Positions 1 through 64,000 of a DNA stretch of 64,000 nucleotides are shown piece after piece. The DNA is from Bifidobacterium sp. ESL0732 (GTDB taxonomy: Bacteria > Actinomycetota > Actinomycetes > Actinomycetales > Bifidobacteriaceae), in NCBI RefSeq assembly GCF_029395535.1, contig NZ_CP113920.1, forward strand, positions 434,001 through 498,000, given 5' to 3'. Both the position numbers and the translations under genes were made by a program. Below the pieces are notes generated by a model. That model searched no databases and was not told the origin of the DNA. It was given only the letters and a program-made list of their open reading frames with translations. The first letter of the stretch is position 1, and each line of letters starts with the position of its first letter.

Positions 1-1813
1 CGGTATCAGCACGGCGCTGAAGGACGGGCTCAAGCACCGCTTCACCGCCAATGTCGAAATCCTCCCCACGCAGGATATGGCTTATTTCATCGATTCCGGA
101 GCGGGTGCTTCGTCGCCTGAATACGAGTCGGTGAAGGCGGGCGTGCCAGGATTGCTCAACCAGGTTGCCGATCAGAAGGCCGGTGCTGCTGGTGATCCCT
201 CGACGGCTTGGGGCTATGGCAACAACTCCGTGGTCAAGGCCGGTTCCGATAATAGCAAATACCAAAGCGGGCTATATCAGAACGGCAAAGAGCTGGACTA
301 TACGCTGCCACTGAAAACCGGATCCTACCGCATCACCGCAGGCTTCACGGAGTGGTGGAGCGGGGAGAACCGTCCGATGAAGCTCGAGGCAAGCTGGAAT
401 GAGGGAGGAGTTGCCAAATCAGCGCAAGGTACTCACATGGCAAGTCTCACCACGGCGGGTCGAAACGGTACGGGAACGGTCGATTTCAGCCTTGGCGCTG
501 ACGCGAGCGTGACCTTCAAAGTGCTTTCCGACGGTGGCAAAGACCCGGTCATCAGCTGGCTGGGAGTCGAACACGAGCCGATGCCGCTGGGTGTGATCGC
601 GGCACCCGCCGGAGGTTTGCTGCCGTCCTCGGTAGCCATCGACGGCAAGCAGTCCGATGTGCAGTGGTCCGATGAATCCCTGAAGGCCTTCGCCCAAGCT
701 AGTGAATATGACACCATTGATGTGCGAGGGTCTGTGGCCGATAGCTCCAGTACCAGCGGACACAAGGCTGTGAGCGCTCGCATCGAAGTGGTGCCTGCAG
801 GCCTTCGGTACTATATCGATTCCGGCACTTCCGGCGTGGATTCCCCGCAGTATCTCGCCGTCAAGGCCGAGCGGGATGCCATCGGCAAACCGCTGAAAAA
901 CGATGCGGTCGACCGTGTGGCACCATCCGCAAACGAGTGGGGCTACGAGGCTGCCGGCGTCAAGGTCAAAGGCGGCACCGACGTCAACGACAAGTATTCG
1001 ACCGGTCTCTATCAGGACACCACCAAGCAGATCTATCATCTGCCGCTCGACGCTGGCAGCTATACACTGACTGCTGGATTCGCCGAATGGTGGAGCCAGG
1101 ATCGCACGATGTATCAGAGCGTGAGTGTCGGTGGCACGCAGATCGGGGAGAAGGGAACGGTTGCTTTGTCCGGTTCCAACACCCAGTTGCATGAGGCGCT
1201 GCATTTCAAGCTCGATGCTCCGGCCACGGTCGATTATGTGGTCACCAACGAGGGTGCGGGCGGCAATAAGCCGGTCATCTCGTGGCTCGCGGTGGCGGCT
1301 GACCTGCCGAACAAGGTGAAGGTCGACAAACTGCAAGATGCAATCAGCGAGGCGCAGAAACTCAATGAGGCGGACTACACCAAGGAAAGCTGGCAGCCGT
1401 TCGCCGGCGCATTGAAGAGCGCTGAATCCATACTGGATCGGGCGCAATCGCAGAACGCCATCGCCGATGCGCAGGATCTGACGGAACCTGTCACCCAGCA
1501 GGGCATTGATGCAGCCGTCGCCGATTTGATCCAAGCACAATCCGCGCTGGCACGTATCTCGCCACCGTCGTCTGGTTCTGGTTCCGCTCCTGCTCCTGCT
1601 CCAAATCCGTCTCCTGCTCCTGGTCCAGGTTCGTCTCCTACGCCGAATCCCAATCAGCCTGGGGCAACAGCGCAAGAGCAGAAACCGAAGACCATCGCTG
1701 CGACAGGCGCTACCGTGTGGGGTCTTGCGTTAATCGTCATTGTGGCGCTAGCCGTGGGTGGTGCACTCAAATGTTTCGGCATGTTTACGAAAACGAAGCA
1801 TTCGCTGGAATAA
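1..1813 (+). CDS. C-terminal part of a cell-wall-anchored extracellular protein (probable glycan-active enzyme), 5' truncated
   Basis: The reading frame is open from base 2, upstream of the first ATG at 77, so the gene starts before the window. Two related modules of about 170 residues (near 80-590 and 800-1310) share a Y(F/Y)IDSG start, WGY, GLYQ, a repeated TAGF.EWWS motif and a PVISWL end. Between them lies a Big_4-type Ig-like stretch (YDTIDVRG, near 690-790). Then come a FIVAR-like helical segment (about 1320-1560), a Pro/Ser/Gly-rich wall spacer (1560-1670), a sortase-type signal IAATG (about 1693-1707), a hydrophobic helix and a short Lys-rich tail. This is the usual layout at the end of large bifidobacterial surface glycosidases. 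The catalytic domain is outside the window, so the substrate cannot be named. Surface anchoring is well supported; enzymatic function is inferred. Confidence 0.8.
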   Translation, partial: GISTALKDGLKHRFTANVEILPTQDMAYFIDSGAGASSPEYESVKAGVPGLLNQVADQKAGAAGDPSTAWGYGNNSVVKAGSDNSKYQSGLYQNGKELDYTLPLKTGSYRITAGFTEWWSGENRPMKLEASWNEGGVAKSAQGTHMASLTTAGRNGTGTVDFSLGADASVTFKVLSDGGKDPVISWLGVEHEPMPLGVIAAPAGGLLPSSVAIDGKQSDVQWSDESLKAFAQASEYDTIDVRGSVADSSSTSGHKAVSARIEVVPAGLRYYIDSGTSGVDSPQYLAVKAERDAIGKPLKNDAVDRVAPSANEWGYEAAGVKVKGGTDVNDKYSTGLYQDTTKQIYHLPLDAGSYTLTAGFAEWWSQDRTMYQSVSVGGTQIGEKGTVALSGSNTQLHEALHFKLDAPATVDYVVTNEGAGGNKPVISWLAVAADLPNKVKVDKLQDAISEAQKLNEADYTKESWQPFAGALKSAESILDRAQSQNAIADAQDLTEPVTQQGIDAAVADLIQAQSALARISPPSSGSGSAPAPAPNPSPAPGPGSSPTPNPNQPGATAQEQKPKTIAATGATVWGLALIVIVALAVGGALKCFGMFTKTKHSLE

Positions 1814-1830
1814 TTGACTAATGGAGAAAT

Positions 1831-1867
1831 ACCGAGGCGACAGCTGACACTATGCTGTCATCTCGGT
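1831..1867 (+). terminator. Stem-loop after the surface-protein gene
   Basis: Inverted repeat ACCGAG..GACAGC / GCTGTC..CTCGGT lies 17 bases after the stop codon, followed only by a weak T-rich stretch (GTTTGT). Probable terminator. Confidence 0.55.
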
Positions 1868-1911
1868 GTTTGTCGTAAGTACGTCCTGAATATGCTGATA
1901 TTGTGGATAAG

Positions 1912-1985
1912 ATACTCGTAGCTCAGCTGGATAGAGCGTTCGCCTCCGGAGCGAAAGGTCGCGGGTTCGAATCCCGTTGGGCCCA
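1912..1985 (+). tRNA. tRNA-Arg (anticodon CCG), acceptor stem damaged
   Basis: D arm GCTC/GAGC, anticodon stem TTCGC/GCGAA around loop CTCCGGA (anticodon CCG), and T arm GCGGG-TTCGAAT-CCCGT are all intact. The 3' acceptor strand is TGGGCCC. The 5' acceptor strand reads ATACTCG where GGGCTCG would be expected, so the first three base pairs are lost while pairs 4-7 still form (with G-U pairs). The CCA end is not encoded. It is either a poorly paired functional tRNA or, more likely, a pseudo-tRNA or recombination remnant. Confidence 0.7.
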
Positions 1986-2057
1986 CAAAGTCGATAACGT
2001 ATACTTTGCTGTATTAGTGATTTTTAGTATTTTATAGTACCGAGATGGGCTTCAGAT

Positions 2058-4091
2058 ATGAAATCAGGCAGTGCTAAAGATGCGCGGTCGGAAAATCGGT
2101 TAATCGCGATAAAGCGATATTTCCAAAATGCTGACATCCTCGCGCGGCCCCTTCAGCTGATTCGGCGGGTGCTGGTACTGGCGATTGGTATTTGCGGGCT
2201 GTTCTGGACCGTTATGATGCTTGTTTTTATTGTCGAACCGCTGAATATTCTGTCTAGAATCATGCTCGTCCTTCTCGGTGTGCTGGCAGTTTTCCTGCTT
2301 TGTTATGCCATATTTATGGCTATTTTCAGAGCCCCGTTACCAATCAGTGCGCGTGTAAAAACGTTCGGTGTGCCGGCAATCTTGCTCGGTTTGCTCTTGG
2401 TGTTGGCGGCAACGATTTTCGACAGGTTCCATACTCAGAGCCTACGGATTATTGACGACGAGAATTTCAGTATAACGCTCAGCGTGTTTACGGCGATTTT
2501 TACGTTGCTGTCCCTAGTTTTGTCTTTCAAGCTCCACAACGGATACTATCGTGCGAGCGCGGCGACGCAGTGGGAAGACCGGAGCAAGACATCGCAGAGT
2601 GCCTCGAAGAAGATGAAGGACAACCAGCCGGTTCGTGATATTTCCGTTTCAGGCCCGGCGAACGCAAAAGCGGAAGCCGGTAAAGGGCCTGTAAACGTTT
2701 CGCAAGTCCAAACCACTCCGGCCGAGGACCCTTCAGCGCACCAGCAAATACCGCAAACTCACGATACCGATACTGAACCCACAAAGGCATCTGCTGTGGC
2801 GGACCAATCCGTTATTCTCATCCACCTCAATGCAAAGCATGATTGGCTTTCGGCTTTGCAGCGGGCAGCGGCGGATCGGGGATATCGCGTGTTGGTGGGC
2901 GAAGAATCCATTGATTGCATCGCCGAGTCCGAAAAGTACGCGGCCGATGCTGAAGTGCCGGTAGCCGACGGGCAAAGCCGGCGCTCGTATCGTTGCGTAT
3001 ACGAAAATGGACAATACAGCATTAGTTGTTTGCCCGATAAAATGTCGGCGAGGCGAAAACCTGAGCGGCAAACAAGTCCGAATACGAGTGACGACGACGA
3101 TGCATTGGTTGATTTTCTTTTCCCGGAAAGCGCTGTGCTGTATCTGACATTGCTGATGGAGAATCCGTACGCTTCCAGGCCGACGGCCATAGTCGATCTC
3201 GTCGAAACTTATCGTGGCGAGGACTGGAAGGTGCCGGAGCGGGCGGCGGAAGTCGTCTCGCCCAAGTATTTCAGTGTCGACAGGATTCGCAAGGCAAGTG
3301 CCTGCCTTGGCAAATACGACGGGGCTTGGAGCGTCTTGTACAAGGATTCGTCGTCGCGCTATTATCCCGTTGCCTCGTGTGCCACGTACGCGCAGGCGTT
3401 GCAGTGCATGATGGACGTCGCGTGGGTGCTCCAGTGCAACGCGCGTATTACACGAGAATTGGGGATAGGGAATTCGCGGCATGCGCAGCAGACTGTGGGC
3501 ATCTTTGTTTCGGGGCAGTCGGCGAGGTCCGCGGTTTCGGATGCGATTGCGTTCTATGTGCCCACATTTCGTCTGGGTCGCAAGGTGGCGGGTGTCAGCG
3601 ACGGCAACGGTGCGCAGGCACATGGCGACGCCAGTTATCTGCGTTACGTCGATGAGGATCTTGGCGGGTTGTGCAGGCAGCAAACCAACGGGATCTATCG
3701 GCCGGAGCGTCTGGTGGTGTTCGAATTTGCCATGATTTGTTTGGGTTGGGCCGTGGCTTCGCTTTTCTTCGCGGCCCTGTTCTGGTTCTGCGGCAATGAA
3801 ACCAAATATTTGGTGGCCTTTGCTGCCGCGATGACCCAAGTGGTGTTGCTTGGGGCGATGGCTGCGTTGTTGCTGACAATGGTGCAGCGGCTGACGTTGA
3901 CGGCGTACCGGTGGTTCATCGGCGTGTCTTGGGCTACGGTCGCTGTTTCGGCGGTTGCCTTGGTAGCGCTGCTCCTGATGCGTAATCCATTCTATATGTG
4001 CGTAGTCGGCGGGGTTTTTCTTGGCCTGGCGATTCCGGGTTATGTCAGATCGGCTATCGTCAAGGTCGATTGGGACAACGTAGGCTTTTGA
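2058..4091 (+). CDS. Large hypothetical membrane protein
   Basis: 677 residues, no family recognised. Four hydrophobic helices lie near the N-terminus (about residues 35-57, 68-90, 102-122, 138-158). A hydrophilic central region of about 390 residues follows, then four more helices near the C-terminus (about 552-575, 582-607, 618-640, 645-665). The centre begins with a low-complexity Ser/Ala/Lys/Pro-rich linker and then a compact-looking part that includes VILIHLNAKHDW and a segment rich in Tyr, Arg and Asp. If the termini are cytoplasmic, the central domain is cytoplasmic too. It stands alone between tRNA-Arg and argS. The ATG at 2058 has only a weak upstream purine stretch (GAGATGG), so the start is moderately certain. 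Confidence 0.7.
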   Translation: MKSGSAKDARSENRLIAIKRYFQNADILARPLQLIRRVLVLAIGICGLFWTVMMLVFIVEPLNILSRIMLVLLGVLAVFLLCYAIFMAIFRAPLPISARVKTFGVPAILLGLLLVLAATIFDRFHTQSLRIIDDENFSITLSVFTAIFTLLSLVLSFKLHNGYYRASAATQWEDRSKTSQSASKKMKDNQPVRDISVSGPANAKAEAGKGPVNVSQVQTTPAEDPSAHQQIPQTHDTDTEPTKASAVADQSVILIHLNAKHDWLSALQRAAADRGYRVLVGEESIDCIAESEKYAADAEVPVADGQSRRSYRCVYENGQYSISCLPDKMSARRKPERQTSPNTSDDDDALVDFLFPESAVLYLTLLMENPYASRPTAIVDLVETYRGEDWKVPERAAEVVSPKYFSVDRIRKASACLGKYDGAWSVLYKDSSSRYYPVASCATYAQALQCMMDVAWVLQCNARITRELGIGNSRHAQQTVGIFVSGQSARSAVSDAIAFYVPTFRLGRKVAGVSDGNGAQAHGDASYLRYVDEDLGGLCRQQTNGIYRPERLVVFEFAMICLGWAVASLFFAALFWFCGNETKYLVAFAAAMTQVVLLGAMAALLLTMVQRLTLTAYRWFIGVSWATVAVSAVALVALLLMRNPFYMCVVGGVFLGLAIPGYVRSAIVKVDWDNVGF

Positions 4092-4438
4092 TCCCCGATA
4101 TCCCGAAGACAAATACAGGCATTGGAATCTTGCGGTCATAGTCTAAGTGTATTACTGGTCGATGCGTAGGCTTTCGTCCGCAGGTTGCGAAGGAACTTGT
4201 GTTTCCTGCAATGCCGAGAAGTTTTTACTGTACTGAAAACCATGTGAGTTTTGATGAAAAGTTTTCAGTATACTTTAAACTTTTCTGTCATGTTGCGCTC
4301 GCTATGATTTCTCGATCTTGAAATTTGATGATATCGGGATTATGAAAAATCGACACGATGATAGCACCATTATTGCAGATTGAACTTTGTTCCTCTGGTC
4401 CGGCTGGAAGGTTCACTCGACACGCTAGACTGAGGTGC
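4092..4438 (+). promoter_or_regulatory. argS upstream region with a perfect spaced inverted repeat (4231-4270)
   Basis: No gene seen. TACTGAAAAC (4231-4240) and GTTTTCAGTA (4261-4270) are perfect 10-bp inverted arms centred 30 bp apart in an AT-rich stretch. An operator for a dimeric regulator, or an RNA stem in the argS leader, are both possible. No T-box features (specifier stem, T-box bulge) were recognised. Confidence 0.4.
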
Positions 4439-6349
4439 ATGAATCCTGAAGCGTTAAGTGAACTTATTTCTGATATTGCACATGAGTTGGTTTCGGCGGG
4501 GGATGCCGGCGAACTGACCGTTGAATTGATTCCGCCGGTCGAGAAGCTGGCGGTTATGCGGCCGAAGGACCGGGCGCACGGCGACTGGTCGTCGAACGTG
4601 GCGATGCAGCTGGCCAAGAAGGCTGGGATGAAGCCGCGTGATTTGGCCGAGGCGTTTGCAGCGAAACTGCGGGATGCCGACGGCATTGCCTCTGTTGAGG
4701 TGGCGGGTCCCGGGTTCATCAATATCACGCTTGATTCCGCTTCGGCGGCCGCCGTGGTTTCACAGATTCTTAAGCAGGGCGTTGATGTGGAGCCCGTCGA
4801 TAAGGGTGTGGCGGTCTGGAAAGGCAAGGACAGCGTTACCGAAGCTGCTGGAACTGAGACTGAGGCGAAAACCGTTCATTCCACGAAATTCGGTCTGAAC
4901 GACCACTTGGGCGGCAAGACGCTCAACCTTGAATTCGTTTCGGCCAACCCGACCGGCCCGATTCACATCGGAGGCGTGCGCTGGGCGGCGACCGGTGACT
5001 CGATGGCCCGCGTGCTCGAGGCCAACGGAGCCAAGGTCGTGCGCGAATACTACTTCAACGACCACGGCGAGCAGATCAATCGCTTTGCCAAGTCGCTGGT
5101 GGCGGCGGCCCACGGTGAGGAGACCCCGGCCGATGGTTACAAGGGTACCTATATCAACGAGATCGCCGACCGCGTGATCGCCGAGGCCAAGGCCGACGGC
5201 ATCGATGTGCTTGCCCTGCCCCGCGTCGACGGCGGCAAGGACAAAGACGGCAACGATTTGGGAGAGGGCGATTCCGAACAACGCGAGGAGTTCCGCAAGC
5301 GCGCGGTGCCGATGATGTTCGCCGAAATCCAGCAGTCCATGAAGGATTTCCGTGTCAACTTCGACGTGTGGTTCCACGAGAACAGCCTGTATCAGGACGG
5401 TGCTGTCAAAGAGGCCATCGCCAAACTGAGCGAACAGGGCGACATCTATGAGAAGGACGGGGCCACCTGGTTCGCCTCTACCAAGCATGGCGACGACAAG
5501 GACCGCGTCATCATCAAGTCCAACGGTGAGTACGCCTACTTTGCCGCTGACATCGCCTACTACTACAACAAGCGTCACCGTAACGGCAAGCCTTCCGCAC
5601 CTGCTGACATTGCGATTTACATGCTCGGTGCCGACCACCACGGCTACATCGGCCGCATGATGGCGATGTGCGCCGCGTTCGGCGACAAACCCGGCGAAAA
5701 CATGCAGATTCTCATCGGCCAGATGGTCAACGTGATGAAGGACGGCAAGGCTGTGCGCATGTCCAAGCGCGCCGGCAACGTCGTCACCATCGACGATTTG
5801 GTGGAGGCCGTTGGCGTGGATGCTGCGCGTTACTCGCTGGCCCGCACCGACTATAACACCAGCGTCGACATCGATCTGGACGTGCTGGCTTCGCACACCA
5901 ACGAGAATCCTGTGTATTACGTTCAGTATGCCCACGCCCGTAGCTGCAACGTCGATCGCAATGCCGAAGCCGCGAAGATCGACGCGAATGTCGCCGATCT
6001 GTCACTGCTTGATACTCCTGCCGACGGCGAAGTGCTTGGAGCCTTGGCCCAGTGGCCGTCCGTCGTCTCGGACGCCGGCGATCTGCGTGCCCCGCACAAG
6101 ATCGCGCACTATCTCGAAGCGCTCGCCGGAACGTATCACAAGTGGTACAACCTCGAACGTGTGGTGCCGATGGATTTGACGGATCTCGAAGCCCGCGAAA
6201 AGGACGCCGCCAAACTCGAAGCCGTACGGGTCGCCAAGAACCCTGAGCCGGCCCGCGCCGCAGCCCGCCTGCAGTTGAACGACGCCGTCCAGCGCGTCAT
6301 TGCCTCCGGTTTGGTGTTGCTTGGTGTCACTGCGCCAGACAAGATGTAA
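4439..6349 (+). CDS. argS: Arginyl-tRNA synthetase
   Basis: Class I aminoacyl-tRNA synthetase that charges tRNA-Arg in the cytoplasm. An N-terminal Arg-tRNA-synthetase additional domain (about residues 1-110) is followed by the Rossmann catalytic core with the HIGH-type motif (ANPTGPIHIGG), the Arg-specific stretch YYFNDHGEQINRF, the conserved GADHHGYIGR segment and the KMSKS counterpart VRMSKRAGN. The C-terminal DALR anticodon-binding domain contains the YVQYAHAR segment and ends RVIASGLVLLGV. The start at 4439 is chosen because the protein begins MNPEALSELI and a GAGGTG purine run lies just upstream; the frame stays open to 4358 but that extension is not protein-like. A short Lys/Glu/Thr-rich insertion precedes the HIGH motif. 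The gene ends at a good terminator and is probably monocistronic. Confidence 0.97.
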   Translation: MNPEALSELISDIAHELVSAGDAGELTVELIPPVEKLAVMRPKDRAHGDWSSNVAMQLAKKAGMKPRDLAEAFAAKLRDADGIASVEVAGPGFINITLDSASAAAVVSQILKQGVDVEPVDKGVAVWKGKDSVTEAAGTETEAKTVHSTKFGLNDHLGGKTLNLEFVSANPTGPIHIGGVRWAATGDSMARVLEANGAKVVREYYFNDHGEQINRFAKSLVAAAHGEETPADGYKGTYINEIADRVIAEAKADGIDVLALPRVDGGKDKDGNDLGEGDSEQREEFRKRAVPMMFAEIQQSMKDFRVNFDVWFHENSLYQDGAVKEAIAKLSEQGDIYEKDGATWFASTKHGDDKDRVIIKSNGEYAYFAADIAYYYNKRHRNGKPSAPADIAIYMLGADHHGYIGRMMAMCAAFGDKPGENMQILIGQMVNVMKDGKAVRMSKRAGNVVTIDDLVEAVGVDAARYSLARTDYNTSVDIDLDVLASHTNENPVYYVQYAHARSCNVDRNAEAAKIDANVADLSLLDTPADGEVLGALAQWPSVVSDAGDLRAPHKIAHYLEALAGTYHKWYNLERVVPMDLTDLEAREKDAAKLEAVRVAKNPEPARAAARLQLNDAVQRVIASGLVLLGVTAPDKM

Positions 6350-6366
6350 GAGAAGAATATATAGCG

Positions 6367-6409
6367 AATTGGCCGCGTTTTCCATTGTGGAACAACGCGA
6401 CCAATTTTT
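6367..6409 (+). terminator. Rho-independent terminator after argS
   Basis: AATTGG-CGCGTT / AACGCG-CCAATT stem with a T-run (TTTTTG) immediately after, 18 bases past the argS stop. Confidence 0.8.
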
Positions 6410-6459
6410 GTATATGGCAGATATGGTAAATATGCAGAGACGAAACAAAGGAGAGAAAA

Positions 6460-6870
6460 ATGGCCAACGAAGGCATCAAATTTACGGATGAGAAATGTTT
6501 CACGCAAGCGCAGGTCGAGCGTCTCTTTCTTTCCGTCGGCTGGGTTTCCGGAAAATATCCAGAACGTTTATATAAGGCCTTGATGGGTTCCTCCATGGTC
6601 TTTTCGGCGTGGGACGGCGACAGGCTCGTCGGTCTGGTGCGTGTGCTCGACGACACCTCGATGATGGCCTATGTACATTACGTTTTAGTCGATCCCGAAT
6701 ATCAGGGGCAGGGTATCGCGGGCCACATGGTTGAGATGGTCAAGCAGCGTTACGCCGACTATTTCTATATCGAGGTCATGCCCGAGGAAAGCAAGAACGC
6801 GGCGTTCTATCAAAAGCATGGTTTTGAGATAATGTCTGACGGCGTCGCCATGCAGATTTGCAATGGCTGA
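6460..6870 (+). CDS. GNAT-family N-acetyltransferase
   Basis: 136 residues, the usual size of a single GNAT domain. Motif A, which binds the pyrophosphate of acetyl-CoA, is visible as VDPEYQGQGIAGHMV. Before it are the beta strands VGLVRVLDDTSMMAYVHYVLV, and after it the strand and helix FYIEVMPEESKNAAFYQKHGF, typical of small-molecule acetyltransferases. A strong ribosome site (AAAGGAGAG) sits 5 bases before the ATG. It is preceded by the argS terminator and followed by lysA, so it probably has its own promoter. The substrate cannot be predicted. Confidence 0.85.
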   Translation: MANEGIKFTDEKCFTQAQVERLFLSVGWVSGKYPERLYKALMGSSMVFSAWDGDRLVGLVRVLDDTSMMAYVHYVLVDPEYQGQGIAGHMVEMVKQRYADYFYIEVMPEESKNAAFYQKHGFEIMSDGVAMQICNG

Positions 6871-7038
6871 ATACTCGTCTGCCAAACCTGTACTATTTTG
6901 CGTTTTCTGCGTGCCGGTTTTTGCCTGACTGGCATGAACAAGTCCTCGAATTGAGATAATTCCGGCATTTTCATTACATCTCGCTATCGTTATGTACAGC
7001 TTAAAAATACGGTGACAGACGAAAAGAAGAGGCGGATT

Positions 7039-8649
7039 ATGGGCATCACTCCGATTTGGCCGGAAGCGACGGCGTTCGATAAAGATGGCGAACTGACGTT
7101 CCACGGGCACAGTGCCGCGTCGTTGCTGGACGAGTTCGGTTCGCCGCTTTACCTGATCGATACCGACGAAGTGCGCGTTCGCGCCAAAAAGTTCGTCGCT
7201 GCCGCCGCGAAAGCCTTCAATACCAACACCACTCACGTCAGCTTTGCGGGCAAGGCGTTCCTTTCCAAGGAGATTGTGCGCATCGTCACGCAGGCTGGTA
7301 TGCACGTCGACACCTGTTCGATGGGGGAGATCAAGATTGCGCTCGCCGCAGGCGCTTCGGGTCGCAGGCTTGTGCTGCACGGCAACAACAAATCCGACGA
7401 AGAAATCGAACTGGCGATCAAAGAGGGCTTTTCAAAGATTGTCGTCGATTCGCCTGACGAGCCTGCTCGCATCGCCGCCATCGCGCATCGTCTGGGCAAA
7501 CGTGCCCGCGTCATGCTGCGCGTCACCTCTGGCATCCACGCCGGCGGCCACGAATATATTTCCACCGCGCACGAGGACCAGAAATTCGGTGTGCCTCTTC
7601 TACCGGCCGGTGTCGGTGCGGGAATACTTGATATTCTAGGCAAACTTGGCAATGAAAAAAGCAAGTCGGGAGATGGGGTTGCTAGTGATTCGGCTTCTTC
7701 AGCCTCGGCGAATACCCCGTACAAGCCCAAGCTCGATTATTCCGTCAAATATCCTTACGATACCAGCCATGTCAAGGTTTCTGAGGAGGAACGTGAACTG
7801 GCCGAGGCCATGAACGCCGTGGCGGACGGGCCGGCGCTCGCCGTGCTCAAGGATATTTACAAACGTCAGGAAGACCTCGAGCTCGTCGGCATCCATTCTC
7901 ATATTGGCTCGCAGATTCACGACGCGAATGCCTTTATCGAAGCCGCACGGCGTATGATGTTGCTGCGCAAGACCTTCTACGCCACCGATGCCTACACGAT
8001 GCCCGAGGTCGACTTGGGCGGTGGCTATTCCGTGGCCTACACCGATGCCGAGGATTCCATGGACATCGACGCCGAGCTCGGCCGACTCGCGCAGGCCGTC
8101 ACCTCGATCAACAAGGCGCTTGGCATGCCGGCTCCCGTCATTTCCTTCGAACCCGGCCGCTGGATCGTCGCGCCCGCAGGCGTCACGTTGTATCGCGTCG
8201 GCACCATCAAGCGCGTTGCGCTTCCGGAAGGCACGAAAGACAGTGCCGGCAACCCAATCAACGAACGCACCTATGTTTCGGTCGACGGCGGCATGAGCGA
8301 CAACATCCGTCCGGCGCTTTATGGTGCGGATTATACGGCCTTGCTCGCCAACCGCGATTGCGGCGGTGCGAAAGACGAAAACGGCAATCTCAAGGATTCC
8401 ATGCTCGCCCGCGTGGTCGGCATGCACTGCGAATCTGGCGATATCCTCGTCCACGAATGTCGCTTGCCACGTGATCTCAAGCGCGGCGATATCCTCGCCG
8501 TTCCGGTCACAGGAGCCTACGGCCGCACGATGGCCAGCAATTACAACCAGGCGCTCATCCCTGCCGTGGTCGCTGTCAGCGATAAAGACGCCCATCTCAT
8601 GATGCGCCGCCAAACTATCGACGACCTGCTCGACCTCGATGTGAGCTGA
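7039..8649 (+). CDS. lysA: Diaminopimelate decarboxylase
   Basis: PLP enzyme of fold type III that decarboxylates meso-diaminopimelate to L-lysine, the last lysine step. The PLP lysine lies in HVSFAGKAF. Also visible are HSHIGSQI, the glycine loop DLGGGYSVAY, the EPGRWIVAPAG segment and the active-site CESGD followed by the ending conserved in LysA. A Ser/Lys-rich insertion (about residues 200-250) between two barrel segments makes it longer than usual (536 residues). The ATG at 7039 is preferred over the GTG at 7012 because AGAGG lies 6-7 bases before it and the family starts near MGITPIWP. It precedes hom and thrB, all aspartate-family genes, but a repeat array separates it from hom. Confidence 0.96.
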   Translation: MGITPIWPEATAFDKDGELTFHGHSAASLLDEFGSPLYLIDTDEVRVRAKKFVAAAAKAFNTNTTHVSFAGKAFLSKEIVRIVTQAGMHVDTCSMGEIKIALAAGASGRRLVLHGNNKSDEEIELAIKEGFSKIVVDSPDEPARIAAIAHRLGKRARVMLRVTSGIHAGGHEYISTAHEDQKFGVPLLPAGVGAGILDILGKLGNEKSKSGDGVASDSASSASANTPYKPKLDYSVKYPYDTSHVKVSEEERELAEAMNAVADGPALAVLKDIYKRQEDLELVGIHSHIGSQIHDANAFIEAARRMMLLRKTFYATDAYTMPEVDLGGGYSVAYTDAEDSMDIDAELGRLAQAVTSINKALGMPAPVISFEPGRWIVAPAGVTLYRVGTIKRVALPEGTKDSAGNPINERTYVSVDGGMSDNIRPALYGADYTALLANRDCGGAKDENGNLKDSMLARVVGMHCESGDILVHECRLPRDLKRGDILAVPVTGAYGRTMASNYNQALIPAVVAVSDKDAHLMMRRQTIDDLLDLDVS

Positions 8650-8696
8650 TACGAACCGTCAATTTGTACTAAATGGTTCATTCTGTTACTTCCGGC

Positions 8697-8857
8697 GACC
8701 CTTTTCTTGCATTTGAGGTTTGAGATGCAAGAAATCGCCCATTTAGCGACGCTCAGTGACCCTTTTCTTGCACGGGGAAGCAAAGATGCAAGAAATCGCC
8801 CATTTAGCGACGCTCAGTGTACCCTTTTCTTGCATGAGCAGTTCTGAAAGCAAGAAA
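8697..8857 (+). repeat. 61-bp-period palindromic repeat array between lysA and hom
   Basis: Two full 61-bp units (8697-8757, 8758-8818) and a degraded third. Each joins CCCTTTTCTTGCA, a variable 14-bp segment and TGCAAGAAATCGCCC. The conserved block running from TGCAAGA to the next TCTTGCA is 47 bp long and ends in inverted arms. The rest of the 8650-9015 gap shows no gene. Confidence 0.85.
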
Positions 8858-9015
8858 CCGGCAGCCAGTAAGCATTCGTCCCCGGTTTTCGCGCTACTTT
8901 AGCCCGATAGGATGGCGTCAAAATCCATTCTTCGCACGCTGTCGGATTCATTACCTAGGATTGGTAAGTCTAGATAAGTGTGATGTAGCAAAAGCGGTTG
9001 AAACGGGAGAGTGGT

Positions 9016-10398
9016 ATGGGTCAGGTGAAAGGTTTGTCGCAGCAGCAAGCGCAGGACGATGGCAACGAGGCCGAAGTCTTGCGCAAAGGCATTCACAACA
9101 GCGCGACCCCGATTCGCGTGGGTCTGCTCGGTGTGGGAACGGTCGGCTCCCAAGTCGCCAGAATTCTGGCCGAGCAGAAAGAGGAGCTTCAGCAGCGCAT
9201 TGGCCAGCCGCTCGTGATCTCCGGCATCGCTTGCCGCGACCCGAAAAAGGTCACTTTCCCTTGGATCGATAAAACGCTGCTCACCACCGACACCAAATAC
9301 GTTGCCAGTCATAGTGATATTTTGGTCGAACTCATGGGTGGACTCGAGCCCGCGCGTACGCTGGTTCTGAAGGCGCTCGACAGCGGTGCTTCTGTGGTTA
9401 CCGCCAACAAGGCGTTGCTCGCGAAATATGGCCCCGAAATCTATCGCGCGGCCGAGGAAGACGGCGTTGATATCTACTTCGAGGCGGCTGTGGGTGGCGC
9501 GATTCCGCTGATTCGCCCCCTGCGTGAGTCGTTGGTCGGCGACAAAGTGACCAGCGTTTTGGGTATCCTCAATGGCACCACCAACTACATTCTTGACGAA
9601 ATGACCACCAAGGGTCTTGATTTTGAAGTCGCTTTGAAGGATGCGCAGGCCAAGGGTTACGCCGAAGCCGACCCGACCGGCGACATCGAGGGTGAAGACG
9701 CGGCGAACAAGGCCGCTATTGTCGCCTCGCTTGCGTTCCATACCCCGGTGAGCATCGATGACGTCACCATGGAAGGTATTACAAATATTACCGCCGATGA
9801 TATTGCGTTGGCACAGGCCGAGCACAAAGTCATCAAGTTGCTTGCCGTCGTGATCAACGGCGAAAACGGCGTTTCCGCGCGCGTCTATCCGGCGCTTATT
9901 CCCGATGACCACCCGCTTGCCAGCGTCCATGGCAGCTACAACGCCGCGTTCGTGCATGCGCAGGCCGCCGACGATCTGATGTTCTACGGCCGCGGTGCGG
10001 GCGGCGCTCCCACGGCATCGGCCGTCATGGGCGACATCGTCACTGTAGCGCGTCACATTGTGCAAGGTGCCACTGGCCCGCAGATTTCGACGTACCAAAA
10101 ACTGTCCAAGGCCCCGTTGAGCTCGTCCCACGCTGCGTTCGCCGTGCGGTTCTGCATCTGCGACCGGCCCGGCATTCTCGCCGCGATTTCCAAGACTTTC
10201 GCCGACCACAACGTCTCCATCAACGGCATCAACCAGGATTTGAAGCCTACCCCGCACGATCCCGGCTATTCCGGCGAGCTGCAGACCTTGCGCGTCGTGA
10301 CGCACCAGTGCAACGAAAGTACCTTGCGCGAAACGGTCGATGACGTCTGCAAGTTCGATTTCGTGATAGGTGAGCCTTCGATATTGCGTGAAATGTAG
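9016..10398 (+). CDS. hom: Homoserine dehydrogenase
   Basis: Reduces aspartate-4-semialdehyde to homoserine with NAD(P)H, the branch point to threonine and methionine. The N-terminal Rossmann motif GLLGVGTVGSQVARIL is preceded by about 30 variable residues. The catalytic domain has GLEPARTLVLKAL, TANKALLA, EAAVGGAIPLIRPLRESL and the family signature NGTTNYILDEM. A C-terminal ACT domain (RFCICDRPGILAAISKTF), the usual site of threonine feedback, is present. 460 residues fits the ACT-containing class. The start at 9016 has GGGAGA a few bases before the ATG; the frame is open to a TTG at 8998 without a better ribosome site. It is followed by thrB after 231 bases. Confidence 0.97.
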   Translation: MGQVKGLSQQQAQDDGNEAEVLRKGIHNSATPIRVGLLGVGTVGSQVARILAEQKEELQQRIGQPLVISGIACRDPKKVTFPWIDKTLLTTDTKYVASHSDILVELMGGLEPARTLVLKALDSGASVVTANKALLAKYGPEIYRAAEEDGVDIYFEAAVGGAIPLIRPLRESLVGDKVTSVLGILNGTTNYILDEMTTKGLDFEVALKDAQAKGYAEADPTGDIEGEDAANKAAIVASLAFHTPVSIDDVTMEGITNITADDIALAQAEHKVIKLLAVVINGENGVSARVYPALIPDDHPLASVHGSYNAAFVHAQAADDLMFYGRGAGGAPTASAVMGDIVTVARHIVQGATGPQISTYQKLSKAPLSSSHAAFAVRFCICDRPGILAAISKTFADHNVSINGINQDLKPTPHDPGYSGELQTLRVVTHQCNESTLRETVDDVCKFDFVIGEPSILREM

Positions 10399-10444
10399 GG
10401 CTTGGCTTCGTTATCGCTTCGCTTCGCTTCGTTTGAAGTCTTAG

Positions 10445-10475
10445 ACCCGCGTTCGTTTCCTCACGATACGCGGGT
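10445..10475 (+). terminator. Stem-loop between hom and thrB
   Basis: ACCCGCGT / ACGCGGGT inverted arms with a 15-base loop, 46 bases after the hom stop. There is no clear T-run, so it may be a weak terminator or processing site. Confidence 0.4.
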
Positions 10476-10629
10476 TGCTTATAGACTATTGGCTGCAGGC
10501 TTGCCGGTTTGAAAAGCCACAAGTGGATGATCCTCAACCGTGGGCATTGTTTGCCGTGTCCGTGACAATGGCGTTATTCTGTTGCTATCGGTTGGTGATA
10601 GACGATAGGTATGAGGCGAGGAGACGATT

Positions 10630-11883
10630 ATGGCAGGGATGACACCGAAAGTTCGGCAGGTCAAGGTGCGTGTGCCCGCCACGAGTGCGAATCTGGGTTC
10701 CGGCTTCGACACCGTCGGTTTGGCGCTGGATTATCACGACGAGCTTACATTTACTATCAATGAAAATGAACCGGTCGGTAATCAAGACAACCCCGATAGC
10801 CGAGGCAATGGCAATAACGCCACCGCCTTTTCCGACACCACCGCCAAAGTCATTATCCACGGCGAAGGCGAGGACACGTTGCCCCGAGACGAGACACACT
10901 TGGTGGTTTCGGCCTTCCGTCGCGCGTGCGAGGCGTTCGGTCTGCGCCGTTTCGGTTTCACTTTAGAGGCGCAGAACAATATTCCGCAGGCGCGCGGCAT
11001 GGGTTCATCGGCCGAGGCCATCGTTGCCGGCATCGCCGCGGCAGCTGCTTTCGCGCAAGGCGACGCCGATTTCAATCGTGAGACGATTTTCCAGATGGCT
11101 GCTTCCATGGAAGGCCATCCCGACAACGTTGCCCCCGCGGTTTACGGCGGACTCACGGTTTCGTGGAATTTCGAGACTGCGGAAGGCGTTGGTTCCGTAG
11201 GCATCCCCGGCGGCGAACCGCTGCGAGCTGGCTTCCATACGGTCAACTATCCGGTTTCCCGTGCCATGACCGCCGCCGTCTTCGTCCCCGATTTCGAGCT
11301 TTCCACGCAGAAGTCGCGCGAGGCCCTGCCGCAAAAGCTGCCATATAAGGATGCGGTGTTCAATATCTCCCGCGTTGCGTTGCTCCCAGCGGCGATGAAT
11401 CCGACAAGTCTTGTCAACGATTCCGTCAGCCAGTTACAAGGCAATGAATCATCCATTCGCGATAATCGTAGCAATCCTGATTTAAACGAGACTTCTACCG
11501 GTAGCAATCTTCAATCCCGTCACGGGAGCAACGCACACGGTGATTCGGTTTTCCAAACTCAGCAGGATCAGCCCGGCGATAATCGCGCCGTCGCTTCACG
11601 TTCGAACGCCTTGCTTTTCGCCGCTACGCAAGACAGGCTTCACCAGCCCTATCGCAAAGGACTAATGCCACCTTCTTGGAAGCTCATCGAAATGTTGCGC
11701 GGCAAGGGTTTCGCCGCCGCGGTCTCTGGAGCCGGCCCGTGCGTGTTGGTTCTCCACTACGGCGATGCTTCAAAGCAAATCGACGAGATCGCCGCCCCCC
11801 AGCTCAAAAGCGGCCACTGGCGCGTCCTCCATCTCCCCGTCAGCGCGCAAGGCGTTCAGGTCGATCCAATTTATCATGTCTGA
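10630..11883 (+). CDS. thrB: Homoserine kinase
   Basis: GHMP kinase that phosphorylates homoserine with ATP in threonine synthesis. Motif 1 is VRVPATSANLGSGFDTVG, the ATP-binding loop is PQARGMGSSAEAIVAG and motif 3 is AAVSGAGPCVLVL. The protein has 417 residues, clearly longer than the usual 300-350. Two polar insertions explain this: a short one after the first strands (residues about 45-70) and a long Ser/Asn/Gln-rich one at about residues 258-325 that looks disordered. The ATG at 10630 follows a purine-rich GAGGAGACG. Probably co-transcribed with, or just downstream of, hom. The 3' end overlaps the ATG of a toxin pseudogene. Confidence 0.95.
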   Translation: MAGMTPKVRQVKVRVPATSANLGSGFDTVGLALDYHDELTFTINENEPVGNQDNPDSRGNGNNATAFSDTTAKVIIHGEGEDTLPRDETHLVVSAFRRACEAFGLRRFGFTLEAQNNIPQARGMGSSAEAIVAGIAAAAAFAQGDADFNRETIFQMAASMEGHPDNVAPAVYGGLTVSWNFETAEGVGSVGIPGGEPLRAGFHTVNYPVSRAMTAAVFVPDFELSTQKSREALPQKLPYKDAVFNISRVALLPAAMNPTSLVNDSVSQLQGNESSIRDNRSNPDLNETSTGSNLQSRHGSNAHGDSVFQTQQDQPGDNRAVASRSNALLFAATQDRLHQPYRKGLMPPSWKLIEMLRGKGFAAAVSGAGPCVLVLHYGDASKQIDEIAAPQLKSGHWRVLHLPVSAQGVQVDPIYHV

Positions 11884-12128
11884 GATGCTGAAGCGTCTGA
11901 AGCGCAAGTACTACGACATGGCTCGGCTGTATGAGGTCTTTCACATCCTTGCCCAAGGCGATGCCGTAACGTTGCGCCGCAGATACCGCGACCACCAACT
12001 CAAAGGGGAATCTTAAGCAGTACCTGGAGCTGCACATTGCCGCCGACTGGTTGCTGATTTATCGCATCGACGGCAAGGAGCTGCTCATCACCATGATGCG
12101 TTCCGGGAGCCACGACGATCTGTTGTAG
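11876..12128 (+). pseudogene. YafQ/RelE-type mRNA interferase toxin, frameshifted and 5' truncated
   Basis: Frame one gives MLKRLKRKYYDMARL... up to RYRDHQLKG and then stops. Moving one base in the GGGG run at 12005-12008 continues the family: NLKQYLELHIAADWLLIYR, then ELLITMMRSGSHDDLL and a stop at 12126-12128. RDHxLKG, HIxxDWLLIYR and the RxGSHxDLF-like end are YafQ hallmarks. The usual N-terminal strand and helix are missing because the reading frame begins inside the end of thrB. No antitoxin gene is seen next to it. A one-base insertion is the simplest cause; a sequencing error in the G-run is possible, but the lost N-terminus argues for a true remnant. Confidence 0.8.
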
Positions 12129-12259
12129 GCTCCTTGAACAAGGTGCTTATTGGATGGCCGTTTCCATGGGCTTACTCAGGGTGTCCGTCGTGTTTTTTTA
12201 GACTTGAGGTCATGTATCGCGTCTGAGGTTGGGCGTGTGCGTTGTGGTGATCGGTACGG

Positions 12260-12681
12260 GTGCGGTTCCCGGTAATAAGTGGTGACAAGACGACCCACGT
12301 CGGTGCGGTCGCCGAGCAGGGTGATACGGTGACGGTGACCTGGCCTGCCGGCTCAACTACTGCCACGTCTACCGGCACCACAAATTCGAGGGGAACTTCA
12401 GTATCACGATTCCTGGCGACGTGCTGCTCAACGGCGATGCGAGCCTGAAGGTTCAGGATGCTCCCGCTTCGGATGTCCCGACGTTGACCGGTACCGGTTC
12501 GCCCAACGTCTCGGTGCCCTCACCGCTAGAAGTCACCGCCGAAACGGTGTCTGTACTGCCGCTGACCGGCGACGCGAAATCGTGGTGGACGCAGCCCTGG
12601 TTCTACGCGCTTTTCGCCGCCGCTGGCGTCGTGGTCGTCAACGCTATCTCCCGCCGACGTTCCCTACGCCATTCTGCGTAG
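12260..12681 (+). pseudogene. Remnant of an LPXTG-anchored surface protein
   Basis: The last 86 residues (12421-12681) end in a sortase signal LPLTG, a hydrophobic segment (WFYALFAAAGVVVVNAI) and an Arg-rich tail, as in wall-anchored proteins. Upstream, two frames carry plausible pieces: GAVAEQGDTVTVTWPAG in one frame (12305-12355), and KFEGNFSITIPGDVLLNGD in the other (about 12380-12440). A frameshift between them and loss of the 5' part leave a decayed tail. It lies next to the toxin pseudogene, so this gap appears to be a degenerating insertion region. The frame-switch point is inferred. Confidence 0.65.
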
Positions 12682-12872
12682 CTCACATAAACAAATAACT
12701 TTCTGAGTTTTCTTCCGATTATTCGCAGGGTTTAGAATGGGTCTATTGGTGCTTATTGTTTTTCATTTTTTGCTTTTTATATGATTTGACCTGACATGTG
12801 GCGCGGGATTTGGGTAGGGTAGACCTAGATACGTTCTATGCCGGTTGTGGCCGGTGAAATGTTTGGAGTGTT

Positions 12873-14492
12873 ATGTCGATTCCGCTGATTCTCGCCTCGC
12901 AGTCGCCTTCGCGGCGCAACGTGCTCAATTCTGCCGGCGTCAGTCCGACCATCCACGTCTCGCACGTCGATGAGCCGGCCGCCGTTGCTGCCGAGGCGAA
13001 GGCGCGTGGGGTGGCCGTTGACTCTCTGAGCTGCGAGCAGCGCGTGATGATTCTCGCGCAGGCCAAGGCGCAGAGTGTCTATCAGGCCTATCGGCAGGTT
13101 GCGCAGGCGGCTCGAAATGCCGGCGGCGAACAGGTTACCGCCTATCCGCTTGAGGCCGAAGGGCAGAACGATGATACCGCGGTCAAGTCGAGTATCACGA
13201 AACCCGCAAACGGTGATATGACGACGCTGACCCGCGATTTTTCGGACGTTTCCGTGCCGGTCGAGGCCGAGCCGATGAAGGAAGCCTTAGCTGAGCATCC
13301 GGGATTTGCCGATGCCGCAGTCGGCCCGCTGATTATCGGCTGTGATTCCATGTTCCTTTTCGACGGCGAGGCGTTGGGCAAGCCACATACCCCAGAGGTC
13401 GCGCGCGAGCGTCTCAGTGCGATGCGTGGCAAGTCTGGGGAGTTGTGGACCGGCCATTGCCTGATTGATTTCGCCACCGGCCGTCAGGAACTGGCTTCCA
13501 GCCATGCCACGGTGCGTTTCGGAGATTATTCCGACCGCGACATTGAGGCCTATATCGCGTCCGGCGAGCCGCTGGAAGTGGCCGGTTGCTTCACGTTGGA
13601 AGGACTTGGTGGCGCGTTTATCGACGGCGTCGACGGTGACCCAAGCGGTGTGCTCGGCCTGAGTCTGCCGCTATTGCGTCGCATGGTCGAAAAAATGGGT
13701 GTCGCTTGGACGGATTTGTGGAACGCCGGACTTGGCAAAGTCGCTGCGGCAAAGCTACAAATGCAGGCCGAGCCGCGAACTGCGAACAACGCTGGAACGA
13801 ATGATAGTTTCGATTCGGTATCGATAAATGCTGGAAATGTTGGAGTTAGTGACGAGGCACTATCTGTTACAGGCAAATCCCAAGTAGATACCGGCAAAAT
13901 CAAGTCCAGCATGAAGGCGAAAGCTGTTGTTGCTGCCGCCAGAGCAAAGGCCAAGGCACAGGCCGCGTCGGTGGTTCCGCCAAAAGACAACGTCCATCAG
14001 CCCGGCGACGGTTGGGTAGAATGTGCCTGCGGTCGCCGTCATTGGGGATTGAACGGTGCAGCTGGCGTCCTGCTTGCCCATCGTAGTAAGGAAACCGGCG
14101 AAGTCACCGATATTGTAATGCAGCATCGTGCGATGTGGAGCGCAGAAGGCGGCACGTGGGGCATTCCGGGCGGTGCGCTCGCCGATGGTGAGAGCCCGAT
14201 CGAGGGTGCGTTGCGCGAAAGCTATGAGGAAGCCAACATCACCCCCGAGGATATCGAAGTCGTCGGCACCCATCGCGAGGAACATGGCCCGTGGGCCTAT
14301 ACCACGGTTTTCGCCTTCGAAAAGCCAGATCACGAGGTCAACCCGCACACTAATGACGACGAAAGCATGGAAATCGCTTGGGTTCCGGTCAGTGAGGTCC
14401 CCAAGCGCAAGCTCCTGACCGCGATGAACGCCGATTGGCCCCATTTCGTCGAACGTCTCAATATTCTGGCTGAGGATTACCGCAACAAGTAA
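12873..14492 (+). CDS. Fused Maf nucleotide pyrophosphatase - NUDIX hydrolase
   Basis: Residues 1-290 form a Maf domain that hydrolyses non-canonical or excess NTPs: LILASQSPSRRNVL at the start, catalytic-acid region GCDSMF, LGKPHTPEVAR and the EPLEVAGCFTLEGLGG segment. It is interrupted by a polar insertion near residues 75-140. A Ser/Lys/Ala-rich linker (about 300-365) leads to a C-terminal NUDIX domain (about 370-539). This carries a complete Nudix box: G, five residues, E, seven residues, RE, two residues, EE (GGALADGESPIEGALRESYE followed by EA). It also has VECACGRRHWG before it. Both active sites look intact, so the product probably cleans two nucleotide pools. It is monocistronic and convergent with the downstream transporter gene. 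Confidence 0.9.
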   Translation: MSIPLILASQSPSRRNVLNSAGVSPTIHVSHVDEPAAVAAEAKARGVAVDSLSCEQRVMILAQAKAQSVYQAYRQVAQAARNAGGEQVTAYPLEAEGQNDDTAVKSSITKPANGDMTTLTRDFSDVSVPVEAEPMKEALAEHPGFADAAVGPLIIGCDSMFLFDGEALGKPHTPEVARERLSAMRGKSGELWTGHCLIDFATGRQELASSHATVRFGDYSDRDIEAYIASGEPLEVAGCFTLEGLGGAFIDGVDGDPSGVLGLSLPLLRRMVEKMGVAWTDLWNAGLGKVAAAKLQMQAEPRTANNAGTNDSFDSVSINAGNVGVSDEALSVTGKSQVDTGKIKSSMKAKAVVAAARAKAKAQAASVVPPKDNVHQPGDGWVECACGRRHWGLNGAAGVLLAHRSKETGEVTDIVMQHRAMWSAEGGTWGIPGGALADGESPIEGALRESYEEANITPEDIEVVGTHREEHGPWAYTTVFAFEKPDHEVNPHTNDDESMEIAWVPVSEVPKRKLLTAMNADWPHFVERLNILAEDYRNK

Positions 14493-14864
14493 TCAGCATT
14501 TTGATTCGCACCTCTAAAGGCTGAATGCAAACTTACGTTTGATTTGCATAGCTTGTATTTGATATATCGTCGGTTCCTGGAATTGAGCATGAGCGGCATT
14601 CGATGCAGTCAGTCTTCACGTTTGCAGCATCGAGCGTGAAATGAGAGTATTTAAAGGTTCAGTGCTGCGTTGGCATATCGCATCCAAGCAAGAATCGCAG
14701 AATGGTGCGCGTTTAAAAATGCCAATTGTTGCATTTACAACAGGGAGTGTTTTATTTTCCTTAGACGCTTCTCAATGCTGTGTCTTTACAGTACCGATAC
14801 GCCGATAATCAATTTAGAGGTTTCACTGCTACTTAAGTGACGGACAGAATCCTGCTCCCACTTC
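14493..14864. other. Convergent intergenic region without a gene
   Basis: No convincing reading frame. A small inverted repeat ATGCAAA..TTTGCAT (about 14524-14550) lies soon after the Maf-NUDIX stop. Composition is more AT-rich than the neighbours. No repeat array like those elsewhere was seen. Confidence 0.5.
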
Positions 14865-15806
14865 TCAGCTCAGAAGCGCGGCGATGATAGCGATGACGAT
14901 AGGGCTGGAAATCGTGGAAATCAGCACGCCGTCACGCGCGAAAGTCATGCCGACGTTGTAGCGAGCCGCGTAATTGTAAACGTTCTGGCCGGCGGGCAGG
15001 GCCGCGAGTACGACGCAGGCGTAGAGTACCTTTCCGCGGAAGCCCATGATGAAGAACGCGATGAGGAAAGCGATGAACGGCATCACCACGTTCTTCAGAA
15101 TCGTAACCCCGATGACGGCGGAACGCGAGCTCTTGTTCTGCATCGGCTTGGTGCCGTGCAGCGACATGCCGAACGCCATCAGGATCATCGGAATGGCCGC
15201 TTGGCCGATCATGTTGACCGGATCATAAATGAATTTCGGGATTGGGTAGAAACCGATCCACGAGGTAATCGCCGCCACGAGAATTCCGCCCAGCGAGCCA
15301 ATCAGCAGCGGTTGGTGCAACGGCTGCATCAGCGCCTTCTTCACCGACATCTTGCCGGTGGTCGTGTAGTCCAGAACCGTCAGCGCGATAGGCGTGAAAA
15401 TCGCCTGCTGCATCACCAGGATCGGTGCCACCAGAGCCCCATTGCCCAAAATGTAGGTGGCGATCGGCAGGCCGATATTGTTGGAATTCAGATAGAGCGA
15501 ATTGAGTGCGCCGACCGTCGCGTCCGCGGCTCCCATATGGTAGAAAAGCTTGTTGAGAATCAGGAAAAGCCCGCCCACGGCCAGAGCGGAGAAGAACGCG
15601 ACGAAAATCGAGGGATGGAAGATTTCCATGATCGGTTCTTTGGAAAGGATAGCAAACATCAAAAACGGGTTGGTTACGAAGAACGCGTAGCGGTTCAGAA
15701 CCATCTGCGCCGTCGAGCCGCCGATGTTGAAACGCGCCGCTACGTAGCCAGTTCCGATGATGATGGCGATGACCACAAACCCCTGCATCGCGCTCAGCAA
15801 ACCCAT
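14865..15806 (-). CDS. AEC (auxin efflux carrier) family transporter
   Basis: 313 residues with about ten hydrophobic helices in two halves, the size and pattern of bacterial AEC permeases. Helix 1 is GFVVIAIIIGTGYVAARF. The first half carries the family-typical NSLYLNSNNIGLPIATYILG (Asn/Gly-rich broken helix, near residues 100-120). The second half has the matching broken helix VVLAALPAGQNVYNYAARY (about 270-290). Relatives export or import small carboxylates such as malate, but the substrate cannot be told here. It is divergent from dapE, with 282 bases between them, and is transcribed alone. Confidence 0.88.
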   Translation of the reverse strand: MGLLSAMQGFVVIAIIIGTGYVAARFNIGGSTAQMVLNRYAFFVTNPFLMFAILSKEPIMEIFHPSIFVAFFSALAVGGLFLILNKLFYHMGAADATVGALNSLYLNSNNIGLPIATYILGNGALVAPILVMQQAIFTPIALTVLDYTTTGKMSVKKALMQPLHQPLLIGSLGGILVAAITSWIGFYPIPKFIYDPVNMIGQAAIPMILMAFGMSLHGTKPMQNKSSRSAVIGVTILKNVVMPFIAFLIAFFIMGFRGKVLYACVVLAALPAGQNVYNYAARYNVGMTFARDGVLISTISSPIVIAIIAALLS

Positions 15807-15925
15807 AAATCTCTCCCTTGGCCGTGGCCTACATCAACTATGCTTGCCTCAACCCTTAATATAGGCTTGTTAGCCGCGATTTGTGAAGACCTGTCTCAGA
15901 ACATAATCAGTTGAAAATCATCATT

Positions 15926-15951
15926 CGGTATATTTTATCGGTATATTTTAT
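15926..15951. repeat. Tandem 13-bp direct repeat in the AEC/dapE divergent promoter region
   Basis: CGGTATATTTTAT occurs twice back to back in the AT-rich spacer between two divergent genes. It may be a regulator site or promoter duplication. Confidence 0.5.
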
Positions 15952-16088
15952 GTGTTATCGAGGGGATGTCGTTAAAGGAAAATCTGGCAATGCGTATTTC
16001 ACGCTGGGTTAAATATGTATTACACAAATAGTCTGCTCGGATTTGGAGGATGCGTGAAATCCGGCTGTGGGTCCGCTAGGATGAAACC

Positions 16089-17282
16089 ATGAGTTTGACT
16101 ATTGAGCAGGGAACCGCGCGGAAGGCTGCGTTGAACCTATTATTTGACGGATTGATGAAGTCGTATTCCGTTTCGGACAATGAGACGGCGCTCGCCGATG
16201 ACGTGGAGGCGTTTCTGTGTGACCAGCCGCATCTGACGGTTCATCGTATGGGTGACACGGTGGTCGCCTCGACCTCGCTCGGTCGCGACCAGCGAGTCGT
16301 TCTCGCCGGCCATCTTGACACGGTTCCGGTTATCGACAATTTTCCCCCGGTCTGGCTTGAGCCGGGTGACGAGCGTATCCGCGAGGACGTGGCGGCGAAA
16401 GCGGAACCTGACGAACGCGTGATGTTCGGTCGCGGGGCTACCGATATGAAGGCCAGCGACGCCGTGATGCTTTATCTCGCGGCAACGATGACGAACCCGA
16501 AATACGACCTTACCTATGTTTTCTATGATCACGAGGAAGTCGTGGCTGAGAAAAACGGCCTGGGCAAAGTGGCAAAGGCCCATCCTGATTGGATACAGGG
16601 TGATTTCGCCATCATCGGCGAGCCCACCGATTGTGGCATCGAAGGCGGCTGCAACGGCACCATGCGCTTCGACGTCGTCACCCACGGTGTGGCCGCTCAT
16701 TCCGCTCGCGCATGGATGGGTGAAAACGCCATCCACAAGGCGGCCAAGGCTCTCGATCGGCTTGCCGCCTACGTTCCGAAGGACATTGAGGTGGATGGCC
16801 TGACCTATCGCGAAGGCGTCAACGCCACGCTGATTTCTGGCGGTAAAGGTACTAACGTCATCCCCGACGAATGCCGTATCCATGTCAACTATCGTTTTGC
16901 GCCCGACAAGGATTTGCCCGCCGCCAAAGCGTTGATGATGGGTGCTGACGCCGGTGCTGAGATAGGCAACGGCGAGCATAAGGCCACCGGTGGTATGTTC
17001 GAAGGCTTCGATATCGAAATGAAGGACGAATCGCCGTCCGCACGCCCTGGCATGGATGCCCCTCTCGCGGTTTCCTTGGCCAAGCTGGTCGAGCAGAAGA
17101 CGGGACTTGCACCTCAGGCCAAGCTCGGTTGGACCGACGTCGCCCGCTTCTCGTCCATCGGCGTCCCCGCCGTCAATCTCGGCGCAGGTTCCCCGCTTTT
17201 GGCCCACAAAGCCGACGAACAGATTCCCGAAAGCCAGCTCACGTTGCTTGACGATATTCTTGAAGGATGGCTAGCTCGGTAA
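16089..17282 (+). CDS. dapE: Succinyl-diaminopimelate desuccinylase
   Basis: Zn-dependent M20 peptidase-fold enzyme that releases succinate from N-succinyl-LL-diaminopimelate for lysine and peptidoglycan. Metal-site segments are visible in order: LAGHLDTVPV (His, catalytic Asp), GRGATDMKASDAVML (bridging Asp), YDHEEV (catalytic Glu pair), EPTDCGIEGGCNGT, and a C-terminal His in SPLLAHKADE. The dimerisation (lid) domain is the middle part containing HGVAAHSARAWMGENAIHK. 397 residues fits the actinobacterial class. The start ATG follows the spacer shared with the AEC gene. Downstream lies a 62-bp-period palindrome array. Confidence 0.95.
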   Translation: MSLTIEQGTARKAALNLLFDGLMKSYSVSDNETALADDVEAFLCDQPHLTVHRMGDTVVASTSLGRDQRVVLAGHLDTVPVIDNFPPVWLEPGDERIREDVAAKAEPDERVMFGRGATDMKASDAVMLYLAATMTNPKYDLTYVFYDHEEVVAEKNGLGKVAKAHPDWIQGDFAIIGEPTDCGIEGGCNGTMRFDVVTHGVAAHSARAWMGENAIHKAAKALDRLAAYVPKDIEVDGLTYREGVNATLISGGKGTNVIPDECRIHVNYRFAPDKDLPAAKALMMGADAGAEIGNGEHKATGGMFEGFDIEMKDESPSARPGMDAPLAVSLAKLVEQKTGLAPQAKLGWTDVARFSSIGVPAVNLGAGSPLLAHKADEQIPESQLTLLDDILEGWLAR

Positions 17283-17332
17283 AGCCTTATTACCTTTATT
17301 TTGTTCCCGTCATTGTTCCGTTTGAACCAATG

Positions 17333-17530
17333 TTGGCGCGCCAAGAAGCCCATAAAACAGGAAATAGATGTGAAATCTTCATTTTCCGGACTTCTTGGCG
17401 CGCCAAGAACCCCAAAATTTAAAGATATGATTGTAATTCTTCAATTTTCAGGCCTCTTGGCGCACCAAGAGGGCCATTTTTGCCGAAATTAAGATGATAT
17501 TTCCTTATTTCGGGCTTCTTGGCGCGCCAA
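17333..17530. repeat. 62-bp-period palindrome array after dapE (4 copies)
   Basis: The dyad TTGGCGCGCCAA (third copy TTGGCGCACCAA) starts at 17333, 17395, 17457 and 17519: exactly 62 bp each time. In copies 2-4 it extends to 14-18 bp (CTTCTTGG..CCAAGAA type). The intervening segments are not identical but share an AT-rich TTC-ATTTTC-like stretch before the next palindrome. The remainder of 17283-17768 contains the rne leader and no gene. Confidence 0.9.
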
Positions 17531-17768
17531 GACGATCGGTTTGGCTTTCTTTTTGCATACGTTGACGTATACTGAAGGTTGGTAATTCTGCAAGTTGCCG
17601 AATTCCGATGGCGTTGATCCCCTCGCGTGCTAATCCGCGGGTGCCGGTGTCCGCTGTCTGAACGTAATGACTTTTAGATTGCCGGCTACGAGCGCAAGTG
17701 TTGCGTGGCCGCGGTGAGAGCGCGGCGTGAGAGTCGTAGACGGCCAGATAAGCCGACATGATTGCAGC

Positions 17769-20700
17769 ATGTCGCCAAGGAGCATTGTGCCCAGAGTAAC
17801 CCGAGGCGGGGTCGGCCAAGCCGATGACGCCAAACAAAATGATACTAATTTACCTTCTTCATCATCTTCGGATAACGAACCTACCACACCTCGCCGTACC
17901 GTTCGTCGTCGTGTGGTGCGTGGTGCCGGTGCAGCCGGTGCCGATGTCGCATTGAAAGTCGAGGAGCGCGAAAGCGCCAAATTCGCGAGAAATGAAGAAA
18001 AATCCGACGAAAACGGAGCCGGCGGGGATTCAAAAGCCGAAGGTACGCGAAGCAGCAGAGCAACCTCTTCTTCGCGTGGTTCCGATGCTTCCGCATCCAG
18101 CACGACAAGGAGAACTCGTACGCGTAGCCGTGTTCGCAGTGACGGGGATTCCAATGACGAGCCCCAAACGCGTCGTCGAAGCGTAAGAAGCACTAAATCT
18201 GACGAAGATTCGAACGAATCCTCCGCTTCAAGCCGCAGCCGTCGTACCAGCGCCGCAAGGTCACGTGGTAGGTCTGCGGATTCTGTGTCTGCAAGTGAGG
18301 CCAAGGCCGAAGCCGAGATCGAAACCGCCGAGGAGCGCGTTATCGATGCCGTTGAAGGCCTTCCCAAAGGTCACGAAAGCCATCACACCCCACGACCAAT
18401 GACTTCGCTGCTGTTCCAGGAGCCTGTGCTTCCGAGGGAGGGCGCAGATGATGAGGGCGAAGCGTCTAAACCGACTCGGCAACGTTCGCGTTCCCGCGCG
18501 GCCGAAAGTGACGAGGGCGAGGAAAACGAATCACGTCGTTCCGGGCGCGGCAGCCATTCGCGCCGGGGCTCCGGACGTGACGATGACCGGTTGGACGAAG
18601 AGCGGGACGAACATCGAGGCAGGTCAGCTTCCAGGCGTGGCAGGGGCAATGACCGCGATCGCGATTATGAGGACGACAACGAGAATTCCTCGCGTGTGGT
18701 CCGTCGTTCGCGTCGTTCAGGTGATGATGATATCTATGACGAGGAAGCCGCTGAACGCACTGAGCGTCGCGGCCATCGCCGCCGCAGGCTCAATGCCGAA
18801 GAACGTCATGCAGCCGACGAGATCGAACAGATTGAGGAAGACCTCGAAGACGACGACATTACCTATCGTCCCATTGACGATGTGGAAGCCGAACAATCCG
18901 AGTCGCGGACACGTCGTGGACGCGGCAGCGAGCGTTCATCGAGCGAACGGACGTCACGCCGGACGCGTGGCAGCCGCGGTTCCGCACGTGCCGATCGAGA
19001 CGATGAGGAGCTCGATGAAGACGAAAACGAAGAGCGCGGTTCTCGCAGCGGACGCAAGGCGAACAGCGATCGCAACGATCGTGATGATGAAGGCCGCACG
19101 GAAACCCGGCGGCGTCGTAGGCGCGAACCCGACGAAGACAGCGATGACCAGCCGTTGACTCGTCGCCGTCGCCGCCATCGCGGTTCCAAGGGCGATGAAG
19201 GCGAAACCGGCCGTGATTCAGGTCGTGCGACTTCGCGTCGTTCGCGTAAACAGCAGTATATCGACGAAATCACCGATATCGAAGGCTCCACCCGTCTCGA
19301 GGCCAAGAAGCAGCGTCGCCGCGACAACCGCCGTGAACGCAGCCGCCAGAACCAGCTGATCGAGCAGGACTTCCTCGCCCGCCGCGAGAACGTCGACCGT
19401 CTGATGGTCGTGCGCGAAAAAGGGCAGCATACCCAGATTTCCGTGATTGAAGACAATGTACTCGTCGAGCATTACGTTTCCGACATTCAGGAAGTCGCCA
19501 CCGTCGGCAACATCTACTTGGGCCGTGTGCAGAACGTGCTACCCAGCATGGAAGCCGCGTTCGTCGACATCGGCCAGCCCCGCAACGGCGTGCTTTACGC
19601 CGGCGAGGTCAACTGGGATGCTACGAGGCTGGAAGGCCAGCCACGCCGCATCGAACTTGCGTTCAAGTCTGGCGATCCGGTGCTCGTGCAGGTCACCAAG
19701 GATCCGATCGGCCACAAGGGCGCCCGCCTGACCTCGCAGGTCACGCTCGCTGGCCGTTTTCTCGTGCTCGTCCCCTCCGGCGGTATGACCGGCGTGAGCC
19801 GTAAGCTGCCCGAGCGTGAACGCGGCCGCTTGAAGTCCATTGTCTCCAAGATCGCCCCGAAGGATATGGGTGTCATCATCCGTACCGCCGCCGACGGTGC
19901 CAGTGAGGATGCGCTGAAGAAGGACCTCGAGAACCTCAAGCGTCAGTGGCAGAAGATCGAGGACAAGCGCAAGCTCTATCACAACGGCAAGCGCGCGAAG
20001 CTTTTGCAGGGCGAGCCTGACGTCGCCATCCGCGTGGTGCGTGACATCTTCAACGACGACTTCTCCAAGCTCATCGTCGAAGGCGACACGGTCTACGAGC
20101 GTATCGAGGAATACCTCGACACCATGGCCCCCGACCTGAAGGATCGCCTCGAAAAGTGGGATCCTGAAGAGCATCAGGGCAAGGACGTCTTCGACAAGTG
20201 GCAGATCGATTCCCAGCTTCGCAAGGGCATGGAACGTCAGGTCTACCTGCCCAGCGGCGGCTCGATCGTCATCGACCGCACCGAGGCCATGACGACCATC
20301 GATGTCAACACCGGCCGGTTCATCGGCAAGGGCAAGTCGCTCGAGGAGACGGTCACCCGCTGCAACCTCGAGGCGAGCGAGGAGATCGCTCGCCAGCTGC
20401 GTCTGCGTGACATCGGCGGCATGATCATGATCGATTACGTCGACATGGTGATGCCGGCTAACCGCGACCTCGTGCTGCGGCGCCTGGTCGAATGCCTTGC
20501 GCGTGACCGCACCAAGCATCAGGTGGCCGAGGTCACTTCGCTGGGCCTCGTGCAGATGACGCGCAAGCGCATCGGCCAGGGTTTGGTGGAAGCGTTCTCC
20601 GAGGAGTGCCCGACCTGCAAGGGCCGCGGATTCATTCTCCATGATGAGCCTACGATTTCCGCCGATTACGCCGATCCGTATGCGATGAAGGGCGGCGATC

Positions 20701-20888
20701 CGTTCGTCCACACCAACAAGCATGGCCACGGCAGCGCTCCCGAGGTGCAGGCGCCGAAGGGTTCGAGCCCGGCGGTCAAGGCCAAGCTCGCGCAGATCGC
20801 GGCGGCTGCGGTGGCGGCTAACGACGAGGAAAAGGAAGAGGCGTCCGATTCGGATTCGTCTTCTGATTCTGCAGCCGACAAAAGCTGA
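17769..20888 (+). CDS. rne: Ribonuclease E/G family endoribonuclease
   Basis: Endonuclease for mRNA decay and rRNA/tRNA processing. The catalytic part starts near residue 530 with an S1-type fold (ISVIEDNVLVEHYVSDIQE, NIYLGRVQNVLPSMEAAFVD, an RNase H-like subdomain). It continues through the DNase I-like subdomain with the metal-binding acids in TTIDVNTGRF and MIMIDYVDM, and the Zn-link CPTCKGRGF. The first 500 residues are an extremely polar Arg/Ser/Asp/Glu/Gly tract, certainly disordered, as in actinobacterial RNase E. A short acidic Ser-rich tail ends the protein. The start is uncertain: ATG 17769 is used here, GTG 17727 extends it, and GTG 17787 has a close AAGGAG. Confidence 0.93.
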   Translation: MSPRSIVPRVTRGGVGQADDAKQNDTNLPSSSSSDNEPTTPRRTVRRRVVRGAGAAGADVALKVEERESAKFARNEEKSDENGAGGDSKAEGTRSSRATSSSRGSDASASSTTRRTRTRSRVRSDGDSNDEPQTRRRSVRSTKSDEDSNESSASSRSRRTSAARSRGRSADSVSASEAKAEAEIETAEERVIDAVEGLPKGHESHHTPRPMTSLLFQEPVLPREGADDEGEASKPTRQRSRSRAAESDEGEENESRRSGRGSHSRRGSGRDDDRLDEERDEHRGRSASRRGRGNDRDRDYEDDNENSSRVVRRSRRSGDDDIYDEEAAERTERRGHRRRRLNAEERHAADEIEQIEEDLEDDDITYRPIDDVEAEQSESRTRRGRGSERSSSERTSRRTRGSRGSARADRDDEELDEDENEERGSRSGRKANSDRNDRDDEGRTETRRRRRREPDEDSDDQPLTRRRRRHRGSKGDEGETGRDSGRATSRRSRKQQYIDEITDIEGSTRLEAKKQRRRDNRRERSRQNQLIEQDFLARRENVDRLMVVREKGQHTQISVIEDNVLVEHYVSDIQEVATVGNIYLGRVQNVLPSMEAAFVDIGQPRNGVLYAGEVNWDATRLEGQPRRIELAFKSGDPVLVQVTKDPIGHKGARLTSQVTLAGRFLVLVPSGGMTGVSRKLPERERGRLKSIVSKIAPKDMGVIIRTAADGASEDALKKDLENLKRQWQKIEDKRKLYHNGKRAKLLQGEPDVAIRVVRDIFNDDFSKLIVEGDTVYERIEEYLDTMAPDLKDRLEKWDPEEHQGKDVFDKWQIDSQLRKGMERQVYLPSGGSIVIDRTEAMTTIDVNTGRFIGKGKSLEETVTRCNLEASEEIARQLRLRDIGGMIMIDYVDMVMPANRDLVLRRLVECLARDRTKHQVAEVTSLGLVQMTRKRIGQGLVEAFSEECPTCKGRGFILHDEPTISADYADPYAMKGGDPFVHTNKHGHGSAPEVQAPKGSSPAVKAKLAQIAAAAVAANDEEKEEASDSDSSSDSAADKS

Positions 20889-20921
20889 AATCGCGCTGAA
20901 ATAATAAGGGAATAAATCTAC

Positions 20922-20964
20922 GTTCCCGGTTTCGCTTTCACTTGTCTTTTGTGAAATCGGGAAC
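20922..20964 (+). terminator. Stem-loop between rne and rplU
   Basis: GTTCCCG..TTTC..TTCAC / GTGAAA..CGGGAAC forms a long imperfect hairpin with a 9-base loop, 33 bases after the rne stop. No strong T-run follows; probable terminator. Confidence 0.5.
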
Positions 20965-21011
20965 ACAACACCCCAGCCATGCGCAACGTAGGGACATACC
21001 GTTAGTATGGA

Positions 21012-21041
21012 TTGACGTTAGTACGTGGGTCGGTGTACTCT
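21012..21041 (+). promoter_or_regulatory. Probable rplU promoter
   Basis: TTGACG (21012-21017), an 18-bp spacer and TACTCT (21036-21041) resemble a housekeeping sigma promoter about 75 bases before the rplU start. Confidence 0.5.
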
Positions 21042-21116
21042 AAAAGACTGGTGTCTGGCCGTGGAAGTCGAAGACGTGCTGGGCAGTTTAGCTTTCGAAA
21101 TAGCAAGGAACGAGAT

Positions 21117-21425
21117 ATGTACGCGATTGTGAAGGCCGGTGGCCATCAGGAAAAGGTCGAGGTCGGTGACGTCATCCTGGTCAACCGTCTCAATGCGAAG
21201 AAGGGCGATACCGTGGAATTCCCGGTCGCGCTCGTGGTCGACGGCGCCAAGGTGACGCTTGCCGCCAAGGATCTTGCCAAGGTTTCCGTCAAGGCTGAAG
21301 TCGTTGACGATGAGGCCAAGGGTCCGAAGATCAACATTCAGAAGTTCAAGAACAAGACTGGTGTCGCCCGTCGCAAGGGTCATCGTCAGCCGCTTTCCGT
21401 CATCAAGATCACGGCAATCGCCTGA
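21117..21425 (+). CDS. rplU: 50S ribosomal protein L21
   Basis: 102 residues, normal for L21. It begins [18 protein letters not shown] and ends with the conserved [19 protein letters not shown] stretch followed by ..VIKITAI. L21 binds 23S rRNA near L20 on the large subunit. The reading frame is open upstream to 21012, but the ATG at 21117 matches the family start, and AAGGA lies about 6 bases before the ATG. First gene of the rplU-rpmA-obgE cluster common in bacteria. Confidence 0.97.
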
Positions 21426-21468
21426 TTTCGGTAGCGTAAGAGCAATCAAAGCCTGAAAGGAACAGACA

Positions 21469-21720
21469 ATGGCACATAAGAAGGGCGCATCCGCTTCCCG
21501 CAACGGTCGCGATTCGAGCGCGCAATACCTCGGCGTCAAGAAGTTCGGTGGCGAGGCTGTCGTCGCCGGCAACATCATCGTTCGTCAGCGTGGCACCAAG
21601 TTCCACGCCGGCGAGAACGTCGGAACCGGCAAGGATCACACCTTGTTCGCGCTGTCCGACGGCAATGTGAAGTTCGGCGTTCGCCGCGACCGCAAGGTCG
21701 TCGACGTGGTCTCTGAGTGA
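21469..21720 (+). CDS. rpmA: 50S ribosomal protein L27
   Basis: 83 residues starting [16 protein letters not shown], with no N-terminal extension to be processed, then [20 protein letters not shown] and [10 protein letters not shown]. The N-terminal tail reaches the peptidyl-transferase centre. It lies 43 bases after rplU with a ribosome site AAAGGA and is surely co-transcribed. A good terminator follows, so obgE is transcribed separately. Confidence 0.97.
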
Positions 21721-21743
21721 GACTTCAAGCCAACTAGATTTTT

Positions 21744-21777
21744 AAAAAGGTCGTACCCCAACGGGTGCGGCCTTTTT
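21744..21777 (+). terminator. Rho-independent terminator after rpmA
   Basis: AAAAAGG.CG.ACCC / GGGT.CG.CCTTTTT hairpin with a 4-base loop and T-run. Confidence 0.9.
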
Positions 21778-21974
21778 GTATGTATTGATGTGGCGATAGC
21801 GCTAGTAAAGTATCGGTCTGTGCTAGGTCGGCTAATAGATTCGATCTTATATATCGTAATACGATTATCCGTTCGTGTTCTGGAACGAGAAATGGTTTTT
21901 GCCCAAAACGATAATTTTCCGGCTCGTCGGTAGGGGTATGGGAAGATGAATACCCACCGGTAAGGTAAGGAAAT

Positions 21975-23666
21975 ATGACAGACTTTGTAGATAGAGTGAC
22001 CGTCCATGTCAAGGGCGGGGACGGCGGCAATGGGTCCGCAGGCGTGAAGCGCGAAAAATACAAGCCCTTGGCCGGGCCGAACGGCGGCAATGGCGGGGAT
22101 GGCGGTTCAGTCATCTTCGTGGCCGACGCCAATGCCAACAACTTGCTTGATTATCGTTTCGTCCCGCACCGCAAAGCCGAAAGCGGCACGATGGGCCTGG
22201 GCGACACCAAAGACGGCTCGAAAGGCGCCGACGTGGTGCTGCCGGTTCCGCCGGGAACCGTGATTTTCGAAGCCAAAGGTGCGCAGGGCAAGGCCAAGCA
22301 CCCCGGTCGTGAGCTGGCTGATCTGCGTCATGCCGGTGACCGGTTCGTCGCCGCTGCGGGCGGCATGGGTGGTTTGGGCAACGCCGCGCTGGCCAACAAG
22401 ACACGCCGTGCTCCCGGATTTGCGCTGCTTGGCGAACCGGGCGAGGAACGCGACGTGATCCTTGAACTTAAGTCCATCGCCGACGTGGCATTGGTCGGTT
22501 TCCCGTCGGCCGGCAAGTCGAGCCTGATTGCCGCGATGAGCGCCGCAAAGCCGAAAATCGCCGATTATCCGTTCACTACGCTTGTGCCGAACCTCGGCGT
22601 GGTGAAGCTTGAGGAATACCGCTATACCATTGCCGACGTGCCGGGGCTCATTCCTGGGGCTTCGGAAGGCAAGGGACTAGGCCTCGAGTTCCTGCGCCAT
22701 ATCGAACGCACCGAAATCATCGCCCACGTCATCGATTGCGCCACGTTGGAGCCGGATCGCGATCCGATTTCCGACTATCACGCGCTGGAAGACGAGTTGG
22801 CGAAGTACGCCGCGAAGCTCAAGCTGCCGCTCGGCGTCATCCCGATTCCCGAACGCCCGCGCGTCATTATCCTCAATAAGGCCGACGTGCCCGAAGCCAA
22901 GGAATTAGCCGAATTTGTGCGTCCCGAGTTCGTTAGTATGGGACTCAAGACCTTCATTGTCTCGACGGCCTCGCATGAGGGCCTGAAGGAACTCGGCTTC
23001 GCCTTGGGCAAGATGGTTACCGAACTGCGCGCGAAATTAGCTAAAGAAGAAGCCGATCGCGACGAGGAGCGCGTGGTCATTAAGCCGTTGGAGCAGCCGG
23101 CGCGTCGTCGCCGTCGTGCCGATGATGAACGTGGCACTTCGCTCGACTTCCATGTCGAGCGTGAAAGCAACCGTAGGGGAGCGGTGTGGTTCACCGTCAC
23201 CGGTGCGAAGCCGGAGCGTTGGGTGCGTCAGACCAATTTCGACAACGACGAGGCCGTGGGCTATCTTGCCGACCGTCTGGCCGGTTTGGGTGTCGAGGAC
23301 GAATTGCGTCGCCACGGCGCCAAGCCCGGTGATGAAGTGCGTATCGGCAAGGGCGAGAACATGGTCGCCTTCGATTGGGACCCGACCATCGCCGCCGGTG
23401 CGGAAATGCTGGATGGCGCCCAATTGGGTGCCCGCGGCAAGGATCTGCGTCTGGACGACGGAGCCGACGGCAACCGTGTCCGTCGTCGTACCAACGCCGA
23501 ACGCCGTCGCCAGTATCACGAAATGATGGATGCCAAAACCGCTGTACGCGAGGCGATGCGTCAGGAACGCACGGCAGGTCACTGGGCTGATCCGAGCGTC
23601 GACGACGACCGTCATGACGAGCACGCGATTCTTGGCGGTCACGACGACGGCGAGGACGAAGAGTGA
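21975..23666 (+). CDS. obgE: Obg/CgtA ribosome-assembly GTPase
   Basis: Large-subunit assembly and stringent-response GTPase. The N-terminal glycine-rich Obg fold ([20 protein letters not shown], residues 1-160) precedes the G domain. That has P-loop GFPSAGKSS, switch [11 protein letters not shown]3 DVPGLI, G4 NKAD and G5 STASHEG. A C-terminal OCT domain follows, around residues 390-480 ([19 protein letters not shown] and [21 protein letters not shown]). The last 80 residues are an extra polar tail rich in Arg, Asp and Glu with a HDEH-type end, as in actinobacterial Obg. It starts with ATG after AAGGAA. Confidence 0.97.
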
Positions 23667-23915
23667 TTGCAAGCAGTCGTCTGATTTCCTTGCAAGCGTC
23701 GTGTGCCATCTGCCTGTGCCGAGGAGGTTTTGACAGTCAAGGGCAGCTGAAGTCGTGAGGTTTGCGTACCGGATTCTGGCAGGGAAACGGCCACGCGGAG
23801 TCTGCCTTGCTCATGGCGTATCTTTGACGTTGGAATTCGGCGGTGGCCTGACCACTACAACGGGAGGCCGTCGCAATCAAGGGCAATATAGAACAAAACG
23901 AGGCGAACAACGCAG

Positions 23916-25052
23916 ATGAGCAACAGTGAGACCGAATCCCAGGTGCGTCAGGACGTGGCATCCGCCCATACCGTCGTGGTAAAAGTCGGTTCCAGCTCAT
24001 TGACCAAGCCTTCCGGCCATTTAGACACGGATAAAGTCGGCGCGCTGGTTGAGGTCTTGGCACAAGCAGCTAAAAACGGCACCCGCATGGTATTGGTATC
24101 ATCCGGTGCTATCGCCGCCGGTTTTGGCCCGCTCGGTTTCGATGCGAGGCCGGCAGACGTTTCGACTCAACAGGCCGCGGCGTCGGTGGGTCAGGGCGTG
24201 CTGATGCAGCATTACGAGACCGGTTTCGCGCGTTATGGCGTGCGTGTCGGCCAGATTCTCTTGACCGCGGACGACACGATGCACGCTTCGCGCTATCGCA
24301 ATGCCCAACGGACGTTGCGCAGGCTGCTTGACCTCGGCGTGGTCCCCATTGTCAATGAAAACGACGCGTTGGCCACCAACGAGATTCGCTTCGGTGACAA
24401 CGACCACCTTTCCACTCTGGTGGCCAATCTGGTACGCGCCGATGCGCTGGTGCTCCTGACCGACGTCGACGGTCTTTACACCGCTCCACCCTCAAAACCA
24501 GGCGCTCGACGTGTCGGTTTTGTGCCAGATGTCGACGAAGTTCTGGATAAAATTTCAGTAGGCGGCAGTTCGTCGGGTGTCGGCAGCGGCGGCATGGTCA
24601 CCAAGCTCGAGGCGGCGCGTATAGCAGTCACTTCCGGCATTCCCGTGGTGCTGACCAGCGCCGGTAACATTGCCGGAGCCCTGAACGGCGAGCCCACGGG
24701 CACGGCTTTCGCTCCATCGCAACACCGTGATTCCTCTCGCCGCCTGTGGATCGGTTTTGCCGCGAACCCTCGCGGAAGGCTGGTCGGCGACAAAGGTGCG
24801 ATCAAGGCGGTGCTCGGCGGCAAGGCCAGTCTGTTGGCGGCCGGCGTGCTTGAGGTGCACGGCGAGTTTTGTGCCGGCGATCCCGTCTGGATCGACGACG
24901 AAGACGGTAACCACGTCGCCAAAGGCCTCTCGAGTTTCGATTCCGACGAGATTCCCCACACCCTCGGCCGCGACACATCCCAGCTCAAGCGTCTGCTTGG
25001 CGAGGAATACGCCCATCCGCTCGTCCACCGCGACAATCTGGTGCTGCTATAG
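23916..25052 (+). CDS. proB: Glutamate 5-kinase
   Basis: Phosphorylates glutamate to start proline synthesis. The amino-acid kinase domain (residues about 15-270) shows VVVKVGSSSLT, LVSSGAIAAGF, VVPIVNENDALATNEIRFGDND, LLTDVDGLY and GSGGMVTKLEAARIAVTSGI. A C-terminal PUA domain (about 285-370) has KGAIKAVLGGKASLLAAGV. 378 residues is the full-length, PUA-containing type. No proA is adjacent in the window. It is followed by the 61-bp repeat array. Confidence 0.96.
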   Translation: MSNSETESQVRQDVASAHTVVVKVGSSSLTKPSGHLDTDKVGALVEVLAQAAKNGTRMVLVSSGAIAAGFGPLGFDARPADVSTQQAAASVGQGVLMQHYETGFARYGVRVGQILLTADDTMHASRYRNAQRTLRRLLDLGVVPIVNENDALATNEIRFGDNDHLSTLVANLVRADALVLLTDVDGLYTAPPSKPGARRVGFVPDVDEVLDKISVGGSSSGVGSGGMVTKLEAARIAVTSGIPVVLTSAGNIAGALNGEPTGTAFAPSQHRDSSRRLWIGFAANPRGRLVGDKGAIKAVLGGKASLLAAGVLEVHGEFCAGDPVWIDDEDGNHVAKGLSSFDSDEIPHTLGRDTSQLKRLLGEEYAHPLVHRDNLVLL

Positions 25053-25091
25053 ACCAGAAACCAATTCCGCCAGCTGGCCGCCAGCCAATTA

Positions 25092-25382
25092 TGCAAGAAA
25101 CGTACCGCTGGGAGTATGCCAGTGGCTTGAATCTTGCATGGCGTGTTAGCTGTGCAAGAAATGTACCGCTGAGTGTGTGTCAGTGGCTTGAATCTTGCAT
25201 GGCGTGTTAGCTGTGCAAGAAATGTACCGCTGAGTGTGTGTCAGTGGCTTGAATCTTGCATGGCGTGTTAGCTGTGCAAGAAATGTACCGCTGAGTGTGT
25301 GTCAGTGGCTTAAGTCTTGCATGGCGTGATGATGGTGCAAGAAATGTAGCGTTGGGATGGCGTCAGTGACCCATTCCTTGCA
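25092..25382. repeat. 61-bp-period palindromic repeat array after proB (5 units)
   Basis: TGCAAGAAA starts at 25092, 25153, 25214, 25275 and 25336: exactly 61 bp apart. Each unit is a 47-bp block running from TGCAAGAAA to TCTTGCA (fifth copy CCTTGCA), with a second inner pair CCGCTGA/TCAGTGG, plus a 14-bp spacer. Units 2-4 are nearly identical; 1 and 5 are more diverged, as expected for an array growing from the middle. The rest of 25053-25496 has no gene. Confidence 0.93.
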
Positions 25383-25496
25383 CAATTATTGGCCCGGCGA
25401 TGTTGCGCATTCCGTTATATGCCCATCTGCCTTGCCAATTCGTCACTGCGGTCTAATCTTAAGTTGGTAATTGCCAGCAAGATGCGGGAGACGAAA

Positions 25497-26702
25497 ATGG
25501 CAGAGTGGCAGACGTTGAGTGATCGTGTGAATTCCGTGGCGCCGAGCGCCACCCTGGCCGTGGATTCCAAGGCGAAGGCGATGAAAGCCGCGGGCGTCAA
25601 TGTCATCAGTTACGGCGCCGGCGAACCCAATTTCCCGACTCCTGATTACATCGTCGAGGCGGCGGCCACGGCGTGTCGCGATCCGAAAAACCACCGTTAC
25701 ACCCCGACGCCAGGGCTGCCGAAGCTTCGCCGGGCCATCGCCGAAAAAACGTTGCGCGACTCCGGCTACGAGATTTCGCCGGATCAGGTCGTGGTGACCA
25801 ACGGCGGTAAGCAGGCCGTGTACGAAGCGCTTCAGGTCATTGTCAATCCCGGTGACGAAGTCATTATTCCCGCCCCCTACTGGACCACCTATCCCGAGGC
25901 CGTTCGACTTGCCGGTGGCAAGCCCGTCATCGTTTTCAGCGGTGCAGAGAATGGCTTCGAGCCGACCGTCGAAGCGTTTGAGGCCGCGCGCACGCCACGC
26001 ACCAAAGCCATCTTCATCAACACTCCCTCGAATCCGACCGGAGCGGTTTTCAGCGAAGAAACGTTGCGTGCCGTAGGGCTGTGGGCCTTGGAACATCACG
26101 TATGGATCCTGAGCGACGAAATCTACGAACATCTTACGTATGACGGCGAGAAGACCGCATACATCGGTGCCGTCGTGCCGGAAGTGCGCGACCAGCTCAT
26201 CGTCCTGAACGGCGTGGCCAAGACCTACGCCATGACCGGTTGGCGCGTCGGCTGGCTTATCGGCTCCGTGCCGGTGGCCAAGGCCGCCGCCAAACTGCAG
26301 GGCCATATGACCTCCAACGTTGCCGACGTGTGCCAGCAGGCCGCGTACACGGCGGTTTCCGGCTCGCTCGACGCGGTGGCGATGATGCGCAAGTCGTTCG
26401 ACAAGCGCCGCAAAGCCATCGTCGCCGGCCTCAACGCGGTAAACGGCGTCACCTGCCGTGCCGCTAAAGGTGCGTTCTATGCTTTCGCCGATGTCACCGC
26501 CTTGCTGAACCGTCCAATCGGCAACGCCGGAAAGACGGCCAAAAATTCCTCTGAACTGGCCGCGTTGTTGCTCGATGAAGGTCATGTTGCCGCAGTGCCT
26601 GGAGAAGCATTCGGCGCGCCCGGTTTCCTGCGTTTCTCGTACGCACTCGCCGACGATGATCTGGTCGAAGGCATGCGTCGTTTCAAGCAATGGGTCGGCT
26701 GA
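25497..26702 (+). CDS. aspC: Aspartate aminotransferase (class I PLP aminotransferase)
   Basis: 401 residues of the class I fold. Visible: [19 protein letters not shown], the [15 protein letters not shown] segment, [26 protein letters not shown], the PLP-ring Asn and Asp region [14 protein letters not shown] and [13 protein letters not shown], the Schiff-base lysine in [17 protein letters not shown] and the substrate-binding Arg near FLRFSYA. This is the Ib-type bacterial enzyme that interconverts aspartate and oxaloacetate. The ATG at 25497 begins [11 protein letters not shown] after a GGGAGAC site; the frame stays open to 25389 across repeat-flanking sequence that is not protein-like. Confidence 0.93.
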
Positions 26703-26842
26703 AACCATAGGCTGGGGCAAAGCGAGAGAAGCGGAAAATCTGAGCTTTTAGTCTGTTGGCGTCCCCGCCGATTACCCTATCGCGGTTTGTGCAGCCTCCT
26801 CTTCCGGATGTTTCGGTGTAAGATTTGTTGTTTTTTGGGAGT

Positions 26843-26980
26843 CTTGGTGCACCAAGTGGCTCGTTTTTGTGGGATTTGGTGGTGATTCTTCTGTTTTTGG
26901 GGGTCTTGGTGCGCCAAGTGGCTTGTTTTTGTAAGAATTGGTAGTGATTCTTTCATTTTTGGGTCGCTTGGTGCACCAAG
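26843..26980. repeat. 62-bp-period palindrome array after aspC (3 copies)
   Basis: The dyad CTTGGTGCACCAAG (middle copy CTTGGTGCGCCAAG) starts at 26843, 26905 and 26967: exactly 62 bp each time. The first two spacers share TGG-GTGATTCTT and a T/G-rich run before the next palindrome. Same family as the array after dapE. No gene is seen elsewhere in 26703-27182. Confidence 0.9.
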
Positions 26981-27182
26981 ACCCCCGATTTTGGCGGATT
27001 TGATCATGAAGTTTCCGGCAACTATGACAAACAATAATTGAGCAGCCTCTATCTACTTAAGGTACCGTCGGCTTCACCGCGACACGTGGAGTGGACGAAA
27101 CCACGAAAAGAGGCTAAACTATTTCCTCGGCGGTTTATGTCGCATGGTCTCGTGCTTCGAGTATCGTGGACAGAGTTCACCT

Positions 27183-27258
27183 AGGGAAGTGGCGCAATTG
27201 GTAGCGCAACGGTCTCCAAAACCGTAGGTTGTGGGTTCGAGTCCCGCCTTCCCTGCCA
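27183..27258 (+). tRNA. tRNA-Trp (anticodon CCA)
   Basis: Acceptor AGGGAAG/CTTCCCT, D arm with GGCGCAATTGGTAGCGC, anticodon loop CTCCAAA (CCA), T loop TTCGAGT, discriminator G and an encoded CCA tail (27256-27258). Position just before secE is conserved in bifidobacteria. Confidence 0.95.
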
Positions 27259-27287
27259 AGTAATCACAAGCCAAACGAAGGACGGAT

Positions 27288-27515
27288 ATGGCGAAGGCAC
27301 ACGAGTCTGAAGAGAGCGTCAAGCCGAATATTTTCATGCGTATCGGCTTGTTTATTAAGCAGGTTATCGACGAGTTGCGTAAGGTCGTCACCCCGAGCGC
27401 CAAGGAACTAGCCGGTTGGTCCGTTGCGGTGTTTCTTTTTGTGGTCATTCTGATGGCGCTTGTTTCGGGTATGGACTTCGGCCTTGGCAAGCTGACTCTT
27501 TGGATCTTCGGCTGA
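27288..27515 (+). CDS. secE: Preprotein translocase subunit SecE
   Basis: 75 residues: a basic amphipathic segment (FIKQVIDELRKVVTPSAKEL) followed by one membrane helix (WSVAVFLFVVILMALVSGM) and a short outer tail. This is the single-helix SecE of Gram-positives that clamps SecY. A ribosome site AAGGACGG precedes the ATG. Between tRNA-Trp and nusG, 30 bases from nusG, in the conserved order. Confidence 0.95.
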   Translation: MAKAHESEESVKPNIFMRIGLFIKQVIDELRKVVTPSAKELAGWSVAVFLFVVILMALVSGMDFGLGKLTLWIFG

Positions 27516-27545
27516 GCATAAACGATTTTAAAGGTGACTAACAGT

Positions 27546-28439
27546 ATGGATAATGAAGTAAATCTCGAGGGCTTGGACTCGTTGCCCGATTTGCCGGATG
27601 ATGATCAGACCGGAACTGCGGCTTCCAGTGCCGATAATGCGGCTGTTGATGCCGTTGCGGGTATCGAGAACGCAGGTACGTCAAATAAGGCTTCCGATGA
27701 TTCTGCGAATACTGCTTCCGCTGAGGATTCTCAGGTGGCTGAAAATACAGACAAAAGCGCCGCTGACTCGGCTGATGCCAATACCGGCGCAACCGCCGAT
27801 GATGCTGCAGAAAACGTCGAAGATGCTGGTGCCAAGGCCGTGGAGGAATTTTCCAAGAGTCTGCGTGGTCTGGACGGTAAGTGGTATGTGCTCCATACTT
27901 ATTCCGGCTACGAAAAGCGCGTGAAGGCCAACGTCGAATCCCGTATTCAGAGCTACGGCCTCGAAGACCAGATCTTCCAAATCGAAGTGCCGATGGAAGA
28001 GGTCGAAAAGCATACCGATAAGGGCAAGAAGGTTGTCACCCGTGTGCGTGTGCCAGGCTATGTGCTCATTCGTATGTGGCCTGACGAGAACGCTCGCCGT
28101 ATCGTCCGTGAGACGGAAGGTGTCACCGGTTTCGTAGGTCCCACCAAGGAGCCGGCACCGCTGAGCCGCAAGGAAGTCGTCAAGATGATGGCTCCGATGA
28201 TTGCTTCCCAGGCATTGAAGGAAGCGGGTGACAAGCCTGCCGCAGCCAAGAAGCGCACTGTCGAGGTATCGTACAAGGTCGGTGATCAGGTCACCGTCAT
28301 CGACGGCCCATTCGCCACGATGGCCGGCGCGGTTTCCGACGTCGAGCCCACCACGCAGAAGCTCACCGTCCTGGTCTCCATCTTTGGCCGCGATACACCG
28401 GTCGAGCTTGGTTTCAGCCAGGTCGAAAAGATCGTCTGA
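27546..28439 (+). CDS. nusG: Transcription elongation/antitermination factor NusG
   Basis: An acidic Ala/Asp/Ser-rich disordered N-terminal extension of about 105 residues, common in actinobacterial NusG, precedes the NGN domain. That domain carries [35 protein letters not shown] and TGFVGP. A C-terminal KOW domain follows ([22 protein letters not shown]). It binds RNA polymerase and couples to Rho or ribosomal S10. ATG 27546 is chosen over GTG 27534 because AAAGGTG lies 8 bases before it. 30 bases after secE, so co-transcribed. Confidence 0.96.
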
Positions 28440-28463
28440 TTTCGTTTCGTTTGGTTCTTTAAT

Positions 28464-28499
28464 AACGGTGCCGCAGTCCCCAAGGTCTGCGGCACCGTT
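28464..28499 (+). terminator. Hairpin after nusG
   Basis: AACGGTGCCGCAG / CTGCGGCACCGTT, a perfect 13-bp stem 24 bases after the nusG stop. The following T-run is weak. Confidence 0.75.
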
Positions 28500-28799
28500 C
28501 GTATCAGTGTCATTGTTGCTGATTTGAGCGATAATGATTGCCGAATGAGCACTATTATTGTCGTGCTTACTTGGAATAATAGAAAGGCTTGTGTCTGGAG
28601 GGGAGACCCGCTAGCACAGCACAGCAATATCAGTTGCGGGAGGAGACCCGTGACACTTGATATACCAACGGTTTATGGGTGGTTCAGTTGGTTGCTTATC
28701 GCAAGATGACAATGAACGGAAACGACTGAAACCTGATATATCGCAAGGTGTCGTGGGCGACCGTCATTACCGCACGGACAATGAAAAGGAGCCATTTCT
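28500..28799 (+). promoter_or_regulatory. rplK-rplA leader region
   Basis: No gene seen. Two similar purine blocks, GGAGGGGAGACCCG (28597-28610) and GGGAGGAGACCCG (28638-28650), lie about 200 and 160 bases before rplK. L1 is known in other bacteria to repress its own operon by binding the leader mRNA. Whether these blocks form such a site is only a guess. Confidence 0.35.
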
Positions 28800-29228
28800 A
28801 TGGCTAAGAAAAAGGTCACTGCGCTGATCAAGCTGCAGATCGAGGCCGGCAAGGCCAATCCTGCCCCGCCGCTCGGTCCTGCCCTCGGTTCGCACGGCGT
28901 CAACATCATGGACTTCTGCAAGTCCTACAACGAAGCGACGAAAGACAAGATGGGACAGGTCATCCCTGTCGAAATCACTGTCTATGAAGATCGCTCGTTC
29001 GATTACATCCTTAAGACCCCGCCGGCCGCAGCGCTTCTGCTCAAGGCCGCAGGTATCAAGAAGGGCACCGACAACCCGCTGACTCACAAGGTCGGTTCCG
29101 TCACCTCGGCTCAGGTCCGTGAGATCGCCGAGACCAAGATGGCCGATCTGTCCGCTCGCGACGTCGAGGCCGGAATGAAGATCATCGCGGGCACCGCCCG
29201 TTCGATGGGCATCACGGTCGAAGGCTGA
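28800..29228 (+). CDS. rplK: 50S ribosomal protein L11
   Basis: 142 residues, full length. Starts [20 protein letters not shown], followed by [20 protein letters not shown], the proline-rich hinge region typical of L11. The C-terminal RNA-binding half has [18 protein letters not shown] and ends with the conserved [16 protein letters not shown]. It builds the GTPase-associated centre with 23S rRNA. Ribosome site AAAAGGAG. 13 bases separate it from rplA. Confidence 0.98.
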
Positions 29229-29241
29229 GGGAGGAACACAG

Positions 29242-29937
29242 ATGGCTAACAAGCATTCCAAGAAATATCGTGAATCGGCCGAGAAGGTCGACGGCAGCAA
29301 TCTGTACACCGCTTCCGAAGCTATCGCTCTGCTGAAGAGCATGCCCGAGCGCGGTTTCGATGAGACCATCGAAGCCACCTACCGCCTGGGTGTCGACCCG
29401 CGCAAGGCGGACCAGCTGGTCCGTGGCGTGGTCAACCTGCCCAACGGCACCGGCAAGACCGCTACGGTCCTCGTGTTCGCACGTGGTCCAAAGGCCACCG
29501 AGGCTGCCGAAGCCGGAGCCGACATGGTCGGTGACGACGACATGGTCGCCAAGGTGCAGGGCGGCTTCCTCGACTTCGATGCCGTGGTCGCCACTCCCGA
29601 CATGATGGGCAAGGTCGGCCGTTTGGGCCGTGTGCTCGGCCCCCGTGGCCTCATGCCGAACCCGAAGACCGGCACCGTGACCATGGATGTGGCCAAGGCT
29701 GTCAAGGATATCAAGGGCGGCAAGATCGAGTTCCGCGTCGACAAGAACGGCAACCTGTCGTTCATCATCGGCAAGAAGTCGTTCGATCAGAAGGCTCTGG
29801 AAGAGAACTTCCAGGCCGTGGCCGCGGAGATCAAGCGTCTGCGTCCTTCCACCGTGAAGGGCCGCTACATCTCCAAGGCGACGCTCACCTCGACGATGGG
29901 CCCCGGCGTTCCGCTGGACCTCGCCCCGCTCGTCTGA
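29242..29937 (+). CDS. rplA: 50S ribosomal protein L1
   Basis: 231 residues with the two-domain L1 pattern: [11 protein letters not shown] at the start, [17 protein letters not shown], the inserted domain with [20 protein letters not shown] (the family signature), and [15 protein letters not shown] at the end. L1 forms the mobile stalk at the E site and often autoregulates the L11 operon. Ribosome site GAGGGAGGA. Second gene of the rplK-rplA operon. Confidence 0.98.
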
Positions 29938-29971
29938 AGTGCGTGAAGCGTCTAAAGCGTAGTTAATCGAT

Positions 29972-30009
29972 AAGTTGCCCGGTACCCCAAAGAGGTGCCG
30001 GGCAACTTT
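29972..30009 (+). terminator. Rho-independent terminator after rplA
   Basis: AAGTTGCCCGG.ACC / GGT.CCGGGCAACTT stem with T-rich tail. The following 210 bases up to the convergent transketolase gene hold no gene I can support. Confidence 0.88.
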
Positions 30010-30220
30010 GATTTTGTCCAAAACAATGTTGTGAAGTGTCTACTCCTGCCGCGCCCAATCACGGCCTTAAGCAGCGTATTCCGTCTTATCACCCGTGGGC
30101 AAGATCAGAGGTTCCGAACTACCCATGGCTGGGCATTGCTCGGAACCTTGATGGTTACTTGTATATGTGTATCAGCTACATTGCGCCGGAAATGGAAAAC
30201 GCGCGATCAGGCATCTATTT

Positions 30221-31258
30221 CTACGCAATGCCCACAGTCTCTTCCACCTTCTGTGCCACGCGTTGTGCGGAAAGTCCATAGCGGTCCAGCAGGAAATCGT
30301 TGGGCCCGCATTGCGTCCATTCGTCATTGAGACCGATGCGGACTACCTGAGGGGCCATGGCGTCTGCCGTTGCCGAACCGTGCACGCCGGGCTGTGCGCT
30401 CCGCGGCCGGCCGGCGACGATTTCGCTGACGAGTCCGCCGATTCCACCATAGATGGAATGTTCCTCGACAGTGAAAACGTAGCGTGCGTCGCCGATGGCT
30501 TCCAGAATCGCGGTTTCGTCCAGAGGCTTGATTGAAGGCAGATGGATGACGGTGGTCTGCAATCCAGCGGACGCGAGCAGATCTGCGCTTTCCAGCGTAC
30601 GAATACTTTGCGCACCCGTCGAGATCAGGACTACAGAGCCGTAAGTGGATGTTGAATCGCTGTTTATGCTTGTCTTTGAACTGGCCATATCGGAGGCTTT
30701 ACGCAGCACCTTTGGCTGTCCAATGGCGAAACCATCGTCATTGCCGGCTTCGGGCAAATCCCCGGCATCGTCGCGTGAAAGACGCAGATAGACCGGCATG
30801 TCATAGCCGGTGGCCCACCGCACGGCTGCCTTCGTTTCCTCCGCATCGGCGGGGCTGAGCACGGTCATATTCGGCATTGCCCGCATAATCGCGATATCTT
30901 CCACGTCTTCGTGCGTCTTTCCCGACGATCCATTGAGCAGCCCGGAATAGGCTCCGCCGAATTTTACGTTCATATGGGTCTGGGAAACCAGCATACGGAT
31001 TTGATCGAGCGAACGCTGGGTGAAGAACACGCCGAATGAGGAAAGCCAAGGAATGAATCCCAGACTTGCCAGACCAGCTGCCATCCCCACGGCATTTTGC
31101 TCGGCTATGCCGGCTTGTATAAAGCGTTGCGGATAGGCTGATTCGAACAGTGTCGCCTTGGTCGATGGCGCGAGGTCGGCGTCGACCACCGTCAGCTTGT
31201 CGTTGTCTCGCCCCAGTTCGACCAGAGTCTCACCCCAGGCCTGTCTCATAGAAGTCAT
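30221..31258 (-). CDS. Transketolase, C-terminal subunit (split transketolase)
   Basis: 345 residues that match the pyrimidine-binding and C-terminal domains of transketolase. The catalytic glutamate lies in FIQAGIAEQNAVGMAAGLAS, followed by PWLSSFGVFFTQRSLDQIRM, HEDVEDIAIMRAMPNMTVLSPAD, VYLRLSRDDAG and a last domain with IHLPSIKPLDETAILEAI. With the N-terminal subunit it would move a two-carbon ketol unit between a ketose and an aldose through thiamine diphosphate. The start overlaps the upstream gene by 4 bases and has a strong AGAAGGAGA site, so the two are translationally coupled. Split transketolases usually serve specialised catabolic clusters rather than the central pentose pathway. 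See the finding on its possible role with IolB. Confidence 0.92.
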   Translation of the reverse strand: MTSMRQAWGETLVELGRDNDKLTVVDADLAPSTKATLFESAYPQRFIQAGIAEQNAVGMAAGLASLGFIPWLSSFGVFFTQRSLDQIRMLVSQTHMNVKFGGAYSGLLNGSSGKTHEDVEDIAIMRAMPNMTVLSPADAEETKAAVRWATGYDMPVYLRLSRDDAGDLPEAGNDDGFAIGQPKVLRKASDMASSKTSINSDSTSTYGSVVLISTGAQSIRTLESADLLASAGLQTTVIHLPSIKPLDETAILEAIGDARYVFTVEEHSIYGGIGGLVSEIVAGRPRSAQPGVHGSATADAMAPQVVRIGLNDEWTQCGPNDFLLDRYGLSAQRVAQKVEETVGIA

Positions 31259-32205
31259 GATTGTTCTCCTTCTCGCGTCGATATTGCGGATTTGTCTTCT
31301 TCACCCTGCTTGAGTTCATCCCGTGCTATGGCCAGTTGTTCGGGCGTGGCGACTCCGTTGTGCCACTTATAGGTTCCCGAAGTGAAACTCACGCCGGCGC
31401 CTTTGGTGGTTTTGGCGAGGATGATCGAAGGTTTCCCGCTTCCGCGGTTCGCCATGGCCTTGTCGAAACCGCCGAGGATGCTCGTAAAATCGTTACCGTC
31501 GATTTCGATGACATTCCAACCGAAGCCGTGGAACACGCTGGGCAGGTCGACATGCCCAAGCGGTTCCCCTCGGTCGAAGCGATCATTAGGCCCGGCTTCC
31601 CATCCATAAAGTTCGAGGCCGTTTAAATCGATGATGGCGGTGAGATTGTCAAGCTTGAAGCGCGGAGCGCTCAGTATCGCTTCCCAGACCATTCCCTCCT
31701 GGCATTCTCCGTCACCGAGCATGACCCAGGTGTGGAAACTCTTGCCAAGTTTTTTGGCTCCGAGCGCCATACCGATTCCTACCGAAAGCCCCTGTCCGAG
31801 AGATCCGCTGGATATATCGATACCAGGGGTTTTGAGCATGTCCGGGTGCCCTTGGAGTCTGGAATCACCATGGTCGAAGGTCTTGAGCTCCTCGATCGGG
31901 AAATATCCGCGCATGGCCAGCACGGAATAAAGTCCGATGGCGTTGTGCCCCTTGGAGAGGATGAACCTGTCACGATGCGGATCGTCAGGGTGTTCGGGGT
32001 CGATGTTCAACTGGCGGAAATAGAGGGCGACGAACATGTCCATCGCCGAAAGCGGTCCGCCGATGTGCCCGGCTTTCGAGGCCGCGACGGTGCTCATCAC
32101 CAGCCATCTGCCTTTGCGCGATAGCGCTTTGAGGGTTTCGATGTCGACAGGTTCACTCGGAGATTGCGTTGTCGATTTTTTGTTTGTTGTGTTGTGGGTA
32201 TTCAT
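31255..32205 (-). CDS. Transketolase, N-terminal subunit (split transketolase)
   Basis: 316 residues equal to the thiamine-diphosphate-binding domain. Visible: SKAGHIGGPLSAMDMFVALYF, RDRFILSKGHNAIGLYSVLA, GHPDMLKTPGIDISSGSLGQ, the GDGE..N metal/ThDP motif (GDGECQEGMVWEA through IIDLNGLELYGWEAG) and PSIILAKTTKGAGVSF. It pairs with the gene it overlaps downstream. The upstream iolD terminator suggests that the pair has its own promoter or uses read-through. The ribosome site at 32205 is weak (GGCAAAGACAG). Confidence 0.92.
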   Translation of the reverse strand: MNTHNTTNKKSTTQSPSEPVDIETLKALSRKGRWLVMSTVAASKAGHIGGPLSAMDMFVALYFRQLNIDPEHPDDPHRDRFILSKGHNAIGLYSVLAMRGYFPIEELKTFDHGDSRLQGHPDMLKTPGIDISSGSLGQGLSVGIGMALGAKKLGKSFHTWVMLGDGECQEGMVWEAILSAPRFKLDNLTAIIDLNGLELYGWEAGPNDRFDRGEPLGHVDLPSVFHGFGWNVIEIDGNDFTSILGGFDKAMANRGSGKPSIILAKTTKGAGVSFTSGTYKWHNGVATPEQLAIARDELKQGEEDKSAISTREGEQS

Positions 32206-32260
32206 GATTCTGTCTTTGCCGGATCGTGGTTTGTGAAATTTGTATTAAAGGGATAAACGA

Positions 32261-32294
32261 AAAACGCCGGCTCCCGAATCGAGAACCGGCGTTT
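32261..32294 (-). terminator. Terminator between iolD and the transketolase genes
   Basis: AAACGCCGG / CCGGCGTTT hairpin. On the minus strand it is followed by TTTTTCGTTT, consistent with termination of iolD transcription. Confidence 0.8.
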
Positions 32295-32353
32295 CCGATA
32301 CGTATTGGAACGTCATGGGCTTTTATATGCGATGCACGTTGCCAGAGTCAGAT

Positions 32354-34228
32354 TTAGAGATACAGCTTCTGCTTGGTGTCCCTGGTTTCCAGATACTGCT
32401 CGTTCGCTTTCTGTGAGGACTCGAGGTGTGCCACTTCCGGGGTTTCGACGTCCCACCAGGCATCGGCGGAATTGTCGCGCATCACCTCATCCACCTTGAC
32501 ACACACGGCAGTGATCTCATCGGAGTCGACGGCTTTCTTCAGGTCCTCGCGCAGCTCGTCGGCGTTCTTGGCCGTATACGCCGTAACGCCATAGCCTTCA
32601 AGGATCTTGGCGAAGTCGATCTGGAGCGGCTTGTTGTGGTCCTCAAGTCCGTCGGCGCCCTTCACACAGAATTTCGTCTCAAAGCCCTGCGAGCCGATCT
32701 GATGGGACAGAGAATCGATCGAGCCGAAACCATTGTTGTCGACGACGATGAGAATGATCTTCTTGTGCTCCTGGATAGCGGTCAGTACGTCCTGATGGTA
32801 CATGAGGAACGAGCCGTCGCCGATGAAGGTGAAGATCTCGCGGCTTGGATCGGCGATTTTCATGCCCAGGCTTGCCGGAATCTCGTAGCCCATGCAGGAG
32901 TAGCCGTATTCCACCGAATAGCCGAGCGGTGAACCCGGCTTCCAGAGCTTGTGCAGATCGCCTGGCATCGAACCTGCCGCATTGACCACCACGTCCTGCG
33001 GCCCAGCGAACTCGTTGACGATACCGATGACCTCTTTTTGCCCCAAGGCCTCGACGCCATCGACATGCTGGATCTGGTGGTCGATTTCGGCTCTGGTTTC
33101 GTTGGCAGTTTTGACGACCTCGCGGTAGTAGTCCTCCGGTACGCGCCAGCCCTCAAGCGCCTTGTCCAGTGCCGTGATGGATTCCCGTGCGTCTCCGAGC
33201 ACCGGGGTTGCCGCTTCCTTGTAGACGTCGAATGCCGCCACGTTGAGGTTGACGAATTTGACATCCGGATTCTGGAACATCGTGTTCGAAGCCGAGGTGA
33301 AGTCGGTGTAGCGGGTGCCGATACCGATGATGACATCGGCGTCGTGTGCCAGCCCGTTGGCGAACCGCAGTCCGATCGAGCCCATCGGCCCGACGTTGAG
33401 TTCGTGCTCATATGCCACGGCTCCCTTGGCCGCCTGCGTGGAGCTGACTGGGATGCCGGTGTGCTCGATGAAAGTGGTGAGCTCTTTGCACGCGTCGGAA
33501 TAGACGGTTCCGCCACCGGCGATGATCAGCGGTCGCTTGGAATTGCGGATGATTTCCGCGGCTTCCTTCAATGAATCCTCATCGGCACGTGTGCGCGGAA
33601 TGCGCCATACCCTTTCACGGAAGAACGAGGTCGGGTAATCGTAGGCCTCACCCTGCACGTCCTGGGGAAGGGCAAGGGTGACGGCACCGGTTCTCGCCGG
33701 GTCGATCAGCGTGGCCATTGCGGTCATCAACGCGATGGGCAGCTGCTCCGGACGGTTGATCCGATCCCAGTACCTGCTGATCGGCCTCAGGGTGTCATTG
33801 GTCGTGATGTCATAGGATTGCACGTTTTCGATTTGCTGCAGCACCGAGCCGCTGCGACGGGTCGCGAAGGAATCGCTGGGGAGCAGCAACAGTGGCAGAT
33901 GGTTGACGGTTGCGGTTCCGGCCGCGGTCACGAGATTCGCGGCACCTGGCCCGATGGAGGTGGTCACGGCCATGCAGCCAAGGCGGTTCTTCATTCTTGC
34001 GTAACCGACGGCGATATGGGCCATGCCCTGTTCGTTGCGGCCTTGGATGAAGGGGATACGTTCTTTCTCTTCGAGTAAGGCCTGCCCCAAACCACCGACA
34101 TTGCCATGGCCGAGAATTCCCAGAACGCCTCCGAAGAATGGTTGTGTCTTTCCGTCGCGTTCGACTTTCTGTGCCTCCATAAACCTTGCGATTGCTTGGC
34201 CTACGGTGAGTCTGATTGTCTTTGCCAT
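32354..34228 (-). CDS. iolD: 3D-(3,5/4)-trihydroxycyclohexane-1,2-dione acylhydrolase (decyclizing)
   Basis: 624 residues of the thiamine-diphosphate acetolactate-synthase superfamily. It opens the ring of diketo-inositol to 5-deoxy-D-glucuronate in myo-inositol breakdown. IolD-specific features: RLTVGQAIARFMEAQ at the start, FFGGVLGILGHGNVGGLGQAL, the catalytic-Glu region IPFIQGRNEQGMAHIAVGYAR, TSIGPGAANLVTAAG, LPSDSFATRR and ENVQSYDITTND. The C-terminal ThDP site is GDGSFLMYHQD through VVDNNGFGSID. The start has GAGGTAG before the ATG. Divergent from the aldehyde dehydrogenase gene, sharing an operator-like dyad at 34390-34404. Ends before a good terminator. Confidence 0.95.
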   Translation of the reverse strand: MAKTIRLTVGQAIARFMEAQKVERDGKTQPFFGGVLGILGHGNVGGLGQALLEEKERIPFIQGRNEQGMAHIAVGYARMKNRLGCMAVTTSIGPGAANLVTAAGTATVNHLPLLLLPSDSFATRRSGSVLQQIENVQSYDITTNDTLRPISRYWDRINRPEQLPIALMTAMATLIDPARTGAVTLALPQDVQGEAYDYPTSFFRERVWRIPRTRADEDSLKEAAEIIRNSKRPLIIAGGGTVYSDACKELTTFIEHTGIPVSSTQAAKGAVAYEHELNVGPMGSIGLRFANGLAHDADVIIGIGTRYTDFTSASNTMFQNPDVKFVNLNVAAFDVYKEAATPVLGDARESITALDKALEGWRVPEDYYREVVKTANETRAEIDHQIQHVDGVEALGQKEVIGIVNEFAGPQDVVVNAAGSMPGDLHKLWKPGSPLGYSVEYGYSCMGYEIPASLGMKIADPSREIFTFIGDGSFLMYHQDVLTAIQEHKKIILIVVDNNGFGSIDSLSHQIGSQGFETKFCVKGADGLEDHNKPLQIDFAKILEGYGVTAYTAKNADELREDLKKAVDSDEITAVCVKVDEVMRDNSADAWWDVETPEVAHLESSQKANEQYLETRDTKQKLYL

Positions 34229-34389
34229 CTTGAAACTACCTCGTTTCGTATCGTTTGTAATTCACATCATTAGTGAACTGCGGCCTCGGTTGGCACCGTT
34301 GTCGCGGCCTACCGCTCAATCTCGTTGGAGTGGACGGAAATATACGGTTCACGTCAATTTGATTGGCTTATTAATAAAATACCATATAT

Positions 34390-34404
34390 TGGACATAATG
34401 TCTA
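34390..34404. promoter_or_regulatory. IclR-type operator candidate in the iolD / aldehyde dehydrogenase promoter region
   Basis: TGGACATAATGTCTA is a 15-bp dyad (6 of 7 arm pairs match). It resembles the TGGAAAT-N-ATTTCCA layout known for IclR proteins. It lies 162 bases before iolD and 83 before the dehydrogenase gene. ATGTCCA or TGGACAT half-sites recur at 39262 and 39326 (MFS/iolB) and 40454 (before the LeuB-like gene). Confidence 0.55.
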
Positions 34405-34486
34405 GAATATAGTAGATTTAATAGTGAAAATTTTAGTATTATTTAGCTGAAGCCCATCTTTGGCTACAGCTTACAAAGGAGCAACA

Positions 34487-35950
34487 ATGGCTTGGAAATA
34501 TGATGTAAACACCATTCTTCCTAAGAATGGCGCCACTTTGTTCATCGATGGCCAGTGGCGCGAAGCAGCCAATAAAACTACTTTTGAAGTGGACAATCCA
34601 TCCGATGGAGGATATCTGTTCGATGTCTCCGACGGCAACGGAGAAGATGCCAAATCGGCTCTTGATGCCGCAAGCGCCGCACAGGAGGGCTGGGCCGAAT
34701 CCAGTCCTGTCGAGCGGCGTGACCTGTTGGAACGGGCTTATGAAGCAGTGATGGATAATAAGGAAAAGTTCGCCGAACTGATGACCCGTGAAATGGGCAA
34801 AAGCTACAAAGAATCGCTCGGCGAAGTCAATTATGGTGCAGGCTTCCTCAAATGGTTCGCCGAGGAGGCGATGCGGGAATACGGTCGCACCTTCCATCTG
34901 CCGGATGGCCGCAAAGGCCTGGTCACCCACGATCCCGTTGGGCCTTGCTATCTGGTGACCCCGTGGAACTTCCCTCTGGCGATGGGTACCAGAAAGATCG
35001 GTCCTGCGCTTGCTGCCGGTGACACCATGATCGTCAAGCCCGCCGGGCTTACGCCTCTGACCACTTTGGCGCTGGTCGAGGTGTTGCGTCAGGCCGGCGT
35101 GCCCAAGGGTGTGGTCAATGTTGTCACGACCGTGCACTCCTCAGAGATTTCGGATGTGCTGCTTGCAGACAGGCGTCTGCGCAAGATCAGCTTCACCGGT
35201 TCCACGCCAGTGGGTGTCAAACTCATGCAGCAGGCTGCGCCCAACGTGCTTCGTACTTCCATGGAGCTCGGTGGCAACGCCCCGTTCCTTGTTTTCGACG
35301 ACGCCGACATCGACAAGGCCGTCGATGGGGTCATGATGGCGAAATTCCGTAATTACGGTGAGGCATGCACCTCGGCCAACCGCATCCTGGTGCAGGAAAG
35401 TGTGGCCGATGAATTCGTGGCCAAGCTCAAGGAGCGTGTGGATAAGATGGTGGTCGGCGACGGCATGGACGAAAAGACGGACATCGGCCCGCTGGTCAAT
35501 GCCAAGGCTGCTGATCGCATGGAACATATCGTCAACGATGCCATTGAACATGGCGCGACGCTGGTGAGTGGCGGTCATCGTGACCCGCATGGGCCTTGCT
35601 TCTTCGAACCCACGGTTCTCGACAACGTCCCGCGTGACGCGGAGGTCTTCGTTGACGAGATCTTCGGCCCGGTTCTGCCGATCAGTCGTTTCGAGACCGA
35701 TGAGGAGGGTATGGATGCCGCCAACGACACGGTCTATGGTCTTGCCGCCTATGCCTACACCACTTCGTTGCGCCGCAGCGAATGGGTGCAGAAGCATGAC
35801 GAATCCGGTGTGCTGGCCATTAATTCGGGAGTGCTTTCGGATGCGAGCGTGCCCTTCGGCGGCGTCAAACAGTCGGGCGTAGGCCGTGAGGGTGGTGCCG
35901 AGGGCATCTTCGAATACATGACCACGAAGTATACGTTGATAATCCCGTAA
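34487..35950 (+). CDS. NAD(P)-dependent aldehyde dehydrogenase, succinate-semialdehyde dehydrogenase-like
   Basis: 487 residues, complete ALDH fold. Coenzyme segment VTPWNFPLAMGTRKIGPALAAG, then IVKPAGLTPL, SFTGSTPVGVKLMQQAA, the general-base Glu in SMELGGNAPFLVF, the nucleophilic Cys in NYGEACTSANRILVQ, EIFGPVLPISRF and a C-terminal PFGGVKQSGVGREGG. This is the non-acylating SSADH/GabD-like branch, not the CoA-dependent IolA branch. The usual Glu after KPA is Gly here, which may relax or shift NAD/NADP choice. Start 34487 follows AAAGGAGCAACA. In this cluster it could oxidise a C4 semialdehyde acid made from the inositol ring; the substrate is inferred. Confidence 0.92.
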   Translation: MAWKYDVNTILPKNGATLFIDGQWREAANKTTFEVDNPSDGGYLFDVSDGNGEDAKSALDAASAAQEGWAESSPVERRDLLERAYEAVMDNKEKFAELMTREMGKSYKESLGEVNYGAGFLKWFAEEAMREYGRTFHLPDGRKGLVTHDPVGPCYLVTPWNFPLAMGTRKIGPALAAGDTMIVKPAGLTPLTTLALVEVLRQAGVPKGVVNVVTTVHSSEISDVLLADRRLRKISFTGSTPVGVKLMQQAAPNVLRTSMELGGNAPFLVFDDADIDKAVDGVMMAKFRNYGEACTSANRILVQESVADEFVAKLKERVDKMVVGDGMDEKTDIGPLVNAKAADRMEHIVNDAIEHGATLVSGGHRDPHGPCFFEPTVLDNVPRDAEVFVDEIFGPVLPISRFETDEEGMDAANDTVYGLAAYAYTTSLRRSEWVQKHDESGVLAINSGVLSDASVPFGGVKQSGVGREGGAEGIFEYMTTKYTLIIP

Positions 35951-36000
35951 AAAAGACAATCTGTCCATTAAACGTAATTATTGTCACTGTTTGACTTCTT

Positions 36001-36051
36001 TATAGCCTACTCTATTTCATTTTCCTCGACGATGAAGTAGAGTAGGCTATA
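36001..36051. promoter_or_regulatory. Long inverted repeat between the aldehyde dehydrogenase and first IclR gene
   Basis: Arms 36001-36020 and 36032-36051 pair over 20 bp with one mismatch (TATAGCCTACTCTA / TAGAGTAGGCTATA plus TTCAT/ATGAA). The loop has 11 bases. It ends 23 bases before the IclR ATG and has no T-run, so it is more likely a regulatory stem or operator than a terminator. Confidence 0.6.
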
Positions 36052-36074
36052 TCTTATAAGAAAGAGAGTCATTC

Positions 36075-36887
36075 ATGACCGAGGATTCAACGGCCGTTTC
36101 AAGCAAAGGTGTGGGGACGCTGGTAAAGGTCAAAGCCGTTCTCGACGCTTTGCGTGATTTCGGTCCGTGCAACATCAAAACCATCAGTGAGTCTGTCGGC
36201 GAACCTGCCAGCTCAACGTATCGTTTGCTCAACAACCTCATCAAGCTTGGTTGGGTCGACAAGGGGGCCAAGCGTGGCGAGTACCGTCTTGGCATTGGCG
36301 TGATTCGCATCGGTGGTCAGATCGAAAGCCGTCTCGATATCCAGAACATCGCACACCGTTGCTTCAAGAGTGAACCTCAAAGCAACGGAACGTGGAGCCT
36401 GTTCGTCCGCCAAGGGCTGCGGTCGGTATGCGTGCAGATGGGGTTCACAGGAGTGAGCCTTCTGCGTTCGCCTGCCGTCGGGTATTCTTTGCCGATAGGC
36501 CTGGGCGCGCCTTGTGATGCCATGCTGGCGTTTATGGACGAGACGCGTTTCGAAACCCTTATCGAGCATTATCGCTATGAAGCCGATGCCGGCGGATTGC
36601 TTGCCACCTTCCGGGAGCGCTCTGTGGCGATGGCTGCCGAGGTTCGCGCACGTGGATATTCCTATGATGTCGATGTGACCGTTCCGGGTGTGTTGACCAT
36701 CGGAGCCCCGGTATTCGATCATAATGGAGAATTGCGGGCATCGGTGTGTTTCAGCGGTTTGCGCCGTGATGAGGAAAAGCATATAGGTACCAAAGACGGG
36801 CCGACAGATGCCATCGAGGCGCTTTTGCGCGTCGCGTCGCGTATCTCGCAAGGATTGGGATACACACCCCATGAAGGTCAGGAGTGA
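36075..36887 (+). CDS. IclR-family transcriptional regulator (first of two)
   Basis: 270 residues: N-terminal winged helix (VKVKAVLDALRDFGPCNIKT, then ISESVGEPASSTYRLLNNLI) and a C-terminal GAF-like effector domain (GTWSLFVRQGLRSVCVQMGF, LPIGLGAPCDAMLAF, RARGYSYDVDVTVPGVLTIGAPVFDHNG). Such proteins sense small carboxylates or sugars and control neighbouring catabolic genes. It ends one codon before the second IclR gene. With the cluster around it, it likely controls inositol-type catabolism; the operator is probably the TGGACAT-type dyad. Confidence 0.9.
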   Translation: MTEDSTAVSSKGVGTLVKVKAVLDALRDFGPCNIKTISESVGEPASSTYRLLNNLIKLGWVDKGAKRGEYRLGIGVIRIGGQIESRLDIQNIAHRCFKSEPQSNGTWSLFVRQGLRSVCVQMGFTGVSLLRSPAVGYSLPIGLGAPCDAMLAFMDETRFETLIEHYRYEADAGGLLATFRERSVAMAAEVRARGYSYDVDVTVPGVLTIGAPVFDHNGELRASVCFSGLRRDEEKHIGTKDGPTDAIEALLRVASRISQGLGYTPHEGQE

Positions 36888-36889
36888 GC

Positions 36890-37654
36890 ATGGCGGAGAT
36901 TGAAAACGAGAAAGAACCCAATGGTGTCCTGTTCAAAGCAGGCAAGGTCGTCGAGGCTCTGGCGGACGACAATGGCATGGGGCCGGCGGAAATTGCCGAC
37001 GTCTGCGATATTCCGCGTTCTTCAGTGTATCGCATACTTGATGGTCTTACCGATGTCGGATTGGTCGAGTCCAACTCAGGTGTATCGTATTCGCTTTCTC
37101 TGGATTGGCTGCGTTTTGCCGATGCTGCGCGTAATTCGCTGACCGAATGGTCGAACGCCACCGATCTGTTGCATGAATGTACGGGCAATGTCGGTCTGAC
37201 CTCGTTCCTGACGATGGTCAGCGGATATGAGACGGTTTGTGTGCAGTGGGCCAAGGGGCCTGGCAATGACGCGCTGATTCTGCGCCCCGGTGGCACGTTG
37301 CCGTTTTTCGGCGGTGCTGCAGGACGGGTGTGTCTGGCATACAGTTCCGAAGAGATCGGCGATGCGTATCTGCGCAATGCTCCATTCGAAGGTTATAACG
37401 AAAACTCATTGGTCACGGCTTCCGCTTTGCGCCGCGATATGAGAGAAACCCTTGCGAGGGGTTACGCCATTTCGGATGAAGACGTGACCATTGGTGTCGG
37501 CTCGATCGGCGTGCCGATTTTCGGCTCTGATGGCAAGACGGTGGTAGGGGCGTTGTCGACCGGAGGTTTCGTCGATGTCGTGCTGCCGCGTGGCGAGGAA
37601 CTCGCACAGACGCTCTTTGACTATGTCGGTCGTCTCGGAGAATTTAAGGCCTAA
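36890..37654 (+). CDS. IclR-family transcriptional regulator (second of two)
   Basis: 254 residues, same family as its neighbour but clearly different in sequence. Winged helix: LFKAGKVVEALADDNGMGPAE, then IADVCDIPRSSVYRILDGLTD. Effector domain: VGLTSFLTMVSGYETVCVQW, PGGTLPFFGGAAGRVCLAY and ARGYAISDEDVTIGVGSIGVPIF. ATG 36890 has AGGAG 5 bases before it, inside the end of the first gene; GTG 36884 is an alternative that overlaps the previous stop. The two form one transcription unit and may act as a pair, perhaps with different effectors. Confidence 0.9.
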   Translation: MAEIENEKEPNGVLFKAGKVVEALADDNGMGPAEIADVCDIPRSSVYRILDGLTDVGLVESNSGVSYSLSLDWLRFADAARNSLTEWSNATDLLHECTGNVGLTSFLTMVSGYETVCVQWAKGPGNDALILRPGGTLPFFGGAAGRVCLAYSSEEIGDAYLRNAPFEGYNENSLVTASALRRDMRETLARGYAISDEDVTIGVGSIGVPIFGSDGKTVVGALSTGGFVDVVLPRGEELAQTLFDYVGRLGEFKA

Positions 37655-37715
37655 ATAAGCCGATAACCATGCTTTTGATGTCATACGCCGATTGATGGAA
37701 TGAACAGATGACAAC

Positions 37716-37760
37716 ATGCCGTTGGCCGGACCTACGTAGCGCAGGCCCGGCCAACGGCAT
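37716..37760. terminator. Bidirectional-type terminator between IclR and MFS genes
   Basis: ATGCCGTTGGCCGG / CCGGCCAACGGCAT perfect 14-bp stem with 17-base loop, followed on the plus strand by ATTATTTTATTTTT. It sits between convergent genes. Confidence 0.85.
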
Positions 37761-37785
37761 ATTATTTTATTTTTGATATACGCTG

Positions 37786-39015
37786 TTACGCCTCTTCAGA
37801 ATCCTTCTTCTCGGAGGAATGATAGCGCTTGTTGACGATGCCCATCACCACGCCCACGACGCACAGGATCAGAGCGATTACGGCCACGATACCCAGGCTG
37901 CTCTGTACCGCCTGGTTGCCGGTGGCGCTCATCTTGCCAATGATTCCCGGGATGGTCAGGGAGCCGATCATGCCGAAGAAGAAGTCCGCGGCGAAAATCG
38001 AACCATAGTAGCTGGGGTCGAATTTCGCGTCCGTGACGCCGAGGATGGTCGGATAGATCGGTGCGAAGACCAGGCCCGCGATGAAGACCATGGTCGCGGC
38101 CACTCCGACGGTGCTGTTGACCACCATCACGCCAATGGCAATGGCCGCGATAAGCGCCGCTCCCGCGATGACTTTGGAGCCGATGGCCGTCAGGCCCTTG
38201 ATGGCAGAGCTGGCGAATCGGCCAATCATCATGGCCACGCCGAACAGGCTGAGTACCAGAGCTGCGTTGGACACGGCGTTGGCATTGCCGGCGTTCTTGA
38301 ATGCCTGTGTCATGTACGGCTTGATCCAGGTGGACATGCTGGACTCCAAAGCCTCATAGCAGAACAACGCCGCAGCCGCGATGATGACAGGTCCTTGCGT
38401 AATGACCTTGAGCGCCTTCTTCAGCGAGAATCCGGAGGAGGCGGCGGGGAACTTCGAGACCGCGGAAATAACGAGGAAGCAGGCGAAGACCACGGCCAGC
38501 ACGAGCACCGAGGCGCGGTAGTTGCCGCCGAACATGTGCACCAGCGGGAAGAGCAGCGGGGTGAGCACGTAACCCAGGCCGAAGAAGCCGTTGCCGAAGT
38601 TGCTCGCACGGGCCGGTTCTTTGCCTTCGAAAAGCACCACCGGCAACAGTGTATTGCCTGAAGTGTTCAGGCACATCATCCCGATGCCCAGGAACGCGCA
38701 TGCCACAAGCGCCAGGCCGTAGGAGTTCGCAACGGCAAGAAGAATGAGACCCAGCGTATCTGCGGCGAACCCGGTTATAAATACCGGCTTATATCCGAAT
38801 CTATCGACCAACGGGCCGGCCAGCATCACTGCCACCAATCCCGCGAGATAGAAGGCCGTCACCAGCGTTCCCAGCTTTCCGTTGTTGATGCCGAGCCCGG
38901 CCTTGAGCTCCTCCGATACCGATCCCAAAAGAATTGAGGCCACGCCTACCGCGAATGTCGCCATGATGGCGACGGCCGAGGCCTTTCTCGATGTGGATTT
39001 TGTCAGGGATGTCAT
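37786..39015 (-). CDS. MFS transporter, probable inositol or related substrate permease
   Basis: 409 residues with 12 predicted membrane helices. The first ones are VAIMATFAVGVASILLG and LGTLVTAFYLAGLVAVMLAG followed by the MFS loop PLVDRFGYKPVFITG. Helix-rich pieces LVACAFLGIGMMCLNTSGNT, and the middle loop before the second six helices (about residue 195-215) fit the sugar-permease (fucose/FHS-like) branch. A Lys/Glu-rich tail ends the protein. Strong ribosome site AAAGGAGA. Divergent from iolB; the 434-base gap between them holds two TGGACAT-type half-sites. The transported compound is inferred from neighbours only. Confidence 0.85.
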   Translation of the reverse strand: MTSLTKSTSRKASAVAIMATFAVGVASILLGSVSEELKAGLGINNGKLGTLVTAFYLAGLVAVMLAGPLVDRFGYKPVFITGFAADTLGLILLAVANSYGLALVACAFLGIGMMCLNTSGNTLLPVVLFEGKEPARASNFGNGFFGLGYVLTPLLFPLVHMFGGNYRASVLVLAVVFACFLVISAVSKFPAASSGFSLKKALKVITQGPVIIAAAALFCYEALESSMSTWIKPYMTQAFKNAGNANAVSNAALVLSLFGVAMMIGRFASSAIKGLTAIGSKVIAGAALIAAIAIGVMVVNSTVGVAATMVFIAGLVFAPIYPTILGVTDAKFDPSYYGSIFAADFFFGMIGSLTIPGIIGKMSATGNQAVQSSLGIVAVIALILCVVGVVMGIVNKRYHSSEKKDSEEA

Positions 39016-39449
39016 CTTGATCTCCTTTGTTGAAGTGTCGGTAGGAACCGGTCCGGTACCTGAAGACGCACGGCGATGGCCTTACAGCCGTCATGCGTTT
39101 TCGAGATGCTTTCCATGTGCCACCGCGATTTCTTCTTCGAAATATTGATGTTCGGTTATGTGTCATTGGCTATGGTGGCCAACGTGGGTCTGTTCGGACC
39201 GTTGGTATGCGCATTGGTATACGCATGAATTCATCTATAGTATTATCATATTTTGGTATCTATGTCCATTTAACGGAGATTTATTTTCATAAAAAAGGAA
39301 AATCTGGTTATCTATCGTTTAATAGTGGACATGTTGACAATTATAAGAACGTCGCTACAGTTACAGATAAGGCCATAGCGTGGGCGGCGGATGATGGTGT
39401 CCGTCATCCGACGGTGGCTGCAGGCAAGACGATATGGAAAGGTGACATT
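39016..39449. promoter_or_regulatory. Divergent MFS / iolB promoter region with repeated half-sites
   Basis: ATGTCCA (39262-39268) and TGGACAT (39326-39332) stand in inverted order 58 bp apart in an AT-rich core (39220-39340). The iolB reading frame is open through this region, but the sequence looks like promoter DNA, not protein. Confidence 0.5.
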
Positions 39450-40331
39450 ATGGCTCAGTGGATTTACCCGAACGGAAGCGCCGGGCAAGGGGACTGGGAA
39501 GTCTCTCTGGGGGGTAGCGATTCCCCCGAAGTAAAAGGCTGGCAATATACGGGCATTCGCGTGGCTTCCACGGTGGCTGGTCAGGTGCTGCGGCTGCCGG
39601 CTGCGGATGAGGAACGGATTGTGGTGCCGCTTTGCGGGGCGTTCGATGTGCGCTCGCCGCGCGGAAGCTATCATCTTCGTGGCCGTAAGGATGTCTTCAG
39701 TGCCGCCACGGATACCGTGTATATAGGTGCCGGCAGTGAGATCGAGATATTCTCGCCGAATGTCGGTCGTGTCGCTGTGGCCAGCGCTCCAGCGACGAAA
39801 GCATTCCCTGACCGGTTGGTGAAGGCGCAGGACGATGATATCGCGCTTCGCGGAAACGGTCCGATTTCCAGGGAAGCCCGCAATTTCGGTATGCGGCAGA
39901 ACATCGAGGCCGAGCGCATCCAGGTCTGTGAGGTCATCACCCCATCTGGTTCATGGTCAAGCTACCCGGTGCACAAGCATGATGTCGAAACGCCGGGCGA
40001 GACGAAACTCGAGGAGATCTATTACTTCGATATGCAGCCTTTGCCTGGAGCTCCAAAAGAAGCCGACCCCATCGCCTATCAAGGCGCGTCGTCCTCGGAC
40101 GACCGTCCGCTGGACATCATGACTGAAGTTCGTCCGGGCGACACCGTGTTGATTCCTTACGGTTGGCATGGCCCTTCCATTGCCGCTCCTGGCTATGACC
40201 TTTATTATCTCAACGTCATGGGTGGCCCAGGCGAACGGGATTGGCGGGTCTCTGTCGCGCCTTCGCAGAATTGGGTATACGAGGCGTTGAAAGATGTGCC
40301 GAGGAACCCGCGTCTTCCGTTCGAAAGCTGA
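39450..40331 (+). CDS. iolB: 5-deoxy-glucuronate isomerase
   Basis: 293 residues, the normal IolB length. A bicupin that converts 5-deoxy-D-glucuronate to 2-deoxy-5-keto-D-gluconate in inositol catabolism. Metal-ligand pattern: SSYPVHKHD (His-x-His), LEEIYYF (Glu), PYGWHGP (His). Other family pieces: DEERIVVPLCGAFDV, FSAATDTVYIGAGSEIEI and YYLNVMGG. Start 39450 has AAAGGTGA 5 bases before the ATG. The open frame up to 39093 has no protein character. The kinase (iolC) and aldolase (iolJ) that normally use its product are not in the window. Confidence 0.95.
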   Translation: MAQWIYPNGSAGQGDWEVSLGGSDSPEVKGWQYTGIRVASTVAGQVLRLPAADEERIVVPLCGAFDVRSPRGSYHLRGRKDVFSAATDTVYIGAGSEIEIFSPNVGRVAVASAPATKAFPDRLVKAQDDDIALRGNGPISREARNFGMRQNIEAERIQVCEVITPSGSWSSYPVHKHDVETPGETKLEEIYYFDMQPLPGAPKEADPIAYQGASSSDDRPLDIMTEVRPGDTVLIPYGWHGPSIAAPGYDLYYLNVMGGPGERDWRVSVAPSQNWVYEALKDVPRNPRLPFES

Positions 40332-40512
40332 AGTCGGCTCTTGTTCTCAATGATTGATGTGAGTGTCTAAATTGAGATATTTGCATTAAAATATGGGATT
40401 ATTGTTGTCGTAATTCAGATAAATAGAAGAAATATTTTAAAATAACAGAAAAAATGTCCAGAAAATGAGAGTTTTAAGTTGATTATTTGGATAAAACAGT
40501 TAGGATGAAAGC

Positions 40513-41565
40513 ATGACTCAACAAACATCAAAGAAGATTCTAAATATAGCGGTCATCGCCGGCGACGGCATCGGCAAGGAAGTCACTCCCGAAGCCCAGG
40601 CCGTTCTCGACAAAGCCGCACAGGGCGATGTCTCCTTCAACTACACCGATTATGACCTCGGCGCGGAGCGCTATCTGCGTGATGGCACGTTGCTCACCGA
40701 CGAGGATCTCGCCTCCATCGGAGAAAAAGACGCGATCCTGCTCGGTGCCGTCGGCGACCCTCGTGTCACTTCCGGTATCCTTGAGCGCGGTCTCTTAATC
40801 AAACTGCGCTTCGCCTTTGATCAGGGCGTGAACCTTCGTCCTTCCAAGCTCTATCCCGGCGTGTCTTCTCCGTTGAAGAATCCGGGCGACATCGATTTCG
40901 CCGTTGTCCGTGAGGGGACCGAGGGACTGTATTCCGGAATGGGCGGCATCATCCGTCGCGGGACCGATCAAGCCATCGCCACCGAAATCTCGATGAACAC
41001 CGAGTTCGGTGTGGAACGCGCCGTACGCTACGCGTTTGAGCTTGCCCGCAAGCGTGACGGCAAGAAGAACGTCACCATGGTCAACAAGACCAATGTGCTC
41101 GTGCACGCTGGGGCCTTGTGGCTTGACGTGATGGAAAAGGTGGCCAAGGACTATCCTGACGTCACTTGGGATTATCTGCACGCCGACGCCTGCACCATCT
41201 TCATGGCTACGAATCCCTCGCGTTTCGACGTTATCGTCACCGACAATCTCTTCGGCGACGTGCTGACCGACCTCGCAGGTGCGGTGGTCGGGGGAATCGG
41301 CTATTCGGCTTCCGCAAATATCAACGTCGCCAATGAGCATCCCTCGATGTTCGAACCGATTCACGGTTCAGCGCCTGACATCGCCGGTAAGAGCATCGCC
41401 AATCCGACTGCCGCCATTGTTTCCGTGGCGATGTTGCTCGAACACTTCGGTTATGACGCGGCCGCGAATCGTATTCATCGCGCTGTAGAGGCTGACATCG
41501 CCGAAAACGCGTCCAAGAAACGTTCGACCCATCAGATCGGCCAGGACATTCTGAACCGATTGTAA
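40513..41565 (+). CDS. leuB: LeuB-family beta-decarboxylating dehydrogenase (3-isopropylmalate or D-malate dehydrogenase)
   Basis: 350 residues of the isopropylmalate/isocitrate/tartrate/D-malate dehydrogenase family. It begins with IAVIAGDGIGKEVTPEA. The substrate-binding loop is ILERGLLIKLRFAFDQGVNLRP, with the Glu/Leu/Leu pattern usual for 3-isopropylmalate dehydrogenase. Catalytic Tyr and Lys regions are EGLYSGMGG and MVNKTNVLVHAG, the metal acids lie in SRFDVIVTDNLFGDVLTDLAG, and the NAD loop in MFEPIHGSAPDIAGKSIANP. The His usually before the catalytic Lys (VHK) is Asn here. By signature leuB fits; by context (between iolB and an IolH-like gene, no leuACD nearby) a D-malate role is possible. 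Family members accept both substrates to varying degree. Confidence 0.85.
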   Translation: MTQQTSKKILNIAVIAGDGIGKEVTPEAQAVLDKAAQGDVSFNYTDYDLGAERYLRDGTLLTDEDLASIGEKDAILLGAVGDPRVTSGILERGLLIKLRFAFDQGVNLRPSKLYPGVSSPLKNPGDIDFAVVREGTEGLYSGMGGIIRRGTDQAIATEISMNTEFGVERAVRYAFELARKRDGKKNVTMVNKTNVLVHAGALWLDVMEKVAKDYPDVTWDYLHADACTIFMATNPSRFDVIVTDNLFGDVLTDLAGAVVGGIGYSASANINVANEHPSMFEPIHGSAPDIAGKSIANPTAAIVSVAMLLEHFGYDAAANRIHRAVEADIAENASKKRSTHQIGQDILNRL

Positions 41566-41596
41566 ATATAGCTGTGCCGCCGTGGTTATGGCGGTC

Positions 41597-41632
41597 TTCC
41601 TTGTGCGACGTGCCAATCCGTCACACAAGGAA
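41597..41632 (+). terminator. Stem-loop after the LeuB-like gene
   Basis: TTCCTTGTG / CACAAGGAA 9-bp arms, 18-base loop, no strong T-run. Probable weak terminator or attenuator before the IolH-like gene. Confidence 0.45.
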
Positions 41633-41700
41633 CTCCCTTCCTGCGAGGTTGCCGGGACGGGAATGATCTTAAAAATTCACCAGCAAAGGAGTTGATGAGA

Positions 41701-42570
41701 ATGAAAATAGCATTGGACCCAACGCCGTTCTATTTCGACGTGAAGCTGCTCGATTTGCCCCAGGCCGTCGCGGACGCGGGCTATCACTATATGCAGCTGG
41801 CGCCGCACGACGATTTCCTGCCGTTCTACACCCATCCGAAGGCCGACGACGAATTGGTCGACGATTTGAAGAAGGCTTGCAAGAACGCCGGAGTCGAACT
41901 CGTTTCGCTGCTGCCCGTCTACCGGACCAGCTGGCCTGACGAGCGCGAGCGCGTTTGGGCAGTGCGCAATTGGAAGCGTGCCATCGAGATTGCCGCGCGT
42001 CTTGGCGTACGGACGATCAACAGTGAATTCAGCGGTATCCCGGAGCGCTATGAGGAGTCGGAGGCCGGATTCTACGCCACCATGGAAGAGATTCTGCCGA
42101 TACTCGAACGTGAAGGCATCGCCCTGAACTTCGACGCGCATCCTTATGATTTCGTCGAGAACCGCATCGCCGCAGACCGTGTTATTCGCGGGCTCAATTC
42201 ACCTCTTGTCGGTTCGGTTTACGTGGCTTGCCATACGTTCCATTACGGCAATGTCCTGCACGAGGCCGCGGCCGAGGAAGGCGACAAGCTCAGGAGCGTC
42301 TACATCTCCGACAGCTATGACCACACCCGTTCGCATAACCTGCGCTATATCGCCAATCCTCCGGGGACGAACGCCCGCGTTCACCAGCACCTGAAGGTCG
42401 GTGATGGGGACGTCGATTTCAAGGATCTATTCGCCACCCTCAAGGCCAATGGTTTCCTCGATCGCGAGGATTCAATCATCTGCTCCAACGTCTTTGCCGA
42501 GGATGAGACCGCGCATGATACTTCGGTCTATCAGCGTGAGACCATTGAGCGTTTGGTGAGCGAGGCCTAG
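41701..42570 (+). CDS. iolH: IolH-like sugar isomerase/epimerase-fold protein
   Basis: 289 residues, AP-endonuclease-2-like TIM barrel. The start MKIALDPTPFYFDVKLLDLP, followed by MQLAPHDDFLPF and HPKADDELVDDLKKACKNAG, is very like IolH of inositol operons. Metal-ligand candidates: Glu in INSEFSGIPERYEESE, FDAHPYDFVE, YVACHTFHYG and the Asp/His in HQHLKVGDGDVDF. IolH has no firmly established reaction; relatives IolE and IolI are inosose dehydratase and isomerase. ATG 41701 is favoured (AAAGGAG 9 bases before, family start); ATG 41695 and TTG 41692 are alternatives. A terminator follows, ending the cluster. Confidence 0.85.
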   Translation: MKIALDPTPFYFDVKLLDLPQAVADAGYHYMQLAPHDDFLPFYTHPKADDELVDDLKKACKNAGVELVSLLPVYRTSWPDERERVWAVRNWKRAIEIAARLGVRTINSEFSGIPERYEESEAGFYATMEEILPILEREGIALNFDAHPYDFVENRIAADRVIRGLNSPLVGSVYVACHTFHYGNVLHEAAAEEGDKLRSVYISDSYDHTRSHNLRYIANPPGTNARVHQHLKVGDGDVDFKDLFATLKANGFLDREDSIICSNVFAEDETAHDTSVYQRETIERLVSEA

Positions 42571-42616
42571 CCGTTTGATTAAAGAACGTAGCGTGAGTTA
42601 ATAGCAAAAAGAGAAT

Positions 42617-42653
42617 AGCCGGTTCGTTGTGTTTCAGACGGATCGGCTTTTTC
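42617..42653 (+). terminator. Terminator after the IolH-like gene
   Basis: AGCCG.TTCGT / ACGGAT.CGGCT imperfect hairpin followed by TTTTTC. The rest of 42571-42924 is AT-rich without a gene; two imperfect copies of CTTCT-TATAGCTA-like sequence (about 42691 and 42748) are present. Confidence 0.7.
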
Positions 42654-42924
42654 TTGTGCCTTTTAGTTGCTGTATAAATTATCTTCTTGCCTTCTGTATA
42701 GCTATTTTCTTCAACTTTGATCGCGACTTCTAGATCGGTAACATCATCTTCTATATGGCTACTTTTAAGTTGAACGTAATATCAAGAAATCTTGATTTTC
42801 CTGTAAATCGGTGTTCGGCTCTTGCATTTTCCTCTGGTTTTTTATATTCCTGAATTGCTGCTGGAGTGGTTATCTCGTTGCATTTTGCTGTGATGAGGAA
42901 CATTGGAAAGGACTAAAGGAAAAC

Positions 42925-43743
42925 ATGACGATTTGGCATGCTAGAGGGACGTGTCGGCGGAAGTCCAACAACTATGACCATCGAGTTGTTCAAGGCGGCA
43001 AGAGGGCCAACAGCGCCCATTTCCGACAGCGTCGGGTCAATCTTGACAGCCTGCTGGTACGATTCTTGATTCTGTTGATGGTGGCCAGTCTTATCGGTAT
43101 CGGTTTTGGGCTGATACTGCCGAAAGTGAGCAAGCCGTTCGCGCAGATGACCGGACAGTATGTGGCGACCGGACCGGTGGCGCAGGTGCTGGCGACGTTG
43201 CCAGTGGACGATCACCCGAGCACTCGCGGCTACGACAGGGATTCGTTCGGCTATAACACCACCGACGATGACGGTAACGGCTGTACCATTCGTGACGACA
43301 TCCTCAAACGAGACATGACAAGCGTCAGATACAAGGCGCCAAGCGCCTGCCAGGTCAAAACCGGTGCTTTGCAGGAACCGTATACCGGCAAGTCCATTCG
43401 TTTCGTGCGTGGAAAGCAGACGAGTGCGGCGGTGCAGATCGACCATGTGGTCGCGCTAGAGAACGCATGGCAATCGGGCGCGAGTAAGTGGGACGCGGCG
43501 ACGAAACAGCAATACGGCAATGACGCTTACAACTTGCTCGCCGTCGACGGTCCAGCCAATCAGCAGAAGGGTTCCGCCTCCGCTGCCTACTGGCTACCCA
43601 TCAATCGCAGGTTCCGCTGCTCCTATGTCGCCCGACAGGTCGGCGTGAAGCAAAAATATAACCTCTCGGTGACCACTCCCGAAAAGCAGGCCATTTCAAA
43701 GGTGCTGAAAACGTGTCCGGCGCAGCAGATTCCGAAAGAGTGA
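42925..43743 (+). CDS. Membrane-tethered HNH-type nuclease (DUF1524)
   Basis: 272 residues. A basic N-terminus, one membrane helix (FLILLMVASLIGIGFGLIL, about residues 47-66) and an outer domain. The domain shows the DUF1524 pattern of secreted actinobacterial nucleases: GYDRDSFGYNTTDDDGNGCT, TIRDDILKRDM, YTGKSIRF, the catalytic VQIDHVVALENAW with His, and NLLAVDGPANQQKGSASAAY followed by WLP. ATG 42925 is preceded by AAAGGA; the open frame continues to 42811. Probably a surface nuclease for nucleotide scavenging or competence-like DNA handling; the role is unknown. It lies between the inositol-type cluster and a DHA2 exporter, with no clear link to either. Confidence 0.85.
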   Translation: MTIWHARGTCRRKSNNYDHRVVQGGKRANSAHFRQRRVNLDSLLVRFLILLMVASLIGIGFGLILPKVSKPFAQMTGQYVATGPVAQVLATLPVDDHPSTRGYDRDSFGYNTTDDDGNGCTIRDDILKRDMTSVRYKAPSACQVKTGALQEPYTGKSIRFVRGKQTSAAVQIDHVVALENAWQSGASKWDAATKQQYGNDAYNLLAVDGPANQQKGSASAAYWLPINRRFRCSYVARQVGVKQKYNLSVTTPEKQAISKVLKTCPAQQIPKE

Positions 43744-43896
43744 AGAGAAAGGCTAGATACAGCATCAAGCTGTGAGACGTTGCAAGTTACGAGAAGTGGC
43801 TGGAACGGCGAAGTATATATGAAAACGCCGATACACAATCTTGGATTTCAAGAAGTGCATCAGCGTTTTCATGGTTCAGGAATGGCCTATGACCTA

Positions 43897-45672
43897 TCAG
43901 GCTTGCTTGTGCAAGTGAATGCGGGGGACGCGGACGTGACGTAGGGTGCGGTTGGCGAGGTCGCGGGCCGACCCGGCGCCTTGTCCGCGCACGCCGAAGA
44001 GTACGAGCGTGACCATGCCAAGAGCGATCACCGAGCTGATGATCAGCGACATCCTGATGCCCCAGACATTCGCGAGGATGGCCGCATTATGGCCGGAACC
44101 CATGAACGGCCTGAAGACCTTCGTGAATTCTTCCATCAGGATGACCAGCACAGGTGCACCGATGGCTCCGGATATCTGCCGGACCGTGTTCGTGACGGCG
44201 GAACCTGCGGAAACGCTTCCGGGGGTGAGGCAGTTGAGCGACCATGTGGTGATGGGCATGAGGACGAATCCCATACCGATCTGGCGAATGAACTGGCAGA
44301 TCGAGACCCACCAGATCGGCACGCCCATGCCGATGAAACTCATCATGATGGTACCGGTCATCAGCGTGAAGGAACCGAGTAATGCCACCGGGCGGGCGCC
44401 GAATTTGTCGAGCAGCCTGCCGCCACCGAACTGCGAGATGCACTGGCCGAGCGCGCCGGGAAGCATCACCAAGCCGGAAATCGTGGCGGAATAGCCGCGA
44501 TCGTTTTGGATGAAGAGCGGAATGATGACGGTGATGGAGCTGAAAGCGAAGAAGCTCATCGCGGCAGTGATGGTGCCGACGCGGAAGTTCTTGTTCTTGA
44601 GCACGGTCAAATCAAGCAGCGGCGGTTGAAGCTGACGGATTTTCTCGATCTGCTCGCGGACCTTGGGCGTTTTGAAATGCTCTTTGAGCTTGGCGGCCGA
44701 ATCCGGATCAGCCTTGAGCCTCTTGATGGCGGCGCGCAACTCGGCCACGTTCTGCGGCCGGTCGGCTTCTTCCTGCAGGTGTTCGTTTTCCTCGAGTCCG
44801 TCAAGAAGTTCCTTGAGTTGGGCCTTGTAGCGCTTGGCACCCTTGAGCTGGCGGACGACGAACCAGACGATACCGACGAGGCCGACGGCCATGGGCAGCC
44901 AGACCACGGGAGCCGTGAACGCATAGGCCTCGATATTGGTGAAACCGAAAAGAAGGCCGCCGAAACCGATGACCGAAAGGCAGACCGAGAAGAAGTCGGC
45001 CTTGGCTTCGTTGTCTCGCTCGCCGAAGTTATGCAGGAAGAAGATGGCGAGCACCAGCGCGATCGCGCCGACGATGGTCAAGCTTACGAAGATGGAGCGC
45101 CAGCCGTTGGCATCGGTCTGCCAGCCGCCGAAGGTCGGGCCGATGGCGGGGGCGACGCTCATGGCCACGCCCACGGTTCCCATGGCCACGCCGCGTTTCG
45201 ACATCGGGTAGACCGAGAAGACGATGATCTGCAACACCGGCCACATCACGCCGGAGCCGATGGCTTCGAGCGTGCGGCCTGCGAGCACGAGGATGAAGGT
45301 CGGGCCGAACCAGGCGAGCACCGAGCCGAGCGTGAAGATTACCATCGAGGTGATGACAATCTGGCGTGTGGAGAAACGACGCGTCAGGTAGGCGGTCAGA
45401 GGCACCATGACGCCCTGGACGAGCTGGATGACGGAGGTCAGCCACTGGCCGGTGGTTACGTTGATGTGGAACTCAGAGACGATGGTCGGCAGTGCGGCGC
45501 TCAGTTGCAGCTGGGTGAAGTTACCGATGAAGGTGATAAAGGTGAGAATGGCGATGGAGACGAAAGCCGCATGGCTCAGATGTCCGTCGACGTAAGATTC
45601 TTCTTTGGTGAGGGCTTTCGACAAGGATGGTTTCGAGGGAGATTTCGCCGGTGTTTGCTTGTCTTCAGACAC
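43897..45672 (-). CDS. DHA2-family MFS multidrug exporter with a cytoplasmic insertion
   Basis: 591 residues, 14-helix EmrB/QacA-type. Helix 1 is FVSIAILTFITFIGNFTQLQ with LPTIVSEFHI, motif A-like PLTAYLTRRFSTRQI, motif C-like GVAMSVAPAIGPTFGGW. Between helices of the second half (about residues 265-355) is a charged, coiled-coil-like insertion rich in Lys, Glu and Leu (RYKAQLKELLDGLEE, NVAELRAAIKRLKAD). That insertion, common in bifidobacterial versions, makes it longer than the usual 470-500. Pumps of this class export drugs or amphiphiles using the proton gradient. It is transcribed alone, convergent with the nuclease gene. Confidence 0.9.
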   Translation of the reverse strand: MSEDKQTPAKSPSKPSLSKALTKEESYVDGHLSHAAFVSIAILTFITFIGNFTQLQLSAALPTIVSEFHINVTTGQWLTSVIQLVQGVMVPLTAYLTRRFSTRQIVITSMVIFTLGSVLAWFGPTFILVLAGRTLEAIGSGVMWPVLQIIVFSVYPMSKRGVAMGTVGVAMSVAPAIGPTFGGWQTDANGWRSIFVSLTIVGAIALVLAIFFLHNFGERDNEAKADFFSVCLSVIGFGGLLFGFTNIEAYAFTAPVVWLPMAVGLVGIVWFVVRQLKGAKRYKAQLKELLDGLEENEHLQEEADRPQNVAELRAAIKRLKADPDSAAKLKEHFKTPKVREQIEKIRQLQPPLLDLTVLKNKNFRVGTITAAMSFFAFSSITVIIPLFIQNDRGYSATISGLVMLPGALGQCISQFGGGRLLDKFGARPVALLGSFTLMTGTIMMSFIGMGVPIWWVSICQFIRQIGMGFVLMPITTWSLNCLTPGSVSAGSAVTNTVRQISGAIGAPVLVILMEEFTKVFRPFMGSGHNAAILANVWGIRMSLIISSVIALGMVTLVLFGVRGQGAGSARDLANRTLRHVRVPRIHLHKQA

Positions 45673-45931
45673 GATCAGTCATTCCTTCTTTGCTGTGCTG
45701 AAATTTTCATTATTACTACCTGCATACGTATTCCACTATATCCAAAAGCATTCGATTATGACGTCAGCGGAGCAGAAAAAAATATTCACTGCCGTCTCAA
45801 TTAACTCGGTTCAGATTACACCACCAGCAGGATGGCTGACACGGGTTGTGTCGCACATCGGGCATAGGGAAATGCCTCGAGTTGAGAATAGGCGGCACGT
45901 GCGTAATCTAATACGTAGAAGCTTGCAAGTG

Positions 45932-47671
45932 TCACACGCCGGTGCCGCGGAAAACGGCCATAACAGTTTTGAGCAGAATGGCGATGTCGCCGGTGAAGGA
46001 CCAGTTCTCAACGTACGAAATGTCGAGCTGTTCGCTTTCTTCCTGACTTAAAGTGTTGCGTCCGGAAATCTGCCAGGGACCGGTGATGCCTGGCTTGACC
46101 AAGAGGCGTGCGGAATAAAGCGAACCGTATTGGTCCACCTCGTACTGTTGCTGTGGGCGGGGCCCGACGAGGCTCATATCGCCTTTGAATACGTTGAAAA
46201 ACTGGGGGAATTCGTCCAGCGATGTCTTACGGATGAAGTGGCCGAACTTGGTGATGCGTGGATCGTCTTCGGCCTTGAACAAAATGCCGTGTACGTTTCC
46301 GGTCTCTTCAGCCACCTTTTCGTCGTATTTGTCTGCATTCACGCGCATCGAACGGAATTTATAGAGTGTGAACGGCTTGCCGTAAAGTCCGATACGCTGT
46401 TGGGAATACAGTGCGGGGCCGCCGTCTTCGCTCTTGACACGGAAGGCAACAAAGGCCATCAGCGGCGAAGAAATGATGATAGCGATGCTGGACCCAACAA
46501 GGTCGAAGGCGCGTTTAAGTATTCTGGTCAATGTGGAATACTGCGGCAGCCTGGCCGTGAGCATTGGCATTGAGGGGTTGCTGCGCAGATGGAGCTGCGA
46601 GGATGCGATATCGGCGACGTTGGCCATGAAAGCAAGCTCGATGCCCATGGATTCTACCGCCAACGAGAAGGTGCGCATCGTCTCGGAATACCTGGACATT
46701 ACGTCAGCAATCAGGATTGCCTGCGAGCCGAGTTCCCTCGCCTTTTGTGGTAAGTGAGAATCCATCGACAATATCCGCAGTTTCTGTTCTTCCGGGCAGG
46801 TGGCGCTGAATGGCACCGAAACGAGCTGCTGGGCGTTCGGGGAGTTTTGATTTTCAGAACTGTCGGAGACAGAGACCACGGGGCAGACCGCGACGGGCCT
46901 GTAGCCCATGCCAGGGTTTTCCTTGAGTTGCGCGATGACTTTATGTATTTCCTCAGGGGATCCGACAATAACAGTGTCATACATATAGGCATCTTTGCGG
47001 CGATGCCTGTGCAAAGAACGACGCATGATCCAACGTTCAAGCAACTCCAGCGCACACGAGCAAATCGGTATGAGAATGGTCAGTGAACGCGGAATATCGA
47101 GCTTGAAGATATAGCTGAACATGCAGATGATGACGAAATCAACCAAGGTTGCGTTCAGTATTTCGCTGTATAGCTCGTAACCTTCACCCATGGTATGCCG
47201 GTGGTAGATGTGCTGTGAGGCGAGGCTGACAATCCAGGCGACACAAATGAGTATGAGGAATTTATTGAGTCGGACAGGACCGGCGTCGGTGCCTTGTAAA
47301 TTAGCATATGCATTCGGGTCAATTGCCAGTATGAACAGTGTTGCAAGAAGTGTCATTATCACGTCGAGCACAATCAGGGTAGCGTTGAAGATGATGCTCC
47401 ATTTTGGAACTGAATAATTCAACAGCTGGTGTTTGGAATTCGTTGCCTTGGAATGGAACACGCCTTTGCTGTCCGAAAGGAAGTATGATCCGTCGAAAAA
47501 GCTGTTGCCGATGGATTCGTCTCCGAAATGGGGTCTGGATGAGGCGGTTCGTTTCTTGTGCTGTTCGGAAGTAAAAGAATGTGGGTCTTTCTTGGTTTTC
47601 AGGGTTTTGCCTTCAAATCGCGTGGCACTTGGGGTCTGTGCAATATGACCCGACTCGACTTTCTGTGCCAC
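45932..47671 (-). CDS. Undecaprenyl-phosphate sugar phosphotransferase (EPS priming glycosyltransferase)
   Basis: Transfers the first sugar phosphate to undecaprenyl phosphate to start each exopolysaccharide repeat. Four N-terminal membrane helices (e.g. IIFNATLIVLDVIMTLLATLF) and a CoA-binding-like central domain lead to the C-terminal catalytic bacterial sugar transferase domain: RILKRAFDLVGSSIAIII (re-entrant helix), QQRIGLYGKPFTLYKFRSM, KTSLDEFPQFFNVFKGDMSL followed by VGPRP, and LLVKPGITGPWQISGRN. A GTG at 47671 with GGGAG upstream is chosen; the frame extends to 47734 through an alternative ATG 47713. The GC content is close to the core genome, unlike the cassette to its right. Confidence 0.93.
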   Translation of the reverse strand: MAQKVESGHIAQTPSATRFEGKTLKTKKDPHSFTSEQHKKRTASSRPHFGDESIGNSFFDGSYFLSDSKGVFHSKATNSKHQLLNYSVPKWSIIFNATLIVLDVIMTLLATLFILAIDPNAYANLQGTDAGPVRLNKFLILICVAWIVSLASQHIYHRHTMGEGYELYSEILNATLVDFVIICMFSYIFKLDIPRSLTILIPICSCALELLERWIMRRSLHRHRRKDAYMYDTVIVGSPEEIHKVIAQLKENPGMGYRPVAVCPVVSVSDSSENQNSPNAQQLVSVPFSATCPEEQKLRILSMDSHLPQKARELGSQAILIADVMSRYSETMRTFSLAVESMGIELAFMANVADIASSQLHLRSNPSMPMLTARLPQYSTLTRILKRAFDLVGSSIAIIISSPLMAFVAFRVKSEDGGPALYSQQRIGLYGKPFTLYKFRSMRVNADKYDEKVAEETGNVHGILFKAEDDPRITKFGHFIRKTSLDEFPQFFNVFKGDMSLVGPRPQQQYEVDQYGSLYSARLLVKPGITGPWQISGRNTLSQEESEQLDISYVENWSFTGDIAILLKTVMAVFRGTGV

Positions 47672-47925
47672 GATATGTAACTCCCTCTCTCTTATGGAAC
47701 GATCCTGTTCCATACTATATAGTCTGATAGGCAAATAAAACCATACTATTGGTTTTTTCGGCGTGTGCTCACACTATTATTGCAAATATTCTATTGCTGA
47801 GACAGCCTATATTTCCATCATTCATTCCGACTTATACCGAATATGTGCAGAATTCACACCAAGGCGCAGAAATCCAAGGTAGTAGTGCATAATAGTTCAT
47901 TGTTATCTCGGTGAAGGGAAATTTC

Positions 47926-49752
47926 ATGCGCGAATCAAAAGGCAGGCATTCAGGGTCTACTAAGTCTGTTCATCGTCATCATGTTTGGCCGTGGGTCTTG
48001 TTGGTTATATTCGTGCTGTTGGTTGCCTTGGCCGGGGTTGGAGCATATGCTGTCAAGACCATGTATAGACAGGCTCAGGAAGTTAAAGAGCACGAGCAGA
48101 ACGCTGTGACTATGCTTAGTGGGTTTTCAGGCACGGATAATCTCAATTCGCTTAATCAGATTTCTCAGAAGCTTTCACAGGTACAAAGTGAGACTCAGCA
48201 GGCCGACGATATTGCCCATGGTAAGTTGTGGAACCTTGCTGCTAAAGCTCCTTATATTGGTAACGATATCAAAACAGTGCAGGGTATGACTTCCACAGTA
48301 AATGGCATCGTCCATGATCCTGTTCCGAAATTTATTAATGTCCTCGATCAGCTTAAGTCCGCAAAATTCAGCGATGGCAATGGCCAAATCAATCTCCAGC
48401 CGGCTCTTCAGGCTCAAAAGCAGATAAAAGTTGCTAATGATGAAATGCAGACACAGGTGACAGCGTTCCATAAATTACCTTCGCAAAAGGCAAGATTTAG
48501 CATGGTACGTAATGCTTATGATTCTTCTGATAAGAAGCTGGATGCTCTGGCAAAAAAGGTTAATGAGCTTTCTAACACATTTCAAATTCTTCCGGATTTT
48601 CTTGGGGCCAACCAAACCCACCACTATGCAATAATGTCAATGACAACTTCAGAAACACGTTCGGCAGGTGGCCTTATTGGTTCCGTCGGGTTGATGACAA
48701 CCAATAACGGACAAATTGCTGTAGGAGATTTCAAACCCAATGCAGATTATTATCCTTATGGTGCTGCAGATACCAACAGTGATGAAAGGGCTCTTTTCAC
48801 CGATTGGGGCCCATTGAATATGTCCTTTGATATTCGTGATTTGGCGGTTTTCCCCGATACTGCAAGAACGGCTCAAGCTATGCAATCTATTTGGGGAAAG
48901 ACTCCATGGGGTCGTCAACAACCTATAGATGGCATAGTGATGATGGATCCTGTATTTTTACAGGAACTTGTTAAAGTGAATGGGAATGTGACTCTTTCTA
49001 ACGGTCAGGTGCTTACGGGTGACAATACCGCAGAATTTCTGCTTAATACGGTCTACAAAAATTACTCACCTGCGGCTCAGGATGTGGTTTTCGGAGAAGT
49101 GGCTTCCCAGGCTCTAAGCAGTATGTTTTCTGGCTTGAATCTAAACAAAATGGCGGTACTTACTCAGATATTAGGCACAATGTCCGAAGGCCGTCATTTC
49201 TCGGTTTATTCGTTCGATCAGAATCTTGAACAAAACTACATGAACAGTGGGTACACCGCACAGGCTCCAAATAGCGAAGAAAATCCGAAGGTCGGTGTTT
49301 ACGTTACAGAACAGAACGCTTCCAAGATGGATTGGTATATTCATCGCACTTCAAAGATTACCAAGACAAGTACAAACCCATCCGGTGCTCAGACTTATCA
49401 TGTTGATTACATGATGACCAACACCATTTCAGAGCAAGAACTTTACTCAGTTTCACAATATATCAGTGGCATGAGTGCAAACATGACTGGCTTAGGTGTA
49501 GAAAAAACGCTTATTTATGCACCTGCTGGTGGTTCTATTTCCAATCTCAAAGTAAGTGGTAAAGCGGATGCTCCCAAAGAAATGTCATTGGATGGGAAAT
49601 CACTGTTCGCTAGCGTTGCTACAGTAGCTCCCGGAGCGTCGGTTACTTTCTCATTTGACGTAACAACCTCTTCTAAGACAGCTAGTGATCTTCGGCTTGA
49701 CCAAACGCCAATGGGTTGGGAAGATTCCGGGATTACGTATATGAACTACTAG
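47926..49752 (+). CDS. DUF4012 surface protein of the EPS locus
   Basis: 608 residues. A basic N-terminus and one membrane helix (VWPWVLLVIFVLLVALAGVG) are followed by a long outer part with a helical start (residues 60-210). Family-typical pieces: HYAIMSMTTSETRSAGGLIG, a DWGPLNMSFDIRDLAVFPDT segment, PIDGIVMMDPVFLQELVKVN and HFSVYSFDQNLEQNYMNSGY. DUF4012 proteins are found in actinobacterial and Gram-positive EPS clusters. The role is not established but could be attachment or chain-length control. ATG 47926 is preceded by GAAGGGAA. First gene of the AT-rich cassette. Confidence 0.85.
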   Translation: MRESKGRHSGSTKSVHRHHVWPWVLLVIFVLLVALAGVGAYAVKTMYRQAQEVKEHEQNAVTMLSGFSGTDNLNSLNQISQKLSQVQSETQQADDIAHGKLWNLAAKAPYIGNDIKTVQGMTSTVNGIVHDPVPKFINVLDQLKSAKFSDGNGQINLQPALQAQKQIKVANDEMQTQVTAFHKLPSQKARFSMVRNAYDSSDKKLDALAKKVNELSNTFQILPDFLGANQTHHYAIMSMTTSETRSAGGLIGSVGLMTTNNGQIAVGDFKPNADYYPYGAADTNSDERALFTDWGPLNMSFDIRDLAVFPDTARTAQAMQSIWGKTPWGRQQPIDGIVMMDPVFLQELVKVNGNVTLSNGQVLTGDNTAEFLLNTVYKNYSPAAQDVVFGEVASQALSSMFSGLNLNKMAVLTQILGTMSEGRHFSVYSFDQNLEQNYMNSGYTAQAPNSEENPKVGVYVTEQNASKMDWYIHRTSKITKTSTNPSGAQTYHVDYMMTNTISEQELYSVSQYISGMSANMTGLGVEKTLIYAPAGGSISNLKVSGKADAPKEMSLDGKSLFASVATVAPGASVTFSFDVTTSSKTASDLRLDQTPMGWEDSGITYMNY

Positions 49753-49971
49753 TTATCACTTTTGCTTAATAATTTTAATCTTTGTCGTATGTCATGAACA
49801 GGGTTTGAAAGGATATTTATGAGAAATTCTGCTCTCTTTTAAACAATTTTGTGTAGTTAAATACTTGTATAACTAAGAATAGTTATATTTTACAGATTTG
49901 TTGTTCTAATAATATATTTGATTTGTTATTGTTGTATATAGTTTTTCAGATTTAGAAGAGAAAGATAGTAT

Positions 49972-51093
49972 ATGGTAGACGACAGCCCCATCCGGATTTT
50001 GGTTGTATCTGGGCCACTTGTCCGTGGTGGTGCAGAAACCGTGACTATGAATTATTACCGACACTTTGATCGAGATAAAGTTCAATTTGATTTTCTGGTG
50101 CCTGATAACGGTGAATGTGGTGCTTATGAATCTGAGATTAAGGAACTAGGTGGAATTATCTACAAGACTCCTCCAATGCACGACTTTTTTCATTATATTT
50201 TTGGACTTCGGAAATTTTTCCGTGAACATAAAAATTATAAAATTATCCACTCAAATATCGATGAGCTCAGTTATTTGCCATTGCGTGTTGCCAAACAGAT
50301 GGGAATTCCAGTGCGGATTGCCCATGCTCATACTTCACGAACAACAGGTAAATATTCATTGTTGCTAAACTATTTTCGGCGCAAATTGCCTAAATATGCG
50401 ACTCATTATTTTGCATGCAGCGAAGTTGCTGGTAGATGGCTTTTTGGCGATAAAGCTGAAGATGATGGGAAAGTCGCCATCATCAAAAACAGCATTGATC
50501 TGAATGATTATGCTTTTTCCGAGTCTCGGCGAAGAACCGAACGCAAGCGACTTGGTATTCGGCAGTCTGAGTTTGTCGTTGGTACGGTTGGTAGATTGAC
50601 GAAGGTCAAGAATCAGGGGTTTCTGCTCAAGATTTTTGCGGAAATCGTCAAGATGTGCCCTGACAGTCTTCTCTTGATAGTTGGAGATGGAGAGTTGCGT
50701 GAGGATTTGCAAGAAAAGAGCGTTCAGCTCGGAATACAGTCGAAGGTGAGGTTTACCGGTTCTGTTCCTGATGATTGGGACTATATGCAAGCTATGGACG
50801 CATTTGTCTTTCCGTCACTGTTTGAGGGGCTTGGAATGGCACTCATAGAAGCTGAGGTTGCAGGGCTGCCCTGTTTTACCTCTGATCAGGTGCCCCTTGA
50901 AGCCGACATAACGCAAGAAGTTTCTTTTATTCCAATCAATTCTTCACCAATGTATTGGGCTGAGCAGATTATGATGTTTCCGAAGCATAATCGTGTGGAT
51001 CATGTTTCGGACGCTAAGGCTGCAGGAATGGATATTGTCACAGAGGCAGCTAAATTACAGAATTTTTATCTCACGGAATGGGAAAAGATCTAG
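49972..51093 (+). CDS. Glycosyltransferase family 4/1 (GT-B)
   Basis: 373 residues, GT-B fold. N-terminal LVVSGPLVRGGAETVTMNYY with the glycine loop; C-terminal VGTVGRLTKVKNQGFLLKIF, LLIVGDGELREDLQE, VRFTGSVPDDWDYMQAMDAF and the EX7E nucleotide-sugar motif in PSLFEGLGMALIEAEVAGLP. It adds one sugar of the repeat unit at the cytoplasmic membrane face; donor and acceptor cannot be told. About 220 AT-rich bases separate it from the DUF4012 gene. Confidence 0.92.
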   Translation: MVDDSPIRILVVSGPLVRGGAETVTMNYYRHFDRDKVQFDFLVPDNGECGAYESEIKELGGIIYKTPPMHDFFHYIFGLRKFFREHKNYKIIHSNIDELSYLPLRVAKQMGIPVRIAHAHTSRTTGKYSLLLNYFRRKLPKYATHYFACSEVAGRWLFGDKAEDDGKVAIIKNSIDLNDYAFSESRRRTERKRLGIRQSEFVVGTVGRLTKVKNQGFLLKIFAEIVKMCPDSLLLIVGDGELREDLQEKSVQLGIQSKVRFTGSVPDDWDYMQAMDAFVFPSLFEGLGMALIEAEVAGLPCFTSDQVPLEADITQEVSFIPINSSPMYWAEQIMMFPKHNRVDHVSDAKAAGMDIVTEAAKLQNFYLTEWEKI

Positions 51094-51195
51094 GATGAAT
51101 CTACTGGTGCTCAAGGTTGACGTTTTGAATTTAATTTCTGATTTTCCTGTGTGTTGATATGTTGGATGAATCAAGTTTTGTGAGAAGGATTGTTC

Positions 51196-52380
51196 ATGAT
51201 TTACGGTGCGTTGGTCTTGTGGTTCTTGGTTTCAGGATATTGTTTTTCCTTCCTTCGGCCCAGGATCAGGAAGGTTGTTACTTTTCTTTTTTGTGCAATT
51301 CCGGCGTCGTTGCTTCTTGCTCTACGCTCTGAAAAAGTCGGGAAAGACACAATTGCCTATATAATTTCTGCTGAAGTATTCACGAGTCGCGATGGGCATT
51401 TTGCGGGTTTTGGAGCCGGATTCGAACCTGCAGACAAGGCTCTGGTCATATTATCCTCGTTAACAAGCAACCCAGGAAGAACATTTATTGTAGTGTCTTC
51501 TCTATTGACTATATTTATCGCCTTTTATGCAATTATGGTTATTTCAGACAAACCTAATATCGTATATTGCCTGTATTTTCTAACCACTTTGTACTTCTTC
51601 AATCTTTCAGCAGTACGTCAGTCTTTAGCTGTATCAGTGATCATGCTTGCTGCCGCAGTTTCCTACAAAAAACATTGGGGATTTGCTATTCTTATCGTTT
51701 TATGTGCTTGCTTATTCCACAAAACCGCACTTATTATGCTTCCCGTATTCATTCTTTCACGATGGAGAATCGGAAGCACGCTTTTGCTGCCAGCGACTGT
51801 TGTATTGACGCTTATCGCATGTGGTTTTAAGTTGTTTGATATTAACGACATATTTATAAAAGTGGGTTATCCATTGTATGCGCACTCGGAATATGCAGAA
51901 GGCGTCACTAAATTGCCGTTTGTGTTCATTGTAATGCTTTTCTTACTTTACCTTCTGTTCGAAGATTATTATCGACGACAACAGAAAGCTCGCGTGAATC
52001 AGGATTCTGCTATTGAAAATAGGGGTTCAGCTATTGAATTACCGATGGTTGAGTCCGCTGATTCATCAAGTCTGTTGCTCAATAGAGTCATATTGTATGC
52101 TGCTTGCGAGGGAATTATACTCTGCGGATTCATGTTTATATTTGGAACCATTTTTAGAATGGAATATTACATATTAGCGGTAATAATCCCGCTTGTTCCT
52201 TCAGCGTTGGATAAAATTTCTTCCCAAACGCGTAAAAAGGAAATCAAATTTTTCTATTACGCGATGTTTATTGTATTCTTCGTGCTATTTGTCATTGGCG
52301 AAGGCAACATATATGGCGTGTATCAATATCATTTGATGACTATAGATGAGTTGAATAATTGGCACCTCCCTATTCTGTAA
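51196..52380 (+). CDS. EpsG/Wzy-like polysaccharide polymerase
   Basis: 394 residues, about ten membrane helices, EpsG-type: IPASLLLALRSEKVGKDTIA early, ADKALVILSSLTSNPGRTFI, a run of helices (FIVVSSLLTIFIAFYAIMVI) and SAVRQSLAVSVIMLAAAVSY. A polar loop (about 245-285) precedes the last helices. It would join repeat units at the outer membrane face. ATG 51196 has AAGGA before it; TTG 51190 is an alternative. The 3' end converges on the next glycosyltransferase gene with only 4 bases between them. Confidence 0.85.
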   Translation: MIYGALVLWFLVSGYCFSFLRPRIRKVVTFLFCAIPASLLLALRSEKVGKDTIAYIISAEVFTSRDGHFAGFGAGFEPADKALVILSSLTSNPGRTFIVVSSLLTIFIAFYAIMVISDKPNIVYCLYFLTTLYFFNLSAVRQSLAVSVIMLAAAVSYKKHWGFAILIVLCACLFHKTALIMLPVFILSRWRIGSTLLLPATVVLTLIACGFKLFDINDIFIKVGYPLYAHSEYAEGVTKLPFVFIVMLFLLYLLFEDYYRRQQKARVNQDSAIENRGSAIELPMVESADSSSLLLNRVILYAACEGIILCGFMFIFGTIFRMEYYILAVIIPLVPSALDKISSQTRKKEIKFFYYAMFIVFFVLFVIGEGNIYGVYQYHLMTIDELNNWHLPIL

Positions 52381-52384
52381 ATCT

Positions 52385-53596
52385 TTACTTGGCACCAAGA
52401 TTTTTATATGTATTAAGTAGTTCATCCAAATAAGTCTTTTGGGTTTGGTAACGATTGTGATGGCGCTCGATAATAATCTGTTCTTGCAAGGTATCGATTA
52501 GGGTGTTATCTTCTGCCCTACGCAGCTGGTTAATAAGAGATTCGATATCACCGGTTTTGAAAAGAAGCCCATTAATGTTGTCGCGTATGTCTTCAATTAT
52601 TGACGATTGATCTGAGCCAATCATCGGTATCCCCCAGCCAACCATGATTTCCTTGGGAGTGAGCGCTGCGGCTTCGTACCATCGTGATGGGAATACGCAG
52701 CACCGTACATCTTTGAGATATGATGATAGCTGTTGCTTGGGTATCCAACCGACAAATTCGATTGTCGGGTATTGTTCTGAAAGTTGCTCCATTTGATCAC
52801 CGGTGCCAATCACTCTTGCTGGTAAATTCAGCTCTGAAACTGCTTGGCAAAAAAGGTCAACTCCCTTTTCTTGATCTACTCTGCCGATATAGGCATAGAC
52901 ATGGTTTGACGGACAATGGACTTTCACCATGCGTTGGTAATCCACTGGATTATTGATTACAGGACCGTTTAGCTTAGGGCTGTCTTTTGTGATTCTTTTC
53001 CTGGCGAAGTCGGAGACATGGATGATGCAAGGTTGCTTTCTTGTGATAAGAATGTTCTGAATAGTCTGACGGATAACTCGATATATTTTTTGAATGAAAT
53101 TTCGTTTATCGCAATTGCTTGTCAGACAAGCAATTGACATTGGTTTGAGTAAACAAATCTGGTTAGTTTGGTAATTGAAAAGGCCTCCATTTGGACAATT
53201 TAAAAAGTAGTCATGAGCAGTAAGTACGGTTGGTACCTTCATTATATGTAAAGCTGAAAAAATCGATGAGGAAAGAGCTTTTGTCCAAGAATGAACATGA
53301 GCTAGTTGAATGCCTTTATTGTTTTGAAGACACTTAATCAGCATTTTCTTGGCCTTATGATTGTACAACCCGTTGATGGCTCCTTTAGCTCGGTTCGAGT
53401 TGTCCAAAGACAATGGCTGACCGGTGAGGACTAGGTGAATGTTGGTATTTCTAACAAGAGATTGATCAGCATCGTTCCCAGCTGCAAAAAATACGACTTC
53501 GTTACCAGCATCAGCGAGAATGCGGGCAGTCATAATTGCTACTGATGCCGCTCCTCCAATTACAGTAGCGGTATCATTGATAATTAGAATCTTCAT
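52385..53596 (-). CDS. Glycosyltransferase family 4 (GT-B)
   Basis: 403 residues. N-terminal MKILIINDTATVIGGAASVA and LAHVHSWTKALSSSIFSAL. The part TVLTAHDYFLNCPNGGLFNY with a Cys-rich stretch (LLKPMSIACLTSNCDKRNFI) is typical of cytosolic sugar transferases of EPS clusters. C-terminal VYAYIGRVDQEKGVDLFCQA, IEFVGWIPKQQLSSYLKDVR and the CVFPSRWYEAAALTPKEIMV catalytic segment. The start at 53596 is the family start; an upstream ATG at 53617 adds seven residues. Follows the GT2 gene on the same strand, 33 bases apart, forming a two-gene unit opposite to its neighbours. Confidence 0.9.
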   Translation of the reverse strand: MKILIINDTATVIGGAASVAIMTARILADAGNEVVFFAAGNDADQSLVRNTNIHLVLTGQPLSLDNSNRAKGAINGLYNHKAKKMLIKCLQNNKGIQLAHVHSWTKALSSSIFSALHIMKVPTVLTAHDYFLNCPNGGLFNYQTNQICLLKPMSIACLTSNCDKRNFIQKIYRVIRQTIQNILITRKQPCIIHVSDFARKRITKDSPKLNGPVINNPVDYQRMVKVHCPSNHVYAYIGRVDQEKGVDLFCQAVSELNLPARVIGTGDQMEQLSEQYPTIEFVGWIPKQQLSSYLKDVRCCVFPSRWYEAAALTPKEIMVGWGIPMIGSDQSSIIEDIRDNINGLLFKTGDIESLINQLRRAEDNTLIDTLQEQIIIERHHNRYQTQKTYLDELLNTYKNLGAK

Positions 53597-53629
53597 TTTC
53601 AAGCTTCTTCGTACCATGTTATTTTGAAG

Positions 53630-54526
53630 TCAGTCAATAACCTGTCTATTTCTTGATTGTATCCGTCCAAACCGATTACCTAGGAAACGCGCGCCACAGT
53701 CACAAACGAATCGTATGAATTCAAGTGGTCTTCTTTCACGAATAAGCGTGCTGGCGATGAAAGAAAACATTCGTTTTCCTTCATGCAATTCGGAAGTTTT
53801 GTTAAACATCTGCTGATGGCTTTTAAGAAAGTGTCCGATTTCTTTGTTTCTTTTAAACTGTGCACGGATAGATAAATTATGCGAGTGAATAACTTTCGCA
53901 TCTGCAGCGTAAGCAATGCTATAACCTGCATTAATGCATTTGGCGGCCATCAACATGTCCTCATTTGTATTGCACTCATCAAAGCCGCCTAGCTTCATGT
54001 AAATTTTTCGAGGATAGGCGCTACAAACATCGGAAGCAAAATAGGTTTTGATACCTAGACGTGACAGATCAGACCTATCTCGGACAAAGGAAGCTGGCGG
54101 GTAGTTGAATTCTCTCACGAGTTGTTCGAAACGGCGTGCGTCGGGTTTGGGAATTTGTCTGCCCGATGATATTGCAATATGCTCATTCTGGATTAGAGGT
54201 TTGATAAGTTTTTCAATGTACTGGTCATTTGCAGGCATTGCGTCCTGAGTGAGAAAGAGAACATAATCATACGGTAATTTCAGTACAGCCTGATGTCGAG
54301 TTAGCCCATGATTGAATGCAGCACGGTTAATAACAGTTACAGAAGCGCCATGTGAGCGAGCTTCACTGACTGTTTGGTCGTTTGAAGCGGAATCTATGAC
54401 GAGTATCTCATCGGGTTTCACGGTTTGACGCTTGAGACTTTCGATGAGAGCTCCAATTGATTGCTCTGCATTCAACGTTGGGATGGCAACTCCAACTGAA
54501 GCATGAAGTGAATCATGAGTATACAT
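53630..54526 (-). CDS. Glycosyltransferase family 2, rhamnosyltransferase-like
   Basis: 298 residues, GT-A fold. VGVAIPTLNAEQSIGALIES, the first acidic motif EILVIDSASNDQTVSEA, FNHGLTRHQAVLKL, the second acidic motif VLFLTQDAMPANDQYIEKLI and a catalytic-base region LGGFDECNTNEDMLMAAKCI. The FNHG and TQDA pattern is characteristic of dTDP-rhamnosyltransferases, which fits the RmlCD gene at the right edge. It transfers one sugar to the lipid-linked repeat in the cytoplasm. Confidence 0.9.
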   Translation of the reverse strand: MYTHDSLHASVGVAIPTLNAEQSIGALIESLKRQTVKPDEILVIDSASNDQTVSEARSHGASVTVINRAAFNHGLTRHQAVLKLPYDYVLFLTQDAMPANDQYIEKLIKPLIQNEHIAISSGRQIPKPDARRFEQLVREFNYPPASFVRDRSDLSRLGIKTYFASDVCSAYPRKIYMKLGGFDECNTNEDMLMAAKCINAGYSIAYAADAKVIHSHNLSIRAQFKRNKEIGHFLKSHQQMFNKTSELHEGKRMFSFIASTLIRERRPLEFIRFVCDCGARFLGNRFGRIQSRNRQVID

Positions 54527-54752
54527 ATCGGTTCCTGGTCTTCAATATATTGTGTCAGCATCTATATGATAAATGACCATCACAACAAATGTATTCCTCC
54601 AATTTTTTCGGACAGGTATCCTCATCGATTGTGGCTTCAGTATTTTGTGTTGGTATGTCTCAACATGTCCGAAGAACGACTGTTGTTTCACGATCACGCG
54701 TTACTTTATAATGTATGAAGTTATTTCTAAAGTGAAAGGATTGCAAGAGGAG

Positions 54753-56426
54753 ATGAAAACCAATATAACAAAGTGCTTGAAAGGGTTTTCTCGTCAACGC
54801 TTAAAGGCCAATTGGATCCTTCCTGTATCTTTAGTTGCATATTTGATATTGAACCTTATGAAGTCGAAGGTTTATGTTCTAGGTCTTTTGCTTGCGTTCA
54901 TTGTGGCGTTTGTAGTGGCGGCTTATATTCCTTCCATCAGAAAAATTGTAAATCAGCAACAAATCGCCATAAAGCTGCTTTCCTTTTTTTCGGCTCTAGG
55001 CTGCTGTTGGTTCGGTTGTAATAGCTTATATTCTAAGTTAAATAAATATTCAGAAGTAGTAACGCGTTCCGTGCATCTTGGAGTGGGAACTCTCATCCTT
55101 CCGATCGTTGTTCTGGGATTGATCGCACTGATATTTGTTTATGTTGCAATGGTTATGTTTTGGGGATATTTGTGGAAGCGTTTCCGTGAATTGAATCTTC
55201 TGCAAGATGTGACTAAGTGCGAGTTGATATTCTATGGTGTAGTTTTTTCTATATTGGCAGTTTATTGTGTTGTTGCGTTCTGTCAATCGCGAGCATTCTA
55301 TGCTGCGGGCGGTGCAAAACCATCTGACGTGATATATACCAGCGATTCAGGAATTCTTGTGAGCAATGATGCTTACTTGACATTGACCCATCAAGAAAAT
55401 GATTTGCGTCAGCCTTTTTTTGCGCTTTTCGCCTCGCCATTTTGTGGAATACCATATCTGGTGAGTGTTTTATTCGGGAATAAGCTAATCGTCAAAGCGA
55501 TTCTTGAAAATATTGTACAAATCGCTATGCTTGTCTTCGCTAATTTTCTTCTTGCAAAGGCATTGAGGGTAAAGTCTGCTTATCGTGTGATGTTTGTTGT
55601 CCTGTTATGTTCAACATACTCACAGCTTCTCTTTACGGTGATGATGGAACAATATATAGTAGCTTATTTTTGGATTGTCATCTGCATTTTTATAATTTGT
55701 AGTAACAAAAAACTTGGTTTACTTGAGTTCTTTGGAGCTGCAGGAAGTCTACTCACGAGTTTTGTCCTGATACCATTCGCAGTCAAAAATCCTGAAGAAA
55801 AAATAAGTGCAAAGACGTGGATCATACGTGCTTTCATCATTTGCTGCGAATTCTTCGGGATATTTTTGCTCTTTGATCGTGTGGATGTTTTTGTGCATCT
55901 TAATACGACTGTTCACAATCTTGGTCAATTTACTGGAGTTCATGCTACTTGGGGGGATAAAATCCTGCAATTTGTAGCTTTCGTACAAACTATTTTCATT
56001 GCTCCGTCTGCAGGAGTCGTGCCTCATGGGTCTGGTGCTTTCGCTTGGCATCTGATGCCTGTCCAAAGTCTGGCAATAGTGGGACTCATCATTCTAATAT
56101 TGGTGATATTAAGTGCAATCTGCAATCATAAAGAGTTGGTTTGCCAGGTGTCATCACTGTGGGTAATTTTCTCGTTTCTGTTGTTGTTTGTAGTTGGATG
56201 GGGCACGGCTGAGAATGGGCTCATTCTGTATGCTCTCTACTTTGGATGGGCATACGCCATTTTGCTTTTCAAATTAGTTGTTAAAATCGGTGACATACTC
56301 AATATTCGTTTCGTAGTTCCGGTTGTTACGGCGCTCAGTATTCTGGTAATGTTTGCATACAACGTTCATGGATTTGCGGAGCTGCTTTCTTTTGCGATTA
56401 CTTTTTATCCTGCCGTATTGGCTTAA
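54753..56426 (+). CDS. Polytopic membrane protein, possible GT-C glycosyltransferase
   Basis: 557 residues from ATG 54753, about 12 hydrophobic helices, no family firmly recognised. A polar loop after the early helices contains acidic residues (SDVIYTSDSGILVSNDAYLT, then HQENDLRQPFFALFASPFCG), a pattern seen in GT-C enzymes, where an outer Asp/Glu in the first loop is catalytic. Later regions have an EQYIVAYFWIVICIFIICSN helix and an amphipathic HNLGQFTGVHATWGDK loop. The frame is open to 54573; ATG 54714 is another candidate and the ribosome site is not decisive. The AT-rich composition matches the cassette. Confidence 0.65.
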   Translation: MKTNITKCLKGFSRQRLKANWILPVSLVAYLILNLMKSKVYVLGLLLAFIVAFVVAAYIPSIRKIVNQQQIAIKLLSFFSALGCCWFGCNSLYSKLNKYSEVVTRSVHLGVGTLILPIVVLGLIALIFVYVAMVMFWGYLWKRFRELNLLQDVTKCELIFYGVVFSILAVYCVVAFCQSRAFYAAGGAKPSDVIYTSDSGILVSNDAYLTLTHQENDLRQPFFALFASPFCGIPYLVSVLFGNKLIVKAILENIVQIAMLVFANFLLAKALRVKSAYRVMFVVLLCSTYSQLLFTVMMEQYIVAYFWIVICIFIICSNKKLGLLEFFGAAGSLLTSFVLIPFAVKNPEEKISAKTWIIRAFIICCEFFGIFLLFDRVDVFVHLNTTVHNLGQFTGVHATWGDKILQFVAFVQTIFIAPSAGVVPHGSGAFAWHLMPVQSLAIVGLIILILVILSAICNHKELVCQVSSLWVIFSFLLLFVVGWGTAENGLILYALYFGWAYAILLFKLVVKIGDILNIRFVVPVVTALSILVMFAYNVHGFAELLSFAITFYPAVLA

Positions 56427-56463
56427 GAGGTCTAAGTTGGGATATGACAGATAAATTCTCTTT

Positions 56464-56871
56464 GTGGCACCTGTGATGTTACTGTGTCTGACCGGTGGCT
56501 TGGCTGTGGTTATTCAAGACGAGCTAGCAACCAACGGCATGTTGTTGATACTGAGAATTATCTTGATCTTAACTGGAACATTCGGAATTATTATTTTGGC
56601 TGTTTCGATTGAGCATAATAAATATATTGCGTATATAGTTCGGAATAGTCTTGTCTTTTACGCGCTAAATGCTTTAACGCTGAATATAGTGAAACTCTTG
56701 TTCTTTCAAGTATTGCGAGTCGACGCCGCAACGTGGTTTGTTGTGTGGCAATTTAGGCTCGCAATAATTATGGTGCTGTTTGCCATCCTGCTCTTGTATG
56801 TTGAAAATTTGTTTGTTCAGCGCTTCATGTGGTGGTCTATAGGTAAACCTGCTCCGTGGCATGAGGCTTAG
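56464..56871 (+). pseudogene. C-terminal fragment of an acyltransferase-3 type membrane protein
   Basis: 135 residues starting at a GTG, directly after an in-frame stop at 56452. Helices MLLILRIILILTGTFGIIIL, the NKYIAYIVRNSLVFYALNAL segment and LAIIMVLFAILLLYVENLF resemble the end of Acyl_transf_3 proteins that O-acetylate polysaccharides (IGRNSL-type loop before the last helices). The catalytic N-terminal helices are missing, so this is most likely a truncated remnant. It ends 24 bases before the stop of the convergent GtrII-like gene. Confidence 0.55.
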
Positions 56872-56894
56872 GAGTTAAGAAATCAATCATCTTT

Positions 56895-58541
56895 CTATTG
56901 GGAAGAATGAGCACCTTTATTATCAGATAATTTCACTATGAGATAGCTGTCAACCATTTTGGTACATTTTGGTGATGGGAATGAATCAAGATGGTCGGCG
57001 GCTTCTCTGAATCGAGCCGTTTTTAGCATTTTCTTATCTTGAACGAGTTTGACTGGATAGCCCATAACGTATGTGAAATAACGTTGATAAGTCAGTGGAT
57101 ATGTCACAGACCAATTGCTTTCGAGTCCAGTCCCATAAAGGCCTGCATATCGTTGTGAACGAGGTTGTTTGACAAATTGTTTATGTAGATTCGGGAATGC
57201 ATGGTTTTCATCTAAGGAACCTATGATGACAACGGGTGTTTTGCCGGCTTGATAGCCTTTGGTCGATTCCATGTCTGAGACGACTCGTGTCATGATTGAA
57301 AGTGTGCCTTGTTCTTGCAAGCCTTTGGCGACGTACACTTGATTAGAATATACAATGTTACAAAAAATCAAGACAATTGACAAGATAGTCGTTAATAGGG
57401 GCTGGATTATCGATATCGTCCCCGTGCCAGGGGAGAGAACAGATGATTGTCGTATTCCTGTCTTTGGAATCAGCTCTAGCAACATGAAGCTGATTGGGTA
57501 GAAAAGGAAGAACGAGAAAATCATCAGACCATGTTCAAAGCCACTTATCGCGCCTATACAATTCATAGCAAGCGGCAATATGAGAATAAGGAAACAGGAT
57601 AGAAATATATTTACAATTGACAATGCATTGCGATGTACTGTTAATAGTATAGCTGCAACACAGAGCAAACCGAGAGTGATGTTGATGACTCCGATCAGCA
57701 TACTTGCGTGCGTTTCAGGATCAAGCAGGTAGGCGAATGGTGCAATATAAGCAGTTTTTACACTCTTGAAAGATAGCGAGGCATTGGACATTGAATTATA
57801 TGCTTTGAGCTGTTTCCCTATAACTACTTTAATTATTACTTCTGCGATAGCATAAAAAATGGTAGCTGAGATAAATATGGTTAAGATTGCGAAAATTCCT
57901 CGTTTTATCACTAATCGATAGTTGATTTTCTTTAAAGTATCAGCAAGGAGCCTCCCAACGACTAAAGCGACGGTTACTGGGAGATATGCCTGGTACAGGC
58001 CCATTGACAAAACGATGAATACGGATGCACTTAGTAGGTCCGTAAATTCAGAGTTGTCGCATATGTATTTTGCGGCTAGACAGCTACAAAGTAATGCGAG
58101 CATCATGAGATCATAATAATTCATGTATGTTGCATTGACTAGCGTCATTACTGAGCAAGTTGATAGGATCCCACTGATGCAACCGGTAAGGAGAAGCGAT
58201 TTAATGCGCAGTATCTTACAGATGCAGATAATCGCGAATGTGAGATACAGAGTGCCGAGTATTCCAAGAAGAAGTGGCGAATTAATATAACCGCGCATTT
58301 TGGAGAGAGGAATTTGCAAAAAGCGACCATAAGCAATCATGTAATACTGATCATCTGAAACGACTTGTGATGAATCATGTGAGAACATGGGGTTTGTCCA
58401 ACGATAAAGGTGAGCACACAATCCGCTCAAAAAGGTAACTGTAAAAACAATTTGAGCTGTTTTATCGTGTAACAAGCCGATTACTGCATTGGACAATTTG
58501 TTAGTTGTCTTTTTCATTTCGGTTGTATTTGTGTGTGGCAT
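56895..58541 (-). CDS. Glucosyltransferase GtrII-like membrane protein
   Basis: 548 residues, about 11 membrane helices. The first outer loop holds WTNPMFSHDSSQVVSDDQYY with acidic residues, followed by YGRFLQIPLSKMRGYINSPL, then NATYMNYYDLMMLALLCSCL and LSMGLYQAYLPVTVALVVGR. These resemble the GtrII family (Glucos_trans_II), which moves glucose from a polyprenyl-phosphate carrier onto surface polymers. A C-terminal soluble tail has VIIGSLDENHAFPNL and VTYPLTYQRYFTYVMGYPVK. The start at 58541 has AAAGG before it; the frame is open to 58625. Substrate specificity is unknown. Confidence 0.7.
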   Translation of the reverse strand: MPHTNTTEMKKTTNKLSNAVIGLLHDKTAQIVFTVTFLSGLCAHLYRWTNPMFSHDSSQVVSDDQYYMIAYGRFLQIPLSKMRGYINSPLLLGILGTLYLTFAIICICKILRIKSLLLTGCISGILSTCSVMTLVNATYMNYYDLMMLALLCSCLAAKYICDNSEFTDLLSASVFIVLSMGLYQAYLPVTVALVVGRLLADTLKKINYRLVIKRGIFAILTIFISATIFYAIAEVIIKVVIGKQLKAYNSMSNASLSFKSVKTAYIAPFAYLLDPETHASMLIGVINITLGLLCVAAILLTVHRNALSIVNIFLSCFLILILPLAMNCIGAISGFEHGLMIFSFFLFYPISFMLLELIPKTGIRQSSVLSPGTGTISIIQPLLTTILSIVLIFCNIVYSNQVYVAKGLQEQGTLSIMTRVVSDMESTKGYQAGKTPVVIIGSLDENHAFPNLHKQFVKQPRSQRYAGLYGTGLESNWSVTYPLTYQRYFTYVMGYPVKLVQDKKMLKTARFREAADHLDSFPSPKCTKMVDSYLIVKLSDNKGAHSSQ

Positions 58542-58728
58542 TGTAGCTGCCTTTGTGCTTCTTGGTTGGATCTGCAATATCTTTATATTGTATATCAAGG
58601 TTTTAATGAGAATGAGAGTGGACATGTTATATCTGGGAATCTATGAGGGGTTGCGTGCCCCGGTTACTGTATGATGGATGGACATGTTTGAAGGTCTGTA
58701 GAGAGAAAGTGGCTGTAGGGATTCAGAG

Positions 58729-59595
58729 ATGAAATACATTAAGTTAATGCGAGTACAGCATTATGTAAAGAATCTATTGGTCTTCGCTGCGTTGATGTGT
58801 AGCGGAGAATTTTTCGATACTGATAAGATCATCGCAGACTCTATTGCGTTCGTCTCGTTCTGTTTGATCTCCTCTGTGGTATATATCATCAACGACATCC
58901 GGGATCGAGATAAAGATCGCCAGCATCCAACCAAACGTTATCGGCCAATTGCTAGTGGAGCGGTAACTGTGCGCAATGCATGGATACTCGCAATCCTGTT
59001 GTTCGTGCTTTCAATGGCTGCGAATGCATGTGTGCTACATGTTGATTCCACCCTTGTTCTATTGCTTTATTTGGTATTGAACCTGGCTTATAGTTTTGGT
59101 TTAAAAAATGTTCCTTTGCTGGATGTCGCAATTCTGGTTTCTGGTTTCATCATCAGAGTGGTCTATGGAGGGATGGTTAGTGACATTACCATTTCGAATT
59201 GGCTGTATCTGGCTATAATAACTTTGGCATTTTATTTCGCATTTGGCAAGCGTAGAAATGAGTTGCAAAAAGGTAAGAATACCGAAGCTGGCGAAACAAG
59301 ATCGGTACTAAAGTATTACACTCTGAATTTTTTGGATAAAAGTATGAATATGTGTCTCACTTTGGCGATTGCCTTTTACTCCTTATGGAGCATTGACGGT
59401 AAAACTGCTTCTTTGTATCATGGCAAATATTTAATATTCACCGTGCCTTTGGTCCTTCTTATTGTGTTGAAATACAGTCTCACGGTTGAAGGCGATTCAG
59501 ATGGTGATCCGGTCGAAGTGTTGTTGCACGATAAAGTACTGTTGCTGCTCTGCGTGGTGTATTTGCTTATTATGTTCGGGATGTTGTACTTATAG
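58729..59595 (+). CDS. UbiA-family prenyltransferase, decaprenyl-phosphate phosphoribosyltransferase-like
   Basis: 288 residues, eight to nine helices. It starts LMRVQHYVKNLLVFAALMCS. The first Asp motif is IINDIRDRDKDRQHPTKRYR followed by PIASG, the second helical half has ISNWLYLAIITLAFYFAFGK and then RRNEL. This pattern is that of DPPR synthase, which makes polyprenyl-phosphoryl-5-phosphoribose for arabinan or ribose donors in actinobacteria. No DprE1/DprE2 homologue is in the window. It could supply a lipid-linked pentose to the GT-C type enzymes nearby; the exact acceptor lipid and product are inferred. Confidence 0.85.
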   Translation: MKYIKLMRVQHYVKNLLVFAALMCSGEFFDTDKIIADSIAFVSFCLISSVVYIINDIRDRDKDRQHPTKRYRPIASGAVTVRNAWILAILLFVLSMAANACVLHVDSTLVLLLYLVLNLAYSFGLKNVPLLDVAILVSGFIIRVVYGGMVSDITISNWLYLAIITLAFYFAFGKRRNELQKGKNTEAGETRSVLKYYTLNFLDKSMNMCLTLAIAFYSLWSIDGKTASLYHGKYLIFTVPLVLLIVLKYSLTVEGDSDGDPVEVLLHDKVLLLLCVVYLLIMFGMLYL

Positions 59596-59870
59596 ACACG
59601 AATGACGTGGTGCGAATTAATCTGATGTAAGATGTGACTTTTATGCTTTTGTCCGTCCCGTTCTTAAAGATTTGAACGTGGGCTATTCGGTGATGACTAT
59701 AGTTGATGTCCTTGTGACGTGTACTGTTTTCGCTTTGACTGTCGATCGGCAATAAAGGTCGTTGGTTTGAACTTTGCTGGAATTGCAAAGTAGTTAGGAG
59801 AGTGCGTTCTGCTCTCTTATCCTGTCCTGAGGGACGATAGAAGATGAAGATTTATATTCCCAATCGTCTG

Positions 59871-61391
59871 TCAGCGTTGATGTTTGACGAACTTCTTTTG
59901 TATAAATTGCCGCTCGTCCTTTGACAAGACGAAAAGCCAAGAGGCAATGGAATACAGGAATACATAAAGACAACCCATGAACAGAAATCGCTTTAGACTG
60001 ATGACGGGTATTATTGTGGTCAATAGCAAGCAGATAACCGTCACGGCTGCGCTAGTGACCAAGGTAGGAACCATTTTTGCCCAGAAGTATTTCATACTTA
60101 GGCCTAGGCGAAATTGGAAATACCAATTCATGAAGACACCAGTGCTCAAAACGACGCTAACCACATAACCGATAGTGGTGGCCCAATAGCCGTATTTCGG
60201 TATAAATACTACTGATATGAGAATATTCAAAAAGGCAGTCACCACATATGCCAGGCTACGGGCCTTTTGTTTGTTGCGTGCCCTTTGTATTGCCATACCC
60301 GTGTTTTGTGTTAGATCGAATATCTGCGGTAGCGTCATAATGAGAATCATTAAATAGGCATCATCAAAGCCTGATCCCGCCCAAATCGTAATGAAATACT
60401 TTCCTACGACGATAAAACCACAATATAGAAAACAGAATACAATCATCTGGTATCTGCCGACATGCGTCATGAGCTGGGTGAGTTCGATGTCGTCGTTACT
60501 TGTCGCAACAATCCTGTTGATTTTCGGTACAAACACATTCATTAGCACGGTTGAGAGCGGCATAAACAGTGACCTTATTTGTAATGCTACTGCGAAGACC
60601 GCTACCGTACGCGCACTAGATAAGGCGCCGAGCAAAAAATTCGGTGCATAGCTATTTACTATATCAAAGATCTGGTTAAGGAAAATCCAAAAACTGAATG
60701 AGGCGAGACTTTTGAATAGAGTTGAATCGAACGATGAAAAACTGAATCTCATGCGAAGTTTTCGCACCGCGTAATTCATATTCAGTAATAATAAAATTGT
60801 CGACATGATGGCTTTTGCGCTTGCTACTCCCACCGCTCCAAAACCAAGGTACAGCGAAAAAACGGCCAAAACTGGTACTGCAATGCTCGTTGCCAGCTGT
60901 CGTGACTGTTGGAAAACAAATCGTTCATGAACCATGATATATGAGTCGAATACAGTTCCGGGAAATGAGATGGCAACGCTGTAAACCATGATGGCAATGA
61001 GTTTTTTAGCCAGTTTTCGTTCGGATTCGTCAAGTCCTTTTGAAAATAAGAAATCGACGTTTGTAAACAATACGCAGCCGCATAGTACTGCAAGTGCAGC
61101 TATTGCGATAAAGATAATGAGGTACATCCCGTTGAGTTTCCAGATTTCTTTTTCTGCGTGTTTGGCTTCTCGCGCGGAATAAAACTTCACATAGGCAAAA
61201 TCAAAACCCATGGTCAGAATAAGTAGGGCCTGTACTACTGAATTGGTCATCTGGAAGACGCCATAATCATCCTGGCCAAGCATTCGAATCAGAAGGGGTG
61301 TATATAACAGATTTATGATTGTAGTTGCTATGATATTGATATAGCCAACCGCTGCGCCTTTCCCGCGTTCTCCTGCCACTGTACATTCCAT
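59871..61391 (-). CDS. Wzx-type lipid-linked oligosaccharide flippase
   Basis: 506 residues, about 14 membrane helices, polysaccharide-biosynthesis (MATE/MOP-like) family. Near the start: AVGYINIIATTIINLLYTPL, then LGQDDYGVFQMTNSVVQALL. Middle: LASFSFWIFLNQIFDIVNSY and the family-typical FAVALQIRSLFMPLSTVLMN. Later: YGYWATTIGYVVSVVLSTGV. It moves the completed repeat unit across the membrane for the polymerase. The ATG at 61391 begins MECTVAGERGKGA. Confidence 0.92.
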   Translation of the reverse strand: MECTVAGERGKGAAVGYINIIATTIINLLYTPLLIRMLGQDDYGVFQMTNSVVQALLILTMGFDFAYVKFYSAREAKHAEKEIWKLNGMYLIIFIAIAALAVLCGCVLFTNVDFLFSKGLDESERKLAKKLIAIMVYSVAISFPGTVFDSYIMVHERFVFQQSRQLATSIAVPVLAVFSLYLGFGAVGVASAKAIMSTILLLLNMNYAVRKLRMRFSFSSFDSTLFKSLASFSFWIFLNQIFDIVNSYAPNFLLGALSSARTVAVFAVALQIRSLFMPLSTVLMNVFVPKINRIVATSNDDIELTQLMTHVGRYQMIVFCFLYCGFIVVGKYFITIWAGSGFDDAYLMILIMTLPQIFDLTQNTGMAIQRARNKQKARSLAYVVTAFLNILISVVFIPKYGYWATTIGYVVSVVLSTGVFMNWYFQFRLGLSMKYFWAKMVPTLVTSAAVTVICLLLTTIIPVISLKRFLFMGCLYVFLYSIASWLFVLSKDERQFIQKKFVKHQR

Positions 61392-61464
61392 TCTTTATTT
61401 GGGCCCGTCGCTATATGATATGATTTTACTCATATAACGGTATTTTTATAGAGGGCGTGAACGA

Positions 61465-62001
61465 TTGAACTGGTCGTATATTGCTAGTGACTTACTCAGG
61501 TATGAAGGCCGAGTGAGTGTTCTTCCTTTTTTACATGCATATTTACGTAATGCCTCCTTTCGTTTCCAAGTAGCTTTCAGGTTGCGCTCCAGGGGAGGGA
61601 AAATCACTAGGATTGTGGGGCTTGTGCTATGGATTTTAAATTTGACACGACATCGTATACAGATTCCATGCAATACCGAAATAGGACATGGCCTATATAT
61701 TGGGCATGCTGGCCCGGTTGTAGTGAGTCCGGATGCGCAAATCGGTGACAATGTCAATTTATCACAATTTACGACAATAGGTTCCAATGAGGGATGTGCT
61801 GCTCGTATTGGTAACGCAGTTTATATAGGACCAGATGTTTGTGTGGTGGAAAACGTCTCCATTGGTGATGAAGCCACTATCGGTGCAGGTAGTGTCGTTA
61901 CCAAAGACATACCTGCTAAAGCCACAGCTGCTGGCAATTATGCAAAGGTTCTGAATTATAAGAACCCTGGTCGATATATAAAGAATCGTTGGAAGATCTG
62001 A
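61465..62001 (+). CDS. Hexapeptide-repeat O-acetyltransferase (serine acetyltransferase-like)
   Basis: 178 residues. An N-terminal helical part (RYEGRVSVLPFLHAYLRN) precedes a left-handed beta helix: IGHGLYIGHAGPVVVSPDAQ, IGDNVNLSQFTTIGSNEGC, RIGNAVYIGPDVCVVENVSI and GDEATIGAGSVVTKDIPAK. Its likely active-site His in YIGHAG is kept. Such enzymes in EPS loci O-acetylate repeat sugars with acetyl-CoA. The start is probably TTG 61465 with GAGGG 9 bases before. Confidence 0.85.
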   Translation: MNWSYIASDLLRYEGRVSVLPFLHAYLRNASFRFQVAFRLRSRGGKITRIVGLVLWILNLTRHRIQIPCNTEIGHGLYIGHAGPVVVSPDAQIGDNVNLSQFTTIGSNEGCAARIGNAVYIGPDVCVVENVSIGDEATIGAGSVVTKDIPAKATAAGNYAKVLNYKNPGRYIKNRWKI

Positions 62002-62619
62002 TTTGGTTTTTCGGGTTATTATTATTTATCAAATTTCGAGGAACACATGTCTAAGTTGAGAAGTTTTCGTAAATTTGTATGGATTTTTTAATCTCAGAAA
62101 CATCCGCAGTCCTTTATCGGATTATCTATATGACGTGTAACTGATTCCTTTACTCGTCTCATTAGTAATGAGATTTCCTGAGGTTATGTAAGCAATGATA
62201 GATCTGAGTCCAGCGAATTATTGGATATTTCCAAATCAATTAAAATCATTGGCTCTTATTATATGCTATGGATTTAACCACTACTCTAAACAAGATGTTA
62301 TGAGGTATAGGAGAGCAAGGTCCTGTACCCGCTGATATTACCGTTTCTAGAGGCTATAGGGTCGACAAAGGAGTACACTCTAAAGAGTCTGCAACGTATG
62401 GCAATGTTCTTGATATGTTACATAAATAGCATTCTCAGAGTAATATGGCGGCTGATTGATATGTTTGACTGGGCGATACGATTTCCGAGTTTCCTATGGT
62501 GCCGAGGCCAAGTGCAAGGGGTGAAACAGGTGATTTTCTAAGTGTACTGGTTTTTATGGCATGATGATTTGTGATTTTTGTCTAATACGGTTTTGGAAGC
62601 ATCAGTAAGGTACAGCAAT
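62002..62619. other. AT-rich intergenic region with possible decayed reading frame
   Basis: No intact gene. A short open stretch in plus frame about 62304-62429 (IGEQGPVPADITVSRGYRVD and following, ending at TAG) has reasonable amino acid content but no start and no recognised family. It may be a leftover of a replaced EPS gene. Composition is AT-rich up to the start of the next gene. Confidence 0.4.
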
Positions 62620-64000
62620 ATGGCATTCGAATTCGAAAAGGAACTGAGAGTCACCAAGACGAACATTCCGGGGCTGTTGGTGCTCGATCTGCCGGTGCAC
62701 GGCGACAACCGCGGCTGGTTCAAGGAGAACTGGCAGCGTGCCAAGATGACGGCTCTGGGACTGCCGGACTTCGGGCCGGTGCAGAACAACATCAGCTATA
62801 ACGATAAGAAGGGCGTCACGCGTGGAATCCACGCCGAGCCGTGGGACAAGTATATCTCGATCGCCGCCGGCGAGATCTTTGGAGCGTGGGTCGACCTGCG
62901 TCCCGGCGAGAGCTTCGGGCAGGTCTATACGACCCGTCTCGACCCGTCCCGTGCGATCTATGTGCCGCGTGGCGTGGGCGACAGCTTCCAGGCGTTGCAG
63001 GACGGCACGGTCTATACGTATCTGGTGAACGCGCACTGGTCGCTGGAGCAGAAGAAGACCTACACCTTCGTCAACCTCGCTGACCCGGATTTGCATATCG
63101 ATTGGCCCATCCCGCTGGAGGAGAGCGAGCGCAGCGAGGCCGACCTGCATCACCCGATGCTCAAGGACGCCAAGCCCATGGCTCCGCGTCGCACGTTGGT
63201 GACTGGCGCGAACGGACAACTTGGCCGGTCGATTCAGGCGTATGTCAAAGGGCATGGCCTGCAAGGCTTCGAGTTCACTGACCGTGATACGTTCGATTTC
63301 TCTAATCCCTCTTCTTATAAGAACTATGATTGGAATCTTTACGGCACCATCATCAATGCCGGTGGTTACACTGCGGTCGACAAAGCAGAAACCGAAGAAG
63401 GCCGTAGAACGGCATGGGGTACGAATGTGCACGGAGTAGCACTGTTGGCTAAAACTGCGCAAATGTATAACCTTACTTTGATTCATGTTTCCAGTGATTA
63501 CGTTTTCGACGGTGAGGTTCAAGAGCATACGGAAGACGAGGGATTTGCCCCGCTCGGTGTCTACGGTCAGACCAAAGCAGCTGCCGACGCGATTGTCTCT
63601 GTTGTTCCACGCCACTACATCATCCGATCAAGTTGGATTGTCGGCGACGGACACAATTTCGTTAGGACTATGATGAAGTTGTCTAATCGTGTGGCTGACC
63701 CGAATGATGAACTAACTCAGGTTAAGGTGGTCAATGACCAATATGGCCGTTTGACATTCACTGATGACATAGTCAACGGCATTTTCCATCTGCTCACTTC
63801 GAGTGCAAAGTGCGGAACGTATAATCTTACTGGTTCAGGGTCAGTGATGAGTTGGGCAGAAATTGCAAGGCGAGTATTCGAAAAAACTAATGGGAATAGT
63901 GACAAGGTTGTACCGGTTACCACGCAAGAATATTATGCGGAAGAAACTGGCTTGATTTCCCCTAGACCCACGAACAGTTTTTTGGACTTGGTGAAGCTAG
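62620..64000 (+). CDS. Fused dTDP-4-dehydrorhamnose 3,5-epimerase / dTDP-4-dehydrorhamnose reductase, 3' truncated by window end
   Basis: RmlC part (residues about 1-185): GLLVLDLPVHGDNRGWFKEN, then NNISYNDKKGVTRGIHAEPW (His-containing cupin core) and IYVPRGVGDSFQALQDGTVY. RmlD part (from about residue 190): RRTLVTGANGQLGRSI with NAD(P) glycine motif, NAGGYTAVDKAETEE, LIHVSSDYVFDG, and the catalytic Tyr-x-x-x-Lys in YGQTKAA. Together they make dTDP-L-rhamnose for the EPS rhamnosyltransferase. The first half is G/C-rich like the core genome. From about 63290 the composition drops to that of the cassette. The reading frame is still open at 64000. Confidence 0.93.
   Translation, partial: MAFEFEKELRVTKTNIPGLLVLDLPVHGDNRGWFKENWQRAKMTALGLPDFGPVQNNISYNDKKGVTRGIHAEPWDKYISIAAGEIFGAWVDLRPGESFGQVYTTRLDPSRAIYVPRGVGDSFQALQDGTVYTYLVNAHWSLEQKKTYTFVNLADPDLHIDWPIPLEESERSEADLHHPMLKDAKPMAPRRTLVTGANGQLGRSIQAYVKGHGLQGFEFTDRDTFDFSNPSSYKNYDWNLYGTIINAGGYTAVDKAETEEGRRTAWGTNVHGVALLAKTAQMYNLTLIHVSSDYVFDGEVQEHTEDEGFAPLGVYGQTKAAADAIVSVVPRHYIIRSSWIVGDGHNFVRTMMKLSNRVADPNDELTQVKVVNDQYGRLTFTDDIVNGIFHLLTSSAKCGTYNLTGSGSVMSWAEIARRVFEKTNGNSDKVVPVTTQEYYAEETGLISPRPTNSFLDLVKL

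Follow-up and report, generated by a model that had tools for sequence, protein, structure and literature searches.

The palindromic array downstream of proB in this Bifidobacterium is one of 20 arrays of a single family (family A) in the genome. With the 25 loci of a second family (family B), these make up about 45 regularly built arrays in the chromosome. The arrays consist of dyads set at gaps of fixed length, their arms do not covary, and, with some exceptions, they are scarce in the terminus third of this chromosome. Judging from these sequence patterns, we read them as protein-docking arrays on duplex DNA for an oligomeric protein, with a probability of roughly 55%. The best-supported part of this reading, namely that the arrays are bound as duplex DNA, is likely; suggestions on what they do are much more tentative and are discussed below.

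The array downstream of proB

The window (the whole stretch of 64,000 nucleotides analysed here) comes from a genome assembled as a single contig of 2.39 Mb. The array occupies positions 25092–25382 of the window and, like the other arrays described below, is assigned no strand. It starts 39 bases after the stop of proB (glutamate 5-kinase; 23916–25052, forward strand; TIGR01027, E = 4.5e-124); from its end, about 115 bases remain to the likely ATG (25497) of the next gene (25497–26702, forward strand, within an open reading frame spanning 25389–26702). The start region of the latter is similar in relatives, and we take the gene, by eye, to be an aspartate/aromatic aminotransferase.

A preliminary description made from the letters of the sequence had claimed five 61-bp units, each with a 47-bp block, separated by 14-bp spacers. 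This was borne out: the blocks lie at 25092–25138, 25153–25199, 25214–25260, 25275–25321, and 25336–25382. Tandem Repeats Finder reports a period of 61 over 25092–25348 (94% matches) and a period of 122 over 25092–25382 (86% matches). The inner units had been described as nearly identical and the outer ones as diverged, which agrees with our comparison: units 2 and 3 are the same across the full 61 bp, unit 4 is the same as both over its first 37 bp, and units 1 and 5 have diverged. The two nested inverted pairs proposed for each block fold as described in units 1–4 (nested hairpins, z −3.7 to −4.1), but unit 5 takes another fold (z −2.4).

Nothing contradicts the earlier view that the array is neither an insertion sequence end, nor a simple terminator, nor a member of a recognised family. 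A search of Rfam with positions 22000–29000 gave seven listed matches (E up to 5), none overlapping 25092–25382, and the array had no match in the plasmid and phage records searched. Nor does it look like a CRISPR: its repeats diverge and its 14-bp spacers are identical where units are duplicated, in place of near-identical repeats and unique spacers of about 30 bp.

At the same place after proB, the relative G087 has three family A units. The two extra units of this genome duplicate the middle one, so the five units are a local expansion of three. Simple local slippage had been named as the reading to adopt if the array were absent from close relatives and other sites. Local duplication does give the copy number of five, but the array is not mere local slippage, because the genome holds 20 family A arrays and 25 family B loci.

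Two families of arrays in the chromosome

The pattern of the 47-bp block recurs at other sites of the genome and in relatives. A DNA similarity search found four further places in the genome, the exact junction pattern of family A occurs at 19 junctions (0 in the reversed control), and a search for its half-site with one mismatch gave 26 forward and 23 reverse sites. The 20 arrays comprise 11 from a first reading and nine from a later one. Besides the proB array, the window has another (8703–8857), flanked by lysA and a homoserine dehydrogenase gene, with three dyads resembling TTTCTTGCA-N14-TGCAAGAAA at 8703, 8764, and 8826.

The building block of family A is a bipartite half-site of 20 bp, TGCAAGAAA-NN-GGYCRYTGA, placed in alternating orientation; the part conserved in 59 distinct half-units is ATGCAAGAAA-NN-GGYCRYTGAG. 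Arrays most commonly have three dyads. Of the first 11 arrays, 7 have this number and the others 2, 2, 4, and 5; six half-sites, equal to three dyads, were read in four of the nine later ones. The lengths of the gaps are strikingly constant: the N7 gap was 7 bp long in 41 out of 41 pairs when 0–14 bp were allowed, and the N14 gap was 14 bp long in 53 out of 55 when 4–24 bp were allowed. The sequence of the 14-bp spacer is almost free, with less than 0.1 bit at 12 of the 14 positions and conservation of the outermost position on each side. At the variable symmetric positions, pairing between the arms does not exceed that of shuffled arms (40 loop units and 52 spacer units; the lowest P at any one position is 0.066). 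The palindromes of the proB array arise from the alternating copies of the bipartite half-site, and the hairpin is best regarded as a side effect of this arrangement, given the lack of covariation between the arms.

Family B is built on the palindrome CTTGGYRCRCCAAG, repeated every 62 bp, of which there are 64 copies in the genome and none in the reversed control. Of its 25 loci, 17 are triplets (15 of them spaced by exactly 62 + 62 bp), five contain two palindromes, and three contain only one. Two arrays of this family, both of period 62, are in the window. The first (17332–17531) has CTTGGYGCRCCAAG at 17394, 17456, and 17518, and a copy with one mismatch at 17332. The second (26843–26980) sits between the putative aminotransferase gene that follows the proB array and a tRNA gene, with palindromes at 26843, 26905, and 26967. 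The arms of family B show no covariation beyond chance (34 inter-centre units and 64 palindromes): 1 of the 31 positions tested has z = 2.6, and several others fall below the expectation. A structured RNA or a single-stranded element should show the opposite, and the lack of arm covariation in both families therefore argues that the arrays are not conserved RNAs or single-strand hairpins. The structured RNA, for which there was no overlapping Rfam match either, was rejected.

The centres of the family B palindromes differ between genomes. Here they are CGCA (21), TGCG (18), CGCG (14), and TGCA (11). In G084 they are TGCA in all 40 readings (20 forward rows, where adjoining rows share palindromes), and in G082 they are CGCG in 28 of 36 and never TGCA (18 forward rows, with the same sharing). 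A centre preference common to numerous separate loci is compatible with a trans-acting protein, but a mutational bias acting on CG steps throughout the genome would have the same outcome.

The two families lie close together more often than expected. Five of the 20 family A arrays are less than 3.5 kb away from a family B array, against 1.4 expected (P = 0.013). The pairs, given as A/B, are 459092/460843, 537588/535982, 877373/875645, 1702782/1705013, and 576283/579475, and in the first three a single gene separates the two arrays.

Arrays in other Bifidobacterium species

The closest named relatives, according to ProB, are Bifidobacterium sp. B-bin1 (93%), ESL0784, ESL0763, ESL0682, and B. 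commune, which together with this Bifidobacterium form a clade of bee-gut dwellers. After proB, B-bin1 has two altered units, and ESL0763 (L046, past position 7122) has one unit whose inner part is that of family A and whose outer arms are a different complementary pair. No units were seen by eye at this place in ESL0784, ESL0682, and B. commune. In B. canis (L053, past 7119), the long stretch that follows proB contains several runs of inverted motifs resembling GATTTGCTGTTTT.

Exact A-type dyads were found in 11 of the 112 genomes of the genus, including this one; those of G029 and G033 look like chance single matches. Four of the 11 genomes (G021, G067, G071, and G097) have the variant TTTCTTGCACTGA-N7-TCAGTGCAAGAAA, mainly within arrays. 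The pair of family B palindromes at 62 bp is present in 6 of the 112 genomes. Five arrays of this genome, chosen by similarity, were matched in G087, two with 92–94% and three with 60–70% ungapped identity, and small shifts are visible in the latter three.

Some species have arrays of similar geometry and different letters. In B. hapali there are 37 dyads of unrelated sequence, GATATTNCGGCGGA-N13-TCCGCCGNAATATC, with a gap of exactly 13 in 35 of them (11–17 allowed). We read five distinct array regions in this species: three contain exactly three dyads, with a period of about 63, and the other two contain more. Complementarity is in excess at one variable position pair (20/35 versus 14.2 expected, P = 0.018). 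B. scaligerum, B. olomucense, and B. stellenboschense have in common the dyad AACGTACRCTGA-N7-TCAGYGTACGTT, whose gap is 7 in 24 out of 24 cases (3–9 allowed); some of these dyads clearly occupy one place in two species, and by eye the arrays are mostly two units at 62 bp. The same pattern was not found in B. jacchi.

We also scanned the window and 80 proB loci for evenly spaced dyads, a search that was dominated by coding DNA under earlier settings. The last setting gave 16 non-coding matches (5 at 30–31.5 bp and 11 at other distances) versus 13 in shuffled DNA, where three were at 30–31 bp, and nothing stood out; 18 further matches at 30–31 bp were inside open frames. This unbiased scan does not show that the spacing plan is general, and the case for generality thus rests on the dyads and array readings of B. 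hapali and of the three species above. Tandem repeats were seen at other loci of Bifidobacteriaceae, with a lag of 61 bp at L073 (10284) and of 52 bp at L083 (2797), L089 (10149), L100 (7122), L105 (7636), and L117 (5496).

Interpretation of the arrays

In the model that we favour, each 61-bp unit would offer two inverted 20-bp half-sites, with gaps alternately of 7 and 14 bp, to an oligomeric sequence-specific protein that we infer to bind with one subunit per half-site. Successive dyad centres, 30.5 bp apart, would be about three helical turns from one another. The intervening sequence is nearly free, its length is fixed, and centres are 30.5 to 31.5 bp apart, which argues that the subunits would line up on one face of the duplex. 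The usual full site would have three dyads. Family B, whose period is 62 bp, and the arrays in other species would serve related or separately evolved proteins sharing this geometry. This model is favoured by the geometry common to family A (61 bp), family B (62 bp), B. hapali (period 63), and the three species with gap 7, by the lack of arm covariation, by five array positions, chosen by similarity, that match between this genome and G087, and by the scarcity of arrays in the terminus third described below. Against it, exact family A or B matches are missing from most of the 112 Bifidobacterium genomes, some arrays do lie near the terminus, one position pair in B. hapali has excess complementarity, and the unbiased dyad scan did not differ from shuffled DNA. 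A search of 57 proteins encoded next to arrays revealed no recurrent candidate for the binding protein: DNA-binding regulators occur only singly (HspR, a RicR-like protein, and a LacI-type protein, one each).

The arrays could instead be ordinary operators of a transcription factor, perhaps one controlling amino-acid biosynthesis. Family A arrays are found near trpD/trpC, lysA and the homoserine dehydrogenase gene, proB, an O-acetylhomoserine sulfhydrylase gene, and ilvC, and family B arrays near leuA, leuB, hisD, and dapB. Amino-acid genes are frequent in the raw listing of the 57 neighbouring proteins. However, there is no clean regulon, because rne (RNase E/G), radA, trmD, thyA, purA, and transporters also adjoin arrays, as does glycerol-3-phosphate dehydrogenase. 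Furthermore, 4 of the 20 family A arrays are between convergent genes, with no gene start following. We regard this explanation as unlikely.

An origin as selfish extragenic repeats (REP, BIME, or REPIN), mobilised by a transposase recognising hairpins in single-stranded DNA, is rather improbable. Like such repeats, the arrays are intergenic and dispersed, with inverted arms and species-specific sequences; the unit was duplicated locally at proB, and half-sites are more numerous here (26 + 23) than in G083, G087, G090, and G084. REPINs can also form ordered tandem clusters (PMC3116915). Yet spread of REPs or REPINs by a Y1 enzyme is unlikely because the Y1 transposase (PF01797) is absent from this genome and found in only 7 of the 112 genomes of the genus, and REP/RAYT transposition was rejected on the former count. 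The absence of arm covariation in either family and several array positions common to different species also speak against it.

A role as transcription terminators or stabilisers of mRNA 3' ends is very unlikely, even if the RNA of the proB array (316 nt) folds better than 100 out of 100 shuffled sequences (z −6.95). We used gene calls based on codon usage to orient the neighbours. In family A, 9 arrays are flanked by genes in ++ orientation, 5 in −−, 4 in +−, and 2 in −+ (n = 20), such that a gene ends towards the array in 18 of 20. The figures for family B are 11 ++, 8 −−, 4 −+, and 2 +− (n = 25), of which the +− at 298603 is doubtful, since the gene call overlaps the array and the other reading is −−. 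Terminators are located after genes, but 2/20 family A and 4/25 family B arrays are between divergent genes. The first 11 arrays pointed to a strict rule placing family A arrays 3' of genes; this did not survive the addition of nine more, two of them divergent. The arms do not covary, and the spacer between hairpins has a fixed length. A look by eye at the proB array showed no T-run 3' of its units.

In core sites of tyrosine recombinases, inverted arms enclose an overlap of 7 bp that is free in sequence, and the arms and free, strictly 7-bp centres of the arrays resemble such sites. A descent from such sites, e.g., as relics of recombinase-in-trio elements, is hardly credible and was rejected, because the genome encodes only two Phage_integrase (PF00589) proteins, at 1585309 and 1595386, 10 kb apart and taken to be the Xer pair, with no trio. 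B. longum is reported to carry mobile integrase cassettes that include a palindrome and an inverted repeat (PMC2430713), but the published sequences differ by eye from families A and B. In viral contigs, the family B pair had no matches and the family A dyad matched 14 stretches, each with one dyad whose gap was 13 bp in four cases, 14 bp in five, and 15 bp in five; leaving their surroundings aside, we read these as chance matches.

Position on the chromosome and possible role

The gene dnaA is at base 890, and the terminus is thus expected near 1.19 Mb. Only 4 of the 45 loci are in the terminus third (2/20 of family A and 2/25 of family B; P = 1.4e-4, post hoc and uncorrected for intergenic content). 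These exceptions are 877373 and 1066018 for family A, and 856628 and 875645 for family B. From the first 36 loci, arrays had seemed fully absent between 877 and 1609 kb; this was refuted by the array at 1066018, which was revealed by the half-site search and is well within the terminus region. For the family B pairs of relatives, which share loci with this genome, the terminus third holds one locus out of 13 in G084 and one out of 14 in G087. Estimates by hand place one of the two exact family A places of G083 (1175029) at about 0.91 of the path from origin to terminus, and one of the four of G090 (889782) at about 0.71.

If the docking reading holds, the arrays may serve, like Noc and SlmA sites, to mark or organise parts of the chromosome distant from the terminus. 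This analogy is our leading guess on function, tentative and unproved. It is doubtful in its more specific form, where an oligomeric protein whose preferred letters change between species would bind the triplets as part of a nucleoid-occlusion or domain-marking system acting mainly off the terminus. The patchy presence of families A and B in the genus is unlike that of a core cell-cycle system, and we know of no Noc or SlmA in this bacterial group. Should the arrays be docking rails of one system, they would belong to a bifidobacterial machine for chromosome organisation or silencing that is, to our knowledge, undescribed; the literature on Bifidobacterium repeats, on the motif letters, and on integrase cassettes contained no description of the arrays among the matches listed, with thin coverage of subscription papers. 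The recognition code would then have shifted between species while the geometry remained constant. The protein could be found by pull-down, and the evolution of protein–DNA recognition could be traced across one genus.

Comparison with known systems

Operators of the Lrp/AsnC type are phased, with several dyads about 31 bp apart, i.e., three helical turns, and resemble the arrays in this spacing. In contrast to them, the half-sites described here are bipartite and about 20 bp or longer, and some family A loci are away from promoter positions. The mobile integrase cassettes and recombinase-in-trio elements share with the arrays the combination of a palindrome and an inverted repeat, as reported in B. 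longum (PMC2430713), but the sequences are others and this genome has two tyrosine recombinases and no trio. REP, BIME, and REPIN sequences are, like the arrays, extragenic, dispersed, inverted, and at times found in ordered clusters (PMC3116915); the arrays differ from them by their fixed spacing, the lack of arm covariation, and the absence of a Y1 transposase in the genome. The sites of Noc and SlmA (NBS and SBS) are dispersed palindromes, present in tens per chromosome and rare near the terminus (PMC4726725). The arrays are likewise dispersed, palindromic, and present in tens, and the post hoc count, with its exceptions, hints at a similar scarcity near the terminus. They are set apart from these sites by having commonly three long dyads, a period of 61–63 bp, an intergenic location, and letters that are specific to each species.
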